Assembly (NCBI RefSeq): GCF_001045455.1
Contig: NZ_LFNE01000005.1
Span: 186,001 to 250,000, forward strand
DNA: 64,000 nucleotides
Source of the DNA: Chryseobacterium sp. FH2
GTDB lineage: Bacteria; Bacteroidota; Bacteroidia; Flavobacteriales; Weeksellaceae
Reading direction: 5' to 3'
The notes under the pieces were generated by a model. It made no database searches and was not told the DNA's origin. It saw nothing but the letters and a program-made list of their open reading frames with translations. Positions 1 through 64,000 of the stretch are shown here, in pieces (positions within the stretch are counted from its first letter, which is position 1; the number at the start of each line of letters is the position of its first letter). A program made the position numbers and the translations under genes.

Positions 1-487
1 GGTTGTGGGACTTGTTTAATTCAAGAAGCATCAACACAGAAATTGCTTCTGATGATATTTTCAATTATTCAAACAGAAGAACAGCTCATATTATTGATTT
101 AAGAACTATACTTTCGGAACAATTTTTCCATTAAATATCGAAGCGGATATCATGCTTTACGGTGGAGCCAATGCAGGTGAAATTGTTTTAGAACAGGATG
201 GAACTTATAAAAAGAATAAATATTCAACATATATTCAGGTCAGTTATCCTGTTATTAAAGATAAAAAAGTAAATCTTGATGCCTTTATAGGAGCAGGATT
301 TGCATTAAATAATAAAAATTTCCTGTACGGAAACGGAAAAAACAGTTTTGATCTCGTAAATGTAGGTTTAAAGACGAGCAAGTCATTAAAAATTACAGAA
401 CATTACAGCCTTCCGGTTTTTATGATGGCGATGTGGAATCCTTCGAATAAATATTCAAGAATACAAATTGCTGCAACTGTATTTTAA
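1..487 (+). pseudogene. 3' end of an outer-membrane beta-barrel-like protein, interrupted by a frameshift
   Basis: The window opens inside this gene. Frame 3 is open from the left edge to a stop at 132-134 and encodes a stretch ending in HIIDLRT. Frame 2 takes over near position 104 with NYTFGTIFPLNIEAD and runs to the TAA at 485-487. Adding one A in the short A run near 103-105 would join the two frames into one continuous protein. The C-terminal part has alternating polar and hydrophobic strands and ends in Phe (AATVF), as outer-membrane barrels often do. I cannot name the family. Either the gene is broken in this strain or one base was missed in sequencing. The first in-frame ATG in frame 2 (152) is probably not a real start. 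Confidence 0.6.
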
Positions 488-636
488 ATAAAAATGGTAA
501 GAAATTTAGAAACCATTCCAGTTTTGGGATGTTTTTTTTGTTTTGCTTAATTAAAATAGTCTTCAACAAACTAATCACCGTATTTTTACGGTGTAATTTT
601 TGCTTGGATATCCTTAATTTTGATAAAATTTTAAAT

Positions 637-1050
637 ATGAAAAAAGCTTTCAGTTTACTTATTATATGTATCAGCATATTATCTTTTGCTCAGGTCAAAG
701 TACCTTTTGTAGGTAAAAGAAGTTTTAATACTATCGAAGGATACAGCGGGACAGGGACTCCTGCTTATTATGTTGATGTGAAGAAAAACGGCGATGTACA
801 TTTTGGATATGTACAGGTAAATCAGGCAAACGGAACTGAGACCACCGAAGAGATCAATGTCGGGAAATACAACACAGGCGTGATGAAAGTTCAGTTTAAA
901 AAATTTAACGAAAACTTTCTTATAAAATTTAACAAAGAAAAAATCTACCTGACAGACGAAGCCGGAAACATTATAAAATCTGAAGACTGCTGTTCCGTAA
1001 CTGAAGCCGAAGAGTCAAGCTGTATTTGTGAAAGCGCATTTTATCAATAA
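637..1050 (+). CDS. small exported protein of unknown function
   Basis: This encodes 137 residues. The ATG at 637 is chosen because it directly begins a signal peptide (MKKAFSLLIICISILSFAQ) with the FAQ cleavage site common in this group. The longer open frame from 529 would put a second hydrophobic stretch in front and has no support. The mature part is polar and beta-rich. A Cys-rich tail (EDCCSV, SSCICES) suggests disulfides or metal binding. The stop overlaps the next start (TAATG), so the two genes are probably translated together. I do not recognise the family. Confidence 0.7.
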   Translation: MKKAFSLLIICISILSFAQVKVPFVGKRSFNTIEGYSGTGTPAYYVDVKKNGDVHFGYVQVNQANGTETTEEINVGKYNTGVMKVQFKKFNENFLIKFNKEKIYLTDEAGNIIKSEDCCSVTEAEESSCICESAFYQ

Positions 1051-2027
1051 TGAAAATATTTAAACTTTTATTGATATTCTTCATTATCGTGTCTTGCAGT
1101 AAAAAAGAAAATCATCTCTACACATTTTATTACTGGAAAACCAAAGTGGCTTTAAACAAAACAGAAAAAGACGTTTTGGATAAAGCTACTGCTCCATATT
1201 TATATACCAGATTTTTTGATGTTGATAAAGTTAAGGGAAAATTTCAGCCTGTCGGAGTGATTACGAAAGACAAAACTTTTGAAACCGAAAAGCAAATTGT
1301 TCCGACAGTTTTTATTACCAACCGAGCTTTTCTTTATATTACAAAAGAAGAAATCACTTTTCTTGCCGAAAGCATTCAGGATTTAATCCAAAAAAAAACA
1401 AAAGAATATCATTTTAAAACGAATAATGAAATTCAGATAGATTGTGACTGGACAGCAGGAACACGCGATGATTATTTTAAATTTTTAAAAGAGTTAAAAA
1501 GAATTTCAGGAAAAGAAATCACGTGCACACTTCGTCTTCATCAGGTAAAAGATAAAAATCAGACAGGAATTCCACCTGTTAGTAAAGTATATTTAATGTG
1601 CTACTCCACTTCTTCACCTTTGGAAAACTCTGATAAAAATTCAATTCTTGATAATAATATTCTGAAAAGCTACCTCTCTACAATTGAAGATTACCCTATC
1701 AGAAAAATTGACGTCGCCCTTCCGATTTATTCTTGGGGAATTGTGACAAATCATTTGGGAAAGCACAGACTGATTAATGCTTTATCTCAAAAAGATTTAG
1801 ATAACCCTGTTTTTAAGAAGATATCTGAAAACGAAATCGAAATCCAGAAAGACGGATTCTATTTTGGAAATTATCTCAATAAAGGCTTTAAGATAAAAAT
1901 TGAAGAAATTTCTGACGAACAGCTTAAAGAGGTTATCAATTTCCTGAATAAAAAAATACCGCCTTTTACTATTATTTATTATCAATTAGACAGTAAATTT
2001 GTAAATAATCAGAATTTTAATTTTTAA
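1050..2027 (+). CDS. lipoprotein with a glycoside-hydrolase-like fold (possibly DUF3142)
   Basis: This is a 325-residue lipoprotein; the signal MKIFKLLLIFFIIVSC ends in a lipobox Cys. The middle contains QIDCDWT, then FLKELKR and CTLRLHQ, followed by KVYLMCYS. This strand-helix pattern is what I associate with a TIM-barrel family of uncharacterised proteins (DUF3142 from memory, not checked). The conserved acidic DCDW would sit at a strand end as in sugar hydrolases. The start overlaps the preceding stop, and the next gene follows 39 bases later in the same direction, so the three exported proteins may act together. No substrate can be inferred. Confidence 0.65.
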   Translation: MKIFKLLLIFFIIVSCSKKENHLYTFYYWKTKVALNKTEKDVLDKATAPYLYTRFFDVDKVKGKFQPVGVITKDKTFETEKQIVPTVFITNRAFLYITKEEITFLAESIQDLIQKKTKEYHFKTNNEIQIDCDWTAGTRDDYFKFLKELKRISGKEITCTLRLHQVKDKNQTGIPPVSKVYLMCYSTSSPLENSDKNSILDNNILKSYLSTIEDYPIRKIDVALPIYSWGIVTNHLGKHRLINALSQKDLDNPVFKKISENEIEIQKDGFYFGNYLNKGFKIKIEEISDEQLKEVINFLNKKIPPFTIIYYQLDSKFVNNQNFNF

Positions 2028-2066
2028 GATTCCGACATTTAACTTTCAAAAAACACCACCATTTAT

Positions 2067-4787
2067 ATGAAAAAGTATATCCTTCCATTTGCCGTGCTTT
2101 CACTTTTCTATACAAAATCTGAAGCATGTGCATGGTCTGACCCTGATTATGATTATTTCAATCTTTTCACACAGACTATCATTAAAGACAAATCTTACTT
2201 GCCTTTTTTACACAGCTATTCTACAAGGTTCTATACGGAATACAATCCTACTCTGACTGCTCAGATTCCTGATGAAAATATTGAGTCATGGAGAAGGTAT
2301 TTCAACAATCAGCTCAGCTATACCGAAACTTCTTTTTTGGTGAATAAAATGAGCATGACTGATTTGAATGAACTAAAAAAAGGAAATCCGAATAATCAAT
2401 TATTAAAAAAACTGGGATTTGGATTTTATCAAAAATATGCAGAAGGAATTGATTATTTGATCGAAGCCAAATATCTGGAGCCTTACATGAAAATCAATTA
2501 TGTAGAAAGTGCTGATTCATTTTATTATCGTGAAAATCAAAATGATAAAAATGCGACCAATTTAGATTATAACAAAACCATTACAGCATTAACATCATTA
2601 TACAATGCAGCCAAAAATCAGGAAATAAAACAGCGATATGGTTTCCAGCTTATCCGTTTTAATCATTACACAAGAAACTATGATGCAGCGGCTCAGGCTT
2701 TCAACACATATGTTGCTCCGATAAAACTGAAAGGTGCTCCCTACATTATGTCACTTGATCAACTTGCCGGTGCACAGAGAGGGTTGGGAATGAACAATGA
2801 TGCCAATTGGAATTTCTTCCAGGTTTTCAAAGACAGTAAAAGCCGTAAAGAATCTGCATTTGTTTCGATGAAACTTTCGGATACCGCTTCTTTTAATAAC
2901 ATCCTAAAAAGAGCAAACACCGATGACGAAAAAAATATGGCCTATTTCCTTTTGGGTTATGAAGATTTTACCAATCCTATTCCTTTGATGGAAAAAATGT
3001 ATGACATCAACCCTGATTCGGAAATTCTGAAAGTAATGGCTGCAAGAAGTATTAATGAAATTGAGAGAAGTTATCTTCCAACTTATTATTATGCTTCTGA
3101 TGATAATAATTCAGATGTTCAAACAACAGCTCTAAATAAATCTTCTGACAAAACCACAACTGAAACTACCCAACCAAAAAAAGAAGAGCTTTCTTTCTGG
3201 CAAAAAATTGTAAGATTTTTTAAAAACCTTTTTGGAGGTTCAAAATCTGAAAACGTAAATAAGGCAGACCAAAGTGATGATGAATTACTTGATAATCCAA
3301 ACAGGATTCCTGTTTTCTCTAAAAACAATGCTTATTATTGGTCTGAAGATGATAAGCAAATAGACTTTTTAGCTGATTTAGAGAAATTTACAGCTAAAAC
3401 AAAAGAAAAATCAAAAGATGAATATTGGCAGATTGCAGATGCTTATTTGAAATTCCTGAAAAAAGAGTATAAAGCAAGCACTGAAATCTTAGTAAATATA
3501 AAAACCACCAACCCTGAATATCTTGAGGAAATCAAAAGAATGAAAGTTCTTAACGATATTGTTTCTCAACCAAAAATCACGGCAGAATACGAAGATCATT
3601 TAATGAAAGACTATTCTGAGTATTTCATCAAAAAGGAAGTCAAAAAAGATACTGCAAACACCAATTATGATTACTATGGAGACGTACCGTCGACAGCAGA
3701 TTTCCTGAAAGATGTGATGGCTAATCGCTATTTTCTACAAGGTGAAGACGGAAAATCTTTCTTGATGAATAATAAACTTTCTGATCTTCAATATAATCCA
3801 AATTCAGGTTTGGTGAAAAGTGTAGAAGAGTTTTACAGAAAGCCTAACAAGACCCGGTTTGAACAGCAAATCATTGCAAAAAACATGGATGATGTCGGAA
3901 ATATAGATTCTTTTTTCAATGTGATTTACGGAGACAGAGCGATGAGAACGGCTGATTTTGACAAAGCCAAATCTTATTATGAAAAAGCTCAAAGCTTTAC
4001 AGGTATCCCAAGACTGAATTACGATTGGAGTGGAAATACACAAAAAATTACACCACGTCAATATTCTGTTGCAGAATATAACGGATTTAAAAATATTTCA
4101 AACCTTATATTCGGATATAATGTTTGGGAAAGTTTTGAAAGTGCGGATAATCAAAGCATGCAAGCAGATGATTACTCGGCATTCCCTTTCATTAAACCAA
4201 CTATGAATAAACTCGAATTGGCAGATGCATTAATTCAGCTTAAAAAAATCGGAAACGGGACTGATGAAAAAGCGGCAAAAGCGAACCAGTTTATTGGTAA
4301 CCTTCTTTACAACACCTCAATTTTGGGCTATTACCGACAAGTTTTTGTTATGGATGTTGATAATAGTAACGGAGGAAAATACGACTTTTGGAGAACAGAC
4401 AGAAAAAATCCATACAGATATTATTACAAAAACTTCCTTGATACTTCTTACATTGAACCTGACAATTTTGATTTATCTATAGATTATTACAAAAAAGCAC
4501 TTCAATATTCAAGCAATAAAGAACAAAAAGCCAGAGTTCTTTTCCAAATGGCAAGCGCTGAACAAGGAAAGTATTATCAGTATGAAGCTAAAAACCCATC
4601 AGACGTAAGCTATTCTGACCCGAAATGGTCTGAGAAAAATGATGCTTATCAAAAGCAATTGGACAATATCAAAAACCAAAAATACAGGACTTATTTTGCA
4701 CAGCTAAAAACTCAGTATGCAGATACGGAAACAGCTAAAAACCTAATGGGAAGCTGTTCTTATTTTGGATATTTTATGAAAAGATAA
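2067..4787 (+). CDS. large exported protein with repeat-like helices, function unknown
   Basis: This encodes 906 residues with an N-terminal signal (MKKYILPFAVLSLFYTKSEA) and a Cys immediately after the probable cleavage site (EACAW). The body is rich in Tyr, Asn and Lys, with paired amphipathic helices resembling tetratricopeptide repeats, for example around residues 190-330 and near the C-terminus (DYYKKALQYS). Residues about 360-410 form a low-complexity Thr/Glu/Lys stretch containing FWQKIVRFFKNLFGGSK, which looks like an amphipathic or linker segment. It probably works in the periplasm or outer membrane. It is the third gene of a same-strand run of exported proteins and is followed by a terminator hairpin. 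Confidence 0.7.
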   Translation: MKKYILPFAVLSLFYTKSEACAWSDPDYDYFNLFTQTIIKDKSYLPFLHSYSTRFYTEYNPTLTAQIPDENIESWRRYFNNQLSYTETSFLVNKMSMTDLNELKKGNPNNQLLKKLGFGFYQKYAEGIDYLIEAKYLEPYMKINYVESADSFYYRENQNDKNATNLDYNKTITALTSLYNAAKNQEIKQRYGFQLIRFNHYTRNYDAAAQAFNTYVAPIKLKGAPYIMSLDQLAGAQRGLGMNNDANWNFFQVFKDSKSRKESAFVSMKLSDTASFNNILKRANTDDEKNMAYFLLGYEDFTNPIPLMEKMYDINPDSEILKVMAARSINEIERSYLPTYYYASDDNNSDVQTTALNKSSDKTTTETTQPKKEELSFWQKIVRFFKNLFGGSKSENVNKADQSDDELLDNPNRIPVFSKNNAYYWSEDDKQIDFLADLEKFTAKTKEKSKDEYWQIADAYLKFLKKEYKASTEILVNIKTTNPEYLEEIKRMKVLNDIVSQPKITAEYEDHLMKDYSEYFIKKEVKKDTANTNYDYYGDVPSTADFLKDVMANRYFLQGEDGKSFLMNNKLSDLQYNPNSGLVKSVEEFYRKPNKTRFEQQIIAKNMDDVGNIDSFFNVIYGDRAMRTADFDKAKSYYEKAQSFTGIPRLNYDWSGNTQKITPRQYSVAEYNGFKNISNLIFGYNVWESFESADNQSMQADDYSAFPFIKPTMNKLELADALIQLKKIGNGTDEKAAKANQFIGNLLYNTSILGYYRQVFVMDVDNSNGGKYDFWRTDRKNPYRYYYKNFLDTSYIEPDNFDLSIDYYKKALQYSSNKEQKARVLFQMASAEQGKYYQYEAKNPSDVSYSDPKWSEKNDAYQKQLDNIKNQKYRTYFAQLKTQYADTETAKNLMGSCSYFGYFMKR

Positions 4788-4807
4788 TTTTATTATTTTT
4801 AATAAAC

Positions 4808-4838
4808 AAAAAAAGGAATCAATATGATTCCTTTTTTT
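4808..4838. terminator. bidirectional intrinsic terminator
   Basis: GGAATCA (4815-4821) pairs with TGATTCC (4825-4831) across a three-base loop, with an A run on the left and a T run on the right. It can end transcription of the plus-strand gene stopping at 4787 and of the minus-strand gene stopping at 4819, whose stop codon lies inside the stem. Confidence 0.8.
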
Positions 4839-5313
4839 GTTTCTGAAGCCATTCTTCATGCTTCTTCTTAAAATTCTCATACTTATAGTCCTGATTCCTC
4901 TTTGCAGCATCTATGGAATGTGACGTATGGATATCCGTATCTTCTTCTGCCAAATCAGATAGCTTTTCGTAATAGCAATGCAGTTGATCCAATTCTTTTT
5001 CAGTAAGCTCCTCAATGTCCACAATCCTATTACTCGCCTTTTCATTAGCGGCAATTAACTCATTTAATTTTATCTGAATAGCTTTTGAATCTTTATTCTG
5101 AGCTTTCTGAATCAGAAAAACCATCAAAAAAGTAATAATTGTAGTTCCGGTGTTGATAACCAGCTGCCAAGTTTCAGAATAATCAAAAACAGGCCCTGAA
5201 ACAGCCCAGATTACAACAATAAGTGTCGCCCCGATAAAAGCATATGAACTCCCTGTAAATTTGGTTGCCCAATCTGAAAACCTTTCAAAGACGCTTTTAC
5301 TTTTATTAGCCAT
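4819..5313 (-). CDS. low-affinity iron permease family membrane protein
   Basis: This encodes 164 residues. An N-terminal motif (FSDWATKFTGSSYAF) leads into two hydrophobic segments, about residues 23-45 and 55-70 (TIITFLMVFLIQKAQNKD), then a charged helical tail rich in Glu and Lys. The segment FLIQ.AQNKDSKAIQ.KLNELI is the hallmark I associate with the bacterial members of the low-affinity iron permease family (PF04120). Bacterial members have no proven iron transport role, so the name is only a family label. It is monocistronic, and its stop overlaps a bidirectional terminator. Confidence 0.75.
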   Translation of the reverse strand: MANKSKSVFERFSDWATKFTGSSYAFIGATLIVVIWAVSGPVFDYSETWQLVINTGTTIITFLMVFLIQKAQNKDSKAIQIKLNELIAANEKASNRIVDIEELTEKELDQLHCYYEKLSDLAEEDTDIHTSHSIDAAKRNQDYKYENFKKKHEEWLQKQKKESY

Positions 5314-5449
5314 TTTTAATATTTATAAAAATCAAGCAAAAACTCCGCCGAAATCAGTTGAGTAAAAAGGTAAAGGTTGATTGGCGGTTTTTAAAGTTAG
5401 AAAATAATACTGATGGAAAGATTAATATAATACGGTAAATATAAAAAGT

Positions 5450-5480
5450 AAAAATCCGTCCCAAAAAGGAACGGATTTTT
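5450..5480 (-). terminator. terminator of the rpsL-rpsG-fusA-rpsJ operon
   Basis: AAAAATCCGT (5450-5459) and ACGGATTTTT (5471-5480) form a 10-base stem. Read on the minus strand it ends in a U run. It lies 28 bases beyond the rpsJ stop, so transcription appears to end after S10. Confidence 0.85.
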
Positions 5481-5507
5481 ATATAATCACGGCTTAAGTG
5501 CTCGTTA

Positions 5508-5813
5508 TCACACTTTAATTTCTACATCTACACCTGAAGGAAGTTCTAATTTCATTAGAGCATCAACAGTTTTAGAAGAAGAAGAGTAGATATCCATCAA
5601 TCTCTTGTGAGCTGATAATTGGAACTGCTCTCTAGCTTTCTTGTTTACGTGCGGAGATCTCAACACAGTGAAGATTCTCTTATTTGTAGGTAATGGAATT
5701 GGTCCGTTTACAACAGCACCAGTAGCCTTTACCGTTTTTACGATTTTCTCAGCAGACTTATCTACTAAGTTGTAATCGTAAGATTTTAGTTTTATTCTGA
5801 TTCTTTGTGACAT
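5508..5813 (-). CDS. rpsJ: 30S ribosomal protein S10
   Basis: This encodes 101 residues, full length for S10. It contains the conserved stretches [15 protein letters not shown] at the N-terminus, GPIPLPT near residue 38, and the [10 protein letters not shown] motif. S10 sits in the head of the small subunit, and in other bacteria it also serves as NusE in antitermination. It is the last gene of the rpsL operon, 16 bases after fusA. A strong terminator follows directly, and no rplC is seen downstream, so the usual S10-L3-L4 continuation is absent at this locus. Confidence 0.97.
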
Positions 5814-5829
5814 TTCTTTAATTTAAAAA

Positions 5830-7947
5830 TTAACCTTTTGCTTTAGCTATGATTTCTTCAGCAACGTTTTGTGGAGTAGCCTGGTATTTCTCTAATTCCA
5901 TAGAAGAAGTAGCTCTTCCTGATGAAAGTGTTCTTAGAGTTGTTACATATCCAAACATTTCAGAAAGTGGAACAGAACCTTTGATTACAACAGCACCATT
6001 CTTTTCTTCCTGACCACTGATGGTACCTCTTCTTTTGTTAAGGTCACCAATGATGTTACCCATATATTCTTCCGGAGTTACAACCTCCAGTTTCATAATA
6101 GGCTCCATAATTACTGGCTTAGCAGCACGTCCCGCTTCTTTAAATCCTAACTTAGCAGCCATTTCAAATGAAAGAGCATCAGAATCCACTGCGTGGAAAG
6201 ATCCATCTTTAAGAACAACTTTAATACCTTCAACTTCGAAACCAGCCAAAGGACCGTTTTTCATTGCCGCTTTAAAGCCTTTTTCAATGGCAGGAACAAA
6301 TTCTCTAGGAACGTTACCACCTTTGATCTCATTGATGAACTCTAAACCTACTTTACCTTCGTCTGCAGGCCCTAATTCAAATACAATATCAGCAAATTTA
6401 CCTTTACCTCCAGATTGCTTTTTGTAAACTTCTCTGTGGCTGGCAACTTTTGTTAAGTTTTCTTTGTACTCTACCTGAGGTTGTCCTTGGTTTACTTCAA
6501 CTTTGAATTCTCTCTTCATACGGTCAACAATGATATCCAAGTGAAGCTCACCCATACCAGAGATAATCGTTTGTCCAGAAGCCTCGTCAGTTCTTACTGT
6601 AAACGTTGGATCTTCTTCAGCCAATTTAGCTAATGCATTACCCATTTTATCCTGGTCAGCTTTAGTTTTAGGCTCAACAGCGATACCAATTACCGGATCA
6701 GGGAAAACCATCGATTCCAGAACGATTGGGTTTTTCTCGTCACACATCGTATCACCGGTTTTGATAGATTTGAATCCTACCGCTGCACCAATATCACCAG
6801 CCTCAATATATTCTACCGGGTTTTGCTTGTTAGCGTGCATCTGATAGATTCTTGAGATTCTTTCTTTATCTCCTGAACGAGTGTTCAAGATATAAGAACC
6901 TGCATCTAATCTTCCAGAGTATGCTCTGAAGAATGCTAATCTTCCCACGAATGGGTCAGTAGCAATCTTAAATGCTAAAGCCGAGAAAGGCTCGTTTACG
7001 TCTGGTTTTCTTGTAATTTCAGCGTCAGTTCTTGGGTCAGTACCTTTGATATCATCTTTATCCAGTGGAGAAGGCAAGTATTTACATACTGCATCCAACA
7101 TAAACTGTACTCCTTTATTTTTGAATGAAGAACCACAAGTCATTGGGATAATAGATAAATCAATGGTAGCTTTTCTAAGAGCTTCGTTGATTTCGTCTTC
7201 AGAGATTGAATCCGGATCTTCGAAGAATTTCTCCATCAAAGTCTCATCGTAGTCAGCAACAGCTTCTACTAATTTTTCTCTGTATTCTAAAACTTCATCC
7301 TTCATGTCTTCAGGAATTGGCACTACTTCGAAAGTAGCTCCTTGTCCCGCTTCATCCCAGATGATAGCTCTGTTTTTAATTAAGTCTACTACACCTTTGA
7401 AATCCTCTTCAGAACCGATTGGTAAAACGATTGGAACTGCATTAGATCCTAACATTTCTTTAACTTGTTTTACCACGTTAAGGAAGTCAGCACCCTGTCT
7501 GTCCATTTTGTTTACAAATCCCATTCTCGCTACTTTGTAGTTGTCAGCAAGTCTCCAGTTTGTTTCAGACTGAGGCTCTACTCCATCTACTGCAGAGAAT
7601 AAGAATACCAATCCATCTAATACTCTTAAAGATCTGTTTACTTCTACTGTGAAGTCAACGTGTCCCGGTGTATCGATAATGTTGAAATGATAAGGTTTAG
7701 TTTCCGGTAGAGGTTTTCCTTGATCAGTTGGAAAGTTCCAAGAACAAGTAGTAGCAGCCGAAGTAATAGTAATACCTCTTTCTGCTTCCTGCTCCATCCA
7801 GTCCATTGTAGAAGCACCATCGTGAACTTCACCAATTTTGTGGTTTACACCTGTATAGAATAAAATCCTTTCTGTAGTGGTAGTTTTACCGGCATCGATA
7901 TGCGCAGCAATACCAATATTTCTTGTAAATTTAAGATCTCTTCCCAT
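5830..7947 (-). CDS. fusA: elongation factor G
   Basis: This encodes 705 residues, the normal length for the translocation GTPase. The P-loop AHIDAGKTT is at about residues 15-23, followed by switch [10 protein letters not shown] and the NKMD guanine-specificity motif. The later domains include the conserved GMGELHLDI and the C-terminal [15 protein letters not shown]. It catalyses GTP-driven ribosome translocation and ribosome recycling. It starts 6 bases after rpsG and is 16 bases ahead of rpsJ, so it is part of one operon. Nothing in the sequence looks abnormal. Confidence 0.98.
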
Positions 7948-7953
7948 TTCAGA

Positions 7954-8430
7954 TTAGAATTTAAAGTGTGAGAACGCTTTGTTAGCTTCCGCCATTTTGT
8001 GAGTATCACTCTTCTTTTTGTAAGCAGCACCTTCTTCTCTGGAAGCAGCTACAATTTCGTTAGCTAATTTCAAAGCCATAGACTTATCATTTCTAGCTGT
8101 AGAATATTTGATTAACCATTTCATTGCCATAGAAATTTTTCTGTCAGCTCTGATTGGCATAGGAATTTGGAAGTTAGCTCCACCTACTCTTCTAGAACGT
8201 ACTTCTACGTGAGGCATTACATTAGTAAGTGCATCTTTCCAGATTTCTAGTGCAGTTTTTTCGTTATCTCCTTTTTTAGTCTCCACGATGTCTAATGCAT
8301 CATAGAAAATTTTGAATGCGATTGACTTCTTACCGTCAAGCATTAAGTTATTTACGAATCTAGTTACCAATTGATCATTAAATTTCGGATCTGGTAACAA
8401 CGGTCTTTTTTTCGCTTTTGTCTTTCTCAT
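7954..8430 (-). CDS. rpsG: 30S ribosomal protein S7
   Basis: This encodes 158 residues, the usual size. It begins [17 protein letters not shown]. Further conserved stretches are [11 protein letters not shown], the [16 protein letters not shown] segment, and the C-terminal [19 protein letters not shown]7 nucleates assembly of the 16S 3' domain at the head of the small subunit. It lies 23 bases after rpsL and 6 bases before fusA in the same operon. Confidence 0.98.
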
Positions 8431-8453
8431 TGTTTCTGTACCTTATTTAATGA

Positions 8454-8867
8454 TTATTTTTTCTTTCCTTTTGCAGGAGCAGCAGCTGCCTGCCCTGGTT
8501 TAGGTCTCTTAGCTCCGTACTTAGATCTTCTCTGAGTTCTTCCATTTACACCAGCTGTGTCTAATGCACCTCTTACGATGTGGTAACGTACTCCCGGTAG
8601 GTCTTTCACCCTTCCGCCTCTAACCAATACTATCGAGTGCTCTTGAAGATTATGTCCTTCGCCCGGGATATAGGCATTCACTTCTTTACCGTTAGAAAGT
8701 CTTACCCTTGCTACTTTTCTAAGTGCAGAGTTAGGTTTCTTCGGTGTAGTAGTATATACTCTCGTACATACACCACGTCTTTGTGGACAAGAATCAAGGG
8801 CAGCCGATTTGCTCTTCTTGGCAAGCGTGGCTCTTCCTTTTCTTACTAATTGTTGAATAGTAGGCAT
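8454..8867 (-). CDS. rpsL: 30S ribosomal protein S12
   Basis: This encodes 137 residues with a short basic Ala/Pro/Lys tail beyond the core. It carries the decoding-centre loops [11 protein letters not shown] and [11 protein letters not shown]. The lysines in these two loops are the positions where streptomycin-resistance changes usually occur, and both appear wild type here. It is the first gene of the operon, directly downstream of a well-formed Bacteroidota promoter. Confidence 0.98.
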
Positions 8868-8891
8868 TTAATTGCTTTTTATTTTAGGGTG

Positions 8892-8921
8892 CAAAAATAG
8901 TAATAATTTTTTAATCTACAA
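8892..8921 (-). promoter_or_regulatory. promoter of the rpsL operon
   Basis: Read on the minus strand, TTG (8919-8921) is followed by 19 bases and then TATTTTTG (8892-8899). This fits the Bacteroidota housekeeping consensus TTTG/TTG, N19-20, TAnnTTTG. The rpsL start lies about 25 bases downstream. Confidence 0.75.
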
Positions 8922-8991
8922 GTAGTTATACAGAAATAATATTTTTTATTAAAATTTTATTAATATCAGGACAACGTTATGAAGCCCAGCA

Positions 8992-9081
8992 CTATTCGAC
9001 AATTTTAATTTTCACATTTTTATTCCAGTTAAAGTTTTTAAGAACGAAACCCCGAAGCCGTTCTTTATACCCTATTATCAT
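8992..9081 (-). pseudogene. remnant of a second copy of the downstream membrane protein's C-terminus
   Basis: This 29-codon minus-strand frame ends in KNFNWNKNVKIKIVE. The last residues of the neighbouring gene at 9099 are KNFNWNKHVKVTIFD. The two tails are clearly homologous but differ at several positions. The rest of the copy is missing, so this looks like the surviving end of a tandem paralog lost by deletion. The ATG at 9079-9081 is probably accidental. Confidence 0.6.
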
Positions 9082-9098
9082 GTCTAAACTTTTCCCGG

Positions 9099-10679
9099 CT
9101 AATCAAAAATTGTCACCTTAACGTGTTTATTCCAGTTAAAATTTTTTATATTTTCTTTTAATTGTTTATGAATTTTTGAGTCAATTGAATAAATAATCAC
9201 ATGATCTTTGGCAACAGTTATTGTATTATCAATCTTTAGTTCCGCAACTTTTTTCCAATTCTTAGGAACATATCCCATTAACCATTCTTCATACACAATG
9301 GCTAATTCATATTTATTCTCAATACTATATTTTGTAAGGAAATTTTCGAAATTCTGATCAAATTCTTTTTCTTTTTCATTATATGGAATTGTTTCAACCG
9401 ATGCCAAACCTGCAAAATCAAGAAGATGAATATCTGAAAAATAACAAATAGCCCCAATATCATTTGCTACGACTTTTGAAGTGTTATAATATTTACTTAA
9501 AAATTTTCCGGATTGCACTTGCTGTTCATAGATATCATCACTTCCACTTACGATCATTTTATGCCCATAACCCGATTTGTACAACATCAGTACTATATTT
9601 CCAAGAATCAAAACAGCCATAGCCCAATCGCTTTTAAAATATCCAATCGGATTAGCAAAAAAGGATTGTAATTTTGGAATAAATACCATTGCAAATCCTA
9701 CCATCAGATAGGCTTCATATCTGAAAAACCCTCTAAAGTTTCCAAATATTCCATGTAATAGCAATGTTATAGCACAAATATACAGAAGAAAGTTATTTTC
9801 TATTATTTGTTTAAAAGAAAGCTTTCTCTTATAATCTCTAAAAGTAAAAACAGCAACCATAAGCAAAGGGAATAATCCTACCTTATAGAAAGTTACATTC
9901 AAAAATATTTTTGATAAAAGATGGACAATTTGTGATACATAATTTCCGGAAAAGTCAATAGAAGTTCCTTTTACTACCACCGAATTAGGAAAAAAATACC
10001 CAACTTCCCGGTAATTAAAATATCCAAATATTAAAATAGGAATAAAACCAAACAAAATAACTAGCAAAGCATGTTTAAATCTTTTAAGACATATAAACAA
10101 GAGAGCAAATGCCACAAAGTAAAACATACTTTCAAATCTTATAAGTCCTAGTAAAGCTATCGTAAAATAGAACCAATATGCCGCATTTGAATCTTTAAAA
10201 TCTTGCTTAATCCATTTTTGGAAAAAGAAAATATTGACAATAATTACCATAACTTGTAAAACATGTTCCATTCCGGACATAATCTGCAATTGAATGACCG
10301 CAAAAAAAAGAGTAAAAAGAGTAGCAATTACCACATTCCTGCTCTTACTCAAATATTGAGAATAGTATTTATTTAAAAAGTAAACACAAAAAACAGAACA
10401 TATCATATTAAAGATCAACGGAATCAGCTCATTGTTTCCGAAAATACGAATCAAAACGCTTAAAATAAATGTAAACATCGGAGATGAAGATGAGGATGAA
10501 AAACGATATTGAGTCATTCCCCAAACCTTGTGCAATGCAAAATTCTTAGCAATTGCCAAATGAATATAGGCGTCATCTAATATGTAGGTAAAAAAATTCT
10601 CTGTTCTGGATAACATTATCATTATATAGATAAAGCAAATTCCTAAAAACAGCCCTAGAGTTATAAGTAAACTTTTCAT
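9099..10679 (-). CDS. polytopic membrane protein, probable GT-C type glycosyltransferase
   Basis: This encodes 526 residues with about ten hydrophobic segments over the first two thirds and a soluble C-terminal part of about 150 residues. Just after the first membrane segment comes an acidic pair in DDAYIHLAIAKNFA, followed by an aromatic loop and a Ser run (SSSSSS). An acidic pair in the first extracytoplasmic loop is the signature of GT-C enzymes, which move sugars from polyprenyl-phosphate donors. The acceptor is unknown. The gene stands alone. A short homologous tail lies just downstream at 8992-9081, which indicates a former tandem copy. Confidence 0.6.
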   Translation of the reverse strand: MKSLLITLGLFLGICFIYIMIMLSRTENFFTYILDDAYIHLAIAKNFALHKVWGMTQYRFSSSSSSPMFTFILSVLIRIFGNNELIPLIFNMICSVFCVYFLNKYYSQYLSKSRNVVIATLFTLFFAVIQLQIMSGMEHVLQVMVIIVNIFFFQKWIKQDFKDSNAAYWFYFTIALLGLIRFESMFYFVAFALLFICLKRFKHALLVILFGFIPILIFGYFNYREVGYFFPNSVVVKGTSIDFSGNYVSQIVHLLSKIFLNVTFYKVGLFPLLMVAVFTFRDYKRKLSFKQIIENNFLLYICAITLLLHGIFGNFRGFFRYEAYLMVGFAMVFIPKLQSFFANPIGYFKSDWAMAVLILGNIVLMLYKSGYGHKMIVSGSDDIYEQQVQSGKFLSKYYNTSKVVANDIGAICYFSDIHLLDFAGLASVETIPYNEKEKEFDQNFENFLTKYSIENKYELAIVYEEWLMGYVPKNWKKVAELKIDNTITVAKDHVIIYSIDSKIHKQLKENIKNFNWNKHVKVTIFD

Positions 10680-10806
10680 ATCATCCGCAATATTAGGGAA
10701 ACTTCTTCAAATTATTTTTAAAAATCCTTATATAGTTATCATCTATCACCTTTTAAAGCAATTCGGCACGATATTTCTTACCTTTATGCTATAAAAAAAT
10801 AAACTT

Positions 10807-11283
10807 ATGAAAAATGCGAATATTATCGGTTTGAAAGAAGCCGATTGCAAAAACATTTCAGAAAAATTAAATATCCTTTTAGCCAATTATTCTATATTTT
10901 ACCAAAATACAAGAGGTTCACATTGGAATATTAAAGGTGATCAGTTTTTTACACTTCATCCAAAGTTCGAAGAACTTTACAACAGTTTAGTATTAAAAAT
11001 TGATGAAATTGCTGAAAGAATTTTAACTTTAGGAGCAACTCCGGCACATAACTATTCAGATTATCTGAAAGTTGCAACTATTAAAGAAAGCCAGGAAGTA
11101 ACTGACGGAACTAAAAGCGTGGAAATTATTCTTAATTCTTTTAAAGTTGTTATTGATTTACAGAGAGAGCTTTTAGACATTACAGATAAAGCCGGGGATG
11201 AAGGTACAAATTCTCAAATGAGCGATTATATCACAGAACAGGAGAAAGAAGTTTGGATGTACAACTCTTATCTTGGAAAGTAA
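10807..11283 (+). CDS. dps: Dps family ferritin-like DNA-protection protein
   Basis: This encodes 158 residues, the normal Dps length. The ferroxidase-centre signature is intact: NTRGSHWNIKGDQFFTLHPKF followed by the helix containing IDEIAERI. Dps forms a dodecamer that oxidises Fe(II) with peroxide and stores iron, and it shields DNA in many species. The N-terminus has few lysines, so direct DNA binding is uncertain here. It is monocistronic, with a terminator hairpin 26 bases after the stop. Confidence 0.93.
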   Translation: MKNANIIGLKEADCKNISEKLNILLANYSIFYQNTRGSHWNIKGDQFFTLHPKFEELYNSLVLKIDEIAERILTLGATPAHNYSDYLKVATIKESQEVTDGTKSVEIILNSFKVVIDLQRELLDITDKAGDEGTNSQMSDYITEQEKEVWMYNSYLGK

Positions 11284-11309
11284 TTAGAAAAATATCATTG
11301 AAATATTAT

Positions 11310-11338
11310 AAAAATCGTCTTACATTTAGGCGATTTTT
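11310..11338 (+). terminator. intrinsic terminator after dps
   Basis: AAAAATCGTCT (11310-11320) pairs with AGGCGATTTTT (11328-11338), with one G-U pair and a seven-base loop, ending in a T run. Confidence 0.8.
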
Positions 11339-11350
11339 ATTTTTAATTTG

Positions 11351-11358
11351 TAAATTTG
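11351..11358 (+). promoter_or_regulatory. probable -7 box of the pncB promoter
   Basis: TAAATTTG matches TAnnTTTG and lies 18 bases before the pncB ATG. No good TTG box is found 19-20 bases upstream, so only the -7 half is supported. Confidence 0.35.
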
Positions 11359-11376
11359 CGTTAAAATTACACAATT

Positions 11377-12555
11377 ATGCACGACGTACGATTAAACTCC
11401 ATTCTAGATAATGATTTTTATAAAATTACCATGCAAAATGCAGTGGTAAAATTATTCCCCGGCTCAATAGTAAAATATGAATTTATCAATAGAGGAAAAC
11501 ATCAATTTCCAGAAGGTTTTGATGTTGCTTTAAGAGAAGCTGTTAATAAAATGGCTGAACTTAAATTAACTAAAGACGAAAAAAAATTTATGGCAAGAAC
11601 TTGCCCTTATATTGATTTGCCTTATTTAGATTTCCTTGAAGGCTATCACTATGATCCATCAGAGGTAAAAATCATACAAACAGGAAGCGATCTCTGTGTT
11701 ATTGTAGAAGGGCTTTGGTACAGAACTATTCTTTGGGAAGTGCCATTATTGGCTTTGATCAGCGAGCTTCATTACGAAATGAATCACATGGAAAGAGATT
11801 CTAATGAAATTGTAATCAGCAAAACTCTGGAAAAAGCAGATTCGTTAAAAAAGCTGGGCGTTAATTTCGCGGAATTCGGGACAAGAAGAAGACACTCTTA
11901 TAAGGTTCAGAATTTGGTTATGGAAGCTTTAACCCAGAAGAAAGAATCTACATTCATAGGAAGTTCAAACGTACATTTCGCCATGAAATATGGTGTAAAA
12001 CCTATCGGAACACATGCTCACGAATGGTTTATGTTCCATGCGGCAGAATACGGTTTCAAAATGGCCAACGAACTAGCCCTTGAGCATTGGGTTGACGTGT
12101 ATAGAGGAGATTTGGGAGTTGCTCTTTCAGATACTTATACCACTGACGTTTTTTTCCAGCAATTTGACAAAAAATTTGCTAAGCTTTTTGATGGAGTTCG
12201 TCATGATAGCGGTGATCCTCTTGAGTTTGCAGATAAAACAATTGCACACTATGTAAACAACGGAATCAATCCCTTATTTAAATACATTATTTTTTCTGAC
12301 GCTCTAAACCTTGAGAAAGTGGAAGAAATCACCAATTACTGCAGCGGAAAAATCGGAATTTCGTTCGGAATCGGAACAAACCTTACAAATGACGTTGGTT
12401 TAAAACCAATGAATATTGTCATGAAATTAATCGGGGTGCAAGCTTCCAACAAAGAATGGATTCCTACCGTAAAACTTTCAGACGAACATGGAAAATACAC
12501 AGGAGATCCTAAAATGATAGAGCTCGCAAAAGAATTTTTAAGAATAAAAGATTAA
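11377..12555 (+). CDS. pncB: nicotinate phosphoribosyltransferase
   Basis: This encodes 392 residues, typical for the PncB branch. The enzyme joins nicotinate to PRPP (with ATP) to form nicotinate mononucleotide in NAD salvage. Conserved segments include the N-terminal DNDFYKITMQNAV, the EFGTRRRHS loop, IGTHAHEWFM with the active-site His, VRHDSGDP for phosphoribosyl binding, and FGIGTNLTND near the C-terminus. The gene for an exported YciI-like protein follows after only 4 bases, so the two are probably cotranscribed. Confidence 0.95.
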   Translation: MHDVRLNSILDNDFYKITMQNAVVKLFPGSIVKYEFINRGKHQFPEGFDVALREAVNKMAELKLTKDEKKFMARTCPYIDLPYLDFLEGYHYDPSEVKIIQTGSDLCVIVEGLWYRTILWEVPLLALISELHYEMNHMERDSNEIVISKTLEKADSLKKLGVNFAEFGTRRRHSYKVQNLVMEALTQKKESTFIGSSNVHFAMKYGVKPIGTHAHEWFMFHAAEYGFKMANELALEHWVDVYRGDLGVALSDTYTTDVFFQQFDKKFAKLFDGVRHDSGDPLEFADKTIAHYVNNGINPLFKYIIFSDALNLEKVEEITNYCSGKIGISFGIGTNLTNDVGLKPMNIVMKLIGVQASNKEWIPTVKLSDEHGKYTGDPKMIELAKEFLRIKD

Positions 12556-12559
12556 TACA

Positions 12560-13027
12560 ATGAAACAAAAATTTATTTTGATATTCTCTCTTTTCGTAGC
12601 CATATTTTCGTTTGCTCAGGAGCAAAAAGAAGCTACAAAATTTAATCAGGAATTAGCTACAAAACTAGGAGCCGACCAATACGGAATGAAACCCTACATT
12701 GTTGTAATGTTGACAACCGGAACTACAAAAATGGAAGATAAAGCTAAAATGGGAGAATTAATGAAAGGGCACATGAGCAATATTCAGAGATTGGCGGATG
12801 AAGGTAAAATTGTAGTTGCCGGCCCGTTTTTCGAACAAAACAAACAAAACTTTCGGGGAATGTTTATTTTCGATACCAGATCTAAAGAAGAAGTCGAAAA
12901 ATGGGTAAAAACAGATCCTGCTGTAAAAGCCGGAGTTTTCGGATATGAGATTTTCCCTTGGTACGGCTCAGCAGCATTGCCAATGTATTTGGAACATCAT
13001 AAAGAGATTTCAAAAGAAAATCCTTAA
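12560..13027 (+). CDS. exported YciI-like protein
   Basis: This encodes 155 residues with a signal peptide ending FSFAQ at about residue 19. The mature part has the YciI/YCII-related pattern: a strand with IVVMLTTG, a helix with HMSNIQRLADEGKIVVAGPF, and FDTRSKEEVEKWVKTDPAVKAGVF. YciI-like proteins form a ferredoxin-like dimer with a His/Asp pair and mostly have no known function. An exported form is less usual than a cytosolic one. It starts 4 bases after pncB and ends 2 bases before the next gene. Confidence 0.8.
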   Translation: MKQKFILIFSLFVAIFSFAQEQKEATKFNQELATKLGADQYGMKPYIVVMLTTGTTKMEDKAKMGELMKGHMSNIQRLADEGKIVVAGPFFEQNKQNFRGMFIFDTRSKEEVEKWVKTDPAVKAGVFGYEIFPWYGSAALPMYLEHHKEISKENP

Positions 13028-13029
13028 TC

Positions 13030-13627
13030 ATGAGCTTCTACAGCAAATTTTCCGAAAAGGACTTAATTGAGTCTTATAACAACCAGATTGATTACCAAGG
13101 AAAACCGAGCGAAGAGCTTTTACAAGAAATCTCACAAAGAGGCTCAATCGATGATTTTATTAATAAAATTGAAAATCAAAAATTGGTATTGAATGAACGT
13201 AACAGAATTATTCGTGAAATTCATCAGCATTATTTTAATAAATTTTCAAAACAAGAATGTCTTTTATTGCTAAGCTCAGACATAATACCTCATAAAGAAA
13301 TGGAAACTCTGGTAGATGTAAAATACAAAGATATTCATTATAGAACCGAAAACTTAAAAATAGATTCTAATACTATAATAAGCAGTTTTGCTGGAGCAAT
13401 TGTTGCCTCAATTGTAAGTACTATAGTTATATTATTCCTTCTTATAGCTATCAACTCTCTAATAGTCTTTAATTTCTTTCTATTAGTGCCTATGTATATA
13501 ATTAATTGTTTTGTTATTTAGATTCTTCACTAATAAAACAAGAGATAATTTAGCTGTTTTTATTGCAACTTTTACGGCTACCCTTTTAAACTGTTTATAT
13601 TTTTTTCTTTTTATATACTTTAATTAA
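13030..13627 (+). pseudogene. small membrane protein, reading frame split by a one-base shift
   Basis: The first frame gives 163 residues: a polar helical N-terminal part of about 110 residues and then two hydrophobic segments, stopping at the TAG 13519-13521. Frame 2 continues in register from about 13517 as RFFTNKTRDN, then a third hydrophobic segment (AVFIATFTATLLN... FFLFIYFN), to a TAA at 13625-13627. Removing one T from ATTTAG near 13514-13518 would fuse both parts into a protein of about 199 residues. The family is unknown. The continuation has normal coding character, so this is either a recent frameshift or a sequencing error. Confidence 0.6.
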
Positions 13628-13660
13628 ATAAATAATTAGATTTATATAAAATAAACAACC

Positions 13661-14416
13661 ATGAAAACCATAGAAGAAGTCCTAAAAAAGCTAGACGAAA
13701 TTATCATCTGGGCTAAAGAAAATAAAAGCCCACTCGGATATTTCGCCTGTACTTACAGAATTATGACCGCTCAGGTTCTCAAAGGAATTCAGCAGAAAAA
13801 ATTTGAGGACAATTCAAGAATGACTCAGCTTGATATCGCTTTTGCAACCCGCTATCTTGAAGCCTGGGATTCTTATTCAAAAGGTCTGAAATGTACAAAT
13901 TCCTGGTATCTGACTTTCGAAGCAACAAAAAACAAAGATCTTCTGATTTTACAGCATATCTTTTTAGGAATAAATGCTCATATCAATTTAGATCTGGGAA
14001 TTTCTGCCGCATCAGTGATGCCCTACAGAAAAATCAATCCGTTGAAAAAGGATTTTGAAAACATTAACAACATCATCTCTTCTATTAACCAAAAAGTACA
14101 GGATTCTTTAAACCAAATCTGCTATCCTGTCGATTTGATTGATAAAATTTCTAACGGAAAAGATAATGCAATCTTAGATTTTGCTATTTCAAAAGCAAGA
14201 GACACCTCTTGGGCAACAGCAGTTATTGCTTCAAACACTCCTAATTTTCTAAAAGAATCAGTCATAGGAATTGTAGATTATGCTGCCGCAAAAGTTGCTT
14301 CACAAATTTTAAATCCAAAAATACTTACTCCTGCCCTGACGAAAGAATTAAAAAAATGTGAAAGCAGTGATATTGTCAAGAATATTGAGATTTTAACATC
14401 TACAAAAACCACCTGA
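13661..14416 (+). CDS. DUF5995 family protein
   Basis: This 251-residue cytosolic protein has no signal peptide. It shows the features I know from DUF5995: YRIMTAQVLKGI near the start, FATRYLEAWDSY in the middle, and then QHIFLGINAHINLDLGISAA. The last stretch has a His-rich helix (H..LG..AHIN.D) that could bind metal. An all-helical fold is likely. No function is established for the family. It stands alone between a damaged membrane-protein gene and rmuC. Confidence 0.8.
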   Translation: MKTIEEVLKKLDEIIIWAKENKSPLGYFACTYRIMTAQVLKGIQQKKFEDNSRMTQLDIAFATRYLEAWDSYSKGLKCTNSWYLTFEATKNKDLLILQHIFLGINAHINLDLGISAASVMPYRKINPLKKDFENINNIISSINQKVQDSLNQICYPVDLIDKISNGKDNAILDFAISKARDTSWATAVIASNTPNFLKESVIGIVDYAAAKVASQILNPKILTPALTKELKKCESSDIVKNIEILTSTKTT

Positions 14417-14491
14417 TTTTTTTTATACAATCTAAATAATGTTACGGTTTCCCATAATAAAAATGAATTTTACTTTTTGTAATTTTGAAAA

Positions 14492-16000
14492 ATGGAAATG
14501 ACATATTTGATTATCGGATTTATCGTTGGAGGAATTCTAGGAGCAGTTATTTTATATTTTATGCAAAAATCTTCTACGGTTTCAAGAATTTCTTATGATG
14601 AATTAAATAATTTACACATTAAAAGTAATTCTGATTTAGAAAACTCCAACCTTAAAATTCAGGAACTCAGCCAGGCGATTAATAAAGAAAAAGAAACCAA
14701 TCTACTACAAACAGATTCATTGAATGACCTAAAAAATGAGTTTGCCAGAATATCAGCAGAACATTCTTCTTTACAATCACAGTTTTCAGAACAAAAACAG
14801 CTAAACCTAAAGCAAACTTCTCAGATTGAAGCTCTTTTAGCTGAAAAACAACATATTTTCGCTAAAAATTCTGAGCTTTCGGCGATTAATGAGAGCCTGC
14901 AAAAATCTCTTGAAACTCAAAAAGAAGAAATCACTAAAATTCAGGAAGAATCAAAATTACAGTTTGAAAATCTGGCCAATAAGATTTTAGATGAAAAAAC
15001 TGAAAAATTCACCACTTTAAATCAAAATAATTTAAAAAATATCCTTGAGCCTTTTCAGGAAAAGATTACCGATTTGAAGAATCGTGTCAATGAAGCCTAC
15101 GAAAAGGAAAATAAAGAACGTTTTTCTCTGGCTGAAAAGGTAAAGGAATTAGCAGAACTGAATCAGCAAATTTCAGAAGATGCAAAAAAGCTGACAAGAG
15201 CATTGAAAGGCGAAAGTAAAACACAGGGAAATTGGGGTGAAATGATTCTTGAAAGTATTCTTGAAAAATCAGGTTTAGTAAAAGGGAGAGAATATTTTCT
15301 TGAGCATGAACTTCGCGATGAAGACAACAAAGCCCTGTTTTCGGAATTTTCAGGTAAAAAAATGCGTCCAGATGCCGTTGTGAAATATCCGGATGACAGA
15401 AATGTAATCATTGATTCTAAAGTTTCTTTGACCGCTTTTACGGAATTAGTGGATGAAACCGACCAAGATGTTTATCTGATGAAGCTCAATCAACATTTAG
15501 GCTCAATAAAAAATCATATTACGCAACTAAGCCAAAAAGCTTATGATGATTATGGGAAATCTTTGGATTTCGTAATGATGTTTATTCCGAGCGAACCTGC
15601 ATATATTGCTGCAATGCAAGCTGATCAAAACCTCTGGAATTACGCATACGAAAGAAGGGTTTTATTATTAAATCCCAGCAATTTAATCACTTCTTTAAAA
15701 TTGATCGCTGATCTTTGGAAACGTGAATACCAAAATAGAAACTCAATGGAAATCGCAGAAAGGGGAGCTAAATTGTATGACAAATTTGTAGGGTTTGTAG
15801 ATAATTTGGAAAAGGTAGGAAAAAACTTAGATCAGGCTAAAAATACATATAACGAAGCTTACAAACAGCTTTCTACAGGAAATGACAATTTAGTTATTCA
15901 AACTCAGAAACTGAAATCATTAGGAATCAAAAATAAAAAGGATTTACCACAAAGTATGATTGATAATTCACAAATTAGCTTTGAAACGACAGAAGAATAA
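14492..16000 (+). CDS. rmuC: DNA recombination protein RmuC
   Basis: This encodes 502 residues. One N-terminal membrane helix (residues about 3-24) is followed by a long coiled coil to about residue 235 and then the RmuC domain. Family motifs in that domain are GNWGEMILESILEKSGL, RPDAVVKYPDDRNVIIDSK, and FVMMFIPSEPAYIAA. RmuC limits inversions at short inverted repeats and has a predicted restriction-nuclease-like core. A terminator follows 14 bases after the stop, and the SpoU methyltransferase gene starts beyond it. Confidence 0.92.
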   Translation: MEMTYLIIGFIVGGILGAVILYFMQKSSTVSRISYDELNNLHIKSNSDLENSNLKIQELSQAINKEKETNLLQTDSLNDLKNEFARISAEHSSLQSQFSEQKQLNLKQTSQIEALLAEKQHIFAKNSELSAINESLQKSLETQKEEITKIQEESKLQFENLANKILDEKTEKFTTLNQNNLKNILEPFQEKITDLKNRVNEAYEKENKERFSLAEKVKELAELNQQISEDAKKLTRALKGESKTQGNWGEMILESILEKSGLVKGREYFLEHELRDEDNKALFSEFSGKKMRPDAVVKYPDDRNVIIDSKVSLTAFTELVDETDQDVYLMKLNQHLGSIKNHITQLSQKAYDDYGKSLDFVMMFIPSEPAYIAAMQADQNLWNYAYERRVLLLNPSNLITSLKLIADLWKREYQNRNSMEIAERGAKLYDKFVGFVDNLEKVGKNLDQAKNTYNEAYKQLSTGNDNLVIQTQKLKSLGIKNKKDLPQSMIDNSQISFETTEE

Positions 16001-16014
16001 AATAAACTCACAGG

Positions 16015-16040
16015 CCTCAGATTAGTTTCTGAGGTTTTTT
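16015..16040 (+). terminator. intrinsic terminator after rmuC
   Basis: CCTCAGA (16015-16021) pairs with TCTGAGG (16028-16034) around a six-base loop and is followed by six T. Confidence 0.85.
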
Positions 16041-16079
16041 ATTAATTATTTAAAAATAAATTTTCCATAATTTTGTGAT

Positions 16080-16844
16080 ATGTTAATAGAAAGTTTTCAA
16101 AACGATAAAATAAAAAACATCACAAAACTCCTTACAGACAACAGATTTCGTAAAAAATCTAAAGTATTTGTCGTTGAAGGTCAGCAGGAAAACGAGAGAG
16201 CTCAGAAATATGATTTTGAACCTGTCGAATTTTTTATTTGTGAGAATATTTTTAAAGGCACCCTCCCGACAAATAAAATCCATTACGTGAGCGATAAAGT
16301 TTACGAAAAAATAGCTTACAGAGGAAGTTCTGAAGGGATTATTGGTGTTTACAAAACAAAAGAAGCTAATCTTAATCATTTTAAGCCGAAAGAAAATTCA
16401 ACCATAATCATTGTTGAGGGTGTTGAAAAACCCGGAAATCTAGGCGCCATTTTAAGAAGCTGCGAAGCTTTCGGGATTGATGCTCTAATTGTAACAGATA
16501 CAAAAGCTGACTTTTATAATCCGAATGTTATCAGATCAAGCGTAGGATGTCTTTTTGGCATGGATGTTTTTCAGGGAGAAAATGAAGAAGTTCTGGATTT
16601 TTTGAATAAAAATACCTTCAATATTTATACAACCATTATGGATGAAAGTTCAGAAAACATTTTTAAAAGAAATTTTAAGCAAAAATCTGCTGTCTTATTC
16701 GGAACGGAACATTCAGGATTAAGCGATTTCTGGCACGGAAAAGGAAAAAACACATTAATACCAATGACTGGAAGTATAGACTCTTTAAATCTTAGCAATG
16801 CCGTGGCAATTACATGCTATGAAGCATTAAGACAGAAGAGTTAA
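16080..16844 (+). CDS. SpoU/TrmH-family RNA methyltransferase
   Basis: This encodes 254 residues. The N-terminal 90 residues form a substrate-binding domain (FVVEGQQENERA). A SPOUT methylase domain follows, with all three motifs: motif 1 EKPGNLGAILRSC with the catalytic Asn and Arg, motif 2 LFGTEHSGLS, and motif 3 IPMTGSIDSLNLSNAVAI. It 2'-O-methylates ribose in rRNA or tRNA using S-adenosylmethionine, and the target nucleotide cannot be told from sequence. It is monocistronic, with a bidirectional terminator downstream. Confidence 0.92.
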   Translation: MLIESFQNDKIKNITKLLTDNRFRKKSKVFVVEGQQENERAQKYDFEPVEFFICENIFKGTLPTNKIHYVSDKVYEKIAYRGSSEGIIGVYKTKEANLNHFKPKENSTIIIVEGVEKPGNLGAILRSCEAFGIDALIVTDTKADFYNPNVIRSSVGCLFGMDVFQGENEEVLDFLNKNTFNIYTTIMDESSENIFKRNFKQKSAVLFGTEHSGLSDFWHGKGKNTLIPMTGSIDSLNLSNAVAITCYEALRQKS

Positions 16845-16867
16845 AAAATGTAAAGATATAAAATAAA

Positions 16868-16899
16868 AAAACCGCATCACTAAGTGAGCGGTTCTTTTA
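16868..16899. terminator. bidirectional terminator between convergent genes
   Basis: AACCGC (16870-16875) pairs with GCGGTT (16888-16893), with an inner TCAC/GTGA helix. There are A tracts to the left and T-rich sequence to the right. It can serve both the methyltransferase gene and the Ala-rich lipoprotein gene. Confidence 0.85.
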
Positions 16900-16920
16900 T
16901 TTTTAGTAGATTGTTACTAA

Positions 16921-17259
16921 TTATTTTTTAGCAGCGTCTACAGCTTCTTTAGCATCTTTAGCAGCTCCTTTAGCAGCATCAGCAGCTCCTTTAGCAGCGT
17001 CAGCAGCAGCACCAGCAGTAGCTTTAGCAGCATCAGCACCAGCAGCAGTAGTAGCAGCAGCAGCATCTTTAGCAGCATCTACAGTAGCAGAAGCAGCAGA
17101 ATCAACAACAGTAGCAGCAGAATCAGCTACAACAGCAGCAGAATCAGCAGTAGCTACAGCAGCAGAGTCAGCAGCGTTAGCACCTTCAGTAGTTTCAGTT
17201 TTTTTACAAGCAACTAAAGAGATTGCAGCGATAGCAGCTACGAATAATGACTTTTTCAT
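16921..17259 (-). CDS. alanine-rich low-complexity lipoprotein
   Basis: This encodes 112 residues. The signal MKKSLFVAAIAAISLVAC ends in a lipobox Cys. After KKTETTEG the rest is almost entirely Ala with Asp, Lys, Thr, Val and Ser, in loose repeats of ADSAAV, then AADAAKGA and AAKDA. This pattern predicts one long amphipathic helix, similar to LEA-type or Lpp-like spacers, with acidic character early and basic late. The DNA is a dense run of GCT/GCA codons and stands out from the AT-rich surroundings. It is single-gene, and a TACCTTTG -7 box lies at 17329-17336 on its strand. Confidence 0.8.
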   Translation of the reverse strand: MKKSLFVAAIAAISLVACKKTETTEGANAADSAAVATADSAAVVADSAATVVDSAASATVDAAKDAAAATTAAGADAAKATAGAAADAAKGAADAAKGAAKDAKEAVDAAKK

Positions 17260-17328
17260 AATAAATTAAATTTAATTTTGTTAATATTGTTTTATAAAAT
17301 TATTTTCTGTTCGTTGATTTGAACAAGA

Positions 17329-17336
17329 CAAAGGTA
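17329..17336 (-). promoter_or_regulatory. -7 box for the Ala-rich lipoprotein gene
   Basis: On the minus strand TACCTTTG matches TAnnTTTG exactly, 70 bases upstream of the ATG. No clear -33 box is visible. A second TACCTTTG faces the other way 39 bases further on, for the divergent gene. Confidence 0.45.
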
Positions 17337-17350
17337 TAGCAGATAGAAAA

Positions 17351-17382
17351 TTTGTTTAGGAAAAATAATTGTAATACCTTTG
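17351..17382 (+). promoter_or_regulatory. promoter of the 17443 gene
   Basis: TTTG (17351-17354), a 20-base spacer and TACCTTTG (17375-17382) fit the Bacteroidota consensus. The leader to the TTG start is about 55 bases. Confidence 0.7.
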
Positions 17383-17442
17383 TAAAATAGTTTTACAAAT
17401 AAACATAACTGAAAATCAATAATTTAATTATTTTAAAATAGT

Positions 17443-18624
17443 TTGACTGATTTAGACTTATTACACTTTGAGCAACTAAAAAAGGAGGTGCAAGCTCAAT
17501 ACTTAAAAGAATACACACCTTCTTATGATGATATTTCAAAATGGAAGGGGATTGATATTATCTATTTCCAGGAAGATCTTCGAAAAAAAGCTAAAGGGAA
17601 CATTAGCGAAAAATCTTTTTATACCTATTTCAAAAATTCACCGGTTACAAAATTACCAAGAATCGATATGCTCAATTTATTGAGTATTTATGCAGGTTAC
17701 GACTCTTGGTATGAATTCAAAAAACAGCATCTTTTCGCAGGAGAATTACTACAGGATGATCAGCCTCTCAATGATGAAGATCTAAAAGAATTAGAAAAAT
17801 TGACAGCTAATTCACCTAACGTCCCAGAAAATGAAATTTTATCTAAAAGAGCAGAGCCTAATACTCCTGAAAACAATAATTTACAAAAAATAAACACTGA
17901 AAATCAGGAACTTAAACAAAATTCAGTTTCTATTGAAAAGCTTCAGAACATTCAATCCGTAACCCGAAAAAGAAACTATCAGAAGACTGCTTGGATAACA
18001 ATTACTTCAGCTTTTGTCGTTTTGTTAGGACTTTTGGGTTTCAAAGATGAAATTTTTTCAAAAAAATATAAATATTGTTTTACTGATGCAGACAGGGGTG
18101 TCAGTGTAATTAATACTTTAGAAATAAAAGTTATTAAAGAAAATGAATCCCCTATTCTTTATAAAATAAAACCTGGTGAATGTTTTTATTATTCAACAAA
18201 GGATAAAAATTTAAAAATGCAAATCAGTGCACCTTTCTACGAATATTTAGAAGTAAACCGAAGTCTCGAGAATGCACCTGAAGAAGAAATGATTGAGCTG
18301 AAACCTGATGATTATAAAATGGCTGCTTATTATTTCTCAATAAAAGACGTAACAGGAGCTCCGAAGGAAGAGCAATTAGCACTTATCAAACAAAAAAGAA
18401 ATCAATTAGAAAACTTAATCAGCAACAATGCAGTAATTTACCAGGTGTATGACAACAAAACCTACGGAATAGAAAGATTAGACAAACAAAAATATATTAC
18501 ACTGGTAACAACACCCACTACCTCATTAAAAAATTTAAGTGTAATTGAAATGAAAAAAGACATTAAAGGAAAAATAGTATCTATCAAATTTAAAATTGCA
18601 ACCACAGATGAAAAGAATCAATAA
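17443..18624 (+). CDS. membrane-anchored protein of unknown function (TTG start)
   Basis: This encodes 393 residues. The start is TTG at 17443; an in-frame TAA at 17434 excludes anything upstream, and the next ATG would remove the conserved-looking N-terminus. Residues 1-100 are soluble and helical (ISEKSFYTYFKN, IDMLNLLSIYAGYDSWYEF), a layout I associate with helix-turn-helix-like domains found in many Bacteroidota membrane proteins. An Asn/Glu linker and one membrane helix follow at about residues 184-202, then a C-terminal domain of about 190 residues, probably periplasmic. The next gene overlaps its end by 17 bases. It may couple an envelope domain to a cytosolic one; no function is known. 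Confidence 0.65.
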   Translation: MTDLDLLHFEQLKKEVQAQYLKEYTPSYDDISKWKGIDIIYFQEDLRKKAKGNISEKSFYTYFKNSPVTKLPRIDMLNLLSIYAGYDSWYEFKKQHLFAGELLQDDQPLNDEDLKELEKLTANSPNVPENEILSKRAEPNTPENNNLQKINTENQELKQNSVSIEKLQNIQSVTRKRNYQKTAWITITSAFVVLLGLLGFKDEIFSKKYKYCFTDADRGVSVINTLEIKVIKENESPILYKIKPGECFYYSTKDKNLKMQISAPFYEYLEVNRSLENAPEEEMIELKPDDYKMAAYYFSIKDVTGAPKEEQLALIKQKRNQLENLISNNAVIYQVYDNKTYGIERLDKQKYITLVTTPTTSLKNLSVIEMKKDIKGKIVSIKFKIATTDEKNQ

Positions 18625-19189
18625 ACTTTTAACCTTTATAATTTTACTTCTAGCTTTTATTTCCTGTAATAATAAAAAGCCTGAGGTTAGCGATCTTGAC
18701 AAGCTTAGAAACAGCAACAATACAAAAACATATCCTGCGGTACAGATGGACAGCATGCAGGCAATTAATTCCATTACCAAACAAAAAGTACAGGAACTTT
18801 TAGACCTTTCTACACTTTATCTTTCCGGGAACCGGAATACGGAAATCGATACAGTCATCTATTCTCAGATGGAAAGTTATTTCCATAAACCTGATTCTAT
18901 GACTTTCAAAAACCTGTTCAGAGAAATGGACAGTCTGAAAGCGAAAAGCGTAAAAGTAAACAGCCTGGAGGTGTATAAAGAGTTTTATAAAAAAGACACC
19001 CTGGATTTCGCAAAATTCAGTGTAGAATATTTCGACAGCAAGAAAAAATCATTAGGAACATTTGAGAAAAATGCACAATATATTTTGCTTTCCAGTCCAA
19101 AAGTCAACAATGAGTTTAAATTCTACTTCTTAGATTTTTATTCTAAACCCTTGAAAAAAGACAGTACATCTGTCGGTGTCACCAAATAA
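18608..19189 (+). CDS. lipoprotein of unknown function
   Basis: This encodes 193 residues. The ATG at 18608 is preferred over an in-frame TTG 12 bases earlier because it begins the signal MKRINKLLTFIILLLAFISC, ending in a lipobox Cys. The mature part is helical and charged. The gene overlaps the previous gene by 17 bases, which suggests translational coupling and joint function. Its last 52 bases overlap the convergent 5-formyl-THF cyclo-ligase gene on the other strand. No family is recognised. Confidence 0.65.
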   Translation: MKRINKLLTFIILLLAFISCNNKKPEVSDLDKLRNSNNTKTYPAVQMDSMQAINSITKQKVQELLDLSTLYLSGNRNTEIDTVIYSQMESYFHKPDSMTFKNLFREMDSLKAKSVKVNSLEVYKEFYKKDTLDFAKFSVEYFDSKKKSLGTFEKNAQYILLSSPKVNNEFKFYFLDFYSKPLKKDSTSVGVTK

Positions 19190-19713
19190 TCTAGGGGAAT
19201 ATCATTTTCCCAGATATCATCGATAATTTCGGAAGGATTAAAATAATTTACGCCTATTTTTTTTGACTCTAAAGATATGCTTTGAAAGAAACTGTCATAA
19301 AATCCCTTTCCATACCCTACTCTATTGCCTTTCTCGTCGCAGTATAATAATGGTGTAATGACAAAATTAAAATCTTTTTCCCCAGAATCTTCATTAGAAA
19401 CAGGTTCAGGAATTCCCCAATGGTTTGTATCGAAAACCATATTTTCAAAAATTTCAATATTAATTAACTTATCCACAACTATTTTTGGCACAAAAACTCT
19501 CATATTTTGCTTTAAAAAATAGGTGATGAATAATTGAGTATTAATTTCATTTCGTTCTAAAATAGGCAAAAAAATATGTGCCTTGTCGCCATCTTTTAGT
19601 TTAAAATAATTAATAAAATTCTCAAAAATTTTTTCCGATAACGAGAAAGCCTCATCAGAAGATAAGGCTTTTCTTTTTTGCATATATTTTTTTCTAAGCT
19701 CAGCTTTTAACAT
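19138..19713 (-). CDS. 5-formyltetrahydrofolate cyclo-ligase
   Basis: This encodes 191 residues. It converts 5-formyl-THF to 5,10-methenyl-THF with ATP. The N-terminal KAELRKKYMQKRKALS, the FLPILERNEINT strand and the glycine-rich motif NRVGYGKGFYD near residue 133 are characteristic. The length is normal. Its 3' end overlaps the convergent lipoprotein gene by 52 bases, and it lies 5 bases downstream of the TrhO-like gene on the same strand, so the two are likely cotranscribed. Confidence 0.92.
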   Translation of the reverse strand: MLKAELRKKYMQKRKALSSDEAFSLSEKIFENFINYFKLKDGDKAHIFLPILERNEINTQLFITYFLKQNMRVFVPKIVVDKLINIEIFENMVFDTNHWGIPEPVSNEDSGEKDFNFVITPLLYCDEKGNRVGYGKGFYDSFFQSISLESKKIGVNYFNPSEIIDDIWENDIPLDYLVTPTDVLSFFKGLE

Positions 19714-19718
19714 AATTA

Positions 19719-21086
19719 TTATACGTTTTCAGCTTGTAAAATTTTATACAACTTATCAGATAAACGAACTCTGAACGGAAGCTCAAAAGTGATCTGATCT
19801 CCTTTTTTTGCCGTTTCACAAGGACCTCCATTGGCATAAATTTCAGTAATTGTAATTTCTTGCTCCCCAGTTGTTGGCCCTGAAATCAATACTTTGTCAC
19901 CCAGCGAAAGCTCTTGGTTTTCAATTAAAAACTGTGCAATTTTTGATTTTGTGAAATAATGCTCTGCTTTTCCAATCAAAATTTTTTTAATTTTAATTTT
20001 CTGGCGTATATCCTTCGTTTCAGCTTTTGCCAAAGGTTTATTTGGCAAATCTCCCGATTTTTTAAATTTCAAAACATCAGATTTTCCTTTTCTGAAAACT
20101 TTATTTCCAACCTGCAATCCTTTTCTTAATGCAACTTGTTCTTCCCAAGGCAAATGTATGGTATCCAAACATTCCGTTGAACAACAGTTTTCCATTGTCG
20201 CTTTACAATCATCACATTGGATAAATAATAAATGACAAGCATCATTAGCACAATTCGTATGATTGTCACAAGGCTTTCCACATTGATGACATTGTGCAAT
20301 AATATCGTCTGTAATTCTTTCTCCTAACCGATGGTCAAATACAAAATTTTTACCGATGAATTTACTTTTTATTCCTTCTTCTTTTATCTGGCGCGTATAT
20401 TCAATAATTCCGCCTTCCAATTGGTACACATTTTTAAAACCCTGATGTTTGAAATAGGCACTGGCTTTTTCACATCGGATTCCTCCTGTGCAATACATCA
20501 ACAGGTTTTTATCTTCTTTAAAATTCTGTAATTGCTCGTTGATAATCGGTAAACTTTCTCTGAAGTTTTCTACATCAGGCGTAATCGCACCTTCAAAATG
20601 ACCCACTTCACTTTCATAATGATTTCTAAAATCAACAACAATAGTATCCGGATCTTCAAGCAGATTATTAAATTCCTGAGCTTTCAAATGGATTCCTTTA
20701 TTGGTAACATCAAAAGTTTCGTCATTCAATCCATCGGCAACGATTTTATGTCTAACTTTTATGGTTAACTTTAAAAAAGAGTGATTATCTTGTTCAACTG
20801 CTACATTCAAACGAATCCCTTTCATGAAGTCATACATCTCCAACGTATTACGAAAAGCCTCAAATTGGTCTGCAGGAACACTCATCTGAGCATTAATTCC
20901 TTCATGGGCAACATAAATACGGCCAAGTGCATCAAGTGCGTTCCAGGCTATAAATAAATCATCGCGAAATTTTTTGGGATCTTCAATTTTGGCATACGCA
21001 TAGAAAGACAATGTAAGGCGTTCCTTACCGGCTTCATCAATAAGTTGAGCTCTTTCTTCTGCGCTTAATGTGTTATACAGTTGCAT
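19719..21086 (-). CDS. trhO: tRNA uridine(34) hydroxylase TrhO with an extra C-terminal domain
   Basis: This encodes 455 residues; classical TrhO/YceA is about 350. It has an N-terminal acylphosphatase-like domain (residues about 1-130, VAHEGINAQMS), a rhodanese domain with the active-site Cys in LMYCTGGIRCEKASAY, and then a Cys-rich zinc-type segment (CHQCGKPCDNHTNCANDAC). The last 90 residues (IGKAEHYFTKSKIA, LGDKVLISGPTTGEQ, ITFELPFRVRLSDKLYKI) are extra. They resemble the beta-barrel C-terminus of U32 proteins such as TrhP, the alternative ho5U34 enzyme in Escherichia coli. TrhO makes 5-hydroxyuridine at tRNA position 34 with oxygen. The domain match is from memory. Confidence 0.85.
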   Translation of the reverse strand: MQLYNTLSAEERAQLIDEAGKERLTLSFYAYAKIEDPKKFRDDLFIAWNALDALGRIYVAHEGINAQMSVPADQFEAFRNTLEMYDFMKGIRLNVAVEQDNHSFLKLTIKVRHKIVADGLNDETFDVTNKGIHLKAQEFNNLLEDPDTIVVDFRNHYESEVGHFEGAITPDVENFRESLPIINEQLQNFKEDKNLLMYCTGGIRCEKASAYFKHQGFKNVYQLEGGIIEYTRQIKEEGIKSKFIGKNFVFDHRLGERITDDIIAQCHQCGKPCDNHTNCANDACHLLFIQCDDCKATMENCCSTECLDTIHLPWEEQVALRKGLQVGNKVFRKGKSDVLKFKKSGDLPNKPLAKAETKDIRQKIKIKKILIGKAEHYFTKSKIAQFLIENQELSLGDKVLISGPTTGEQEITITEIYANGGPCETAKKGDQITFELPFRVRLSDKLYKILQAENV

Positions 21087-21478
21087 GCTATAAACGTTTT
21101 AAGTGAGAAAAATATTTTTGCAAAGATAAGAATTTTCAATTAAGTATATTTATCTGATAAAATCAAATCCCACAAATTATTTTATATCACGAATGATAAA
21201 CAGCAAATAATATCAATATAATATTGTAACTTTTGTCAGGTACTCATTTTGATTTAACTTAATGAATCTTACAAATTGTCATATTATTTTAATAATTTTT
21301 TAAGCTTCGTTAATTTGAATTTTAACAATTATGACATAAGGTGTAAATAATTACAATTCCTGTTAAATTTTAGTTAAAAATGAAACATTGCATACTAATT
21401 GCATACCTATTTAGCATTAAATTTGTTTACTGTAAAACGAAAATTGAAAACATAATAAATAACAAAGAAAGATATACA
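21087..21478. other. intergenic region upstream of trhO and htrA
   Basis: This 392-base AT-rich region has no convincing gene. On the minus strand TATCTTTG (21121-21128) is a possible trhO -7 box, without a clear -33 box. On the plus strand TAAATTTG (21418-21425) is a possible -7 box for htrA, again without a matching upstream box. An ORF in frame with htrA reaches back to 21380 but encodes nothing like a signal peptide. Confidence 0.4.
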
Positions 21479-23011
21479 ATGAAGAGTACTTTAAAAAAAC
21501 TATTACCATTTGCAGTAGTAGGCGTTATGTCAGGAGCTACTACCGTTGGAGCTTTGCAATATTTCAATCATGATTCCAACAATAGCGACCAATCATATTT
21601 TACAAAATCTTCCAACGTATCGTTCGCAGGAATGAATTCTGCGTCAGTAGGTGATGATTTTGTGAAAGCTGCTAAAACAACAGTCCCGGCAGTTGTAACC
21701 ATTAAAAATTATCAAAGCAGAGCTACGAGCCGAGCTTCAGAGCAGGATTTGTTTGATTTCTTCTTCGGAGATCCATTCGGCGGAGGAAGAGGGCAGCAAA
21801 GACAGAAACCTCAACAGCAGGCTCCGGATAACATGCCTTCAGGAATGGGTTCTGGTGTAATTATTTCTCCTGACGGATATATTATTTCGAATAATCACGT
21901 TGTTGCAGGTGCCAATAAACTTGAAGTAGTTTTAAGCAATAAAAAATCTTATATCGCAACATTAGTAGGAACTGACCCGAATACGGACATTTCATTATTA
22001 AAAATCGAAGAAAAAGGATTGCCATATCTAAATTTTGCTAATTCTGACAATATCGATGTAGGACAATGGGTTCTTGCAGTAGGTAACCCTCTTGGATTAA
22101 ATTCTACTGTGACAGCGGGTATTATTTCTGCTAAAGGAAGAGGTATCGGAATCTTAGGAGGACAAGGAAAAGCAGCTAACCCTATTGAAAGCTTTATTCA
22201 AACGGATGCTGCAATTAACCCGGGAAATTCTGGCGGAGCTTTGGTAAATACTAATGGAGATCTTATCGGTATCAACTCAGCGATCCAGTCTACAACAGGA
22301 TATTATCAAGGGTACGGATTTGCAGTTCCTGCGAATTTGGCTAGAAAAATCGTTGAAGATATCAAGAAGTTCGGTATTGTACAAAGAGGATTCCTTGGCG
22401 TGCAGTCTTTAGATTTATCTGATGATATGCAGGTTGCGGCTTACAATCAGCAGAAAAAAGCTAATATTAAATCAGGTTCAGGAATTTACGTAACAGGATT
22501 TGGGGATAAGAGCGGCGCAGAAGATGCAGGATTAAAAGTGGGAGACGTTATTACTAAAATCGACGGTACAGCGATTACTGATTTTGCAGATTTATCAATG
22601 TCTATCGGAAGCAAACGTCCTGGTGATAAAGTACAGGTAACTTACCAAAGAAATGGTAAAGAAAACACAACTACTGTGACTTTGAAAGATCAACAAGGCG
22701 GAACTTCTACAAGAACAAAAGCGGATCTTTCCGTAACTGAAAAAATCGGAGCCGAATTCCAAAGCATTGACGAGAGAACGAAATCATATTACGGCTTGAA
22801 TAGCGGAGTTGTAGCTAAGAACGTTGTCGAAGGAAGCGAAATGGCCAAAGCAGGTATTGTAGATGGCTACATTATTACTGAAATCAACGGCAAACCAGTA
22901 AATTCGCAGAAAGATGTAGAAAACTTATTGAATAAATTCTCCGGAACAGCACAAATAAAATATATGGATGACTACGGAAGAAATTATCAAAGAGGTTTCA
23001 AAATGCCTTAA
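21479..23011 (+). CDS. HtrA/Deg-family periplasmic serine protease
   Basis: This encodes 510 residues. The ATG at 21479 is chosen because it begins a typical export signal (MKSTLKKLLPFAVVGVMSGA); the longer frame adds unlikely sequence. The trypsin-like domain shows the triad: His in SNNHVVAG, Asp in NTDISLLKI, and Ser in PGNSGGAL. Two PDZ domains follow, with GFLGVQSLDL...AGLKVGDVITKIDG and the later AGIVDGYIITEINGKPV. It degrades or refolds damaged envelope proteins. A Gly/Arg/Gln-rich stretch (FGGGRGQQRQKPQQQ) sits in the loop before the catalytic domain. It is a single gene followed by a strong terminator. Confidence 0.93.
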   Translation: MKSTLKKLLPFAVVGVMSGATTVGALQYFNHDSNNSDQSYFTKSSNVSFAGMNSASVGDDFVKAAKTTVPAVVTIKNYQSRATSRASEQDLFDFFFGDPFGGGRGQQRQKPQQQAPDNMPSGMGSGVIISPDGYIISNNHVVAGANKLEVVLSNKKSYIATLVGTDPNTDISLLKIEEKGLPYLNFANSDNIDVGQWVLAVGNPLGLNSTVTAGIISAKGRGIGILGGQGKAANPIESFIQTDAAINPGNSGGALVNTNGDLIGINSAIQSTTGYYQGYGFAVPANLARKIVEDIKKFGIVQRGFLGVQSLDLSDDMQVAAYNQQKKANIKSGSGIYVTGFGDKSGAEDAGLKVGDVITKIDGTAITDFADLSMSIGSKRPGDKVQVTYQRNGKENTTTVTLKDQQGGTSTRTKADLSVTEKIGAEFQSIDERTKSYYGLNSGVVAKNVVEGSEMAKAGIVDGYIITEINGKPVNSQKDVENLLNKFSGTAQIKYMDDYGRNYQRGFKMP

Positions 23012-23030
23012 TATATACAAACATTTCATA

Positions 23031-23066
23031 AAAAAACCGATGCAAAATTTGCATCGGTTTTTTTTA
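23031..23066. terminator. bidirectional terminator after htrA
   Basis: AACCGATGCAAA and TTTGCATCGGTT form a near-perfect palindrome flanked by an A run and an eight-T run. It lies between the convergent htrA gene and the minus-strand gene ending at 23068. Confidence 0.9.
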
Positions 23067-23067
23067 T

Positions 23068-23523
23068 TTATGATTTATTGTTCATTTTTTCAGCAATCCT
23101 CTTTTTCTTATTCCGTTCATAAATAATCTCTACAATTTTACCCCCAATCCAAGCGAAAGGAAAGAAGATAAGAAAAATAGATATTTTATAAAACGTAGGA
23201 TGATAAGGAAAAATAATAACATCCAGCATGGCTATAAATAACATGATGAACCCAATAAGAATCGCGTAGGCTACTTTAGCATATTTCACGATAATTGCTG
23301 TTGCCACGCCTCCAAAAGTACTTCCCAACCCGGAAATAAACAACAGGAAGCCAAAGAAAGCATCATCATCCTTCATGCTGTAAAGAAACCTATGCCAGTG
23401 CTCAAACGGAGCAAATGCTTCAAAAGTAACCCACTGCGGAAAAGCTCTTATACCAAGAGTAATAATAAGCCCCGCAATACAGAGCCCCACAAAAACCGCA
23501 AATGTATTTCTTAAAAAACTCAT
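23068..23523 (-). CDS. small membrane protein of unknown function
   Basis: This encodes 151 residues with four hydrophobic segments (about residues 7-28, 58-80, 84-104 and 112-132) and a basic C-terminal tail (ERNKKKRIAEKMNNK). A loop contains the aromatic sequence FEHWHRFLYSMKDDD between the first two helices. No family is recognised with confidence. Its start overlaps the ridA stop by one base, so it is translated after ridA from the same message. Confidence 0.65.
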   Translation of the reverse strand: MSFLRNTFAVFVGLCIAGLIITLGIRAFPQWVTFEAFAPFEHWHRFLYSMKDDDAFFGFLLFISGLGSTFGGVATAIIVKYAKVAYAILIGFIMLFIAMLDVIIFPYHPTFYKISIFLIFFPFAWIGGKIVEIIYERNKKKRIAEKMNNKS

Positions 23524-23903
23524 TAATCCTGATGTGCAATCATAGAAATTTCGATGTCAACATTTTTAGGCAAGCAAGAAACCTGTACTGTTTCACGAGC
23601 CGGATAGCTTTCTGCATCTAAATAAGAAGCATAAATATCATTCATTACAGCAAAATCATCCATATTTTTAAGGAAGATACTGGCTTTTACAACATTTTTG
23701 AACGTCATTCCTGCTTCTGTAAGGATAGCCTCAAGGTTTTTCATTACCTGGTGCGTTTCTTTTTCAATTCCTTCTACCAATTTACCAGTTGCAGGATCTA
23801 CAGGAATCTGACCAGAGATATACAAAACACCATTTGCAAGGTTTGCTTGTGAATAAGGTCCGATAGCTGCAGGAGCATTAACTGTGTTAATTATTTTTTT
23901 CAT
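23523..23903 (-). CDS. RidA family enamine/imine deaminase
   Basis: This encodes 126 residues, the normal size. RidA proteins hydrolyse reactive 2-aminoacrylate-type intermediates released by PLP enzymes. The conserved GPYSQAN and LYISGQIP segments, the active-site Arg in YPARETVQV, and the final IEISMIA are all present. It is trimeric and cytosolic in characterised members. It leads a two-gene unit with the small membrane protein at 23068. A TATATTTG -7 box lies at 23922-23929 on this strand. Confidence 0.93.
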   Translation of the reverse strand: MKKIINTVNAPAAIGPYSQANLANGVLYISGQIPVDPATGKLVEGIEKETHQVMKNLEAILTEAGMTFKNVVKASIFLKNMDDFAVMNDIYASYLDAESYPARETVQVSCLPKNVDIEISMIAHQD

Positions 23904-23970
23904 TAGAAATTATTTTGGGTGCAAATATAAAATTTATATTCTATTTATATTCTCAAATCTCAATCCGTTA

Positions 23971-26559
23971 TTAGAAAGGTGAATTTGGCTGAGTAAAACT
24001 TCTGTCTTTATATTTCAAAGCATCACTTAAGATATTGGCTTTGATACCGATAAAGAAGTCATACACTTTATACTGGCCGAAAGGAACCCAGTTAAAATTA
24101 ATCGTAAAACTTCTTTGATCCCTCGCAAAACCAATTCTTGTGTAAGCCAATTGCTTCGTCACCATATCATAATGTGTACTCCCGTTGATATTCCAATATG
24201 GAGTAAGTTTAAGACTTCCATCCAGACCTACAGAAGCAATTTTAGTACCTGTTCTTGTCAACCCTCTTGTATATGCATAGTTCGCATTTATATTCAACGT
24301 CCAGGCCTGATCGAATCTTGAATAATTATCATCATCAAAATAATAATTCTCATTTCGGATCTCTCCTTTCTGCGAATACTTTTTAGCATAATCCGTTTTT
24401 TCACCAAAAATCTCACTGCTTAAAGGATAAGACAACTGAACATTGAATCCCTGAACACTGAAGTGCCCAAAATTTTCTGTTCTAACTCCTGTTTCTTCTC
24501 CGGGAATAAATATAATCCTATAAGGATCAAGCGTTAAACTTGTATTTACACTTAATTTATTTTCGAAGAAAGAAGACTGTCCGTTAATCGTAAAGATAGA
24601 CCAGGGATGATCTTTTGCAGCAAAGTTGTAACTTCCTGAAAGGTTTAAAGATTCAAAGATTTTCACCTTCTTAACGCCAGTTGAGTCTTTCTTAGATTTC
24701 ACTTTCATTTCAATATTATTTCCAATATTGAAACCTAAAGCTCCTTGCATTCCGCTTATCGGTTGGCCAACAATTCCTTTTTCAAAAATGGAATATGTAG
24801 TTAAAGCCCCGCTTGCGTTATAGTAATTTTTAAAATATCCATATCCCGAACCTCCAAAATCAGGAGAATAAGTAAAACCAATACTTGGTGTCATCATGTG
24901 TCTGATAGCTTCTATCGCAGCCCCTTTTTTGAACTTCAACATTCCGTAAAGTGTAGTCTGCAAACTTGCTGTAGTAGAAAAAATAGAATATCCTGCAATA
25001 TTTTTATTGACAACATCTACTTCCTTATTAATAACAGGATCATAAAACCTGGTAAGCGTTTTTGTCGTTAATGCATTATCAATATTAGCTCCCAAGCTGA
25101 ATGTAAAGTATTTTGCAATGGTAGTATTTGTTCCTAAAGCAATATTGTTTTTCAAACCGGTCTGCATTTTATCCCACATTGCAGGGGTAAAAAGTTCTCC
25201 TTCTGTCGTGGAAACATAATTTGATAAATTCAAACCCGTATTCACTGTAATGTTTTCCAATAAACCTTGTCTTACCCCAGTTTTTGACTTGAATAAATAA
25301 AACTGATTAATCGCAACATTCATCTGAGGCAAGCGTAAATCAGAATTCCCTGTTGCAAAGTTTTGAGAATAAGAAGCCGTTCCGGTAATTGTTACAGGCA
25401 ATTTCAGAAATCTTTTAGTAACCGTTACAGTTGAATTCTGCTGAGTATTTAATACGTTTTGATTAAAAATATAGTTATTGTTTATTGTATTGTTATAAAA
25501 CCGGTTACTTACAATATCTACTGACGCTGAAAATGTAAGGAAAGGATTCGCTTTTGTATCTTGCGTATGTCTCCATGCAATTCTGTAGGTACTTGTCTTT
25601 GTATAGTCATCAAGCCCTTTGATACCTCTCACTGTAGTTCCTATATCTGCAGAAAAATTACCATTGTAACGGTATTTTTTCACATAATTCATTTCAGGCC
25701 TTACGTTCCAGCTTCCTTTGGTATAAATATCCGCAAGAAGTTTAACATCGAAATGTTCCCCAATTGGCTGATAATAGCCAATACTGTTTAAAAAGAAACC
25801 GACATCTTCCCTTTCTCCAAAACTCGGAATAAGAATCCCCGCCGATCTTTTATCAGAAAAAGGAAGTACCGCAAATGGCATCACCAAAGGTGTAGGAACA
25901 CCTTCTATGTACATTTGAATAGGTCCTGTAACAATTTGAGATTTATTTTTGCTTTTGATTAATTTAATATGTGGTGCCAGTAAATAGTAATCGGAAATTG
26001 TATCTTTTTTCTTTAAAAAATATTCATCCGTAGTATATCTGCCACGTCTCATAAAAAATACTGAGTCATTATATTTCTTTGTTTTCTCAGCAATGATTAC
26101 TCCTTCGCTTTCTTCAGTTCTTGCGTTATAAGCAATCGCCTGTTTAGTTTTAAAATTATAATTAAACTGATCAGTTTCATATTTCTTACCGGCCTGAGTC
26201 GTAATGACAGGCTCAATAATTTTCTTACCTAAAGAATCTTGTTTTCCGCGTGCATAGATGAGATTTTTTTCTTCATCAATCGAGATATAATCTGCATCTA
26301 TCTGCATATCCTGATATTTTACCTGAGCATTTTTGTTCAGATAAATCATCTTTTTAGGTACATCCCGGCGCATATCATCAGCTTTTGTCTGAAGAATATC
26401 ATCTAAGGATTCCTTTTTTGCAACAATGGTATCCTTTTTGGAAATAGTATCATTAACCGCATTCTTAGGCAATTTTTCAGGAGTTTTCTGTGCTAAAAAA
26501 TTGTTAAAAATTAGGATAATTAAAATTTGTAGTATATTTTTGAAGACGGTTTTGACCAA
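23971..26559 (-). CDS. LPS-assembly protein LptD-like outer-membrane barrel
   Basis: This encodes 862 residues. A signal peptide ends near FLAQ (residue 24). An OstA-like N-terminal part follows, with repeated short strands (VKYQDMQIDADYISIDEEKN, KYETDQFNYNF), as in LptD and LptA. The remainder is a large beta-barrel rich in Tyr, Asn and Thr, with the segment PFAVLPFSDKRSAGILIPSFG at the junction. LptD, with LptE, inserts lipopolysaccharide into the outer leaflet. Length and domain order fit the Bacteroidota form. It is divergent from the amidase gene, with only 64 bases between them. Confidence 0.85.
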   Translation of the reverse strand: MVKTVFKNILQILIILIFNNFLAQKTPEKLPKNAVNDTISKKDTIVAKKESLDDILQTKADDMRRDVPKKMIYLNKNAQVKYQDMQIDADYISIDEEKNLIYARGKQDSLGKKIIEPVITTQAGKKYETDQFNYNFKTKQAIAYNARTEESEGVIIAEKTKKYNDSVFFMRRGRYTTDEYFLKKKDTISDYYLLAPHIKLIKSKNKSQIVTGPIQMYIEGVPTPLVMPFAVLPFSDKRSAGILIPSFGEREDVGFFLNSIGYYQPIGEHFDVKLLADIYTKGSWNVRPEMNYVKKYRYNGNFSADIGTTVRGIKGLDDYTKTSTYRIAWRHTQDTKANPFLTFSASVDIVSNRFYNNTINNNYIFNQNVLNTQQNSTVTVTKRFLKLPVTITGTASYSQNFATGNSDLRLPQMNVAINQFYLFKSKTGVRQGLLENITVNTGLNLSNYVSTTEGELFTPAMWDKMQTGLKNNIALGTNTTIAKYFTFSLGANIDNALTTKTLTRFYDPVINKEVDVVNKNIAGYSIFSTTASLQTTLYGMLKFKKGAAIEAIRHMMTPSIGFTYSPDFGGSGYGYFKNYYNASGALTTYSIFEKGIVGQPISGMQGALGFNIGNNIEMKVKSKKDSTGVKKVKIFESLNLSGSYNFAAKDHPWSIFTINGQSSFFENKLSVNTSLTLDPYRIIFIPGEETGVRTENFGHFSVQGFNVQLSYPLSSEIFGEKTDYAKKYSQKGEIRNENYYFDDDNYSRFDQAWTLNINANYAYTRGLTRTGTKIASVGLDGSLKLTPYWNINGSTHYDMVTKQLAYTRIGFARDQRSFTINFNWVPFGQYKVYDFFIGIKANILSDALKYKDRSFTQPNSPF

Positions 26560-26623
26560 TTTTTATTTATATTTAATGTATATAATCAAGGCTCAAAATT
26601 AATATAATTTTTAAAACTGTAAG

Positions 26624-27913
26624 ATGCACAAACAAAATTTTAAAATAATTTTATCATTTCTTCTTATACTGATCTCCAATTTTATTTTTGCTCAAAAAAA
26701 ATTCACGGTAGTTTTAGATGCCGGACACGGAGGAAGCGATCATGGAGCCAACAGAAATTACGCTGATATAGGAAGAGTTGCTGAAAAAGATGTTACACTG
26801 GCTGTCACACTGAAAGTGGGGGCAATGCTTGAAAAAAATAAAGATTTTAAAGTAATCTATACCCGTAAAATTGATGAATATCCTTCTTTGTCTGACAGAA
26901 CAAATCTGGCCAACAGAAGCAAGGCTGATCTATTCGTCTCTATTCACTGTAACTCTTCTGTAAGACCTACTGCTTACGGAACAGAAACTTACGTACAGGG
27001 ACCTAACCAGAACGATGAGAATCTTGAGGTCGCAAAAAGAGAAAATGACGTAATATTTTTGGATGAAAAGGATAAGCAGACTTTTGGTTCTTATGACGCC
27101 AACTCACCGGAATCGTTAATTGCTTTGAAACTTCAGCAAAGTAAATATCTTGAATCAAGTCTTCTTTTGGGAGGTTTGATAGAAGATAATTTCGTAAATA
27201 AGGATAAAAGATTCTCACGAGGGGTTTTTCAGAAAAACCTGCACGTTCTTCGTATGAATGCCATGCCTTCTGTGCTTATTGAAACCGGATTTATCAATCA
27301 TCCGGAGGAAAGTCATTATTTAGCATCAGAAAAAGGACAGCAGGAAATTTCCGAAAGTATTTATCAGGCTATTGTTGATTATAAAAAAGCGATTGACAGA
27401 AAATCAGGAGGAGGGGCAGTTGCCGTTAGGAAGCCCGAACCGGAAAAACCCGTAGAAGTTGCATTGAAAAATGATTTCAGAATTTTATTATTAAGTGTAC
27501 CTACTAAATACAATGACGGCGATCCAGCTTTAAAGGGTTTAAATTACATTCTCCCTATTAAAGAAAACGGACAATACAAATACTATTACGGAGTAACCAA
27601 CTTAGCTTCGGTAAAAGATATCAATCTGAAAACAGCTAAAGATGCAGGATTCAAAAATGCTTATGCTGTAGGTTTCATGCCGAATCAGAAATTAAACTCA
27701 GGATATTACACCATTGAAGTATATGTCGGGGAAAAACTAAATGGAAATTCTTTCATCATGCAAACCCTGAAAGACGTAGAAAGAAATAAGGAAAACGGAG
27801 TGTTTTATTATACCTATGGAAAGGAATATTCTCTGGAAGACATTATAAAACTCCAGAAAGACCTCGAAGCGAAAGGAATTAAAAACACTGTAATTCAGAA
27901 GGTTTACAAATAA
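26624..27913 (+). CDS. N-acetylmuramoyl-L-alanine amidase, AmiA/AmiC type
   Basis: This encodes 429 residues with a signal peptide ending NFIFAQ. The amidase_3 catalytic domain spans about residues 28-255. The zinc ligands and catalytic residues appear in VLDAGHGGSDHGA, VSIHCNSS and VLIETGFINH. A C-terminal domain of about 150 residues contains an SPOR-like pattern (NAYAVGFMPNQKLNSGYY), which would help bind septal glycan. It cleaves the stem peptide from peptidoglycan during cell separation. It is divergent from lptD, so envelope genes are paired here. Confidence 0.9.
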   Translation: MHKQNFKIILSFLLILISNFIFAQKKFTVVLDAGHGGSDHGANRNYADIGRVAEKDVTLAVTLKVGAMLEKNKDFKVIYTRKIDEYPSLSDRTNLANRSKADLFVSIHCNSSVRPTAYGTETYVQGPNQNDENLEVAKRENDVIFLDEKDKQTFGSYDANSPESLIALKLQQSKYLESSLLLGGLIEDNFVNKDKRFSRGVFQKNLHVLRMNAMPSVLIETGFINHPEESHYLASEKGQQEISESIYQAIVDYKKAIDRKSGGGAVAVRKPEPEKPVEVALKNDFRILLLSVPTKYNDGDPALKGLNYILPIKENGQYKYYYGVTNLASVKDINLKTAKDAGFKNAYAVGFMPNQKLNSGYYTIEVYVGEKLNGNSFIMQTLKDVERNKENGVFYYTYGKEYSLEDIIKLQKDLEAKGIKNTVIQKVYK

Positions 27914-27926
27914 TTCTAAAAATAAT

Positions 27927-27957
27927 TTTGAAGTTAAAAAGTTAATTATTACTTTTG
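27927..27957 (+). promoter_or_regulatory. promoter of the first tRNA-Glu gene
   Basis: TTTG (27927-27930), a 19-base spacer and TACTTTTG (27950-27957) match the Bacteroidota consensus closely. The tRNA starts 15 bases after the -7 box. Confidence 0.75.
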
Positions 27958-27971
27958 CGACCTCAAAATTT

Positions 27972-28043
27972 GGCCTATTCGTCTAGTGGTTAGGACTCAA
28001 GGTTTTCATCCTTGCAACAGGAGTTCGATTCTCCTATAGGCTA
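27972..28043 (+). tRNA. tRNA-Glu (anticodon UUC), copy 1
   Basis: This is a 72-base cloverleaf. The acceptor arms GGCCTAT and ATAGGCT pair, with one G-U at the end. The anticodon stem CAAGG/CCTTG encloses the loop TTTTCAT with anticodon TTC. The T arm AGGAG-TTCGATT-CTCCT is intact. CCA is not encoded. Its body differs from copies 2 and 3, which are identical to each other. Confidence 0.95.
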
Positions 28044-28057
28044 CAAAATTTGATATC

Positions 28058-28378
28058 ATGCCGGATTTAAAAATACAAGAAGCAAAATTGCTTTTTAAGA
28101 AAATCCACTCTAACCCAAAAAGTTACGATTTAAAGATCAATGAAGATGGGATTGCAGGCAGGGATGATAAAATAAGTTTCAGACTTTACAGGACTGGAGA
28201 AAGGGTAGCCTTTGAAGTAATAATTGATGGACTAACCTTCACCAATACAACTGGAGAATGGAACAATGCGATGGTTATGCTTACGAGCACAATCAAAAAA
28301 ATAGAAAGAGAAGACGAGAATTTTAAAATAGAACAAGCGATTGATAAACTCCGAAAATATTTGTCCGAAGAAAATTAA
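28058..28378 (+). CDS. small protein of unknown function
   Basis: This encodes 106 residues between tRNA-Glu copy 1 and rpsT. It has no signal peptide or membrane segment. The composition is charged, with a predicted alpha-beta-beta-alpha layout: helix EAKLLFKKIHSN, strands ISFRLYRTGERVAFEVIIDG, then a C-terminal helix rich in Lys and Glu. I do not recognise a family. It lies only 14 bases after the tRNA, so it may share the tRNA transcript. Confidence 0.55.
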   Translation: MPDLKIQEAKLLFKKIHSNPKSYDLKINEDGIAGRDDKISFRLYRTGERVAFEVIIDGLTFTNTTGEWNNAMVMLTSTIKKIEREDENFKIEQAIDKLRKYLSEEN

Positions 28379-28395
28379 AAAATTTCAATAAATAA

Positions 28396-28427
28396 TTTGG
28401 CAGATAAAAAAAAAGTTTATACTTTTG
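28396..28427 (+). promoter_or_regulatory. promoter of rpsT
   Basis: TTTG (28396-28399), a 20-base spacer and TACTTTTG (28420-28427). The rpsT ATG is 18 bases downstream, so the leader is very short. Confidence 0.75.
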
Positions 28428-28445
28428 CACTCACATTTGAACGAT

Positions 28446-28700
28446 ATGGCAAATCATAAATCAGCATTAAAAAGAATTAGACAAAACGAAGTTAGAAAAG
28501 TTCGTAACAGATACTACCACAAGACTGCTAGAACAGCTTTGAAAGTATTGAGAAATGAAGAAGATAAAGCTGCTGCTGCTGAGCAGTTGCCAAAAGTTAT
28601 CTCTTTGTTGGATAAATTAGCTAAGAAAAATATTATCCACAAAAACAAAGCAGCTAACTTGAAAAGCAAATTAACTAAGCACGTTAATAAACTAGCTTAA
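28446..28700 (+). CDS. rpsT: 30S ribosomal protein S20
   Basis: This encodes 84 residues. The start at 28446 gives the standard N-terminus [18 protein letters not shown]; the open frame from 28425 lies inside the promoter. The protein is a Lys/Arg/Ala-rich helical bundle with [13 protein letters not shown] and the C-terminal [13 protein letters not shown]20 binds the 5' and 3' minor domains of 16S rRNA. tRNA-Glu copy 2 begins 11 bases after the stop and is probably processed from the same transcript. Confidence 0.97.
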
Positions 28701-28711
28701 TAAGTATAGTT

Positions 28712-28783
28712 GGCCCGTTCGTCTATCGGTTAGGACCTCAGATTTTCATTCTGGTAAGAGGGGTTCGATTCCCCTACGGGCTA
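28712..28783 (+). tRNA. tRNA-Glu (anticodon UUC), copy 2
   Basis: This 72-base cloverleaf has acceptor arms GGCCCGT and ACGGGCT and the loop TTTTCAT with anticodon TTC. The sequence is identical to copy 3. The acceptor and anticodon stems differ from copy 1. It has no separate promoter and lies 11 bases after rpsT. Confidence 0.95.
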
Positions 28784-28884
28784 CAAAATATAATTACTGC
28801 TAACCGGAGTGATTATAAAATAAGAGTTGTAAACTTATTATAAAAACAAAATATTAACCCTGTAAATATTACGGTATGGTAGAT

Positions 28885-28956
28885 GGCCCGTTCGTCTATC
28901 GGTTAGGACCTCAGATTTTCATTCTGGTAAGAGGGGTTCGATTCCCCTACGGGCTA
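28885..28956 (+). tRNA. tRNA-Glu (anticodon UUC), copy 3, probable integration site
   Basis: This is identical to copy 2 over all 72 bases. The last 15 bases plus one following C (28942-28957) recur at 31970-31985, about 3.0 kb away, without the rest of the tRNA. This is what an element integrated at a tRNA 3' end leaves behind. A terminator follows this copy at 28974, and a different terminator follows the distal fragment. Confidence 0.95.
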
Positions 28957-28957
28957 C
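28942..28957 (+). repeat. direct repeat (attL-like) at the tRNA-Glu 3' end
   Basis: TTCCCCTACGGGCTAC spans the T-arm and acceptor end of tRNA-Glu copy 3 and is repeated exactly at 31970-31985. It also occurs inside tRNA copy 2 (28769-28784), as expected for identical tRNAs. Confidence 0.6.
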
Positions 28958-28973
28958 TTAACAACAATCAAAA

Positions 28974-29008
28974 AACTCTGATAAATACAATATCAGAGTT
29001 TTTTTTAT
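28974..29008 (+). terminator. terminator after tRNA-Glu copy 3
   Basis: AACTCTGATA (28974-28983) pairs with TATCAGAGTT (28991-29000) around a seven-base loop, followed by a run of T. Confidence 0.85.
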
Positions 29009-29200
29009 TTTGAATCCTTCCGATTTTTCGAAATCTCTCTTACACGATCTTGTACGAAGCGAATTTCCAAAATCTTTTTTGATTTCTAAAATTTTTCCTT
29101 TCCTTTCTTTTCCTTCTGTCATATAATCAACTTAGAAATCTTTCAGTTAATTTCGGTTAAAATATTAAACTAATTATTTAATAATTATTACCGTCAATCA

Positions 29201-29224
29201 GAAAAGCCCCGTAATACGAGGCTA
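29201..29224 (-). terminator. terminator for a lost minus-strand gene
   Basis: Read on the minus strand, AGCC-CGT-ATT-ACG-GGCT forms a hairpin with single mismatches and is followed by TTTT. It lies 24 bases after the stop of the gene remnant at 29248. Confidence 0.6.
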
Positions 29225-29247
29225 ATTATAATTAAAAGAGATAGAAA

Positions 29248-29340
29248 TTAATCTTCAAAAAAATCACTATTAATTTCGTTGATCTCAATAACCTTCTTTG
29301 TTTGAACTCCAACATTAAACGTTCCAAAAGCCTGTCTGAA
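29248..29340 (-). pseudogene. C-terminal fragment of an unidentified gene
   Basis: The minus-strand frame reads FRQAFGTFNVGV, then QTKKVIEINEI, NSDFFED and stop, with an in-frame TGA immediately upstream. Its residue composition is protein-like, and a terminator follows, so this appears to be the surviving end of a gene removed by a deletion or by insertion of the neighbouring lipoprotein genes. Confidence 0.4.
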
Positions 29341-29390
29341 TCAAATTAATACAATTTTATTGTGTGGATTAGTGAATATTGCAAATAAGT

Positions 29391-29963
29391 TTACTGTTTT
29401 GTGAAAATTAAATCTTTTGTTTCAGGCAAATAGATATTTATGTCTGTTCCTGAAGGGCATTTATTGCTATCAAGTATAATATCATCTGGACGATACTCCC
29501 ATGAAAGCTGAGTTGAATTTATTTTTTTCAAAAAAACATCTCCCCAACCAACTCTACAATTAGTTCCACTGTAGTAAAATACAACAGTATTTTTGGTGGG
29601 ATAAGTATAGTAGCTATAAAATTCAATATTTGTTGTATTGTTACTTTTTGTATCTTGTAAAACAGTACCAGCAGAATTTTTAACTATATACTTTACAATC
29701 AGAACGTCTCTGTAAAATTTTTGATTTCCATAATCCATCAATTTGTCTTCAGTCTTTGTAATATATAATATAATTTCACTCCCTTGAAAGTTCGCTTTAT
29801 AAGTCCCTACATATTGGGAAAGTTCATTATCTAAATCTTTAACATGAGCATTAGATGGAATATCTTTCATATTGCTATTTAATGGTAAGGATTGCGATCT
29901 ACAAGATATTATACTTACTAAAAAGATAAATAAGATTATTATGTTAGTCTTTATTGTTTTCAT
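29391..29963 (-). CDS. small lipoprotein, possibly DUF6705 type
   Basis: This encodes 190 residues. The signal MKTIKTNIIILFIFLVSIISC ends in a lipobox Cys. The mature part contains YVGTYKANFQGSEIILYITK and later GDVFLKKINSTQLSWEYR, a lipocalin-like or small beta-barrel pattern. I associate it with the DUF6705 lipoproteins that are multiplied in Chryseobacterium (recall only). Two Cys (NCRVGW, NKCPSG) may form a disulfide. It starts 21 bases after the JAMM-like lipoprotein gene on the same strand and lies inside the tRNA-flanked island, so it may be a partner or protective protein. Confidence 0.65.
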   Translation of the reverse strand: MKTIKTNIIILFIFLVSIISCRSQSLPLNSNMKDIPSNAHVKDLDNELSQYVGTYKANFQGSEIILYITKTEDKLMDYGNQKFYRDVLIVKYIVKNSAGTVLQDTKSNNTTNIEFYSYYTYPTKNTVVFYYSGTNCRVGWGDVFLKKINSTQLSWEYRPDDIILDSNKCPSGTDINIYLPETKDLIFTKQ

Positions 29964-29984
29964 ATTTATTTTTTGTATTTATTA

Positions 29985-31295
29985 TTAAGGACAGTTTGTT
30001 GGGATTGGTTCATTATTACTATTTAAACTGATACTTTTTATTGTATTATTACTCTCCACTCTCTGTAAGGTAACCATATTTACTAATCCCATATTCTTTA
30101 ATGTTTCAAAAAACAATGTTTCTGCTCCCAGATTGTTTAAATCGCCATTACTATTAACGTATTTTGTGCCATTTTTTGCCCAATCAGTTAAATTTTTATC
30201 AAATTCCCTATATTTCTTCACGAATTTATCCAAAGTATCTTGTGAATAGGTTTGTAGTGATTGAGCATAAGTTCCCTTAAACCACATAACATAATGCATG
30301 CCATTGGGAGCAACCATGCCTAAATAAGCATTATTGGTATTATCCAATGCAGTTGGCTGAGCTCTTGCAAATCCTAATAATTGGTCAATATCTGGTGGGG
30401 AAAGCATTGGTATTCCTGATGGTGTATGATTATGATACCCCCCTTGATAACCTGTTTTATCTCCCAAGTCTACACTATGCTTACCTCCATTAAGTGTTTC
30501 GGAAGGTGTACCGTCTGCTTTAAACTTCACTCCTTTTTCACCCCCTTTAGGAGCTTGCTCTTTTAATTCTTTGATTTTTGCCTGTACTTGAGTTTTTTCT
30601 AATACTCCTTTAGTTTTCTCACATGGTGTTTGAGATGGTTGTGGCGGGATATTAGTTCCTCCGGCACCCCCTCCCCCTCCTGGATATGGATAAGTTGGAT
30701 TCTCAGGATTAGGATTTGATGGCCCGTCCCCACCACCAACTTCATTACATGTTGTTATATATTGTGTTTCCCAATGCCCTCCTGCATCAGGATTAGTCTC
30801 ACTATTAGGATACCACATTGATACTGAACTAACTGCACATTGTACTATTCCCTTAGCAGTTTGAGAGCTTAGTTGCTCCATCTTTGATGGCTGACGCTTT
30901 TCTACTGTTGTATATCCCTGAAAGAATTTGATATGTTCCTGATCATTATCATAAACAAATTTGATTTCATCATCATTTCTAGGCACTTGTATACAAGAAA
31001 CTATAGTTTTACCATTAGCCACTGGGACAATCAAAAAACTTTCATCCATACGCCCCATCGTCATAGCATAATCCCAGAGAGGTGTTCCATTCCCTTTTTT
31101 GATTTCAGATTCATTTTCACCATAAACCTTCATTACATTTTTAATGTATGTTTCATCTTCTTTCCAGACGCTTTTGGAGTTGTATTCTTTAGAGGTAGGA
31201 TCAGATGATGTAGACATATCATCATGAATACAGGAGTATAAAGAAACTCCGAATGCTATTAAAAATAATAGCTTTGAAATAAATTTGTTTTTCAT
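29985..31295 (-). CDS. modular lipoprotein with a C-terminal JAMM-like HxH...S..D domain
   Basis: This encodes 436 residues. The signal peptide ends in YSC with Asp-rich sequence after it (CIHDDMS), which in this group can favour surface exposure. Residues about 35-190 form an N-terminal domain. A Gly/Pro/Asn linker follows (NPNPENPTYPYPGGGGGAGG, about 193-214), then a C-terminal domain. In that domain H288-N-H290-T-P, six residues, S299-P-P-D302 closely resembles the zinc motif of JAMM/MPN metallopeptidases (HxHP, six residues, SxxD), preceded by GGKHSVDLGDKTG. The layout of secretion domain, linker and small enzyme domain resembles polymorphic-toxin architecture. Substrate and activity are unknown. 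Confidence 0.65.
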   Translation of the reverse strand: MKNKFISKLLFLIAFGVSLYSCIHDDMSTSSDPTSKEYNSKSVWKEDETYIKNVMKVYGENESEIKKGNGTPLWDYAMTMGRMDESFLIVPVANGKTIVSCIQVPRNDDEIKFVYDNDQEHIKFFQGYTTVEKRQPSKMEQLSSQTAKGIVQCAVSSVSMWYPNSETNPDAGGHWETQYITTCNEVGGGDGPSNPNPENPTYPYPGGGGGAGGTNIPPQPSQTPCEKTKGVLEKTQVQAKIKELKEQAPKGGEKGVKFKADGTPSETLNGGKHSVDLGDKTGYQGGYHNHTPSGIPMLSPPDIDQLLGFARAQPTALDNTNNAYLGMVAPNGMHYVMWFKGTYAQSLQTYSQDTLDKFVKKYREFDKNLTDWAKNGTKYVNSNGDLNNLGAETLFFETLKNMGLVNMVTLQRVESNNTIKSISLNSNNEPIPTNCP

Positions 31296-31436
31296 TTAAT
31301 GTTTATAATTTTAAGTGAACTAATATAAAAATATTTTTTAATTCACAGATTAGGGTTTTCCGTATTGTTTTGAATCAACTTTCTCTGTAAATGTAATTCG
31401 ACAAAGCGACAGAATTTGTCGTATTTTTTATCTGTT

Positions 31437-31781
31437 TTATTTGTCAATCTGTTTTGTTCTCCCAAACTTCAATGCTACCAATCTGTTTGCTTTATCATAA
31501 ATAAACACATTGTTTTGAGCAGATACATTCATTCCCTTGTTGAATTTGAAATCTTCTAAAAACAAATCATTGATAAACAAAAGTTCACAATCAAAATAAA
31601 CGCTGTCTAATTCCTGACCGTTTTCAGAAAAGGGAGGGATTTTTATGATTTCCAGATTTTGAACCTCAACCTTGTTTTCAAGCATTCCCTTCAAATCAAA
31701 ATCAACCTGCTCTATTGTTATTTTTTGAGCACAAGAGAGCAAGAAGAGAATAATTGTTGATATTACAATAGTCTTTTTCAT
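31437..31781 (-). CDS. small lipoprotein of unknown function
   Basis: This encodes 114 residues. The signal MKKTIVISTIILFLLSC ends in a lipobox Cys. The mature part is a compact beta-rich domain (VDFDLKGMLENKVEVQNLEI, YFDCELLFINDLFLEDFKF). It is the first of three minus-strand lipoprotein genes inside the tRNA-flanked region, 141 bases ahead of the JAMM-like gene. No family is recognised. Confidence 0.6.
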   Translation of the reverse strand: MKKTIVISTIILFLLSCAQKITIEQVDFDLKGMLENKVEVQNLEIIKIPPFSENGQELDSVYFDCELLFINDLFLEDFKFNKGMNVSAQNNVFIYDKANRLVALKFGRTKQIDK

Positions 31782-31969
31782 TCTTCTTAAAAGTTTATTC
31801 GTAGAATTTTCTGTAATGACAAATTTTAATAAACATTATAAAATATTTACGAAAATCTTCCGAATACAAGTATGAGGATGAGGTCAAACAAAGGAAATCA
31901 GAGTCAAGAAATCTTTGATTTTTCCAAGTATTCTCTAAAAATTTATGCTAGGATTTTGTGAAAAGTGTT

Positions 31970-31985
31970 TTCCCCTACGGGCTAC
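31970..31985 (+). repeat. direct repeat (attR-like), truncated tRNA-Glu 3' end
   Basis: TTCCCCTACGGGCTAC matches the end of tRNA-Glu copy 3 exactly, but no tRNA precedes it. It is followed within 3 bases by a strong terminator, as expected for the original downstream flank of a tRNA gene. Confidence 0.6.
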
Positions 31986-31987
31986 AA

Positions 31988-32016
31988 AGAGACTTTATTT
32001 TAAAGTCTCTTTTTTA
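31988..32016 (+). terminator. terminator behind the tRNA-Glu fragment
   Basis: AGAGACTTTA (31988-31997) pairs perfectly with TAAAGTCTCT (32001-32010) around TTT, followed by a T run. No intact gene precedes it now, so it probably served the tRNA before the island was inserted. Confidence 0.8.
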
Positions 32017-32126
32017 TTTTTTCTTTATTTGAATTGAACTTATTTCATATAAATATTTAGGATTAATAATATCAGTTCTTACCTTTCAAACTTTAAATAT
32101 CATATTAAAATATTCCGGAAAAATCA

Positions 32127-32134
32127 TACCTTTG
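32127..32134 (+). promoter_or_regulatory. -7 box of the gntR-type gene
   Basis: TACCTTTG matches TAnnTTTG exactly. The operator-like repeat starts three bases downstream, over the expected transcription start. Confidence 0.55.
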
Positions 32135-32136
32135 CA

Positions 32137-32157
32137 TTCATCAGATGATAAGATGTT
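32137..32157 (+). promoter_or_regulatory. operator-like site 1, autoregulation of the GntR-type repressor
   Basis: TTCATCAGATGATAAGATGTT shares its first 12 bases and the GATG of the right half with the perfect inverted repeat at 32843-32863. Its position over the transcription start would block initiation when bound. Confidence 0.55.
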
Positions 32158-32166
32158 TTTAAATAA

Positions 32167-32823
32167 ATGCAGATTCAAAGACGAACTTTAGCACAAGAAG
32201 TAGCAGAAAGGTTAATTGAAGGAATACTCAATGACGAATTTACTGTAGGTACAAAATTACCCATTGAAGCAGAGCTGATGAAAATGTATGGTGTCGGCCG
32301 ATCCAGTATCCGTGAAGCTATTAAAATTTTGTCTATCAAAGGAATATTAAACGTTCAGCAAGGTGTGGGAACCTTTGTAGTTTCTAAAAACATACAGGAA
32401 TCTTTAGAATCTCAAATGGATAAAGCACAAATCGAAGATGTGTTTGAGGTGAGATCTCTTTTAGATTCAAAAATTGCAGGAAAAGCAGCCATTCATCGTA
32501 CAGAAGAAGATCTGAAAAGTATTAAAATGTATTTGGATCTCAGAAATAAGCTGGCTGAAGAAAATAAGGCAGCAGAATGCTATGAAGCCGATATAAATTT
32601 TCACGTAGCTATTGCTGAAGCTTGTGGTAACACACTTTTGAAAGAAATCTACATCATAGCAAGCAAGCATATTTTAAGATCTTTTGAAAGCAGTCATAAC
32701 AACAACACAGAACCTTTTAAAATTTCTCAAAAAATACATACTCGTCTATTTAAATCAATAGAAAATAAGGATTCAGAAAAAGCAGCATTTATAGCACAAC
32801 AGATTGTTGACAGAATTTATTAA
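32167..32823 (+). CDS. GntR-family transcriptional regulator, FadR (FCD) subfamily
   Basis: This encodes 218 residues. The N-terminal winged helix has the GntR pattern LPIEAELMKMYGVGRSSIREA followed by the wing GVGTFVVS. The C-terminal all-helical FCD ligand domain has an Asp/His set (YEADINFHVAIAEACGN, QKIHTRLF) suited to a metal and an organic-acid effector. Such proteins repress a neighbouring uptake, export or catabolic gene until a metabolite binds. The MFS gene follows 55 bases later. Both genes are preceded by the same CATCAGATGA-type sequence, so autoregulation and control of the transporter are likely. Confidence 0.9.
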   Translation: MQIQRRTLAQEVAERLIEGILNDEFTVGTKLPIEAELMKMYGVGRSSIREAIKILSIKGILNVQQGVGTFVVSKNIQESLESQMDKAQIEDVFEVRSLLDSKIAGKAAIHRTEEDLKSIKMYLDLRNKLAEENKAAECYEADINFHVAIAEACGNTLLKEIYIIASKHILRSFESSHNNNTEPFKISQKIHTRLFKSIENKDSEKAAFIAQQIVDRIY

Positions 32824-32842
32824 AAATAAAAATTTAATCCAA

Positions 32843-32863
32843 TTCATCAGATGACCTGATGAA
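32843..32863 (+). promoter_or_regulatory. operator-like site 2 before the MFS gene
   Basis: TTCATCAG (32843-32850) and CTGATGAA (32856-32863) form a perfect 8-base inverted repeat with a five-base centre, 15 bases before the MFS start. It is the better of two copies near the GntR-type gene. Confidence 0.65.
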
Positions 32864-32878
32864 TAAAAATAATATTCT

Positions 32879-34105
32879 ATGGAAAATACTCAGGCAAAAA
32901 CAATTGACACAACTAAAATTGTTTATCCTATTTTATTTATGATCAGTTTTTCTCATTTTTTAAATGACCTTATTCAGTCTACCATTCCTTCACTGTACCC
33001 AATTTTAAAAGGAGAATTCAGTTTATCGTTTGCTCAAATCGGTATTATCACATTGGTATTTCAGCTTACAGCTTCCATCCTTCAGCCTTTTGTTGGAATT
33101 TATACTGATAAAAAACCTAACCCTAGATCATTAGCGATAGGGATGGGACTTTCAATGGCCGGTTTATTACTTTTGGCAGCAGCTCATCAATATTATGTAC
33201 TCTTAATTGCAGTTGCATTCATCGGGATGGGTTCTTCCGTTTTCCATCCTGAAGCATCAAGGGTTGCACAGCTGGCATCCGGCGGACAAAAAGGATTGGC
33301 TCAGTCTATTTTCCAGGTAGGTGGGAATTCCGGAAGTGCCATCGGCCCTCTATTGGTTGCTTTAATTGTACTTCCTTTGGGACAGGGGTATGTAGGTCTT
33401 TTTGCAATTGCCGCTTTTATAGGAATTATCGTGTTATGGAGAATCGGAAACTGGTATGCAGAGAGATTATCATTGAAAAAAACAGCTAAACATTCAAGCG
33501 ATATTATTGAGATACAATTATCCCGCAAAAAGGTTTTATTTTCGATTACTATTCTATTGGCTTTAGTATTTTCAAAATACATTTATTTAGCATCAATGAC
33601 CAATTATTTTACCTTTTTCCTCATGGATAAGTTCCATATTTCAGTAAAAGACTCTCAGCTTTATTTATTCATGTTTCTTGCAGCGGTTGCTATAGGAACT
33701 ATTTTAGGAGGAAAATTGGGAGATAAATATGGCAGAAAAAAAATCATTTGGATTTCTATTTTAGGAGCAGCTCCTTTTACTCTTTGCCTTCCTTACTTAT
33801 CTTTGACATGGACTGTCATTTTTGCTGTTTTAATCGGGCTAATTATTGCTTCAGCCTTTTCTGCAATTTTGGTTTACGCAACAGATCTTATGCCTAACAA
33901 AATTGGTTTGGTAGCCGGATTATTTTTTGGATTTATGTTTGGCATGGGCGGAATTGGATCTGCTGTACTAGGTGCATTAGCTGATGACACCAGTATAGAA
34001 TATGTATTCAAAATCTGTGCTTTTTTACCGCTTATGGGAATCATTACCGCTTTTTTACCTGACTTAAAAAGACAAAAAAAAAGCCTCCACCAAGACAATA
34101 GGTAG
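32879..34105 (+). CDS. MFS transporter, fosmidomycin-resistance (Fsr)-like
   Basis: This encodes 408 residues with 12 hydrophobic segments and the MFS loop (DKKPNPRSLAIG) between helices 2 and 3. The sequences SFSHFLNDLIQSTIPSLYPI at the N-terminus and SSVFHPEASRVAQLA in helix 4 are those I associate with the Fsr group of drug exporters. The physiological substrate is not predictable. Expression is probably repressed by the upstream GntR-type protein through the inverted repeat at 32843. The last codons lie within a terminator hairpin that acts on the opposite strand. Confidence 0.88.
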   Translation: MENTQAKTIDTTKIVYPILFMISFSHFLNDLIQSTIPSLYPILKGEFSLSFAQIGIITLVFQLTASILQPFVGIYTDKKPNPRSLAIGMGLSMAGLLLLAAAHQYYVLLIAVAFIGMGSSVFHPEASRVAQLASGGQKGLAQSIFQVGGNSGSAIGPLLVALIVLPLGQGYVGLFAIAAFIGIIVLWRIGNWYAERLSLKKTAKHSSDIIEIQLSRKKVLFSITILLALVFSKYIYLASMTNYFTFFLMDKFHISVKDSQLYLFMFLAAVAIGTILGGKLGDKYGRKKIIWISILGAAPFTLCLPYLSLTWTVIFAVLIGLIIASAFSAILVYATDLMPNKIGLVAGLFFGFMFGMGGIGSAVLGALADDTSIEYVFKICAFLPLMGIITAFLPDLKRQKKSLHQDNR

Positions 34106-34109
34106 AGGC
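34073..34109 (-). terminator. terminator of the cobalamin operon, inside the MFS gene end
   Basis: On the minus strand AGCCTCTACC pairs with GGTGGAGGCT and is followed by a run of T (the A run at 34073-34081). It lies 29 bases beyond the stop of the minus-strand gene at 34138 and overlaps the last codons of the convergent MFS gene. Confidence 0.8.
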
Positions 34110-34137
34110 TAAACAAAATTGGATATACTAATAAATA

Positions 34138-36423
34138 TTAGTTCTTGATTAGCTTCTGTTGATAAACAGCTTTGTCAGTAACAATTTTCACAATGTAAAT
34201 ACCTTTTAGAAGGGTACTTACATTTACTTGACTGTTTTCAAGTTTAGTATTCATTAATCGCCCTGAAATGTCATAGACAGCTATATCCAAAACTTTATCC
34301 TGTGTTTTGATATTCAAAATATCTGTTACAGGATTTGGATAAATGCTTAATTGTGTTTTCTTAACCTCAACAGTAGACAGAGCTCCACTTATTGCATTGA
34401 CGGAAAGTGTTTTTTCAACCACTTTCCCATTTGAATTAAAACTTACGACAACTTCTGAAGAGCCATTCCCTTGTGGGGCTAAAACAAGCTCATCATTTGT
34501 ATTGATTACTGCAGAAACAACAGAAGGGTTAGTATTTGATTTTACTGTTTTTACAATAGCTAAAGAAGTATTGTCAGCATCTGTCACGATTGTTTTTAAA
34601 TCAATTGTAGTCGCTGCATTTACATTTATCTGCGAAGGAAAAGCAGAAGCCACAACAGGTAATGTGTTATCAGGAAATACCGTCATTGCAGGAAACCAAT
34701 AATAATCGTTTAATTTTTTAGTATTGATTAAATTTCCAGTGTTGCTGTAAGTATGAACCCAGTTGTTCTGGTAATGTGCTCCGTAGCCGCTTTCTGTTGT
34801 ATTTAGAATCAATTCATCTGTTGTTGGGCTTACACGTAATGCCGCTCCGTAAGGAATTTGCTTATAAGTTCCTGTCTGTCCGGGGATAACAGCAAAGTTT
34901 TCATTAAATGTCTTTGTAGTAACATCAAATTTTACAAGCTGAGTTCCGGACATAAAACTATTCACGGAATTGATCCAGTATAATGTATTATTCTGGTTGC
35001 TTGCTGTAAGACTTCCCGCATTCCAGGCTCCCCAAGAACCAAAATATTTTGTGGTAGGAATATTATAATTTGTGGGAGCAAAAGTTATTGGATCAATATT
35101 TACTAATTTCTGATCCTGAATCGCCCAGATACTTCCATCTTTTGCCTGAACAATGGAATGGAAGGAACCCGCAATTGTAGAAACCACAGTATCGGTATTT
35201 GGATTAATCACCAAAATTCCTGTAGCCTGTTTTATAGCAAAAACATATTGCGAAGTACGAATCATATTCCCTATTTGCCCAGCATAAGCACTTCCTCCGC
35301 CTGTCGTTGGAATCAGGTTTCCCACCTGCATATTGTCTATATCAAATACAAAAATACCGTTCGAAGCACCGATATAACCTTTGTGTTCATTTACACCCAC
35401 AAAAGACCTTCCGTCTCCACCGCCGATATCATTAAAACCAGCAATTTTCTGCATGGTATGAGCATTTGCCACAACTAATCTTCCTCCCGGAGTATATTGT
35501 GTATCACCTCCGTCAGCAGCTTGTTTTGAAATAAAATAAAACTTATCTCCATAGATAGTTCCATACTGTGTAGTCGCTCCAAAAGCCTGATTATTATTTG
35601 CATTGCTGTAAACTCTGTAATTTACATTTCCGCCGTTATCAATAAAATTTACAGAACCGTTTGTATGGCCAAACCACTCTTCGTTTACTATAAAATATCC
35701 GTTGGCATAATCTGTTGAAGTTACATATGGTGAAACGGCGGTCAATGTAGATGAAATTGGGAAGGAGTTCATCCCCGCATTAAAATTCCAAACATCCCAG
35801 GAACCATTTTCCAGAGCCCTTGTACTCGCTCCTACTCCGGAATATCCAAAATCAGTATCAGTAGGATCTTTCACCCAATAAGACCAATATCCGTTATACC
35901 ATCCGGTTCCCCAATGATCATCTGTGTCTGCAACAGTATAATCATCAAAATCATAAGAAGTTGTATTTACGATTCCGTCAATGGGATAATAAGGATAAGT
36001 TACATTCCCGTTTTTGTAAAGAGCATTTGAGTTTACACCGTTTAGATCAAACCCAAGTCCGCCAACAGCACTTCCAAACGATGTCCCCTGATACAATAAT
36101 GTGAAAAATCTGTGATCGGCTTTTGCGATAGCTTTCAACATATCTTCACCTGTTGCATTCCCGTTCCATCTGAAGCCCCAGACTAAAGCATCAGGATTTT
36201 TACCATCATTCCACTGAACGACAAAAGCCGCCTCATTGGAACCTGTTCCTACCCAATACTGGACATCTGCAAAAGTGAAAGTAGTGTTCAAAGCAGTATT
36301 TGTCTGATTCTGATTACCAGAATTCAGTTGGATATCATTTCTGGGCACACCCTGTACTTTTATCTGAGCATTCACGAAAAATGCAAAGAGAAAAAACATT
36401 GTAAAAAGATAAAACTTTTTCAT
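34138..36423 (-). CDS. T9SS-sorted surface protein with a DUF5074-type propeller
   Basis: This encodes 761 residues. A signal peptide ends FFVNAQ. The N-terminal region (about 20-240) is Trp/Gly/Tyr-rich (DALVWGFRWNG). A beta-propeller of repeated blades follows (KFYFISKQ, GIFVFDIDN, GILVINPNTDTVVSTI), as in DUF5074/YncE-like proteins. A short Ig-like domain comes next, then a type A sorting domain (LSIYPNPVTDILNI...GIYIVKI) for type IX secretion. It is the last gene of the riboswitch-controlled operon, so a role in capturing or handing over cobalamin at the cell surface is likely but inferred. Confidence 0.8.
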   Translation of the reverse strand: MKKFYLFTMFFLFAFFVNAQIKVQGVPRNDIQLNSGNQNQTNTALNTTFTFADVQYWVGTGSNEAAFVVQWNDGKNPDALVWGFRWNGNATGEDMLKAIAKADHRFFTLLYQGTSFGSAVGGLGFDLNGVNSNALYKNGNVTYPYYPIDGIVNTTSYDFDDYTVADTDDHWGTGWYNGYWSYWVKDPTDTDFGYSGVGASTRALENGSWDVWNFNAGMNSFPISSTLTAVSPYVTSTDYANGYFIVNEEWFGHTNGSVNFIDNGGNVNYRVYSNANNNQAFGATTQYGTIYGDKFYFISKQAADGGDTQYTPGGRLVVANAHTMQKIAGFNDIGGGDGRSFVGVNEHKGYIGASNGIFVFDIDNMQVGNLIPTTGGGSAYAGQIGNMIRTSQYVFAIKQATGILVINPNTDTVVSTIAGSFHSIVQAKDGSIWAIQDQKLVNIDPITFAPTNYNIPTTKYFGSWGAWNAGSLTASNQNNTLYWINSVNSFMSGTQLVKFDVTTKTFNENFAVIPGQTGTYKQIPYGAALRVSPTTDELILNTTESGYGAHYQNNWVHTYSNTGNLINTKKLNDYYWFPAMTVFPDNTLPVVASAFPSQINVNAATTIDLKTIVTDADNTSLAIVKTVKSNTNPSVVSAVINTNDELVLAPQGNGSSEVVVSFNSNGKVVEKTLSVNAISGALSTVEVKKTQLSIYPNPVTDILNIKTQDKVLDIAVYDISGRLMNTKLENSQVNVSTLLKGIYIVKIVTDKAVYQQKLIKN

Positions 36424-36457
36424 TTCTATTTAATTTTTAAAATATTTATTCTTGATT

Positions 36458-37651
36458 TTATTTAAGATGTAAATCATAGGCTCCCGCCACCTCAGTTGAA
36501 ACCTCACCAAGCCAACCCGCTTCCTGATTGACTCCCGTATAAACTTTCACGAAATCAACTCCCGGGAGCTTTACATATTTTCCGCCTTTGTCAACTGCCC
36601 AAGAGATATCAATATCAGAAGCTTCATCATTGTTTGGGGCATTATCTGCATATCCGTATTCGTAAGATTTTCCTACCCAATAATTCCCCGTTCCGCTTTG
36701 ATCATAAAAATTGTTCTGAAGCTTTGTTCCGGTAAAACTGTAAGAAGCATCTGAAAGCCACAAAGGATAGTAGCTTTGCGCATGGAAGGTGTTTCTTGTT
36801 TTAAATCCATTATTCCCCAGATTGTCCTGCCATTTGATATATTCTATATCAGTCTGCCAAAACTCACTTCCGGGAACGGGAATTTTATTTTCATTGGGTC
36901 TAAAGTATGTTATGCTGTAATCTTTTACAGTTGTATTCTTAAAATATTCGCTTCCTGCGATTTCGTACCACTCATTATCATCGGGTTTTCCGTTTTTGTT
37001 TCTGTCATAGGCAATCATGATGATTCCCGGTTCGCAAGAGCCAGAGCGCACATCATTGGCATCATTTCCGAAAAAGGCATTTCCAAGAATTTTAAAATCC
37101 CGTCCGTTCATATTCGGAATTGTATGATCAAAACCAAAAACAACGTAGCCGCCATAACCGCCAAGCGTAATCATTGTAGAAGCTTCTCCAACTAAAGATT
37201 CTTTTGCTTTTTGAAGTATCATACTTGCTGTATTTCCGTTTTCATATTCAGGAATTTCATTAATAAACTGTCCTACTGCAGGTCTGAAATCGAAAACATT
37301 GGAAATATATTTACTGAAAGTTCCGGTTTCCTGCTTTACAATTATTTTTGAATTATATGTTTTTGTACTGCCGTTACTTTCAATTTTTAGAGTTAAAGGA
37401 TAGGCAGCCACTTTTGGACTGATAAATTCCAGCTCTGAATTTTGAGAAATAATGGAATCATTGATACTCCATGTGAAGTTTCCTGAAACATTTGTCGGGA
37501 TACTCAACACTCTGAAACGTTCTACAGAATAAGATTCATCAAGACCATTGAATGAAAAATCATCGTCTCCATCCCTTTTACAGGCTACTATTCCTATGAA
37601 AAGCATAGAAAAAAGCGAAATTTTTAAATAGTCAAACTTAATTCTCTTCAT
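36458..37651 (-). CDS. surface lipoprotein with a PKD-like domain, cobalamin operon
   Basis: This encodes 397 residues. The lipoprotein signal ends GIVAC at about residue 24, followed by basic and Asp-rich residues (KRDGDDD). An Ig/PKD-like domain (about 40-110, WSINDSIISQNSELEF) leads to a larger domain with ITLGGYGGYVVFGFDHTI and a calcium-loop-like DRNKNGKPDDNEWYEIAGSE. Proteins of this type accompany BtuB and BtuG in Bacteroidota vitamin B12 loci. The gene lies 13 bases after the BtuG-like gene and 34 bases before the T9SS protein gene. Ligand binding is not shown by sequence. Confidence 0.75.
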   Translation of the reverse strand: MKRIKFDYLKISLFSMLFIGIVACKRDGDDDFSFNGLDESYSVERFRVLSIPTNVSGNFTWSINDSIISQNSELEFISPKVAAYPLTLKIESNGSTKTYNSKIIVKQETGTFSKYISNVFDFRPAVGQFINEIPEYENGNTASMILQKAKESLVGEASTMITLGGYGGYVVFGFDHTIPNMNGRDFKILGNAFFGNDANDVRSGSCEPGIIMIAYDRNKNGKPDDNEWYEIAGSEYFKNTTVKDYSITYFRPNENKIPVPGSEFWQTDIEYIKWQDNLGNNGFKTRNTFHAQSYYPLWLSDASYSFTGTKLQNNFYDQSGTGNYWVGKSYEYGYADNAPNNDEASDIDISWAVDKGGKYVKLPGVDFVKVYTGVNQEAGWLGEVSTEVAGAYDLHLK

Positions 37652-37664
37652 ATTTTAGATTTAA

Positions 37665-38801
37665 TTATTTATATAAAAAAGTGAAATGAGCAGGGATATT
37701 TCCGCCCTCAGTTTTCCATTTGAAATGACCATTTTTATCAAAACAATACACGAATCCCATCGCTACATAATTTCTGGCATCCGTTATATAAATATCTTCA
37801 GTAATTGGGTTTACCATAATTCCATAAGGTGTTTTAATGGCATCTACATATTCCTGATCAATAATTTTATTGGAAATAATTTCTTCAGTTTTCACATCAA
37901 TGATTCCGAAAGTTTTTTTGTAAGAATGGGTATTGTAATTAAATTCATTTCCATAGAAATAAAGTTTATCATTCACAATTGTCATTTCACTTACCGAGAG
38001 ATGAAAATCTTTTTTAATGTTTCCAGTTGCAGCATCAATTAGAAATAAATTTGAAGGAACTGTGTAATAATCACCTCTGGAACTTACATATAGATCACCA
38101 TAATTGTCTTTTTTGAGTCGATGGAGGTTTATAGCAACGTCGATTTTTTTGATTTCAGTAAAGGAGTTTAGATCAATCACAGAAACGGTTTTGTCATAAT
38201 TCGGGACCATATAACCGCCGGAATTGGCAACAAAAAGCTGATTTCCCACAATTTCAATTTCTTCAGGCTGATAACCCACTGTGGCCTGTCTTTGGATAGA
38301 AAGCGAAACAGTATCAATTTCAACTACTTTTCCTTTCGGAGCATTGGGATTGATGTCTACCGGACCTGCATAACTGCTTGCATAAGCCTTTCCGTCTCTA
38401 AAAGCCAGGTATCTGCAATTTTGAAGAGGAATCGTTTTAATTCTTTTTGCCGTTTTAGCATCCAGAACCTCAATTTTATTGGAAACATTCACGACAACAT
38501 ACAATTTGCTTCCGTAGATTTTAATATCATTTCCTACATCACCTAATTCTTTTACTACATTAGGATTGATTTCAGCGTAAATATTTCTATGATATGTTCC
38601 GGTGGTGTAATCGAAAAAGTCAAGGGTACACTTATTACTTCCCATGTTCCCCTCATTTAAAAGATAAAAGCCTTTAATAGCTGTATTTTCGGGCGTTGCA
38701 AGTCCCGGTACAACTTCTGAACGCACAATAATATCATCCGTACGACATGAAACAAGAAAAACCAATGTGAAAAGCAATAGAAAAATATTTAGCTTTTTCA
38801 T
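37665..38801 (-). CDS. BtuG-like beta-propeller lipoprotein (YncE/DUF5074 type)
   Basis: This encodes 378 residues. The signal MKKLNIFLLLFTLVFLVSC ends in a lipobox Cys. The mature part is a seven-bladed propeller pattern with repeated units such as LYVVVNVSNKIEVLDAKT, LFVANSGGYM and DLYVSSRGDYY. In Bacteroides thetaiotaomicron the surface propeller BtuG sits on BtuB and binds cobalamin very tightly. Position next to a TonB receptor behind a cobalamin riboswitch supports the same role here. The start overlaps the receptor stop by four bases (ATGA), so expression is coupled. Confidence 0.82.
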   Translation of the reverse strand: MKKLNIFLLLFTLVFLVSCRTDDIIVRSEVVPGLATPENTAIKGFYLLNEGNMGSNKCTLDFFDYTTGTYHRNIYAEINPNVVKELGDVGNDIKIYGSKLYVVVNVSNKIEVLDAKTAKRIKTIPLQNCRYLAFRDGKAYASSYAGPVDINPNAPKGKVVEIDTVSLSIQRQATVGYQPEEIEIVGNQLFVANSGGYMVPNYDKTVSVIDLNSFTEIKKIDVAINLHRLKKDNYGDLYVSSRGDYYTVPSNLFLIDAATGNIKKDFHLSVSEMTIVNDKLYFYGNEFNYNTHSYKKTFGIIDVKTEEIISNKIIDQEYVDAIKTPYGIMVNPITEDIYITDARNYVAMGFVYCFDKNGHFKWKTEGGNIPAHFTFLYK

Positions 38802-40828
38802 AAAGTGTAGTTTAGAATAAGTTTAAAATTTCTTCCTGGCATCGGATAATTGATTACAACATCATAATACTGATTGAAAATATTATTCATTTCAAGACTT
38901 ACTTTGAACTGTTGTTTATGCCAATTAAATTTTTTCTGAACAGATAAATCATGCGTATACCAAGGCTGAACATAATTGTATTGAATATTATCCTGATTCA
39001 CATCATAACGCTCTCCCACGTACATTGCGCTATAATTAAAACTCCATTCTTTATAATCTGCCATTAACGTAAAAGTTCCGCTATGCCAAGGGGTATAAGC
39101 AATTTGGTTTTTATAAAAACTGTCTTCAGAATTTGTCATATCTCTCGCACTTTGATAGGTATAGGAAAGCAATGGCTTCAACTTCACATTGCCCAACATC
39201 ATATCTGCCTGCATATTCACATCAACACCGATGATTTCTACCCAACCAAGATTCATCATCAGCCAACGAAACATGCTTCCATTAGGTGCTGCGATGATTT
39301 TATCTTCTACTTTATTGTAATATCCGTCTACTTTTGCATAGAAATTTTGCAGAATTGATTTATTAAAACTTTTCTGATAGGTAATACCAATGTCATATTG
39401 ATTCGTATATTCCGGTTTCAGATATGTATTTCCTATATTGGTATAATATAAATCGTTGAAAGTCGGCATCCTGAAAATTCTTTTGTAAAAGGCTCTTAAC
39501 GTAAGTTCAGGAACAATCCCCGGTTGATAGCTCATGAATAAAGCAGGAGACCATTCTCTTCTGTCAGGAGATTTGATATTACGCTCCACATGTTCCTGAA
39601 TAAATGTTCCCAAAACACTTCCAAGCAACTTGAATCTATTCCATTGATATGTAGAGGCAAAAGAAACAAGCGAAGTATAACGCACAGGATAAGAAAAATT
39701 TTCTAAATCCGCATCAAGATTATTAAACTGAAAATCAGCATTTACACTGACATCCCAATTGGTATTAATTGAATATAGATTAGATGAAGAAAGATATATT
39801 TCTCTTTGAATGAAGGTATTATTAGCATATTTAAGGTATTCGGACTTCACAGTATCCAAAAAATGGGTATAGTCATAAGCAAATTTTGCCTTCAACTGAG
39901 TTTCTAGTTTTGGAAATATTTTTTTCCTTACATGAGCCTGAACGAAATAATTTTCATCTTCCAGTCTTGCTCCACGAGCATCAAAACGTCCGTTAACAAT
40001 AGCTGCGGGTAATCCCCTGTTTGAAATATATCCGTAACCACGCACATTCCAGCTTCCATTATTCAAGGCACCGTTTAGACTTGTTTCAAAACGCTTTGCC
40101 TGAATATCAGAATCCTGTCTTTTAGCGATCGTATCATAAGCCTGTTCCCCGTCGGGGTATTTTTTAGCATAACGGTATCTGTAAACCCCATCACTTTGCA
40201 TAAACTCTGAACTGAAACTTGCAGAAACTTTCTGTGAAATTTTTTGTTCCAAACGAAAAGACGGATTAAATAAATCAATCGAAGCATTTTTTAACCTTAT
40301 AACAAGATTTGTTTTTCTATTCCCTTTAAAAGAAGGCATTTTTGGCTGTAAATAAATAGAACCTGATGAACCGAAATCCTTTGCGGGCTGAAAAATTTCA
40401 CTCTTTTGACCATTATATAACGAAATTTCTTCCAAATCATCTAAAGAATATCGACCCAAATCGACTAATCCGTTTTGTGCATTTCCCAATTGAATCCCAT
40501 CATAAAAAACTCCTACATGCTGACTTCCCAAACTTCGGATATTGATCGTTTTCAAACCACCTATTCCTCCGTAATCTTTAATCTGAACTCCTGAAAAATA
40601 CCGTAGAGCATCAGCAACGGAATGACTGTTGAGCCTTTCCAGCTCTTCACCCTGCAGAATCTGGGCTGGAAGGATTTCCTTAAAATTCTTTTTATAAATA
40701 TTGACAGGGATAATTGCCTGTTCCTTTATCGTATCTTTTTTTATTTGAGAAAATAATAGCTGAGATGTTAACACCAAAACTGTGAAAACAACCTTATGAA
40801 ACTGAGATGTAAAAAATTTTGTCACCAT
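38798..40828 (-). CDS. btuB: TonB-dependent outer-membrane receptor, BtuB-like
   Basis: This encodes 676 residues from the ATG at 40828. That start begins a plausible signal (MVTKFFTSQFHKVVFTV ... LLFSQ); an upstream in-frame ATG at 40885 would add 19 residues and is less likely. The plug domain has LPAQILQGEELERLNSHSV, IKDYGGIGGLKTINIRSLGS and VFYDGIQLGNAQNG. The barrel follows and ends LNYTL. It would import cobalamin using TonB energy. The cobalamin riboswitch upstream is the main evidence for the substrate. A hairpin in the message (40825-40860) includes the start codon. Confidence 0.85.
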   Translation of the reverse strand: MVTKFFTSQFHKVVFTVLVLTSQLLFSQIKKDTIKEQAIIPVNIYKKNFKEILPAQILQGEELERLNSHSVADALRYFSGVQIKDYGGIGGLKTINIRSLGSQHVGVFYDGIQLGNAQNGLVDLGRYSLDDLEEISLYNGQKSEIFQPAKDFGSSGSIYLQPKMPSFKGNRKTNLVIRLKNASIDLFNPSFRLEQKISQKVSASFSSEFMQSDGVYRYRYAKKYPDGEQAYDTIAKRQDSDIQAKRFETSLNGALNNGSWNVRGYGYISNRGLPAAIVNGRFDARGARLEDENYFVQAHVRKKIFPKLETQLKAKFAYDYTHFLDTVKSEYLKYANNTFIQREIYLSSSNLYSINTNWDVSVNADFQFNNLDADLENFSYPVRYTSLVSFASTYQWNRFKLLGSVLGTFIQEHVERNIKSPDRREWSPALFMSYQPGIVPELTLRAFYKRIFRMPTFNDLYYTNIGNTYLKPEYTNQYDIGITYQKSFNKSILQNFYAKVDGYYNKVEDKIIAAPNGSMFRWLMMNLGWVEIIGVDVNMQADMMLGNVKLKPLLSYTYQSARDMTNSEDSFYKNQIAYTPWHSGTFTLMADYKEWSFNYSAMYVGERYDVNQDNIQYNYVQPWYTHDLSVQKKFNWHKQQFKVSLEMNNIFNQYYDVVINYPMPGRNFKLILNYTL

Positions 40829-40860
40829 TAGCTCATTCAGAATAATGATGACGCTAATGG
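40825..40860 (-). promoter_or_regulatory. hairpin holding the btuB start codon
   Basis: CCATTAGC (40825-40832) is the exact complement of GCTAATGG (40853-40860), with an inner TCATT/AATGA helix. In the message the 3' arm contains the AUG at 40828-40826, so folding would hide the start codon. This fits translational control by the upstream riboswitch. Confidence 0.6.
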
Positions 40861-40949
40861 ATATAAGAATACAACGACCAAGCACAGCCGTAACTGCACA
40901 AAATCAATCATGTCCTAAGCTTTATTCCACGAAAGCGTCAAACGTTAAA

Positions 40950-41118
40950 TCTTCTGGCAGGTCTTCTGACTTACTCCGTTTTTGAAACCCTTCCCATTAA
41001 AAACAGTGGATATTATCTTCAAAAACTTGTTTAGTGGAGCTTACAGCAGCGGGTCTGTTCCGGATTTTCACCGGATTCCCTTTTAAGCGCTTTTTATGGC
41101 TCACCAGATTCCGGCAAA
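40950..41118 (-). ncRNA. cobalamin riboswitch
   Basis: Read on the minus strand, the leader contains GGGAATCCGGTGAAAATCCG, then ACCCGCTGCTGTAAGC, CCACTG, GGGAAGG, and the closing CAGAAGACCTGCCAGA. These are the conserved core elements of the B12 riboswitch in the right order. It precedes the TonB receptor gene by about 120 bases. When bound to cobalamin it is expected to lower expression of the four-gene uptake operon. Confidence 0.93.
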
Positions 41119-41222
41119 GATAGAAAATAAATCACAGAAACAAAATAAGATTTAAATTATTGATTTTCAATGAAATAAAAACAAATCATTTCGCTAACAT
41201 TTTAACGAAATGATTTGTTATG

Positions 41223-42164
41223 TTAAATTCCAAAATTCAAGAAAAGACTGAAACGTGATTTCGCTTCAATATCCCCATCTGCCAAATTGGAATAGGCAGG
41301 AAGCATCATTTCACTTCCCAAACTGAACTTTTTATAAGAAGCCTCAAAACCCAGTTTCCCATACAAAGCACTTCCGGCTGTATTAGGTAAAACCTCATCA
41401 AATTGTTTGTTCTTATCATAAACTTCTCCTTGTAAGCCTGCTTTTGCGGAGAAAATTACTTTTTTGTTTGATAAAATTTGATAAAAACCCGTCGCAGCAT
41501 AATTCCATTGATTTCCGAAATGATAATGTTTTTCATTTTCAGTTTTGATCGTATAATCTGTATTGAAGAGAACAGCCAGTTTATTTTTCTGAAATTTATA
41601 ATTCAAAACCATTTGATAATCCCAACTTCCTGTTCCCAGCTGAAAACTTGGATTGACACCGGAAATCCCTTTTTCATCAAATTTTCCCAGTGGAACTTTT
41701 ACGCCGATTCCACCATTTAATTGATGAATATTATCTTTTGAATTAAATAGTTGATAGACTCCCATCAAATTCAAATCTCCTATTCCATTGATATTAATAT
41801 CACCCTGCAAGGTTTTTTTTTCATGAAAATGAAACGGCAAACTTGCATAGAGACTTAATTTTTTCATTAAAGGAATTCTACCCCAAAGCTGAATTGTATT
41901 AAAATATTGATCTTGAGTCAAATCTTTTACAAATAAATTTTCCTTTGCTTTATAATGTTGGGAAAAATATTTGATTCCGATAAACTGCGGGTTCAATAAA
42001 GATTCAAAACCTGACGACCCGTTTCCTGCAGCGCAACCGCAAGCATCACAGTCATCAAAGACCATCGTATGAAAATCATTAGGAACGTAAAGACTGTCAT
42101 TAATGGTTTTTGCCTGATTTATATTAAATAAAATCAGACTTATGATTAAAAATATCCTTTTCAT
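41223..42164 (-). CDS. outer-membrane beta-barrel protein next to MbnP/MbnH
   Basis: This encodes 313 residues. A signal peptide of about 20 residues is followed by a Cys-rich motif, DDCDACGCAAGNGSSG, and then 12-14 amphipathic strands ending LFLNFGI. The CDACGC motif near the mature N-terminus is a likely metal-binding site. It follows the MbnH-like gene by 12 bases and ends the metal-gene run, so a role in moving or sensing copper at the outer membrane is reasonable. The exact family is not recognised. Confidence 0.7.
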   Translation of the reverse strand: MKRIFLIISLILFNINQAKTINDSLYVPNDFHTMVFDDCDACGCAAGNGSSGFESLLNPQFIGIKYFSQHYKAKENLFVKDLTQDQYFNTIQLWGRIPLMKKLSLYASLPFHFHEKKTLQGDININGIGDLNLMGVYQLFNSKDNIHQLNGGIGVKVPLGKFDEKGISGVNPSFQLGTGSWDYQMVLNYKFQKNKLAVLFNTDYTIKTENEKHYHFGNQWNYAATGFYQILSNKKVIFSAKAGLQGEVYDKNKQFDEVLPNTAGSALYGKLGFEASYKKFSLGSEMMLPAYSNLADGDIEAKSRFSLFLNFGI

Positions 42165-42176
42165 GTCTTAATAAAA

Positions 42177-43229
42177 TTATTCCGCGAATTTTGGATTAGA
42201 GATAAAATTTTTGTCGGATAATGTTTTTAAAAAAGCAATGATGAATTGCTTTTCCTGAGTGTTCATTGCGATTCCGATGTGTCCGTTTTGTTTTAATATT
42301 GGATCAAGGTTCGGACTGTTTTCTACATTATCTGAATAGAAATTAAGCACCGCTTCTAATGTATAAAATCTTCCATCGTGCATATAAGGTGCCGTATATT
42401 CTACATTTCTCAGACTCGGAACACGAAATTTCATCCAGTCGTTTTGATCGAGAGTCACACGATAACGTCCTGCATCTTTAAACTGTGTATTATAGTACAT
42501 TCCTGTATTTCTGAAGCTTTCATCAGTAAATAATGCTCCGCTATGGCAGGAAGCGCATTTTTGCTGAAACAAATCCATACCTTGGGCTTCTTCTGACGAA
42601 AAATTTTCTTTTCCCTGTTTGAATCTGTCATATTTAGAATTTGCAGAAATCATTGTTACCATAAATTGCGACAACGCTTTCAACACCCTTTCGCCTGTCA
42701 CATTTTCATCTCCATAAGCAGCTTTGAATAATTTTTTATACTTCGAATCTGAATTTAACTTTGAAATTACCTCTGGCATCGAACTATCCATTTCATCTTC
42801 ATTGGATATGGGAATTATTGGTTGTTCATTCAAATTATGGATTACTCCATCCCACATATACCTCTTTAAAAAAGCCATATTCTGAATAGGCGGAGCGTTT
42901 CGGATTCCTATTCTGTCATCAACGCCATGACTCACTGTATGACCATGGTGCGTAAAAGCATTTTCCTGAATATGGCAGAAACCACATGAAATGGTATTAT
43001 TCCTTGAAAGCCGGCCTTCATAGAATAGTTTTCTTCCCAGCTCTACTCCATTTTTTGTAATCGGATTTTCTGAGGTATCAAAAGCCATCTCCGGAAAGTA
43101 CGACGGAAAGGATAGATTGTAAACATTATCTTTTTCCAGTGGCTCAATCACTTCCTCGGAACATGACACAAAACTCAAAAAAGAGAAAATGACTAAACCT
43201 GTTTTAATTATCTTAATCATTGTGAACAT
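42177..43229 (-). CDS. MbnH-like di-haem cytochrome c peroxidase family lipoprotein
   Basis: This encodes 350 residues from 43229, or 347 from the ATG at 43220, which gives a cleaner signal (MIKIIKTGLVIFSFLSFVSC). Two haem-binding CxxCH motifs are present: CGFCH in the N-terminal half and CASCH in the C-terminal half. Family segments include GRKLFYEGRLSRNNTISC and YTAPYMHDGRFYTLEAVL. MbnH proteins oxidise a Trp of the partner MbnP to kynurenine, creating a copper site. The start overlaps the end of the MbnP-like gene, which supports the pairing. Confidence 0.87.
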   Translation of the reverse strand: MFTMIKIIKTGLVIFSFLSFVSCSEEVIEPLEKDNVYNLSFPSYFPEMAFDTSENPITKNGVELGRKLFYEGRLSRNNTISCGFCHIQENAFTHHGHTVSHGVDDRIGIRNAPPIQNMAFLKRYMWDGVIHNLNEQPIIPISNEDEMDSSMPEVISKLNSDSKYKKLFKAAYGDENVTGERVLKALSQFMVTMISANSKYDRFKQGKENFSSEEAQGMDLFQQKCASCHSGALFTDESFRNTGMYYNTQFKDAGRYRVTLDQNDWMKFRVPSLRNVEYTAPYMHDGRFYTLEAVLNFYSDNVENSPNLDPILKQNGHIGIAMNTQEKQFIIAFLKTLSDKNFISNPKFAE

Positions 43230-44040
43230 GGTCTACTTTAAACATTTTTGACAGATTATTTGTCACATCAACCAAATGCTGATTTGAACCCATCATCATA
43301 TCATTTGTAGAATTTAAAACCAACGGCATCCCTCCACTTAAATACTGATTAAAATCTGCTAAAATGTGAATCGAAGGCTTGATTTGACTTGTCACTCTCG
43401 CAGTTGTCGGAAGATCCAAAGTAATTTCCCGGTAAAGGTCGGGAGTTCCGTTTGCCACAACATTTCCCATATTTCCGGTATGATTCATGAATTCTGTGCC
43501 GGGAGAATTTGTTCCATATTTTCCTTCCAGCTTTACGAAAACATAACCTGCAGCCCAAGACCATGACATTCCTTTTAGTTTGGCCTTATTCCAGAATTCC
43601 GCCTGTCCGTCCTGTCCCAACAGATAAGCATTCTGACTTATTCCCAAACCGAATTTTATTTTCTTGTAATTATTTTTCGGAACCTCATTCAAATTAGCAT
43701 ATACAATTCCTGCAACTGCATCAGCCTGGTCAATAATAAAGGCACCTTTGTCCGGATTATTTTCGTTGTATTTGAATTCATTCCCGTTTTCATCAATCAA
43801 ACTGATATTACTGATGATATATTTTATATTAGAAAACTGATGCTTTTGCCCTTGCAAAGAAGTTTGAGTGGTTTGATTTAAAACAATATCTCCGAGATTA
43901 TTAAACCCGTTTTCAAATTTGAGCTGAAGATTTCCTTTTATTTCCGGTGATGAATCGTCTTCATCATTATTTCGGCAAGACACGAAAGTGAAAAAAGTAA
44001 AGGCAATAAAGAATAATGATAAAAATTTATAAATTTTCAT
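43213..44040 (-). CDS. MbnP-like copper-binding lipoprotein
   Basis: This encodes 275 residues. The signal ends TFVSC with an Asp-rich start of the mature protein (RNNDEDDSS). The core shows the MbnP pattern: LKFENGFN near the start, HQFSNIKYIISNISL, and the Trp-containing GMSWSWAAGYVFVKLEG followed by a later HILADFNQYL. In characterised MbnP one Trp is converted to kynurenine and helps bind Cu(I). The final residues (HVHND) add two His. It is translated directly before the MbnH-like gene. Confidence 0.85.
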   Translation of the reverse strand: MKIYKFLSLFFIAFTFFTFVSCRNNDEDDSSPEIKGNLQLKFENGFNNLGDIVLNQTTQTSLQGQKHQFSNIKYIISNISLIDENGNEFKYNENNPDKGAFIIDQADAVAGIVYANLNEVPKNNYKKIKFGLGISQNAYLLGQDGQAEFWNKAKLKGMSWSWAAGYVFVKLEGKYGTNSPGTEFMNHTGNMGNVVANGTPDLYREITLDLPTTARVTSQIKPSIHILADFNQYLSGGMPLVLNSTNDMMMGSNQHLVDVTNNLSKMFKVDHVHND

Positions 44041-44081
44041 TGTTGATTTTTTAAGTTGAAATTTTTAAATAGAAATACTTT

Positions 44082-44110
44082 TTGAATGTTCGGAGGCATT
44101 CAAGTTTTTT
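44082..44110 (+). terminator. terminator-like hairpin on the plus strand
   Basis: TTGAATG (44082-44088) pairs with CATTCAA (44097-44103), followed by G and six T. There is no plus-strand gene upstream. It may stop antisense transcription or act as a structured leader of the mbnP-like gene on the minus strand. Confidence 0.4.
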
Positions 44111-44222
44111 AATTACAGAATTTTGCACATAAATACTTTGCTGGGATTCCTAGGGAATAACAACTAAGTGTAAATTAAAGCCCGATGCTAAATTTTGCGT
44201 TAAAAAAAGATTAAAAAATAAC

Positions 44223-44591
44223 TTAAAAAACGGGTGGCCTGAAAATATTTTTTAAAAACAGAAAAGAATATGCTGTTTTATAAAGAAAACCGAAATTTGA
44301 AAAGAAAGACTTTTCTGTTTTATTGATTTTGGTAATTTCAGGGAGAATATAAATATCCAGCAATTTCTGGCCTGAATTTTTCACTTTATTTAATGGGGAA
44401 GAGTCGGTATCATTTGCTTTTGCGAGTTCTTTACTAAGGTAACATTTTCCGTTACAGTGAAGCTCAGGATTACTTTTATTGATACACAGCACTTTAGAAA
44501 TATAATCATAATTTACAGCATATTTCACCAATGGCACCAGAGGCCTGAATACCACAAATAAAGTAAGAAATATGCTGCAAATAGAGTTCAT
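44223..44591 (-). CDS. small CxGKCY-motif protein, copy 1
   Basis: This encodes 122 residues. An N-terminal hydrophobic segment of about 20 residues (SICSIFLTLFVVFRPLVPLV) is followed by NYDYISKVLC and then CNGKCYLSKELAKA. The rest is polar and ends with an aromatic and basic tail (FLKNIFRPPVF). It is a clear paralog of the protein at 46425, which shares RP-x2-PLV-x-Y, a Cys, and C-x-GKCY-x2-KELAK. The three Cys could bind Cu or Zn. It lies 4 bases after the superoxide dismutase gene. The family is unknown to me. Confidence 0.7.
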   Translation of the reverse strand: MNSICSIFLTLFVVFRPLVPLVKYAVNYDYISKVLCINKSNPELHCNGKCYLSKELAKANDTDSSPLNKVKNSGQKLLDIYILPEITKINKTEKSFFSNFGFLYKTAYSFLFLKNIFRPPVF

Positions 44592-44595
44592 TAGC

Positions 44596-45270
44596 TTATT
44601 TTTTACTGATTGCTTCTTCGTACCTTCTGCTGATTTCTTTCCAGTTCGTTACGTTCCAGATAGCAGTCAGGTAATCTGCTCTTTTATTCTGATATTTCAG
44701 GTAATAAGCGTGTTCCCAAACATCAATCCCAAAAATCGGGGTTCCTTTTTCCTCTACCACATCCATCAGAGGATTGTCCTGATTAGGTGTTGAAGAAACA
44801 AATAGTTTCCCGTTTTTATCCACAGACAGCCAAGCCCATCCAGAACCAAAACGATCTGCTCCCGCTTTGTTCATTTTTTCTTTAAAAGCATCCATACTTC
44901 CGAAAGTTTCATTGATAGCTTTCGACAGTTTCGCTGATGGTTGCGTATTTTTTTCGGGTGTCAAAACTGTCCAGAACAATTCGTGGTTGTAATGACCTCC
45001 TGCATTATTTCTCACTGCAGCAGGCAACTTTGAAACATTCGACATTATCTGAAATAAAGTTTGTTTTTCCTGTGGAGTTCCTGCAATAGCTTTATTTAGA
45101 TTCGCCACATACGCTGCGGCATGTTTTGAATAATGAATTTCCATCGTCTGGGCATCAATATTTCCTTCCAATGCGTTGTATGCATACGGCAAAGGTGTCT
45201 GTTTGAATTGCGCAAATGCAAACTGCGCCGCAAATACTGCACTTAGAGCAGCAATTTTCATAATCTTCAT
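44596..45270 (-). CDS. exported Fe/Mn superoxide dismutase
   Basis: This encodes 224 residues. A signal peptide ending FAFAQ makes it periplasmic or secreted, unlike the usual cytosolic enzyme. Metal ligands are His in [12 protein letters not shown], His in [11 protein letters not shown], and Asp/His in [20 protein letters not shown]. Sequence does not settle whether it uses Fe or Mn. It removes superoxide, which is relevant to copper stress. It lies 30 bases after the SCO1-like gene on the same strand. Confidence 0.92.
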
Positions 45271-45300
45271 AACGTTTTGTTTTTAGTGATTAAACAATAT

Positions 45301-45981
45301 TTATTGTAGTAGTTTTTTAATATCCTCAATTAAGATTTCCCTGTCGGGATGATATTTTCCCGTCAGTTTTGGTATTTTTCCCTCAGCATCTCCATAATTC
45401 AATCCTGAATAGTATAAAATCGGCATATTCTCTTTATCATATCGGCAACGGATATTTCCTTCTTTATCAACAAGGGCAATCATCCCGCTGTGATTAAGAC
45501 TTTCACTCTCATCTTCTTTATCACCAACATAAATATTAAACTGGTCAGCAATTTTTCCGATATAATCTCTATTTCCTGTCAGAAAATGCCAATTCGGAGA
45601 TTTAGCACCGATTCTTTTGGCATGTTCTTTCAATAATTCCGGGGTATCATTTTCAGGATCGATGCTTATTGAAATGATTCCAAAATCCGGATTGTTTATT
45701 TCATCTTCGATAGCCCTCATATTGGTATTCATCACCGGACAAATCGTAGGGCACCTGCTAAAGAAAAACTCTACCAGATATACTTTTCCAAGCATATCTT
45801 TATTGGTAATCTTTTTATTATTCTGGTCAGTGAGCTCAAAATCAGGCACTTTCATTACAGTGTAAAGACTTTTTTTAAAATAACCCATCCCAACACCAAT
45901 TCCCAAGAAAAGCAGAGCAATAACCGCAATCGGAATAATTACTTTAGTCTTCGCATTATTTGGATTTTTATTTTTGGGCAT
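45301..45981 (-). CDS. SCO1/SenC family copper chaperone
   Basis: This encodes 226 residues from the ATG at 45981. An in-frame ATG at 46008 would extend it by 9 residues into the YHS gene. One N-terminal membrane helix (IIPIAVIALLFLGIGVGMGY) anchors a thioredoxin-fold domain. The copper ligands are CPTICP and the His of LNHSGM. SCO1 proteins deliver copper to the CuA site of cytochrome oxidase or act as thiol reductases. It overlaps the upstream YHS-domain gene by 14 bases. Confidence 0.9.
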   Translation of the reverse strand: MPKNKNPNNAKTKVIIPIAVIALLFLGIGVGMGYFKKSLYTVMKVPDFELTDQNNKKITNKDMLGKVYLVEFFFSRCPTICPVMNTNMRAIEDEINNPDFGIISISIDPENDTPELLKEHAKRIGAKSPNWHFLTGNRDYIGKIADQFNIYVGDKEDESESLNHSGMIALVDKEGNIRCRYDKENMPILYYSGLNYGDAEGKIPKLTGKYHPDREILIEDIKKLLQ

Positions 45982-46243
45982 ATTTCTCAGGATTTTTTTT
46001 GAACTCATCTTTACAGTAAGTACTGCAAAAACCGTACGTTTTATTTTTATAGACTGCTGTATCTTTCATATCAGCCTCTGTTGGCATGTTACAAATCGGG
46101 TCTACCGCATTGGCAAATTTTACTCTTTTTGTATTTGATTTAGCAGATGTATTTGATTGTTTATGCTTTACTTTAGGTGTTTCTTGGGCGCAAGCTGTTA
46201 ATGAAACAGACAATAATGCCGTTAAAATAATTTTTGATTTCAT
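45968..46243 (-). CDS. YHS-domain lipoprotein
   Basis: This encodes 91 residues. The signal MKSKIILTALLSVSLTAC ends in a lipobox Cys. After a basic linker comes a YHS domain: VDPICNMPT, then YKNKTYGFCSTYCKDEFKKNPEKY. The three Cys are typical metal ligands of YHS/TRASH domains, which bind Cu or other soft metals. Its 3' end overlaps the SCO1-like gene, so a copper relay between the two is plausible. Confidence 0.88.
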   Translation of the reverse strand: MKSKIILTALLSVSLTACAQETPKVKHKQSNTSAKSNTKRVKFANAVDPICNMPTEADMKDTAVYKNKTYGFCSTYCKDEFKKNPEKYAQK

Positions 46244-46424
46244 TTTAATTAAAATTGAAATTAATATAGGTATTGAATGATAATTGATTGATTTTTTTTA
46301 ACTAAAATTAATTTTAAACCATTAAGAATATTGAAGAAGTTAGGATAAGGAGATTAAAACGATTTTAACAATTCCAAAAACTGAATCAATTTTCAATAAT
46401 GTAAGCAACAATTAACATTTTAGT

Positions 46425-46793
46425 TTAAATGTAAGCTAAAGGTGGATGGAATATTCTGAAGAAATATTCTGAAGGATGGAAATTAATATAATCCGAGTTT
46501 GGATTTTTTACTGAAATATCTGATTGACTTTTGTCAGAAAAAGAAAATATTTCGTTGAATAAAAAAACATCTAACCCTGCAATTTTTATATTTTGGTTAT
46601 TGTTAGATTGCTTTTCTGTTTTTGCTAATTCTTTTTCAACGTAGCATTTTCCTTTACAGGTGGATTGAGGAACATTTCTGTTTTCACAAAGATTTTTTAC
46701 AATATAATTATAATTAAGCACATAGTTTACCAATGGCAAAACCGGACGTACTGCAATTGTGAAAATAATGAATATGGAAATAAAAAACCTCAA
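46425..46793 (-). CDS. small CxGKCY-motif protein, copy 2
   Basis: This encodes 122 residues, the same length as its paralog at 44223. A hydrophobic N-terminus (FFISIFIIFTIAVRPVLPLV) is followed by NYNYIVKNLC, then CKGKCYVEKELAK. The C-terminal half (SDYINFHPSEYFFRIFHPP) differs from copy 1 except for the aromatic, Pro-containing end. It is likely exported or anchored, with three Cys able to bind metal. It lies between the P1B ATPase and YHS genes, all on the same strand. Confidence 0.7.
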   Translation of the reverse strand: MRFFISIFIIFTIAVRPVLPLVNYVLNYNYIVKNLCENRNVPQSTCKGKCYVEKELAKTEKQSNNNQNIKIAGLDVFLFNEIFSFSDKSQSDISVKNPNSDYINFHPSEYFFRIFHPPLAYI

Positions 46794-46942
46794 TTATCAA
46801 TTCTGTATTACAAATATACTACTGAATTTGTTTTTATGAATGATTTATGATGAAAGTCATTTTTATGAATAGTTGTTAATAAAATTTTATTTTCCCCCAC
46901 AGGTTGCACATAGGTTTGTATACCTGTACAACCTATGGAAGA

Positions 46943-48895
46943 TTAAAATTCCATTCTCTGGATTCTCACAGCATTTAAAATTGCAAGTAATGCAACTCCG
47001 ACATCAGCGAAAACTGCTTCCCACATGGTGGCTAAACCTCCTGCACCCAAAGCCAGAACAACTGCTTTAACAGAAAAAGCTAAAATAATATTCTGCCAAA
47101 CTATCTTTTTAGTTTGTTTTCCTATATTGATAGCCATTGGAATTTTGCTCGGCATATCATCCTGAATCACCACATCTGCAGTTTCTATGGTAGCATCACT
47201 TCCCAATCCGCCCATTGCAATTCCAACATCGCTTAAAGCAACAACCGGAGCATCATTCACTCCATCTCCGACAAAAGCTACAGTTTGATTTTTGGCTTTA
47301 ATTTCCTTGACTTTATTCACTTTATCTTCCGGCAGTAAGTCTCCGTAAGCATTTTGAATTCCCAACATATCAGCGACATACTTTACAACAGAAGTTTTGT
47401 CGCCACTCAACATGGTGGTTTTCACATGTAAAGATTTAAGTTTATTAATGGTCAATTGTGCATCAGCTTTTATTGAATCTGCAATGGTGAGATATCCAAC
47501 AAACTTTTTATCATAAGCGATAGCAATTAAAGTGTAAACAATATTTTCAGGTTTAATATCATAACTGATGTTGAATGTATCCATCAATTTGAAATTTCCG
47601 ACTAATAATTCTTTTCCGTTGACGGCGGCTTTCAAACCATGTCCTGCAATTTCCTCAACATTTTCCAACCCAACAGAATGGTCAATTTCACCTACATATT
47701 CATGAATAGCTGTTGCAACGGGATGTGAACTTTTACTTTCCAGAACATTAACAAATTTCAGGATTTCATCTTTATTAAATTCATTATTAAAATCAACTTC
47801 CTGAACTTTGAAAACACCTTCCGTCATCGTTCCGGTTTTGTCCATCACTACGTTTTGAACATTTGCCAAAACATCTAAGAAATTACTTCCTTTAAATAAA
47901 ATCCCATTCCGGCTTCCCGCTCCGATTCCTCCGAAATATCCCAAGGGGATTGAAATCACCAAAGCACAAGGACAGGAAATTACCAAAAATACCAATGCTC
48001 TGTACAACCAGGCTCTGAACTGATAATCATCAACAAAGAAGTAAGGCAACAGTGTAATCCCAATCGCCAGAAAAACCACAATCGGCGTATAAATTTTCGC
48101 AAATTTTCTGATGAATAATTCTGTCGGAGCTTTTTGAGCTGTTGCATTCTGCACCAATTCTAAAATCTTGCTCAACTTGCTGTCTTTGTAAGCTGTTGTG
48201 ACTTTCACCTGACTCACTGTATTCAAATTAATCATTCCGGCCAAAACAGTTTCTCCTTTTACTTTGGTATCGGGCTTACTTTCACCTGTCAAGGCTGAAG
48301 TATTGAATGAAGCAGATTCGGATAATAATTCTCCGTCTAAACCAAGCTTTTCACCGGATTTTAACTGAATAATTTCACCGATATTTACTTTTTCGGCTTT
48401 TACGGTTTGTGGTTTTCCATTATTTATAATCGTAACCTCATCAGGGCGCTGATCAAGTAAAGATTTAATATTACTTTTTGCTCTCGTCACAGCTATTGCC
48501 TGAAAAACTTCACCAACGGAATAGAAAAGCATTACAGCAACACCTTCAGGATATTCGCCGATGGCAAAAGCTCCTACTGTAGCAATTCCCATTAAAAAAA
48601 ATTCAGAGAAAATATCTCCATCCGTTATACTCTCATAAGCTTCCTTTAAAACGGGCAATCCAACCGGAATATAAGCGATTAAATACCAAACTAAACGAAT
48701 CCAGCCGGTAAACCAGTCTGGTTTTATATAATTATCTAAAGCAATTCCTACCAATAACAATGCAAAAGAGATAATCGCGGGAAGAAACATCTGAAAAGCA
48801 GATGTATTTCCCGTGTCATGAGAATGGCCGTGATCGTGACCTTTATGATTGTAATTCTGTTCTTTTTGGGATTTTGTACTGCAACATTCTTCCAT
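46943..48895 (-). CDS. heavy-metal P1B-type ATPase (Zn/Cd/Pb/Co group)
   Basis: This encodes 650 residues. The N-terminus has a Cys pair and a His-rich stretch (MEECCSTK, HKGHDHGHSHD) instead of a full HMA domain. Transport motifs are CPC in ISCPCALVIS, the TGES loop (ALTGESKPD), the phosphorylated Asp in MDKTGTMTEG, and GDGVNDAPV. Eight membrane helices are expected. The CPC plus late helices suggest export of divalent soft metals. The Fur-family gene lies 45 bases upstream and may regulate it. Confidence 0.92.
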   Translation of the reverse strand: MEECCSTKSQKEQNYNHKGHDHGHSHDTGNTSAFQMFLPAIISFALLLVGIALDNYIKPDWFTGWIRLVWYLIAYIPVGLPVLKEAYESITDGDIFSEFFLMGIATVGAFAIGEYPEGVAVMLFYSVGEVFQAIAVTRAKSNIKSLLDQRPDEVTIINNGKPQTVKAEKVNIGEIIQLKSGEKLGLDGELLSESASFNTSALTGESKPDTKVKGETVLAGMINLNTVSQVKVTTAYKDSKLSKILELVQNATAQKAPTELFIRKFAKIYTPIVVFLAIGITLLPYFFVDDYQFRAWLYRALVFLVISCPCALVISIPLGYFGGIGAGSRNGILFKGSNFLDVLANVQNVVMDKTGTMTEGVFKVQEVDFNNEFNKDEILKFVNVLESKSSHPVATAIHEYVGEIDHSVGLENVEEIAGHGLKAAVNGKELLVGNFKLMDTFNISYDIKPENIVYTLIAIAYDKKFVGYLTIADSIKADAQLTINKLKSLHVKTTMLSGDKTSVVKYVADMLGIQNAYGDLLPEDKVNKVKEIKAKNQTVAFVGDGVNDAPVVALSDVGIAMGGLGSDATIETADVVIQDDMPSKIPMAINIGKQTKKIVWQNIILAFSVKAVVLALGAGGLATMWEAVFADVGVALLAILNAVRIQRMEF

Positions 48896-48940
48896 AACTG
48901 AATAATTTTAATCAAAATTAGGTTTAAAATTAATGCAATA

Positions 48941-49360
48941 CTATTGCAAACTTTCAAGACAATTTTCACAGATTCCTTTCGCAAAAAGTCTTATTTCATC
49001 AATTCTGAAATTCGTCTGGATATTTTCAGGAAAGGAAATATCTTCTTTACAGGTCGTCTGTTTGCAGATTTTACAATAGAAATGAAGGTGCCAGTCTTTA
49101 TGCGTATTTTCATCACAACCGTCATGACAAAGTTTGTATTTTGTCGTTGTATTTTCCTGAATACTGTGAACAATTCCCTTTTCTTCAAAGGTTTTTAAGG
49201 TTCTGTAAATGGTTGTTCTATCGGCATTTTCAAAATTATTTTCAATTTCGGACAGTGACAAGGCCGCTTCCTGAGAACTTAAAAAATCATAAACCAAAAT
49301 CCTCATGCTTGTCGGTTTTGTATTTTTATCTATTAACTTGTTTTCGATATCTTTTTTCAT
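48941..49360 (-). CDS. Fur-family metal-responsive regulator (Zur-like)
   Basis: This encodes 139 residues. The ATG at 49360 is used because the longer frame starts at a TTG only one base from the adaptor gene's stop. The winged helix (ALSLSEIENNF, DRTTIYRTLKTFEEKGIVH) is followed by a dimerisation domain. That domain has His-rich HLHFYCKICKQTTC and a C-terminal CENC, giving two CxxC pairs for a structural zinc. This resembles Zur or a general metal sensor more than Fur. It sits between the efflux adaptor and the P1B ATPase gene. Confidence 0.88.
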   Translation of the reverse strand: MKKDIENKLIDKNTKPTSMRILVYDFLSSQEAALSLSEIENNFENADRTTIYRTLKTFEEKGIVHSIQENTTTKYKLCHDGCDENTHKDWHLHFYCKICKQTTCKEDISFPENIQTNFRIDEIRLFAKGICENCLESLQ

Positions 49361-49372
49361 GATGTTGGCCAA

Positions 49373-50584
49373 TTAATGTTCGTGTTCTCCTGAATTTGAC
49401 AGTTTTGCATTGATAAAAAACGCTCCTTTTGTCGCAATTTTCGCTCCTTCGGGAATAGATTTCACAGGTGTAATAGCAGTATAACCCATTTCTGATGTTC
49501 CTTTTACCACTTCCACTCTCTCAAAGTTAACGGTTTTTTCCTGAGATTTTTCATCTTTATGCTCTTCTGATTTTTGCTTGGTTACCAGAAAAATGTAATC
49601 TTTTCCGTCCGAACTGGTAATGGCTGTATTCGGAACTGCGGGCATTAATTCATTATTTAAACTTACAACAGCCGTGGCATTCATTCCGTCAATCAAACCA
49701 TTTTTATTCCCTTTTACTTTACAGTGAATGGGAATTGTTTTACTTTGATTTTCAAAAGCCGTTCCGATACTGTACACTTCAGCATCATATTCTTCTACAG
49801 GATTATTCGTCAGTGTAAAATGAATTTTTTGCCCTACTTTTATTGATGGTAAATCTTTTTCAAAAACCTGTAAATCGAGATGCAAAGAACTGTTATCAAC
49901 AATTTCCGCAACGGGAGATGAAACATCGATATAACTGCCGATTTGCAATAAAATATTGCTAATTGTCCCGTTGATTGGCGCAGTTACTACAAGTCCGGAC
50001 TTTAAATTAGTATTCGAAACACTGCCGGGACTGATCCCCATCATCTGAATCTGCCTTTGCAGAGATGCTCTTTTGGTTCTTAATGTTTTTAATTCCGCTG
50101 CAGCATTTTGCAGATTTTTTTCCGCTCCGGCATCATTATCAAAAAGTTCCTGTTGTCTTCTGTATTCCTGTTCTGCAAAAGTAATCCGGCTTACTGTTGT
50201 CAAATAATCTTCCTGCAGTTGGATAAATTCCGGATTGGCAATCGTGGCAATCACCTGACCTTTTTTTACATAATCCCCGACCTGCACATGTAATGTTTTG
50301 ATAACACCACCATACAAAGAAGTGGCATTCGCTTTGTTGTTATTGGGAACACTCAGCGCTCCGTTGGCTTTGATAATAGAGGTTAATTCTTTCATTTCAA
50401 TCTGCCCTAGCGTAATACCAACCGCATTCATCTGCTTTTGTGTGAGTTCTGCAAATTCCGAACTTTCATATTCGGAATATTCTTCTGTTTTCTCTTTCGT
50501 ATCTTCTCCTTTCTCCGCCTTACTACAGTTTAACAGAAATAATGACAGAAAGATGATTATAATAATATTTAATTTTAGCTTCAT
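49373..50584 (-). CDS. RND efflux periplasmic adaptor, CusB/CzcB family
   Basis: This encodes 403 residues. The lipoprotein signal ends LFLLNC at about residue 20. The fold follows the membrane-fusion layout: a biotinyl-lipoyl half (VIKTLHVQVGDYVKKGQVIATI), a helical hairpin (FAEQEYRRQQELFDNDAGAEK), the second lipoyl half (SGLVVTAPINGTISNI), and beta-barrel and membrane-proximal domains. His at the very end (GEHEH) may bind metal. It follows the pump gene by one base and would link the pump to the outer-membrane channel. Confidence 0.93.
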   Translation of the reverse strand: MKLKLNIIIIIFLSLFLLNCSKAEKGEDTKEKTEEYSEYESSEFAELTQKQMNAVGITLGQIEMKELTSIIKANGALSVPNNNKANATSLYGGVIKTLHVQVGDYVKKGQVIATIANPEFIQLQEDYLTTVSRITFAEQEYRRQQELFDNDAGAEKNLQNAAAELKTLRTKRASLQRQIQMMGISPGSVSNTNLKSGLVVTAPINGTISNILLQIGSYIDVSSPVAEIVDNSSLHLDLQVFEKDLPSIKVGQKIHFTLTNNPVEEYDAEVYSIGTAFENQSKTIPIHCKVKGNKNGLIDGMNATAVVSLNNELMPAVPNTAITSSDGKDYIFLVTKQKSEEHKDEKSQEKTVNFERVEVVKGTSEMGYTAITPVKSIPEGAKIATKGAFFINAKLSNSGEHEH

Positions 50585-50585
50585 T

Positions 50586-53500
50586 TTATTGATTAATTAA
50601 AGAGTTGATGTTGATAACCGTCTGGTTCACCTGTTGAATAGACTGCAGATACTTTAGTTCAATATCCGTAGCTGTCTGTAAGGCAAATAAATATTCCACA
50701 TAAGAAATTTCACCCGTTTTATAGCCTAACTGAGCTGCTTTAGCGATACTTTTGGCATTAGGAACCGCCTGATTCAGATAATAATGATACTGCTGAACAT
50801 CCTGTTGGTATTGATTCAACGAATTTCTTAGTTGAATATCCAATTGCTGCTGCTGAAATTGGGCATTGCTCTCTTCCATTTGCCTTTGTAACTCCAAAGA
50901 TTTAATTTTGGCTTTCGTCGCTCCAAAAGTCAAAGGAATTGCGACTCCGACACTTATAGAATTGAATCTGTCTCCTGCTCCGTAATATCTTTCCTGTCCT
51001 CTCAAGGTGTGGAAACCAATTAAAGATTGACTGGTGTAGCCAATGCTGAAGTCGGGCAAACCTTGAGCTTTTTCAACATTTTTATTTTTTTCCAGCACTT
51101 CCATATTTTGCTTAAAAACCCGAATGGAAGGATGGTTGGCAACTGTTGTACTGTCCAACAGGTGTTCGGCTTTTAAAGGCTCATAGTTCTGAGAAAACGG
51201 AATTGAAATTTCCTCATTAACATTTAATAAACCCTTCAAATTTTTATAGGCATTCTCCAAATAGACTTTATTTTGCTCAAACAGTAAATTGACTTCCCCT
51301 TTCCTGGTTTCTGCTGTATTGATTTCAATTTTTTTAATATCTCCGGCTTTGAATCTTACTGTTGCAATTCTTATAAAATCGCCATATAAACTGTCTAAAT
51401 ATTGAAGTTTGGTTTGATTATACTGCAGATATTCAATCTGATAAAAATAACTTCTGACCTGTTTTATCAATTCGTTTGCAGTCAGCTCTCTTTCCAATTT
51501 TTTACTTTTAATTTCTGACTGAATCAGTTCTTTTCTGGCTTTAAACAAAGTCGGAAACGGGATACTTTGAGAAATAGCAAACGACTGGTCAAATTTCGGA
51601 CTGTTATATTGTCCCAATTGCGCACTAAAATCTAATTTCGGGAGCTCTTTTGCCGTAGGCTGTAGTACTTCCGAAGATTGAATATTTAAATCTTTTGACT
51701 TAATAGACGGATTATTTTTCTGCATCAGCTCTATCGCTTCACTCAAAGAAATCTCTCTTGAATTCTGTGCTTTAATATTTTGACTTAAACATAAAAAAAC
51801 TGTCAAAACAACGACTGTTAAAGGTTTTCTGAGAAGTTTATTTTTCAAATTAATTTTAGGATTAAAAATGATGTACAACATTGGCAATACAAATAATGTA
51901 AGGAAAGTTGCTGAAACCAGACCGCCGATAACCACCGTCGCCAAAGGTTTCTGAACTTCCGCTCCAGCGCTTGTACTTACCGCCATCGGTAAAAATCCCA
52001 AAGATGCTACGGTTGCTGTCATTAAAACAGGTCGAAGTCTGGTTTTTGTCCCTTCAATGACTCTTTTTAACACATCGGAAACACCTTCTTTTTCCAATTG
52101 GTTGAATGTTCCGATCAATACAATTCCATTAAGAACCGCCACTCCGAACAATGCAATAAATCCTACTCCAGCGCTTATACTGAAAGGCATTCCTCTTAGC
52201 AAAAGCGCAAAAACACCACCAATCGCACTCATCGGAATCGCTGTAAATATTAAAATCGCCTGTTTAAACGAATGAAATGTAAAATACAGCAACATAAAAA
52301 TCAATAAAAGCGATATCGGGACTGCAATCATCAAACGTTGGCTTGCTTCTTTTAAATTTTCAAACTGCCCTCCATAAGTGAAGTAATATCCGGGCGGAAG
52401 CTTTACCTCTTTTTCTAATCTTCGTTGAATATCTTTCACTACACTCTCTACATCTCTTCCTTTTACATTAAAACCAACAACTATTCTGCGTTTCCCAGCC
52501 TCACGGCTGATTTGAGCGGGACCTAATTTATACTCAATATTAGCAACTTGGGACAGAGGAACCTGAATCCCTGTATCTGTTGGAACCATTAAATTGTTGA
52601 CATCCTCAATATCTGTTCTGTAAAGGCTGTCCAATCGCACCACCAAATCAAAACGTCTTTCATTTTCAAAAATCTGCCCGGCTATTTTTCCGGCAAATGC
52701 AGTACTCAACACATCATTGACATCTTCTACATGTAAGCCATAATTAGCAATTCTCGTTCGGTCATACGTTACATTAATCTGTGGCAAACCTCCTACTCTT
52801 TCAACCTGAGGAGAAGTAGCTCCCTCTACATTCTGAATCACCTTACTTACTTTATCGACATATACAGACAGGGAATCCATATTTTCACCAAAAATTTTAA
52901 CGGCAACATCTTGTCGGATGCCCGTCATCAATTCATTAAAACGCATCTGAATCGGTTGATTTGCTTCAAAGAATACACCGGGAATTAATTCCAGTTTTTC
53001 TGTAATTTCTTCTGCTAATTCCGTGTATGGTTTTTTTGATTTCCATTCTTTCTGTGGCTTTAAAACAATGATTAAATCGGTGGCCTCAGGCGGCATCGGG
53101 TCAGTGGGAACTTCCGCAGAACCTGTTTTTCCAACCACCATTTTTACCTCATCAAACTGCTTGATAATTCTGGAGGCCTGCATTGAAGTTTCGATACTCT
53201 GGCTTAAAGAACTTCCCTGTGGTAAAATACAATGAAATGCAAAATCACCTTCCTGTAACTGAGGAATAAATTCCCCTCCCATTCTACTGAAAATCAATGC
53301 TGATATAGAAAATAAAACAACTGTAACGGCAACAATGATGTATTTAACCTTAATCGCTTTTTGCAATAAAGGTTGATAGGTTTTTTGCAGTCTAATCATC
53401 ATTTTATCAGAAAAATTTTCTTTATGTGAACTCTTTTTTGAAAGAAAAAGCGCGCACATCATCGGAATGTAAGTAAGCGAAAGAATTAATGCTCCAAGAA

Positions 53501-54950
53501 TGGCAAAACTTACTGTTTTGGCCATTGGAGAGAACATTTTTCCTTCAATTCCAGCGAGGGTAAGAATCGGAATGTAGACAATTAAAATAATAATTTCTCC
53601 GAATGCTGCGCTTCCACGGATTTTTGATGCCGATAAGAAAACTTCTTCATCCATTTCGCTTTGCGAGAGCTTCTGCATAGATTTTCTTAATCCTAAATGA
53701 TGCAAAGTAGCCTCAACAATAATAACGGCTCCGTCGACAATTAATCCAAAATCAATCGCTCCCAAGCTCATTAAATTGGCACTTACTCCAAACACATTCA
53801 TCATTCCCAACGCGAATAAAAGTGACAATGGAATTGCTGATGCAACAATCAATCCCGCTCTGAAATTGCCGAGAAACAGGACTAAAACAAAGATGACAAT
53901 CAAGGCTCCTTCTATTAAGTTTCTCTCCACCGTTCCAATAGCACGGCCAACCAAATCTGTTCTGTCTAAAAACGGTTCAATAACAATATCTTCAGGAAGA
54001 GATTTCTGAATAGTCGGTATTTTTTCTTTAATTCTATTGACAACATCATTACTGTTTGCACCTTTTAACATCATTACAACACCACCAACAGCATCCGTTT
54101 GTCCATTATACGTCATGGCTCCGTATCTCGTTGCATTTCCGAAACGAACATCTGCAACATCTTTAATGAAAACCGGGATAGTTCCTGAATTTTTTACTGC
54201 GATATTCTTCACATCTTCCAAAGATGTCACCAGGCCAATTCCACGGATAAAGTAAGCATTCGGCTTTTTATCAATATAAGCTCCTCCTGTATTTTGATTA
54301 TTCTTTTCTAACGCTAAAAATATATCAGAAATACTGACTCCCATTGCTTTTAACTGATTGGGATTAACGGCAACTTCATATTGTTTTAATTCTCCTCCAA
54401 AACTGTTGACCTCAGCCACTCCTTCTGTTCCGTACAACTGCCGGGCAACAATCCAGTCCTGCATCGTTCGAAGGTCTTTTGCGTTATATTTTTTTTCACT
54501 TCCTTTTTTAGGATGTAAAATATACTGATAGACTTCTCCCAAACCTGTACTGACAGGCGCCAGTTCAGGAATTCCGATCCCTTTTGGGATATTTTCTTCA
54601 GCCTGTTTTAATCTTTCATTGATTAATTGACGGGCAAAATAAACATCGACTTTATCTTTAAAAACAACGGTAATTACTGACAACCCAAAACGTGAAACAC
54701 TTCTGGTTTCTTCTATATCAGGAACATTAGCAATGCTTTGCTCAATCGGAAAAGTCACCAGTTGTTCAACTTCCTGTCCTGCCAAAGTAGGACAAACGGT
54801 AATGATTTGAACCTGATTGTTTGTAATATCAGGTACAGCATCAATGGGAAGTTTTGTGGCACTCCATACTCCCCAGATGATGAGTAACAAGGTCATTATT
54901 CCAATGACAATCTTGTTTTTAATACTGAATTTTATAATTTTATCTAACAC
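50586..54950 (-). CDS. CusA/CzcA-type RND metal pump fused to a TolC/CusC-type outer-membrane factor
   Basis: This encodes 1454 residues; a normal CusA is about 1040. Residues 1 to about 1035 are a complete RND pump with the acidic helix-4 motif in AIDFGLIVDGAVI and a Met/Glu-rich porter domain. A second hydrophobic stretch (PLTVVVLTVFLCLSQNIKAQ) ends at residue 1062 and looks like a signal peptide with the AQ cleavage site. From 1063 on is an outer-membrane efflux protein (SLSEAIELMQKNNPSI...VEYLFALQTATDIELKYL). One gene thus supplies the inner and outer parts of the efflux tripartite system. Substrates are probably Cu, Ag, Zn, Co or Cd. Confidence 0.92.
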   Translation of the reverse strand: MLDKIIKFSIKNKIVIGIMTLLLIIWGVWSATKLPIDAVPDITNNQVQIITVCPTLAGQEVEQLVTFPIEQSIANVPDIEETRSVSRFGLSVITVVFKDKVDVYFARQLINERLKQAEENIPKGIGIPELAPVSTGLGEVYQYILHPKKGSEKKYNAKDLRTMQDWIVARQLYGTEGVAEVNSFGGELKQYEVAVNPNQLKAMGVSISDIFLALEKNNQNTGGAYIDKKPNAYFIRGIGLVTSLEDVKNIAVKNSGTIPVFIKDVADVRFGNATRYGAMTYNGQTDAVGGVVMMLKGANSNDVVNRIKEKIPTIQKSLPEDIVIEPFLDRTDLVGRAIGTVERNLIEGALIVIFVLVLFLGNFRAGLIVASAIPLSLLFALGMMNVFGVSANLMSLGAIDFGLIVDGAVIIVEATLHHLGLRKSMQKLSQSEMDEEVFLSASKIRGSAAFGEIIILIVYIPILTLAGIEGKMFSPMAKTVSFAILGALILSLTYIPMMCALFLSKKSSHKENFSDKMMIRLQKTYQPLLQKAIKVKYIIVAVTVVLFSISALIFSRMGGEFIPQLQEGDFAFHCILPQGSSLSQSIETSMQASRIIKQFDEVKMVVGKTGSAEVPTDPMPPEATDLIIVLKPQKEWKSKKPYTELAEEITEKLELIPGVFFEANQPIQMRFNELMTGIRQDVAVKIFGENMDSLSVYVDKVSKVIQNVEGATSPQVERVGGLPQINVTYDRTRIANYGLHVEDVNDVLSTAFAGKIAGQIFENERRFDLVVRLDSLYRTDIEDVNNLMVPTDTGIQVPLSQVANIEYKLGPAQISREAGKRRIVVGFNVKGRDVESVVKDIQRRLEKEVKLPPGYYFTYGGQFENLKEASQRLMIAVPISLLLIFMLLYFTFHSFKQAILIFTAIPMSAIGGVFALLLRGMPFSISAGVGFIALFGVAVLNGIVLIGTFNQLEKEGVSDVLKRVIEGTKTRLRPVLMTATVASLGFLPMAVSTSAGAEVQKPLATVVIGGLVSATFLTLFVLPMLYIIFNPKINLKNKLLRKPLTVVVLTVFLCLSQNIKAQNSREISLSEAIELMQKNNPSIKSKDLNIQSSEVLQPTAKELPKLDFSAQLGQYNSPKFDQSFAISQSIPFPTLFKARKELIQSEIKSKKLERELTANELIKQVRSYFYQIEYLQYNQTKLQYLDSLYGDFIRIATVRFKAGDIKKIEINTAETRKGEVNLLFEQNKVYLENAYKNLKGLLNVNEEISIPFSQNYEPLKAEHLLDSTTVANHPSIRVFKQNMEVLEKNKNVEKAQGLPDFSIGYTSQSLIGFHTLRGQERYYGAGDRFNSISVGVAIPLTFGATKAKIKSLELQRQMEESNAQFQQQQLDIQLRNSLNQYQQDVQQYHYYLNQAVPNAKSIAKAAQLGYKTGEISYVEYLFALQTATDIELKYLQSIQQVNQTVININSLINQ

Positions 54951-55187
54951 AAATTGAGATTTAATTTGTGATTATCTGCCCTGATTTTTAGGAAAAGTCT
55001 GCAAAAGTTTTTACCAACTGTTTTTTAATTTGCAGAGTTGCTATACCCAGCAAAGATGCAAAGCCAGAGAGACAATCTATTGATTTTTTAAAATACACTT
55101 CCATTTCATCCAAAAATGAAATGCAAAATATCATGAAAATCCCTGCAACGATATTGCAAAGCTTCATGTAATACTAAAAATCAGTAA
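54951..55187. other. short spacer before the pump gene
   Basis: This region is 237 bases. I see no open frame of note and no clear terminator; the small Cys-rich gene and the pump may share a transcript. Confidence 0.4.
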
Positions 55188-55511
55188 TTAAATCTTAGGA
55201 GGTTGCCAGATATGGTCGTAAACCTGATATGCGAAATTTTTCTTTTGAAAAAGAATTTTCTTTGAAAAATAGGTTTGAATCTGCTCAGGAATTTTTATGA
55301 AAGGTTCCATTTTGAAAGCTGTAACGGCCATCTGACAACAATTGCAGGCACAAAGCGGTGAACATATATCACCTTTATCTTTCGAGTGAGATTCTTGAAT
55401 ATTTTCGGTTAATTCTATTTTATTTGAACCTGATTCTTTATGCACATCCGCACACGGCGCTACTGATAATGCCATAAAATAGAATGCTAAAAGAAATCTG
55501 AATAGGTTCAT
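55188..55511 (-). CDS. small exported Cys-rich protein upstream of the metal efflux genes (DUF6660-like)
   Basis: This encodes 107 residues. An N-terminal signal (MNLFRFLLAFYFMALSVAPC) is followed by a polar stretch. Next comes the motif CSPLCACNCC (five Cys in ten residues), which is likely to bind Cu or another thiophilic metal. The C-terminus (YQVYDHIWQPPKI) ends with aromatic and Pro residues, like the other two small proteins of this cluster. From memory it matches the DUF6660 group found beside RND metal pumps. It is the first gene of the minus-strand metal run. Confidence 0.7.
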   Translation of the reverse strand: MNLFRFLLAFYFMALSVAPCADVHKESGSNKIELTENIQESHSKDKGDICSPLCACNCCQMAVTAFKMEPFIKIPEQIQTYFSKKILFQKKNFAYQVYDHIWQPPKI

Positions 55512-55661
55512 TGGGACAAAGGTAGAATATTTTTATAAATGTAATTTAATTTTTAATATTTTGAAAAATTCTGTTTTAATAAAATTTTCATTATTGGTAA
55601 GTTAGATACCCCCAGAATAAACAATTTATCTATTAAACAAAATAATGAAATTAATATAACT

Positions 55662-55766
55662 ATGAAAAACAATATTGGATTTTTGCTACTATTACTCATC
55701 AATTGCACTTCTAATACAAGTATTCATGATCTCAGATATAATTCTCGTCAATTGGGAGTTCATTAG
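55662..55766 (+). CDS. 34-residue lipoprotein-like peptide
   Basis: ATG at 55662 begins MKNNIGFLLLLLINC, a full lipoprotein signal, followed by 19 residues and a TAG. It is the only plus-strand frame in this interval and is followed 11 bases later by a strong terminator. It may be a real small lipoprotein or the start of a truncated gene. No family is visible. Confidence 0.35.
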   Translation: MKNNIGFLLLLLINCTSNTSIHDLRYNSRQLGVH

Positions 55767-55776
55767 AAGGTACCAT

Positions 55777-55815
55777 AAAAAATAGCCTTTGCAATTGCAA
55801 AGGCTATTTTTACAA
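55777..55815. terminator. bidirectional terminator after the susD-like gene
   Basis: AATAGCCTTTGCAATTGCAAAGGCTATT is palindromic; its halves each contain TAGCCTTTGCA or the complement. It has an A run to the left and a T run to the right. It ends the minus-strand SusD gene (stop at 55810) and can also end the small plus-strand frame. Confidence 0.85.
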
Positions 55816-57312
55816 ATTCGGATTATTCTCCACCTCCTTCTGCGGAATAGAAAACAAATAATATCTACTATTCGGAGCAAAAGCAGACTGGTCAGGAAAA
55901 GCATAAATTGTATGACCTCTTCCGTTTACACTTTTGACGGTTCCATCAGGAGTAGTGATCTGCACCTGAATTGCCTGTCCGATTGAATTGGTATAAGGTT
56001 TCCTTACCACAGTTCCCTGCGTTCTGATAATGTCCGACAAAGAAAATCCTTCTCCGAACAATTCTTTTCTTCTTTCAATTAAAACTTCTTTAACTACATT
56101 TTCCTGAGTCAAAGAACCGATATAAAGATTGGCATTTCTAGCTGATTTCAGTTCATTCAAAACGGCTACTGCATTGGTTATATTTCCGTTTCTTGCTTCA
56201 GCTTCAGCTTCAATTAAATACATTTCGGCTGCTCTCATATAGACGATATCGGCAATTAAATTGGCTTTAAATTTGAACTTAGCATATCTCAGAAGCCCTT
56301 CCCTGCCCGGAAGTCCGTCCCAAGAAAATAAAGAATATCGAATATCATTCGTATCAAACAAATCTTTAAAATAAGGATCTGCCATAAAGCTGTAATAATA
56401 ACTTCCCGAAGACGAAACATCTAAAAAGTGGAAAGCATAACTCTCACTCGACTGTTCCTGCGTTTGCCCGTGTCCCCAAATCCATTCTCCGTTGCTGATA
56501 TCATTGAAGCCTTCCTTATATTTTTCGGCAGTCATCAAAGGATATCCCGCTCTCGCAGCTTTTGCAGCAGTTGCAGCTTTTGCCCATTCTCCTGTATTCA
56601 GATATGTTCTTGCTAAAAGTCCGTTTACAACAGCTTTATCAATTTTATCTTTATTGTTTCTTGTATAATTTTGAAGCAATTGATCAGCATCTGTCAAATC
56701 ACTTTTAATCAAAGTATAGATTTCTTCCAAACTTGCTCTTTTGTTCGGCTTAGAATTAGTGGTTGTCGGTTCTGTATAAATTGGTGCCGTTAAAGCCGTT
56801 TTATCTTTTAAATAACTAAACTGATAAAAACTCGCCAAATTCAGATAACAAAAAGCACGTAATGTTTTTGCCTGACCTTTCACCTGATTTTTCTTTTCCT
56901 GACTTCCTTCAGTAGCATCTATTCTTGCAATAACATTATTCATATTGTTGATTGTAGAATATAATAAGCTCCAAATAAAAAGCGGTCGGCTTCCCGTATT
57001 ATTCACTAAATCTGTGAAAGCATAAGCATTCGGAAATCCATATTTATTGGTCAAAACCGCTACATCGCTTCCCATCGCATCACTCGTTCTCAAAACCGTT
57101 GAGTAACCGATGTTGGCATACGTTGTTCCATCATCATTAAATTTCGCCCAAGTTCCATTAATTACCGTTTCCGCATTATCAGCAGTTTTAAAAACTTCTT
57201 CTTCATTCGCCTGATTAGTTGGAGCCGTTTCCAAATCACTTTCACAACTTACCAAAGATAAAGCAGCGAATAAAGCAAAGGATAAATATTTTATTTTTTT
57301 CATTGTTTTCAT
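55810..57312 (-). CDS. SusD/RagB-family nutrient-binding outer-membrane lipoprotein
   Basis: This encodes 500 residues. The signal ends LSLVSC at about residue 23. Helical TPR-like repeats carry the SusD pattern: AKTLRAFCYLNLASFYQFSY near residue 150, NGLLARTYLNTGEWAKAATAA, and the C-terminal EVLIERRKELFGEGFSLSDIIR. SusD acts as a lid on its SusC partner and binds the ligand at the cell surface. The gene lies 10 bases downstream of the susC-like gene and shares its SAM-riboswitch leader, so the ligand is probably a methionine- or sulfur-related compound rather than a glycan. Confidence 0.93.
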   Translation of the reverse strand: MKTMKKIKYLSFALFAALSLVSCESDLETAPTNQANEEEVFKTADNAETVINGTWAKFNDDGTTYANIGYSTVLRTSDAMGSDVAVLTNKYGFPNAYAFTDLVNNTGSRPLFIWSLLYSTINNMNNVIARIDATEGSQEKKNQVKGQAKTLRAFCYLNLASFYQFSYLKDKTALTAPIYTEPTTTNSKPNKRASLEEIYTLIKSDLTDADQLLQNYTRNNKDKIDKAVVNGLLARTYLNTGEWAKAATAAKAARAGYPLMTAEKYKEGFNDISNGEWIWGHGQTQEQSSESYAFHFLDVSSSGSYYYSFMADPYFKDLFDTNDIRYSLFSWDGLPGREGLLRYAKFKFKANLIADIVYMRAAEMYLIEAEAEARNGNITNAVAVLNELKSARNANLYIGSLTQENVVKEVLIERRKELFGEGFSLSDIIRTQGTVVRKPYTNSIGQAIQVQITTPDGTVKSVNGRGHTIYAFPDQSAFAPNSRYYLFSIPQKEVENNPNL

Positions 57313-57322
57313 TTAAAATGGT

Positions 57323-60238
57323 TTAAAGAGTAGCCTGAAGTCCAAAAGTTACCGTTCTCATCGCCGGATATCTGTAATAAGTCGTTCCGTCTAATGTTTG
57401 TTCCGGATCCATTCCTTTATGCTTGTAGAAAGTCAATAAGTTTTCCCCCTGTACATAAATTCTGAATTTTTTCAAGCCTAATTTTGCAAAATAATCGGAT
57501 GGAAGTGTATAACCGATACTTAGATTTTTTAATCTTGCATAGGTTGCAGAATATAAAAATCTTGATGAGGTTGATGTCCAGTTATTCGTAGTTGTGCTCA
57601 ATGCCGGAACATTTGTATAAGGGTTTTCAGGAGTCCACCTGTTAAGCATTTCAGCGCTCCACGACCTTCCGGCAAGATTTCCGCTTGACATAATTGCGGT
57701 GTAATCTGTATCTAGCACTTTACCGCCAATCCTGAAGGATAATAATGCCGATAAGTCAAAATTCTTATAATTAACGCTCGTTGTAATTCCTCCAACCAAT
57801 TTCGGGAGTGCCGAACCTTGAATTTCCCTCGTAGCTTTAGCATATTCCGAAGTTGTACCTTCTACTGTTTGTCCGTTTGCATCTGTCGTTACGGTTTTCC
57901 AAAGTGGCTTTCCGTTATCGGGATCTACTCCAGCCCAAGTCGGAAGGTAAAAATCATATACTGAACCTCCTACAGTTAAAAGTTTTGTTCCACTGATAAT
58001 AGATGTTTGTGGCAATTTTGTGATTTTATTGCTTAAAGTGCTTAAATTCACATCGACATTCCATTCAAAATCTTGTGTTTTAAACGGTGTTGTGAATAAT
58101 GAAAATTCAAAACCTGTATTTTGTAATGTTCCGATATTTGCCTGAAACCCTGTAAATCCTAAAGAAGGAGCCATCGGCATTTCAAACAGTAAATCCTGAC
58201 TTTGGCGCTTGAAATATTCTATATTTCCTTTAATTCTATTATTAAGAATTGTGAATTCAAGACCTAAATTTAAATTGAGATTTGTCTCCCATTTCAAATC
58301 GGGTGTCGGAAGATTGCTTGCAACGGTTCCCGGCTCACCTAGATTATTGTAAAATTTATATAAACTTTGATATGCGTAATATGTTTTAAGCTTATCATTT
58401 CCCTGGCCTCCATAACTTGCACGCAGTGTCAGTTGATTGAAGAAATTTAAATCCTTGATAAAATCTTCATTGGAAGCTTTCCAAGAACCACCGACTGACC
58501 AGAAAGCTCCCCATCTTTTTTCCGGTGAAAATCTGGAAGAAGCGTCAGATCTTACCGATCCTGAAACGAAATATTTATTTTGATAATCATATTCCGCTTT
58601 GCCTAAGAAACTTAGAAGTCCCAATTTATCACTGTTTCCCGTGAAACCTCCTAACAGAGCAGCCGCATCCGGTTCATAATAATACGGAAGTGAAAACTGA
58701 GTTCTGTTACCCGAAATCGTCTGATACTCATAATGATAAAATTCTTGCCCAGCCAAAAGGTTGATATGATGCAGCCCAAATTTCTTATCATAGGTCAAAA
58801 TATTACTCGTTGTATAAGAAAGTGTTCTGGAATTAGTTCTCGTTACTGCCCCGCCAATTTCCGTGCCTTCACCAAGCAATGGATTTGTGTAATAATGACC
58901 GTTATAATTCACCAAATCAACAGAAAAACTCGTTTTAAATTTTAATTCAGGCAAAAATGTAAATTCTGCAAATCCTTTTCCTGAAAAGTTATCTTCTCTG
59001 TTTTCATTTTTATCTAAAGGTAAGGTTGCCGCTAAATTCTGATTTTGTAAAGCGTTTGTCGGCCTGTATTTTCCGAAGTCATAAATATAGTTCCCACCGG
59101 CATCCAGTTTATAGCTTCCATCTGCGTTTCTTTCATAGTAAGGATAAAATGAAGGAATACTTCGCCCCACATTAATAATATTCTCCGAACTGGAATCAGA
59201 AGAAGGCGGTGCCAATTGGATACTGTTCGTATAGCTTAAATTGGCCCCAACGTTCAGCCATTTTTTAACTTCAGAATTTAATTTTAACCTCGTACTGTAT
59301 TTTTTGAACCCAGACTCAATCGCAATTCCTTTATCATCCAAATAGCCTAATGAAAAATAGTAATTGCTTTTCTCACTTCCGCCACTAACATCCAAATCTA
59401 CCTGATTTCTGGAAGCAACACGCTGAAGAACATCTGCCCAGTTATCATTCCACAGAGCGTTTGCACCCGGCAGTAATTTTCCGTCTGTTCCTACCGGTTT
59501 AGGAAAATTGGCTCCGTATGGATTAATTCCCAAAGCATTCACTAAACCATCTGTCGCCATCTGAGCTGCCTGCTGAGCCGCAATGTTGTTAGCAACAAAT
59601 CCGTTTCTCATCGCTTCCCAATACAATTCGAAATACTGGTCTGTACTTACCTGGGCATAATCTTTTACTGCTCTCGAGGAGAATCCCTGACTGATATTAA
59701 AATTAATTCTGGACTCTCCTTTTTTACCTGATTTTGTCGTAACAATGATAACCCCGTTTGCCCCTCTTGAACCGTACAAAGCACTGGCAGTAGCATCTTT
59801 CAGGACACTAATAGATTCAATATCGTTTGGGCTGATGGTATTGATATTTCCGTCAAAAGGAAGTCCGTCTACGACATACAAAGGATCACTTGAAGCACTT
59901 AAAGAGCCTATTCCACGGATACGAACAGAGGCCACAGAACCAGGCTGCCCGGAAGAACTTACCGCCTGAAGCCCAGGAACCTGACCTTCCAATGCTTTTG
60001 TAATATTGGTAACAGGCCTGTTGTTGATTTTCTCACTCGAAATTGTTGCCACAGAACCTGTGTAACTGTTTTTTTTAGCTTTACCGTATGCTACAATCAC
60101 CACCTCATCAATCTCTTTTTCATGAAGTGTATCTTTTTTTGCTTCCTGCCCCTTCACATTAGCAATTCCTAAGAAAAACACAGCGACTGGCGGAATCCAA
60201 ATTTTAAAATTAAATGAATTTTTGCTAATCATAATCAA
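57323..60238 (-). CDS. SusC/RagA-family TonB-linked outer-membrane transporter
   Basis: This encodes 971 residues. A signal peptide ending NVKGQ is followed almost directly by the TonB box region (DEVVIVAYGKAKKNSYTG); the carboxypeptidase-like N-terminal extension of most SusC proteins is absent. The plug has SVRIRGIGSLSASSDPLYVVDGLP, cut here as VRIRGIGS and PLYVVDGLPF, then ISVLKDATASALYGSRGANG. The barrel ends VTFGLQATL. It would import a ligand captured by the SusD partner. The 180-base leader contains a SAM-I riboswitch. Confidence 0.94.
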   Translation of the reverse strand: MIMISKNSFNFKIWIPPVAVFFLGIANVKGQEAKKDTLHEKEIDEVVIVAYGKAKKNSYTGSVATISSEKINNRPVTNITKALEGQVPGLQAVSSSGQPGSVASVRIRGIGSLSASSDPLYVVDGLPFDGNINTISPNDIESISVLKDATASALYGSRGANGVIIVTTKSGKKGESRINFNISQGFSSRAVKDYAQVSTDQYFELYWEAMRNGFVANNIAAQQAAQMATDGLVNALGINPYGANFPKPVGTDGKLLPGANALWNDNWADVLQRVASRNQVDLDVSGGSEKSNYYFSLGYLDDKGIAIESGFKKYSTRLKLNSEVKKWLNVGANLSYTNSIQLAPPSSDSSSENIINVGRSIPSFYPYYERNADGSYKLDAGGNYIYDFGKYRPTNALQNQNLAATLPLDKNENREDNFSGKGFAEFTFLPELKFKTSFSVDLVNYNGHYYTNPLLGEGTEIGGAVTRTNSRTLSYTTSNILTYDKKFGLHHINLLAGQEFYHYEYQTISGNRTQFSLPYYYEPDAAALLGGFTGNSDKLGLLSFLGKAEYDYQNKYFVSGSVRSDASSRFSPEKRWGAFWSVGGSWKASNEDFIKDLNFFNQLTLRASYGGQGNDKLKTYYAYQSLYKFYNNLGEPGTVASNLPTPDLKWETNLNLNLGLEFTILNNRIKGNIEYFKRQSQDLLFEMPMAPSLGFTGFQANIGTLQNTGFEFSLFTTPFKTQDFEWNVDVNLSTLSNKITKLPQTSIISGTKLLTVGGSVYDFYLPTWAGVDPDNGKPLWKTVTTDANGQTVEGTTSEYAKATREIQGSALPKLVGGITTSVNYKNFDLSALLSFRIGGKVLDTDYTAIMSSGNLAGRSWSAEMLNRWTPENPYTNVPALSTTTNNWTSTSSRFLYSATYARLKNLSIGYTLPSDYFAKLGLKKFRIYVQGENLLTFYKHKGMDPEQTLDGTTYYRYPAMRTVTFGLQATL

Positions 60239-60317
60239 TTTTGTTTAACATTAATTTAAACATCAGCCCTTATAAAAAAGACAACAAAGGGCATCAATAA
60301 ATATGATTAACCTATTG

Positions 60318-60413
60318 CTTATCTTTCCTTTTTTGAGGCTGAATGTAACACCTTGCGATTTGCAGGTTGTTAAGATTTCACAGGGTCAGTTCCCTCCATC
60401 TTTCTTTATAAGC
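60318..60413 (-). ncRNA. SAM-I (S-box) riboswitch
   Basis: On the minus strand the core elements appear in order: CTTATAAAG, GATGGAGGGAACTGACCC, TGTGAAATCTTAACAACC, AAGGTGTTACATTC, and the closing GAAAGATAAG. The first and last segments pair as helix P1. These match the S-box consensus (AGAGxxGGxGGGACTGGCCC, ATGAAxCCxxGGCAACC, GGTGCxAATTC) with a few changes. It lies 80 bases upstream of the SusC start. High SAM should reduce expression of the susC/susD-like pair. Confidence 0.9.
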
Positions 60414-60430
60414 CGATCGAAATATGGATG

Positions 60431-60461
60431 CAAAGCTAAAAACAATTAGTCTACAAAACAA
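60431..60461 (-). promoter_or_regulatory. promoter of the riboswitch-susC-susD transcript
   Basis: On the minus strand TTG (60459-60461), a 20-base spacer and TAGCTTTG (60431-60438) fit the Bacteroidota consensus. Transcription would start about 12 bases before the riboswitch. Confidence 0.7.
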
Positions 60462-60468
60462 GTAGACT
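60448..60468. promoter_or_regulatory. inverted repeat over the -33 box
   Basis: AGTCTAC (60448-60454) and GTAGACT (60462-60468) are exact complements with a seven-base centre. The repeat covers the -33 element of the susC promoter, where a bound regulator would affect initiation. Confidence 0.5.
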
Positions 60469-60603
60469 TTAAAATTTTTGATTATAATTTTATGAGAATT
60501 AAGTTAAATTTATTTTAAAAACCACCAAAATAAGGAGTTATAAAAATTATCAATTTTTTAAATATGAGAAATATCATTAAAAATAATGCAATTAACAAAA
60601 CCC

Positions 60604-60635
60604 TAAAAAGAGCTGCCTTTTACAGACAACTCTTA
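60604..60635 (-). terminator. terminator of the 60664 gene
   Basis: On the minus strand AAGAGTTGTCT pairs with GGCAGCTCTT (three G-U pairs included) around a short A-rich loop, followed by TTT. It lies about 30 bases after the stop codon. Confidence 0.7.
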
Positions 60636-60663
60636 AAAAATATTTATAATAATATCTAAATAA

Positions 60664-61914
60664 TTAATATAATCGCTGAATAGAAATATAAACTTCCAAG
60701 GTATTATCCGCAGTAGAAGGATCCGAGGTTGTATTGCCATTTCCATTACCTGTGGCAATAGATTTATTATCAATACGCAGTACATAATAAACCCTGTACC
60801 ATTTGTTATCAGCCGTGGTTACATCAAAAGTTACTGTCTCATTTCTTCCTTGGGTTAGGTAAACACCATCATCAAACTGAGCATAATTATTTGGCAAAAT
60901 TAATAGGTTTGCTCCGTGTGAATCTCCCGTATGAGTTGACACTTCAGAAACCCAGACTTTCGCATTCGAAGCTGTAATATTATAAAGACGAGGATCCATA
61001 TTTGTACTTGCACCGGTTCCATCAAATGCTCCCGGGGAAGTTATGAAAGCATCAATTCTAAATGTATTATTCAGCACAGGCAAATCTGTAAGATATTGAC
61101 TTAATAGAAATGACGATGTTTTACGAGGAATAGATGAATGATAAAACACCAAATCCCCTGGGGAAATTCCATCACCTGCTCCAATGGTCGCACTACAAGT
61201 TTGTCCCCCGATTGTTAACGGAAAAGTTGTAGAAACAGGGCTTGTCACAGTGGGCGTTCCTGAAATTGTATAGCTAAGTGTCCCTGAACCGGAATTAAAA
61301 TTTCCTGCAGATAAAGTTGCGGTAAGCCCATTTACAGGACCAATAGTCTGAGCCGGATACACCCCTCCATTTCCTCCTGTGTAAGGAACATTCATCGCAC
61401 CCGTAAAAGGAACTCCTGCTGTATACGTACTTGGAGAAAGCGTAATTGCGTTACAAGTAATGCTTCCTAAAGTTCCAGGCGCTAATGAACCATTGTTAAA
61501 TGTTCTCCATTCCGTTCCATTCCAAAAAACATAACCGTTGTAGGTAAGTCCGCCGGTTCCTAAATTATAAACCAATAGTCCCGTTGCAGGTGAAGGTATA
61601 GTCACCTGGTCCGTTTGAGAAGTCAAAGCAACCTTAGGACCAAGAAACCCTTTTTTATTACCCGACGGTAAACCATCTACATTGATATCGAGAATTGCAG
61701 ATGCATTTGGTGTATTTGTCCCAATACCTACACTTCCATTCGAAGTAACAACAAAATCGTTAGACTGCTGTAATGCAGTTGAGACTCCTGTCACAGCATT
61801 ATCTCTTGATCCATCTACATGAAAAATGCCTTGAGGATTAGCTGTATTAATCCCAACTTGCGTATACGCTGATACAAAAGCTAAACTTGTAATTAATAAA
61901 ATAATTTTCTTCAT
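60664..61914 (-). CDS. exported surface protein of unknown function
   Basis: This encodes 416 residues. A signal peptide ends near AYTQ, followed by the repeated motif VGINTANPQGIFHVDG and later VGIGTNTPNASAILDI, the GIGT/NTP pattern seen at the N-terminus of many Bacteroidota surface or fibre-like proteins. The middle (about 150-250) is Gly/Thr/Ser-rich and resembles Ig-like repeats. The C-terminal 160 residues form a separate beta-rich domain (TFDVTTADNKWYRVYYVLRID). No sorting domain is visible. Ligand and role are unknown. Confidence 0.7.
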   Translation of the reverse strand: MKKIILLITSLAFVSAYTQVGINTANPQGIFHVDGSRDNAVTGVSTALQQSNDFVVTSNGSVGIGTNTPNASAILDINVDGLPSGNKKGFLGPKVALTSQTDQVTIPSPATGLLVYNLGTGGLTYNGYVFWNGTEWRTFNNGSLAPGTLGSITCNAITLSPSTYTAGVPFTGAMNVPYTGGNGGVYPAQTIGPVNGLTATLSAGNFNSGSGTLSYTISGTPTVTSPVSTTFPLTIGGQTCSATIGAGDGISPGDLVFYHSSIPRKTSSFLLSQYLTDLPVLNNTFRIDAFITSPGAFDGTGASTNMDPRLYNITASNAKVWVSEVSTHTGDSHGANLLILPNNYAQFDDGVYLTQGRNETVTFDVTTADNKWYRVYYVLRIDNKSIATGNGNGNTTSDPSTADNTLEVYISIQRLY

Positions 61915-62390
61915 AATAATTGTTTAAAAAAGTTAACATCAAAAGAGGGTTTTGAGGGTGAATACCTCTCAGGAATTATCATTTATGTTTTTAGAATCTC
62001 AACGATCTCATTTCTCATCTCTTATATTTTTCTTTTAAAATCTTATATTTCATTATCATGTTTCTTTTATCAAATATCAATTCTGTTTGCAACAAAAAGC
62101 CCTTAAATACTTTACATTTTTTTCTATAATTTTGTAAAATGAAAAAAAGGAATTTAATTCATGTTAAATCATGATTATTTTCAAAGAAAAGAAAACATTC
62201 ATTTGAAATATTTTTATTTAAAAACTATTTTGCAAAATTATTTTTGTTGATAAATCAAAAAAGAGTCAGATAAATGATAATCCCGAAAATGATTTATATT
62301 AAATTATCAATTTAAAAATCAAGCAGTTAATAAAGTCATTTTCAGGAATTCATTACGTTTTATTTAAAATAAATCTACTTAAACACACAA
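61915..62390. other. long AT-rich intergenic region between divergent genes
   Basis: This 476-base region has no convincing gene. A 29-codon plus frame at 62161-62250 has no supporting features. TAATTTTG near 62127-62134 could be a plus-strand -7 box, but it is far from the next gene. No terminator or riboswitch-like structure was recognised. Confidence 0.4.
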
Positions 62391-63383
62391 ATGAGCTCAA
62401 AACATGAACAAATAGAAAAATTAAAACATGAACTGATGGACAGGTATGTCATTCTTATGATTAGTATCTTAGGAATTTATGCCGGTATTTTTACTTTCTA
62501 TATTCATGATAAAGTGATGTCTTGGTATTTAACTGCCGGGCTGATTTTTATAGGCTACAGTTATTCACTAATGCGGAAAAGATTTCCTACCAATACAATT
62601 GTTCATTTGTATTTAATCCTAGCGCCTTTATATAATTTTTATGTAATGCTTGCTTTTTGGAATAATTCCGTTGCAAGTTTTTGCTGGTTATTACCTATTC
62701 CATTAGGAGCCTATATCTTTTTTACCAAAAAAGAAGTATTGGCTTATACATTTTATATTCTGTTTATCATTATAATCGGCTATATTATTGCCAATAATCT
62801 GCAAATCGATTTTCCCAAACACACTCAAAAAGAAGTAATATTCACAGACACTATTCTGATTACGTCAAATATATTAGTAGTTACCTTGCTAATATATTAT
62901 AAAGATAAAATCAAAAAACTTGAAATATTATCTGAATTCAGCCAAACCGAATCAATACAAAAAGAGAAAATAACTGTCACAGAGTTTATGTCAGAGGATA
63001 ATGATGCCGACAATGAAAATATGGAAAAGCTTTTCTCCAAAATAGAAGAATCTATGACAGCAAATATGCTTTTTAAAGACGTTAAATTTAATCTTTCAGC
63101 ATTGAGCGTTGCGTTGGAAGTTAATAGTACTTATATATCCAAAGCTATTCGGTATAAGGGTTTTCCAAATTTCAACAACTATCTTAATACTTATAGAATA
63201 AACTATGTAAAAAAGTTGTTTAACGAAGTTGATTTTCAGAAAACCACGTTGATGTATGTTTATACAGAGGCCGGATTTTCGAACCAATCGACATTCAATA
63301 GGGTTTTCAAACAAATTGAAGGAATTACGCCTTCAGAATATTTCCAGCGAAATCTCAAAAACAATAGCAAAAGCAGTGTTTAA
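62391..63383 (+). CDS. membrane-anchored AraC-family regulator
   Basis: This encodes 330 residues. The first 185 contain six hydrophobic segments (from YVILMISILGIYAGIFTFYI to NILVVTLLIYY), then a short charged linker. A C-terminal AraC/XylS helix-turn-helix domain follows at about residues 225-320: LSALSVALEVNSTYISKAIR, then the second helix-turn-helix TEAGFSNQSTFNRVFKQIEGITPSEY. Such proteins are thought to read a membrane or envelope signal and bind DNA directly from the membrane. Targets are unknown; aroQ starts 30 bases later but is probably independent. Confidence 0.85.
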   Translation: MSSKHEQIEKLKHELMDRYVILMISILGIYAGIFTFYIHDKVMSWYLTAGLIFIGYSYSLMRKRFPTNTIVHLYLILAPLYNFYVMLAFWNNSVASFCWLLPIPLGAYIFFTKKEVLAYTFYILFIIIIGYIIANNLQIDFPKHTQKEVIFTDTILITSNILVVTLLIYYKDKIKKLEILSEFSQTESIQKEKITVTEFMSEDNDADNENMEKLFSKIEESMTANMLFKDVKFNLSALSVALEVNSTYISKAIRYKGFPNFNNYLNTYRINYVKKLFNEVDFQKTTLMYVYTEAGFSNQSTFNRVFKQIEGITPSEYFQRNLKNNSKSSV

Positions 63384-63390
63384 AAAATAT

Positions 63391-63398
63391 TATCTTTG
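63391..63398 (+). promoter_or_regulatory. possible -7 box of aroQ
   Basis: TATCTTTG matches TAnnTTTG and lies 15 bases before the aroQ ATG. No good -33 box was found. Confidence 0.35.
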
Positions 63399-63413
63399 AA
63401 TAAATTATTTTCA

Positions 63414-63821
63414 ATGAAAGTTCTTATCATCAACGGCCCAAATTTAAATTTACTCGGAACCAGAGAACCTGAAATTTACGGAACAGTTTCTATGGAAAAT
63501 TATTTAGAGAATTTAAAATCTGAATTTCCATTTCATGAATTAAAATATTACCAGTCAAATATTGAAGGAGAAATTATTAACAGGATTCAGGAAGACGATT
63601 TTGAAGCCTTGGTGATTAACCCCGGAGCTTTTACACACTACTCTTATGCTATTGCTGATTGTTTAAAGAATATTCAGAAGCAAAAAATAGAAATTCATAT
63701 TAGTAATATTTACAAAAGAGAAGAATTTCGGCAAAGATCTGTCACTGCAGCAAATACTGATGCTGTTTTATGCGGTTTCGGAATGAATGGGTATAGACTG
63801 GCAATCTTAAGTTTAAAATAA
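63414..63821 (+). CDS. aroQ: type II 3-dehydroquinate dehydratase
   Basis: This encodes 135 residues. The ATG at 63414 is preferred; a TTG 18 bases upstream adds six residues that lie over a promoter-like box. The enzyme dehydrates 3-dehydroquinate in the shikimate pathway. The conserved NGPNLNLLGTREPEIYG has the catalytic Tyr, with the lid Arg just before it. YQSNIEGEIINRI, INPGAFTHYSYAIAD, and HISNIYKREEFR with the His and Arg ligands complete the active site. A bidirectional terminator follows. Confidence 0.95.
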   Translation: MKVLIINGPNLNLLGTREPEIYGTVSMENYLENLKSEFPFHELKYYQSNIEGEIINRIQEDDFEALVINPGAFTHYSYAIADCLKNIQKQKIEIHISNIYKREEFRQRSVTAANTDAVLCGFGMNGYRLAILSLK

Positions 63822-63884
63822 ATTTCACAGCTTTTACAAATATTTCATTATAATCTGTGAAATCTGTAGGTATAAATAGGAAAT

Positions 63885-63917
63885 AAAAATCCCCATCGTT
63901 TTGATGAGGATTTTTTA
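63885..63917. terminator. bidirectional terminator after aroQ
   Basis: AAAAATCC-CATC pairs with GATG-GGATTTTT around a short loop, with one mismatch, and is flanked by A and T runs. It separates aroQ from the convergent gene that ends at 63919. Confidence 0.8.
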
Positions 63918-63918
63918 T

Positions 63919-64000
63919 TTAGTTAGTTGTTTGCTCCTGCAACTGAGGACCAGAGGCAATAAGCTTCTTGCCCTCTTCTGTATTACAATATTGATCAAAG
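63919..64000 (-). CDS. 3' end of a minus-strand gene running off the window
   Basis: The minus-strand frame is open from the right edge to a TAA at 63919-63921. It encodes 26 residues including FDQYCNTEEGKKL and ending QLQEQTTN. The terminator at 63885-63917 lies directly behind it. The fragment is too short to name a family. Confidence 0.6.
   Translation of the reverse strand, partial: FDQYCNTEEGKKLIASGPQLQEQTTN

Follow-up and report, generated by a model that had tools for sequence, protein, structure and literature searches.

SusC/SusD pairs of the outer membrane are mostly glycan importers. For most pairs the ligand has yet to be identified, and carbohydrate enzymes encoded nearby usually serve as the basis for a guess; a metabolite-sensing RNA on such a pair would give a direct clue to the substrate class without any help from neighbouring enzymes. 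RagAB of Porphyromonas gingivalis, composed of a SusC-type barrel and a SusD-type lid, is a peptide importer, and we know of no SAM riboswitch on ragAB.

Riboswitch-controlled TonB import is already known. The TonB receptors behind cofactor riboswitches (cobalamin with btuB, TPP with BT_2390) are outer-membrane importers, each shut off by the final product of the pathway it supplies; according to the accessible text of one source, BT_2390 transports thiamine across the outer membrane and has a TPP riboswitch (PMC7366714). For the SAM-I riboswitch, or S-box (RF00162), the accessible parts of two sources (PMC2211319, PMC3766115) name methionine genes and inner-membrane methionine transporters as targets. 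The former also places S-boxes in Bacteroidetes/Chlorobi fragments; the latter covers SAM regulons in 255 genomes, and neither TonB nor SusC occurs in its accessible text. PMC4239095 gave no match to the words TonB, outer membrane, Bacteroid and SusC. Among the literature matches listed, judged by title and the start of the abstract and drawn mostly from outside subscription journals, there is no earlier report of a SAM riboswitch on SusC/SusD; a 2008 review on new TonB substrates may touch on the matter.

Here, we describe a locus of Chryseobacterium sp. FH2 in which an S-box stands ahead of a SusC/SusD gene pair, and a palindrome, newly described here, lies over the promoter of the pair. The locus resembles described S-box loci in its full-length match over the gathering score, in its position in the leader of a gene that can be linked to methionine, and in its rival downstream pairings, and differs from them in that an outer-membrane SusC/SusD pair is controlled. 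Unlike the receptors behind cofactor riboswitches, the RNA here would bind SAM, and a lidded SusC/SusD pair takes the place of the lone receptor. The findings suggest that an importer of the sugar-uptake type, standing behind a SAM-sensing RNA in Chryseobacterium and Elizabethkingia, takes up methionine or another sulfur nutrient.

A SAM-I Aptamer Ahead of a SusC/SusD Gene Pair

The window, i.e., the whole stretch of DNA analysed, is 64,000 bases long. Its first-pass annotation had placed an S-box riboswitch, preceded by a promoter, in the leader of a susC-like gene (60318-60468) and proposed a check with the Rfam SAM model. The scan bears this out: RF00162 matches over its full length (model positions 1-108 of 108) with 66.6 bits against a gathering score of 44.4 bits, and with an E value of 2.5e-13 computed for 64,000 bases, both strands and 4227 families (Table 1). 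The putative promoter has a -7 element that, by eye, fits TAnnTTTG, the Bacteroidota consensus given in the accessible text of PMC7366714. The annotated span covers the aptamer, the -7 element and a palindrome that was left unnamed there; both this palindrome and a second S-box unit described below had been missed. The aptamer and the susC start codon are 83 nt apart, with susC as the first and susD as the second gene downstream. Because relatives conserve an ATG at 60232-60230, susC is taken to begin there, and a TTG at 60238 was rejected as its start.

Table 1. Positions of the features discussed, in the numbering of the window.
Feature	Position	Strand	Basis
Perfect palindrome AGTCTAC-N7-GTAGACT, candidate operator in the -33 region of the susC promoter	60448-60468	-	sequence
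-7 promoter element TAGCTTTG	60438-60431	-	by eye, fits Bacteroidota consensus TAnnTTTG
SAM-I (S-box) riboswitch aptamer	60414-60316	-	RF00162, full length
Hairpin GCCCTT/AAGGGC between aptamer and start codon, proposed expression platform	60266-60293	-	helix covarying in relatives
susC, SusC/RagA-type TonB-dependent outer-membrane transporter	57323-60232	-	TIGR04056 (778.8 bits), PF07715
susD, SusD-type surface lipoprotein (lid)	55810-57312	-	PF07980, PF14322
Inverted repeat and T run directly after susD, possible transcript end	55776-55810	-	by eye
Gene of a 416-aa protein	60664-61914	-	no Pfam or NCBIfam match
AraC-type regulator gene	62391-63383	+	
RND permease/efflux fusion gene	50586-54950	-	
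Cobalamin riboswitch	40939-41123	-	93.9 bits
Genes behind the cobalamin riboswitch	38798-40885, 37665-38801, 34138-36423		

The earlier assignment of the two genes as a SusC/SusD pair also stands, as the gene of a SusC/RagA-type barrel is followed by that of a SusD-family lipoprotein, with TIGR04056 and TIGR04057 as well as PF07980 and PF14322 over their cut-offs. A simple terminator scan did not report the inverted repeat behind susD. The closest PDB sequence to SusC is RagA (E 3.9e-120), followed by a SusC homolog (6.9e-105). For SusD, the closest solved sequences are 3snx and 3lew, both deposited as SusD-like carbohydrate binding protein, and RagB is only distantly similar (E 1.9e-9). The likeness to RagAB therefore holds for SusC and does not extend to SusD.

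The pair might instead import a sugar or a sulfated glycan, with SAM merely reporting the growth state or a need for sulfur, e.g., for sulfate freed from the glycan. Such a cargo would agree with the mostly glycan-importing habit of SusC/SusD pairs and with the labels of 3snx and 3lew, but the latter are the depositors' names. The annotation had remarked that neither a glycoside hydrolase nor an anti-sigma gene is nearby, and no glycoside hydrolase, sulfatase or anti-sigma family was matched among the nine proteins scanned (SusC, SusD and seven neighbours); the glycan-active enzymes that characterise a PUL are absent from these seven neighbours. Considering also the composition of the S-box targets presented below, we regard glycan import as unlikely.

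The other neighbours of the pair include a gene whose single 1454-aa frame joins a CusA/CzcA-type RND permease to an outer-membrane efflux domain; relatives of about 1435 aa are found downstream of susD in five other loci. The genes of the 416-aa protein and of the AraC-type regulator separate the S-box from aroQ. At the 13 other orthologous loci, no gene of 80 aa or more intervenes between the two, bar a small frame in one of them.

Conservation of the S-Box with the Gene Pair

A survey of 148 genomes of the family gave a SusD match at E 1e-40 or better in 52 genomes and, counting the window's own, a SusD at 67% identity or more in 14, the next best reaching 38%. All 13 further orthologous loci carry an S-box ahead of susC and on its strand (62.1-68.4 bits), which makes 14 of 14 with the window. 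Among named genomes, a scan with the SusD alignment yielded the best 80 of 83 relatives, 78 of them labelled Chryseobacterium and two Elizabethkingia, and at all 80 loci RF00162 matches at the susC leader, with 61.5-69.7 bits. The two sets overlap, with at least 9 of the 13 loci common to both. Retention at the same place in relatives (13 of 13 further loci, 80 of 80 named ones) thus joins the score in assigning the element to RF00162. The S-box is kept in every orthologous leader examined, and we therefore reject the idea of a glycan importer that acquired an S-box by chance. In a sample of 20 genomes of the genus, all 11 without a SusD orthologue have one S-box, eight of the nine with an orthologue have three, and the genome of the window has two.

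The association is bounded. RF00162 gave no match in the 19.9 kb around two distant SusD relatives taken from the order and phylum surveys, G377 (48% identity) and G817 (45% identity), which shows that the S-box is not shared by the SusD family at large; SAM control therefore belongs to the lineage and not to the protein family. The G817 pair lies behind redoxin and M28 peptidase genes, and a PALP enzyme gene, cysteine-synthase-like by eye, is found near the G377 pair; little weight is given to either neighbourhood.

Layout of the Leader

An alignment of 81 susC leaders, 80 of them distinct, allowed the RNA helices to be examined pair by pair. In the aptamer, 90.4% of the cells are paired, at least 15 of the 31 pairs are invariant, and the covariation score is reached by 87 of 500 shuffles (two projected P1 pairs are misplaced). 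Covariation is not visible here because the aptamer is too conserved; its core is invariant across the leaders, with drifting flanks. Between the aptamer and the start codon, two helices of four and eight pairs have 95.9% of their cells paired in the 81 leaders, compared with 29.9-49.9% for slid versions. Two-sided changes occur in six of these 12 pairs, four of them in the 8-pair helix, and the 22 two-sided cells were matched by none of 500 shuffles, in a comparison biased towards the structure, as it was taken from one of the tested sequences.

Alternatively, the 5' arm and loop of the 8-pair helix can be engaged by the 3' strand of P1. This rival pairing has 96.9% of its cells paired versus 44.5-63.7% when slid, a figure that 61 of 500 shuffles also reach, and shows a two-sided change at one pair only. 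By a coarse count of minimum-energy folds, the downstream hairpin appears in all 81 leaders when P1 is forced, and the rival pairing appears in 56 of 81 when the 5' strand of P1 is held open. As expected of an S-box platform, a hairpin would compete with an alternative pairing of P1, with little covariation in the latter. The aptamer, the covarying helices and the rival pairing of P1 together form the layout of an S-box OFF switch, and we infer from this layout that the leader binds SAM and is switched off at high SAM.

A T run follows the leader hairpin in the Elizabethkingia leaders and is absent in this genome. A terminator scan of the window and of two further loci (L176 and L136) did not report the leader hairpin because its loop of about 10 exceeds the limit of 8 set for the scan. 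Could the aptamer be a relic, or a variant too weak to switch any longer, that shared descent has preserved? The susC-leader S-boxes indeed score below the remaining S-boxes of those genomes, which reach about 74-86 bits, and no clear terminator T run is seen in Chryseobacterium. Nevertheless, the match exceeds the gathering score at all 80 named loci, the core stays constant amid its drifting flanks, and the downstream helices covary; a non-switching relic seems highly improbable.

Other S-Box Units and Targets

The S-box is present in 246 of 296 genomes over the phylum. The first reading frame was labelled after 151 S-boxes (62 + 89), a non-random sample composed of the best-scoring matches and of 39 genomes mostly with several matches (90 of 101 matches examined). 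The labelled targets are mostly methionine synthesis genes, and nearly all of the nameable ones are methionine or sulfur genes. No label was obtained for 32 of the 151, some of which Pfam later named (class-V aminotransferase, AhpC/TSA proteins, PAPS reductase, MetE). With these 32 unlabelled, no glycan gene occurs among the named targets, which speaks against a glycan cargo for the pair.

Several single targets were noted along the way. The S-boxes of L243, L269, L295 and L332 precede a class-V aminotransferase (cysteine-desulfurase-like), an AhpC/TSA peroxiredoxin, a PAPS reductase and an amino-acid permease. Four loci from a single genus of the order (L250, L251, L254 and L256) have the S-box before the gene of a 329-aa protein, which in L250 combines DUF4369 with an AhpC/TSA thioredoxin-like domain.

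SusC is the S-box target three times in the labelled sample, namely in the window and in G610 and G560, two genomes from a single genus that belongs to a different family of the class, whose S-boxes score 87.7 and 79.6 bits and lie about 320-350 nt before susC. Their SusD belongs to PF12771 and not to PF07980, and their SusC is about 25% identical to that of the window over the aligned part. The search for further susC/susD pairs with S-box leaders, which the first-pass annotation had proposed, thus yielded a non-orthologous pair, and for this reason SusC/SusD seems to have come under an S-box on at least two occasions.

A second S-box transporter unit was found in eight genomes of the genus (L077-L084). 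It consists of a TonB receptor of 806-862 aa or similar, not of the SusC type, followed by an APC amino-acid permease; the families were scanned in L077, and the remaining seven units were assigned by clustering. Relatives of this receptor follow an S-box in 13 of 30 loci of the family survey. As far as its two S-boxes show, the genome of the window lacks the receptor/permease unit.

A Palindrome over the Promoter

The palindrome of the susC promoter, 19-21 bases long, has one exact match in the window and none in 100 shuffles, even when three mismatches are allowed there. Its core GTCTAC-N7-GTAGAC is found with at most one mismatch in 78 of the 80 named leaders, the two Elizabethkingia leaders being off by three and four positions. 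It also accompanies the S-box of the second transporter unit in all eight genomes (seven with one mismatch, one with two), where by eye it spans the -7 box. The four met-operon leaders examined do not contain it (four or more mismatches).

Across 16 genomes of the genus, 23 exact palindromes were counted compared with four for the reversed control; four of the 16 genomes have none. Three of the 23 sites are in the genome of the window, 16 were placed in other genomes and four are unplaced. The 16 placed sites comprise seven at 1-Cys peroxiredoxin/MscS genes, five at susC, one at cupin/Kbl, two near EamA transporters and one within a gene. Those near the EamA-family transporter genes belong to L337 and L340, two genomes without susC and susD.

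The three exact sites in the genome of the window are that in the susC leader and two upstream of other genes, 72 nt from the gene of a NIL-domain protein and 18 nt from that of a 1-Cys peroxiredoxin. Looser sites, each recorded in this genome alone, lie before metN (one mismatch), which is followed by genes matching a permease and the NlpA lipoprotein family, and in the gap that separates the APS reductase gene cysH from an Rrf2 gene (two mismatches). Further hand-picked looser sites precede a TonB receptor gene and a metallo-beta-lactamase/rhodanese gene or fall between cupin and glycine C-acetyltransferase genes. The sites followed were the three exact ones, three of the six with one mismatch and four with two, the looser ones being picked for AT-rich spacers; two two-mismatch sites, C2:39302 and C8:92986, were dropped as intragenic. 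At up to two mismatches, this genome shows no enrichment (56 sites versus 122 for the control). The loose matches not being enriched, there is moderate evidence that the palindrome may mark a sulfur regulon in this genome.

The palindrome is presumably a protein binding site, i.e., a candidate operator. It could also be a transcription terminator or a chance repeat. The terminator scan does call it terminator-like in the window and in L136, which together with the lack of loose enrichment favours the latter possibilities. On the other hand, aroQ diverges from susC in 13 of 14 orthologous loci, and therefore no upstream gene on the susC strand ends at the palindrome there; moreover, the excess of exact sites over the control tells against a chance repeat, and the second S-box unit holds its -7 box, by eye, inside the palindrome. 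A terminator or a chance repeat appears rather doubtful to us, and we prefer the operator.

As to the protein that would read it, two Rrf2 proteins of this genome exceed the cut-off, and the one encoded beside APS reductase is, on gene position only, a candidate regulator; its gene lies at L110:11676-12158, with the true start probably internal. The arrangement recalls the CymR-type Rrf2 regulators of Firmicutes, as the palindrome recurs between the adjacent genes of the Rrf2 protein and of APS reductase, and CymR structures are among the Rrf2 matches. The difference from CymR is that the Rrf2 protein here is a candidate binder by its position and is one of two in the genome.

Proposed Control and Cargo of the SusC/SusD Pair

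Taken together, these elements suggest the following course of events. The RNA would start at the TAnnTTTG promoter, whose palindrome probably serves an Rrf2-type sulfur regulator as operator, and the susC transcript would fold the S-box aptamer. With SAM bound, P1 would hold and the downstream hairpin would form, so that the transcript is stopped or the start blocked; without SAM, the 3' strand of P1 would pair with the 5' arm and loop of the hairpin, and SusC and SusD would be made. The pair would then take up methionine, Met-containing peptides or another organosulfur nutrient. We consider it probable that a SAM-I riboswitch turns this importer off at high SAM and that its cargo is of that kind.

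The first-pass annotation had argued that control by SAM implies a ligand feeding methionine or SAM supply. The parts of this argument open to testing agree with it: the S-box is fixed with the pair, S-box targets are sulfur genes, the receptor/permease unit exists, palindromes accompany sulfur genes, and G610 and G560 repeat the arrangement. For the ligand itself, the control elements, the likeness of SusC to RagA and the neighbours of the distant pairs together favour methionine, a Met-containing peptide or another organosulfur compound. Counted for an organosulfur importer under an OFF switch are the aptamer, its 13 of 13 and 80 of 80 loci, the helices and the rival pairing, the S-box counts in the sample of 20, the second unit, the palindrome sites, G610 and G560, and the nearness to RagA. 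Counted against it are the missing T run in this genome and the terminator scan that reports the palindrome instead; the near lack of covariation in the rival pairing and its presence in 56 of 81 folds; aptamer covariation that does not exceed shuffles; the loose palindrome matches; a SusD near carbohydrate-labelled structures and distant from RagB; and the S-box-free distant relatives.

A more far-reaching reading sees in SusC/SusD a dedicated organosulfur importer with two stacked sensors, an operator read by an Rrf2 protein and a SAM-I riboswitch, on a scavenging branch reached at least twice independently; here we hold the balance to be even. With both an operator and a riboswitch on transporters but just the riboswitch on the biosynthesis operon, the cell would be able to distinguish a shortage of sulfur from a shortage of SAM. 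If an organosulfur cargo is true, SusC/SusD systems serve the scavenging of sulfur amino acids besides glycan uptake, and riboswitch leaders may be used to assign ligands to orphan SusC/SusD pairs and TonB receptors.

Another cargo compatible with SAM control would be a cobamide, a methyl donor or some other cofactor or metal complex that methionine synthesis requires. The other S-box of this genome stands before a met operon that appears, by eye, to depend on B12 (MetH-like genes), and the accessible literature assigns outer-membrane cobamide uptake in Bacteroidota to TonB receptors. This genome, however, has a separate TonB receptor behind a cobalamin riboswitch, and the palindrome common to the metN and cysH sites points to sulfur, which leaves a cofactor very unlikely as the cargo, and an organosulfur compound preferred.

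The cobalamin riboswitch merits a remark of its own. It lies ahead of the TonB receptor gene, and DUF5074 proteins, one of them with a secretion tail, are encoded after the receptor; the whole set is probably a B12 uptake unit.
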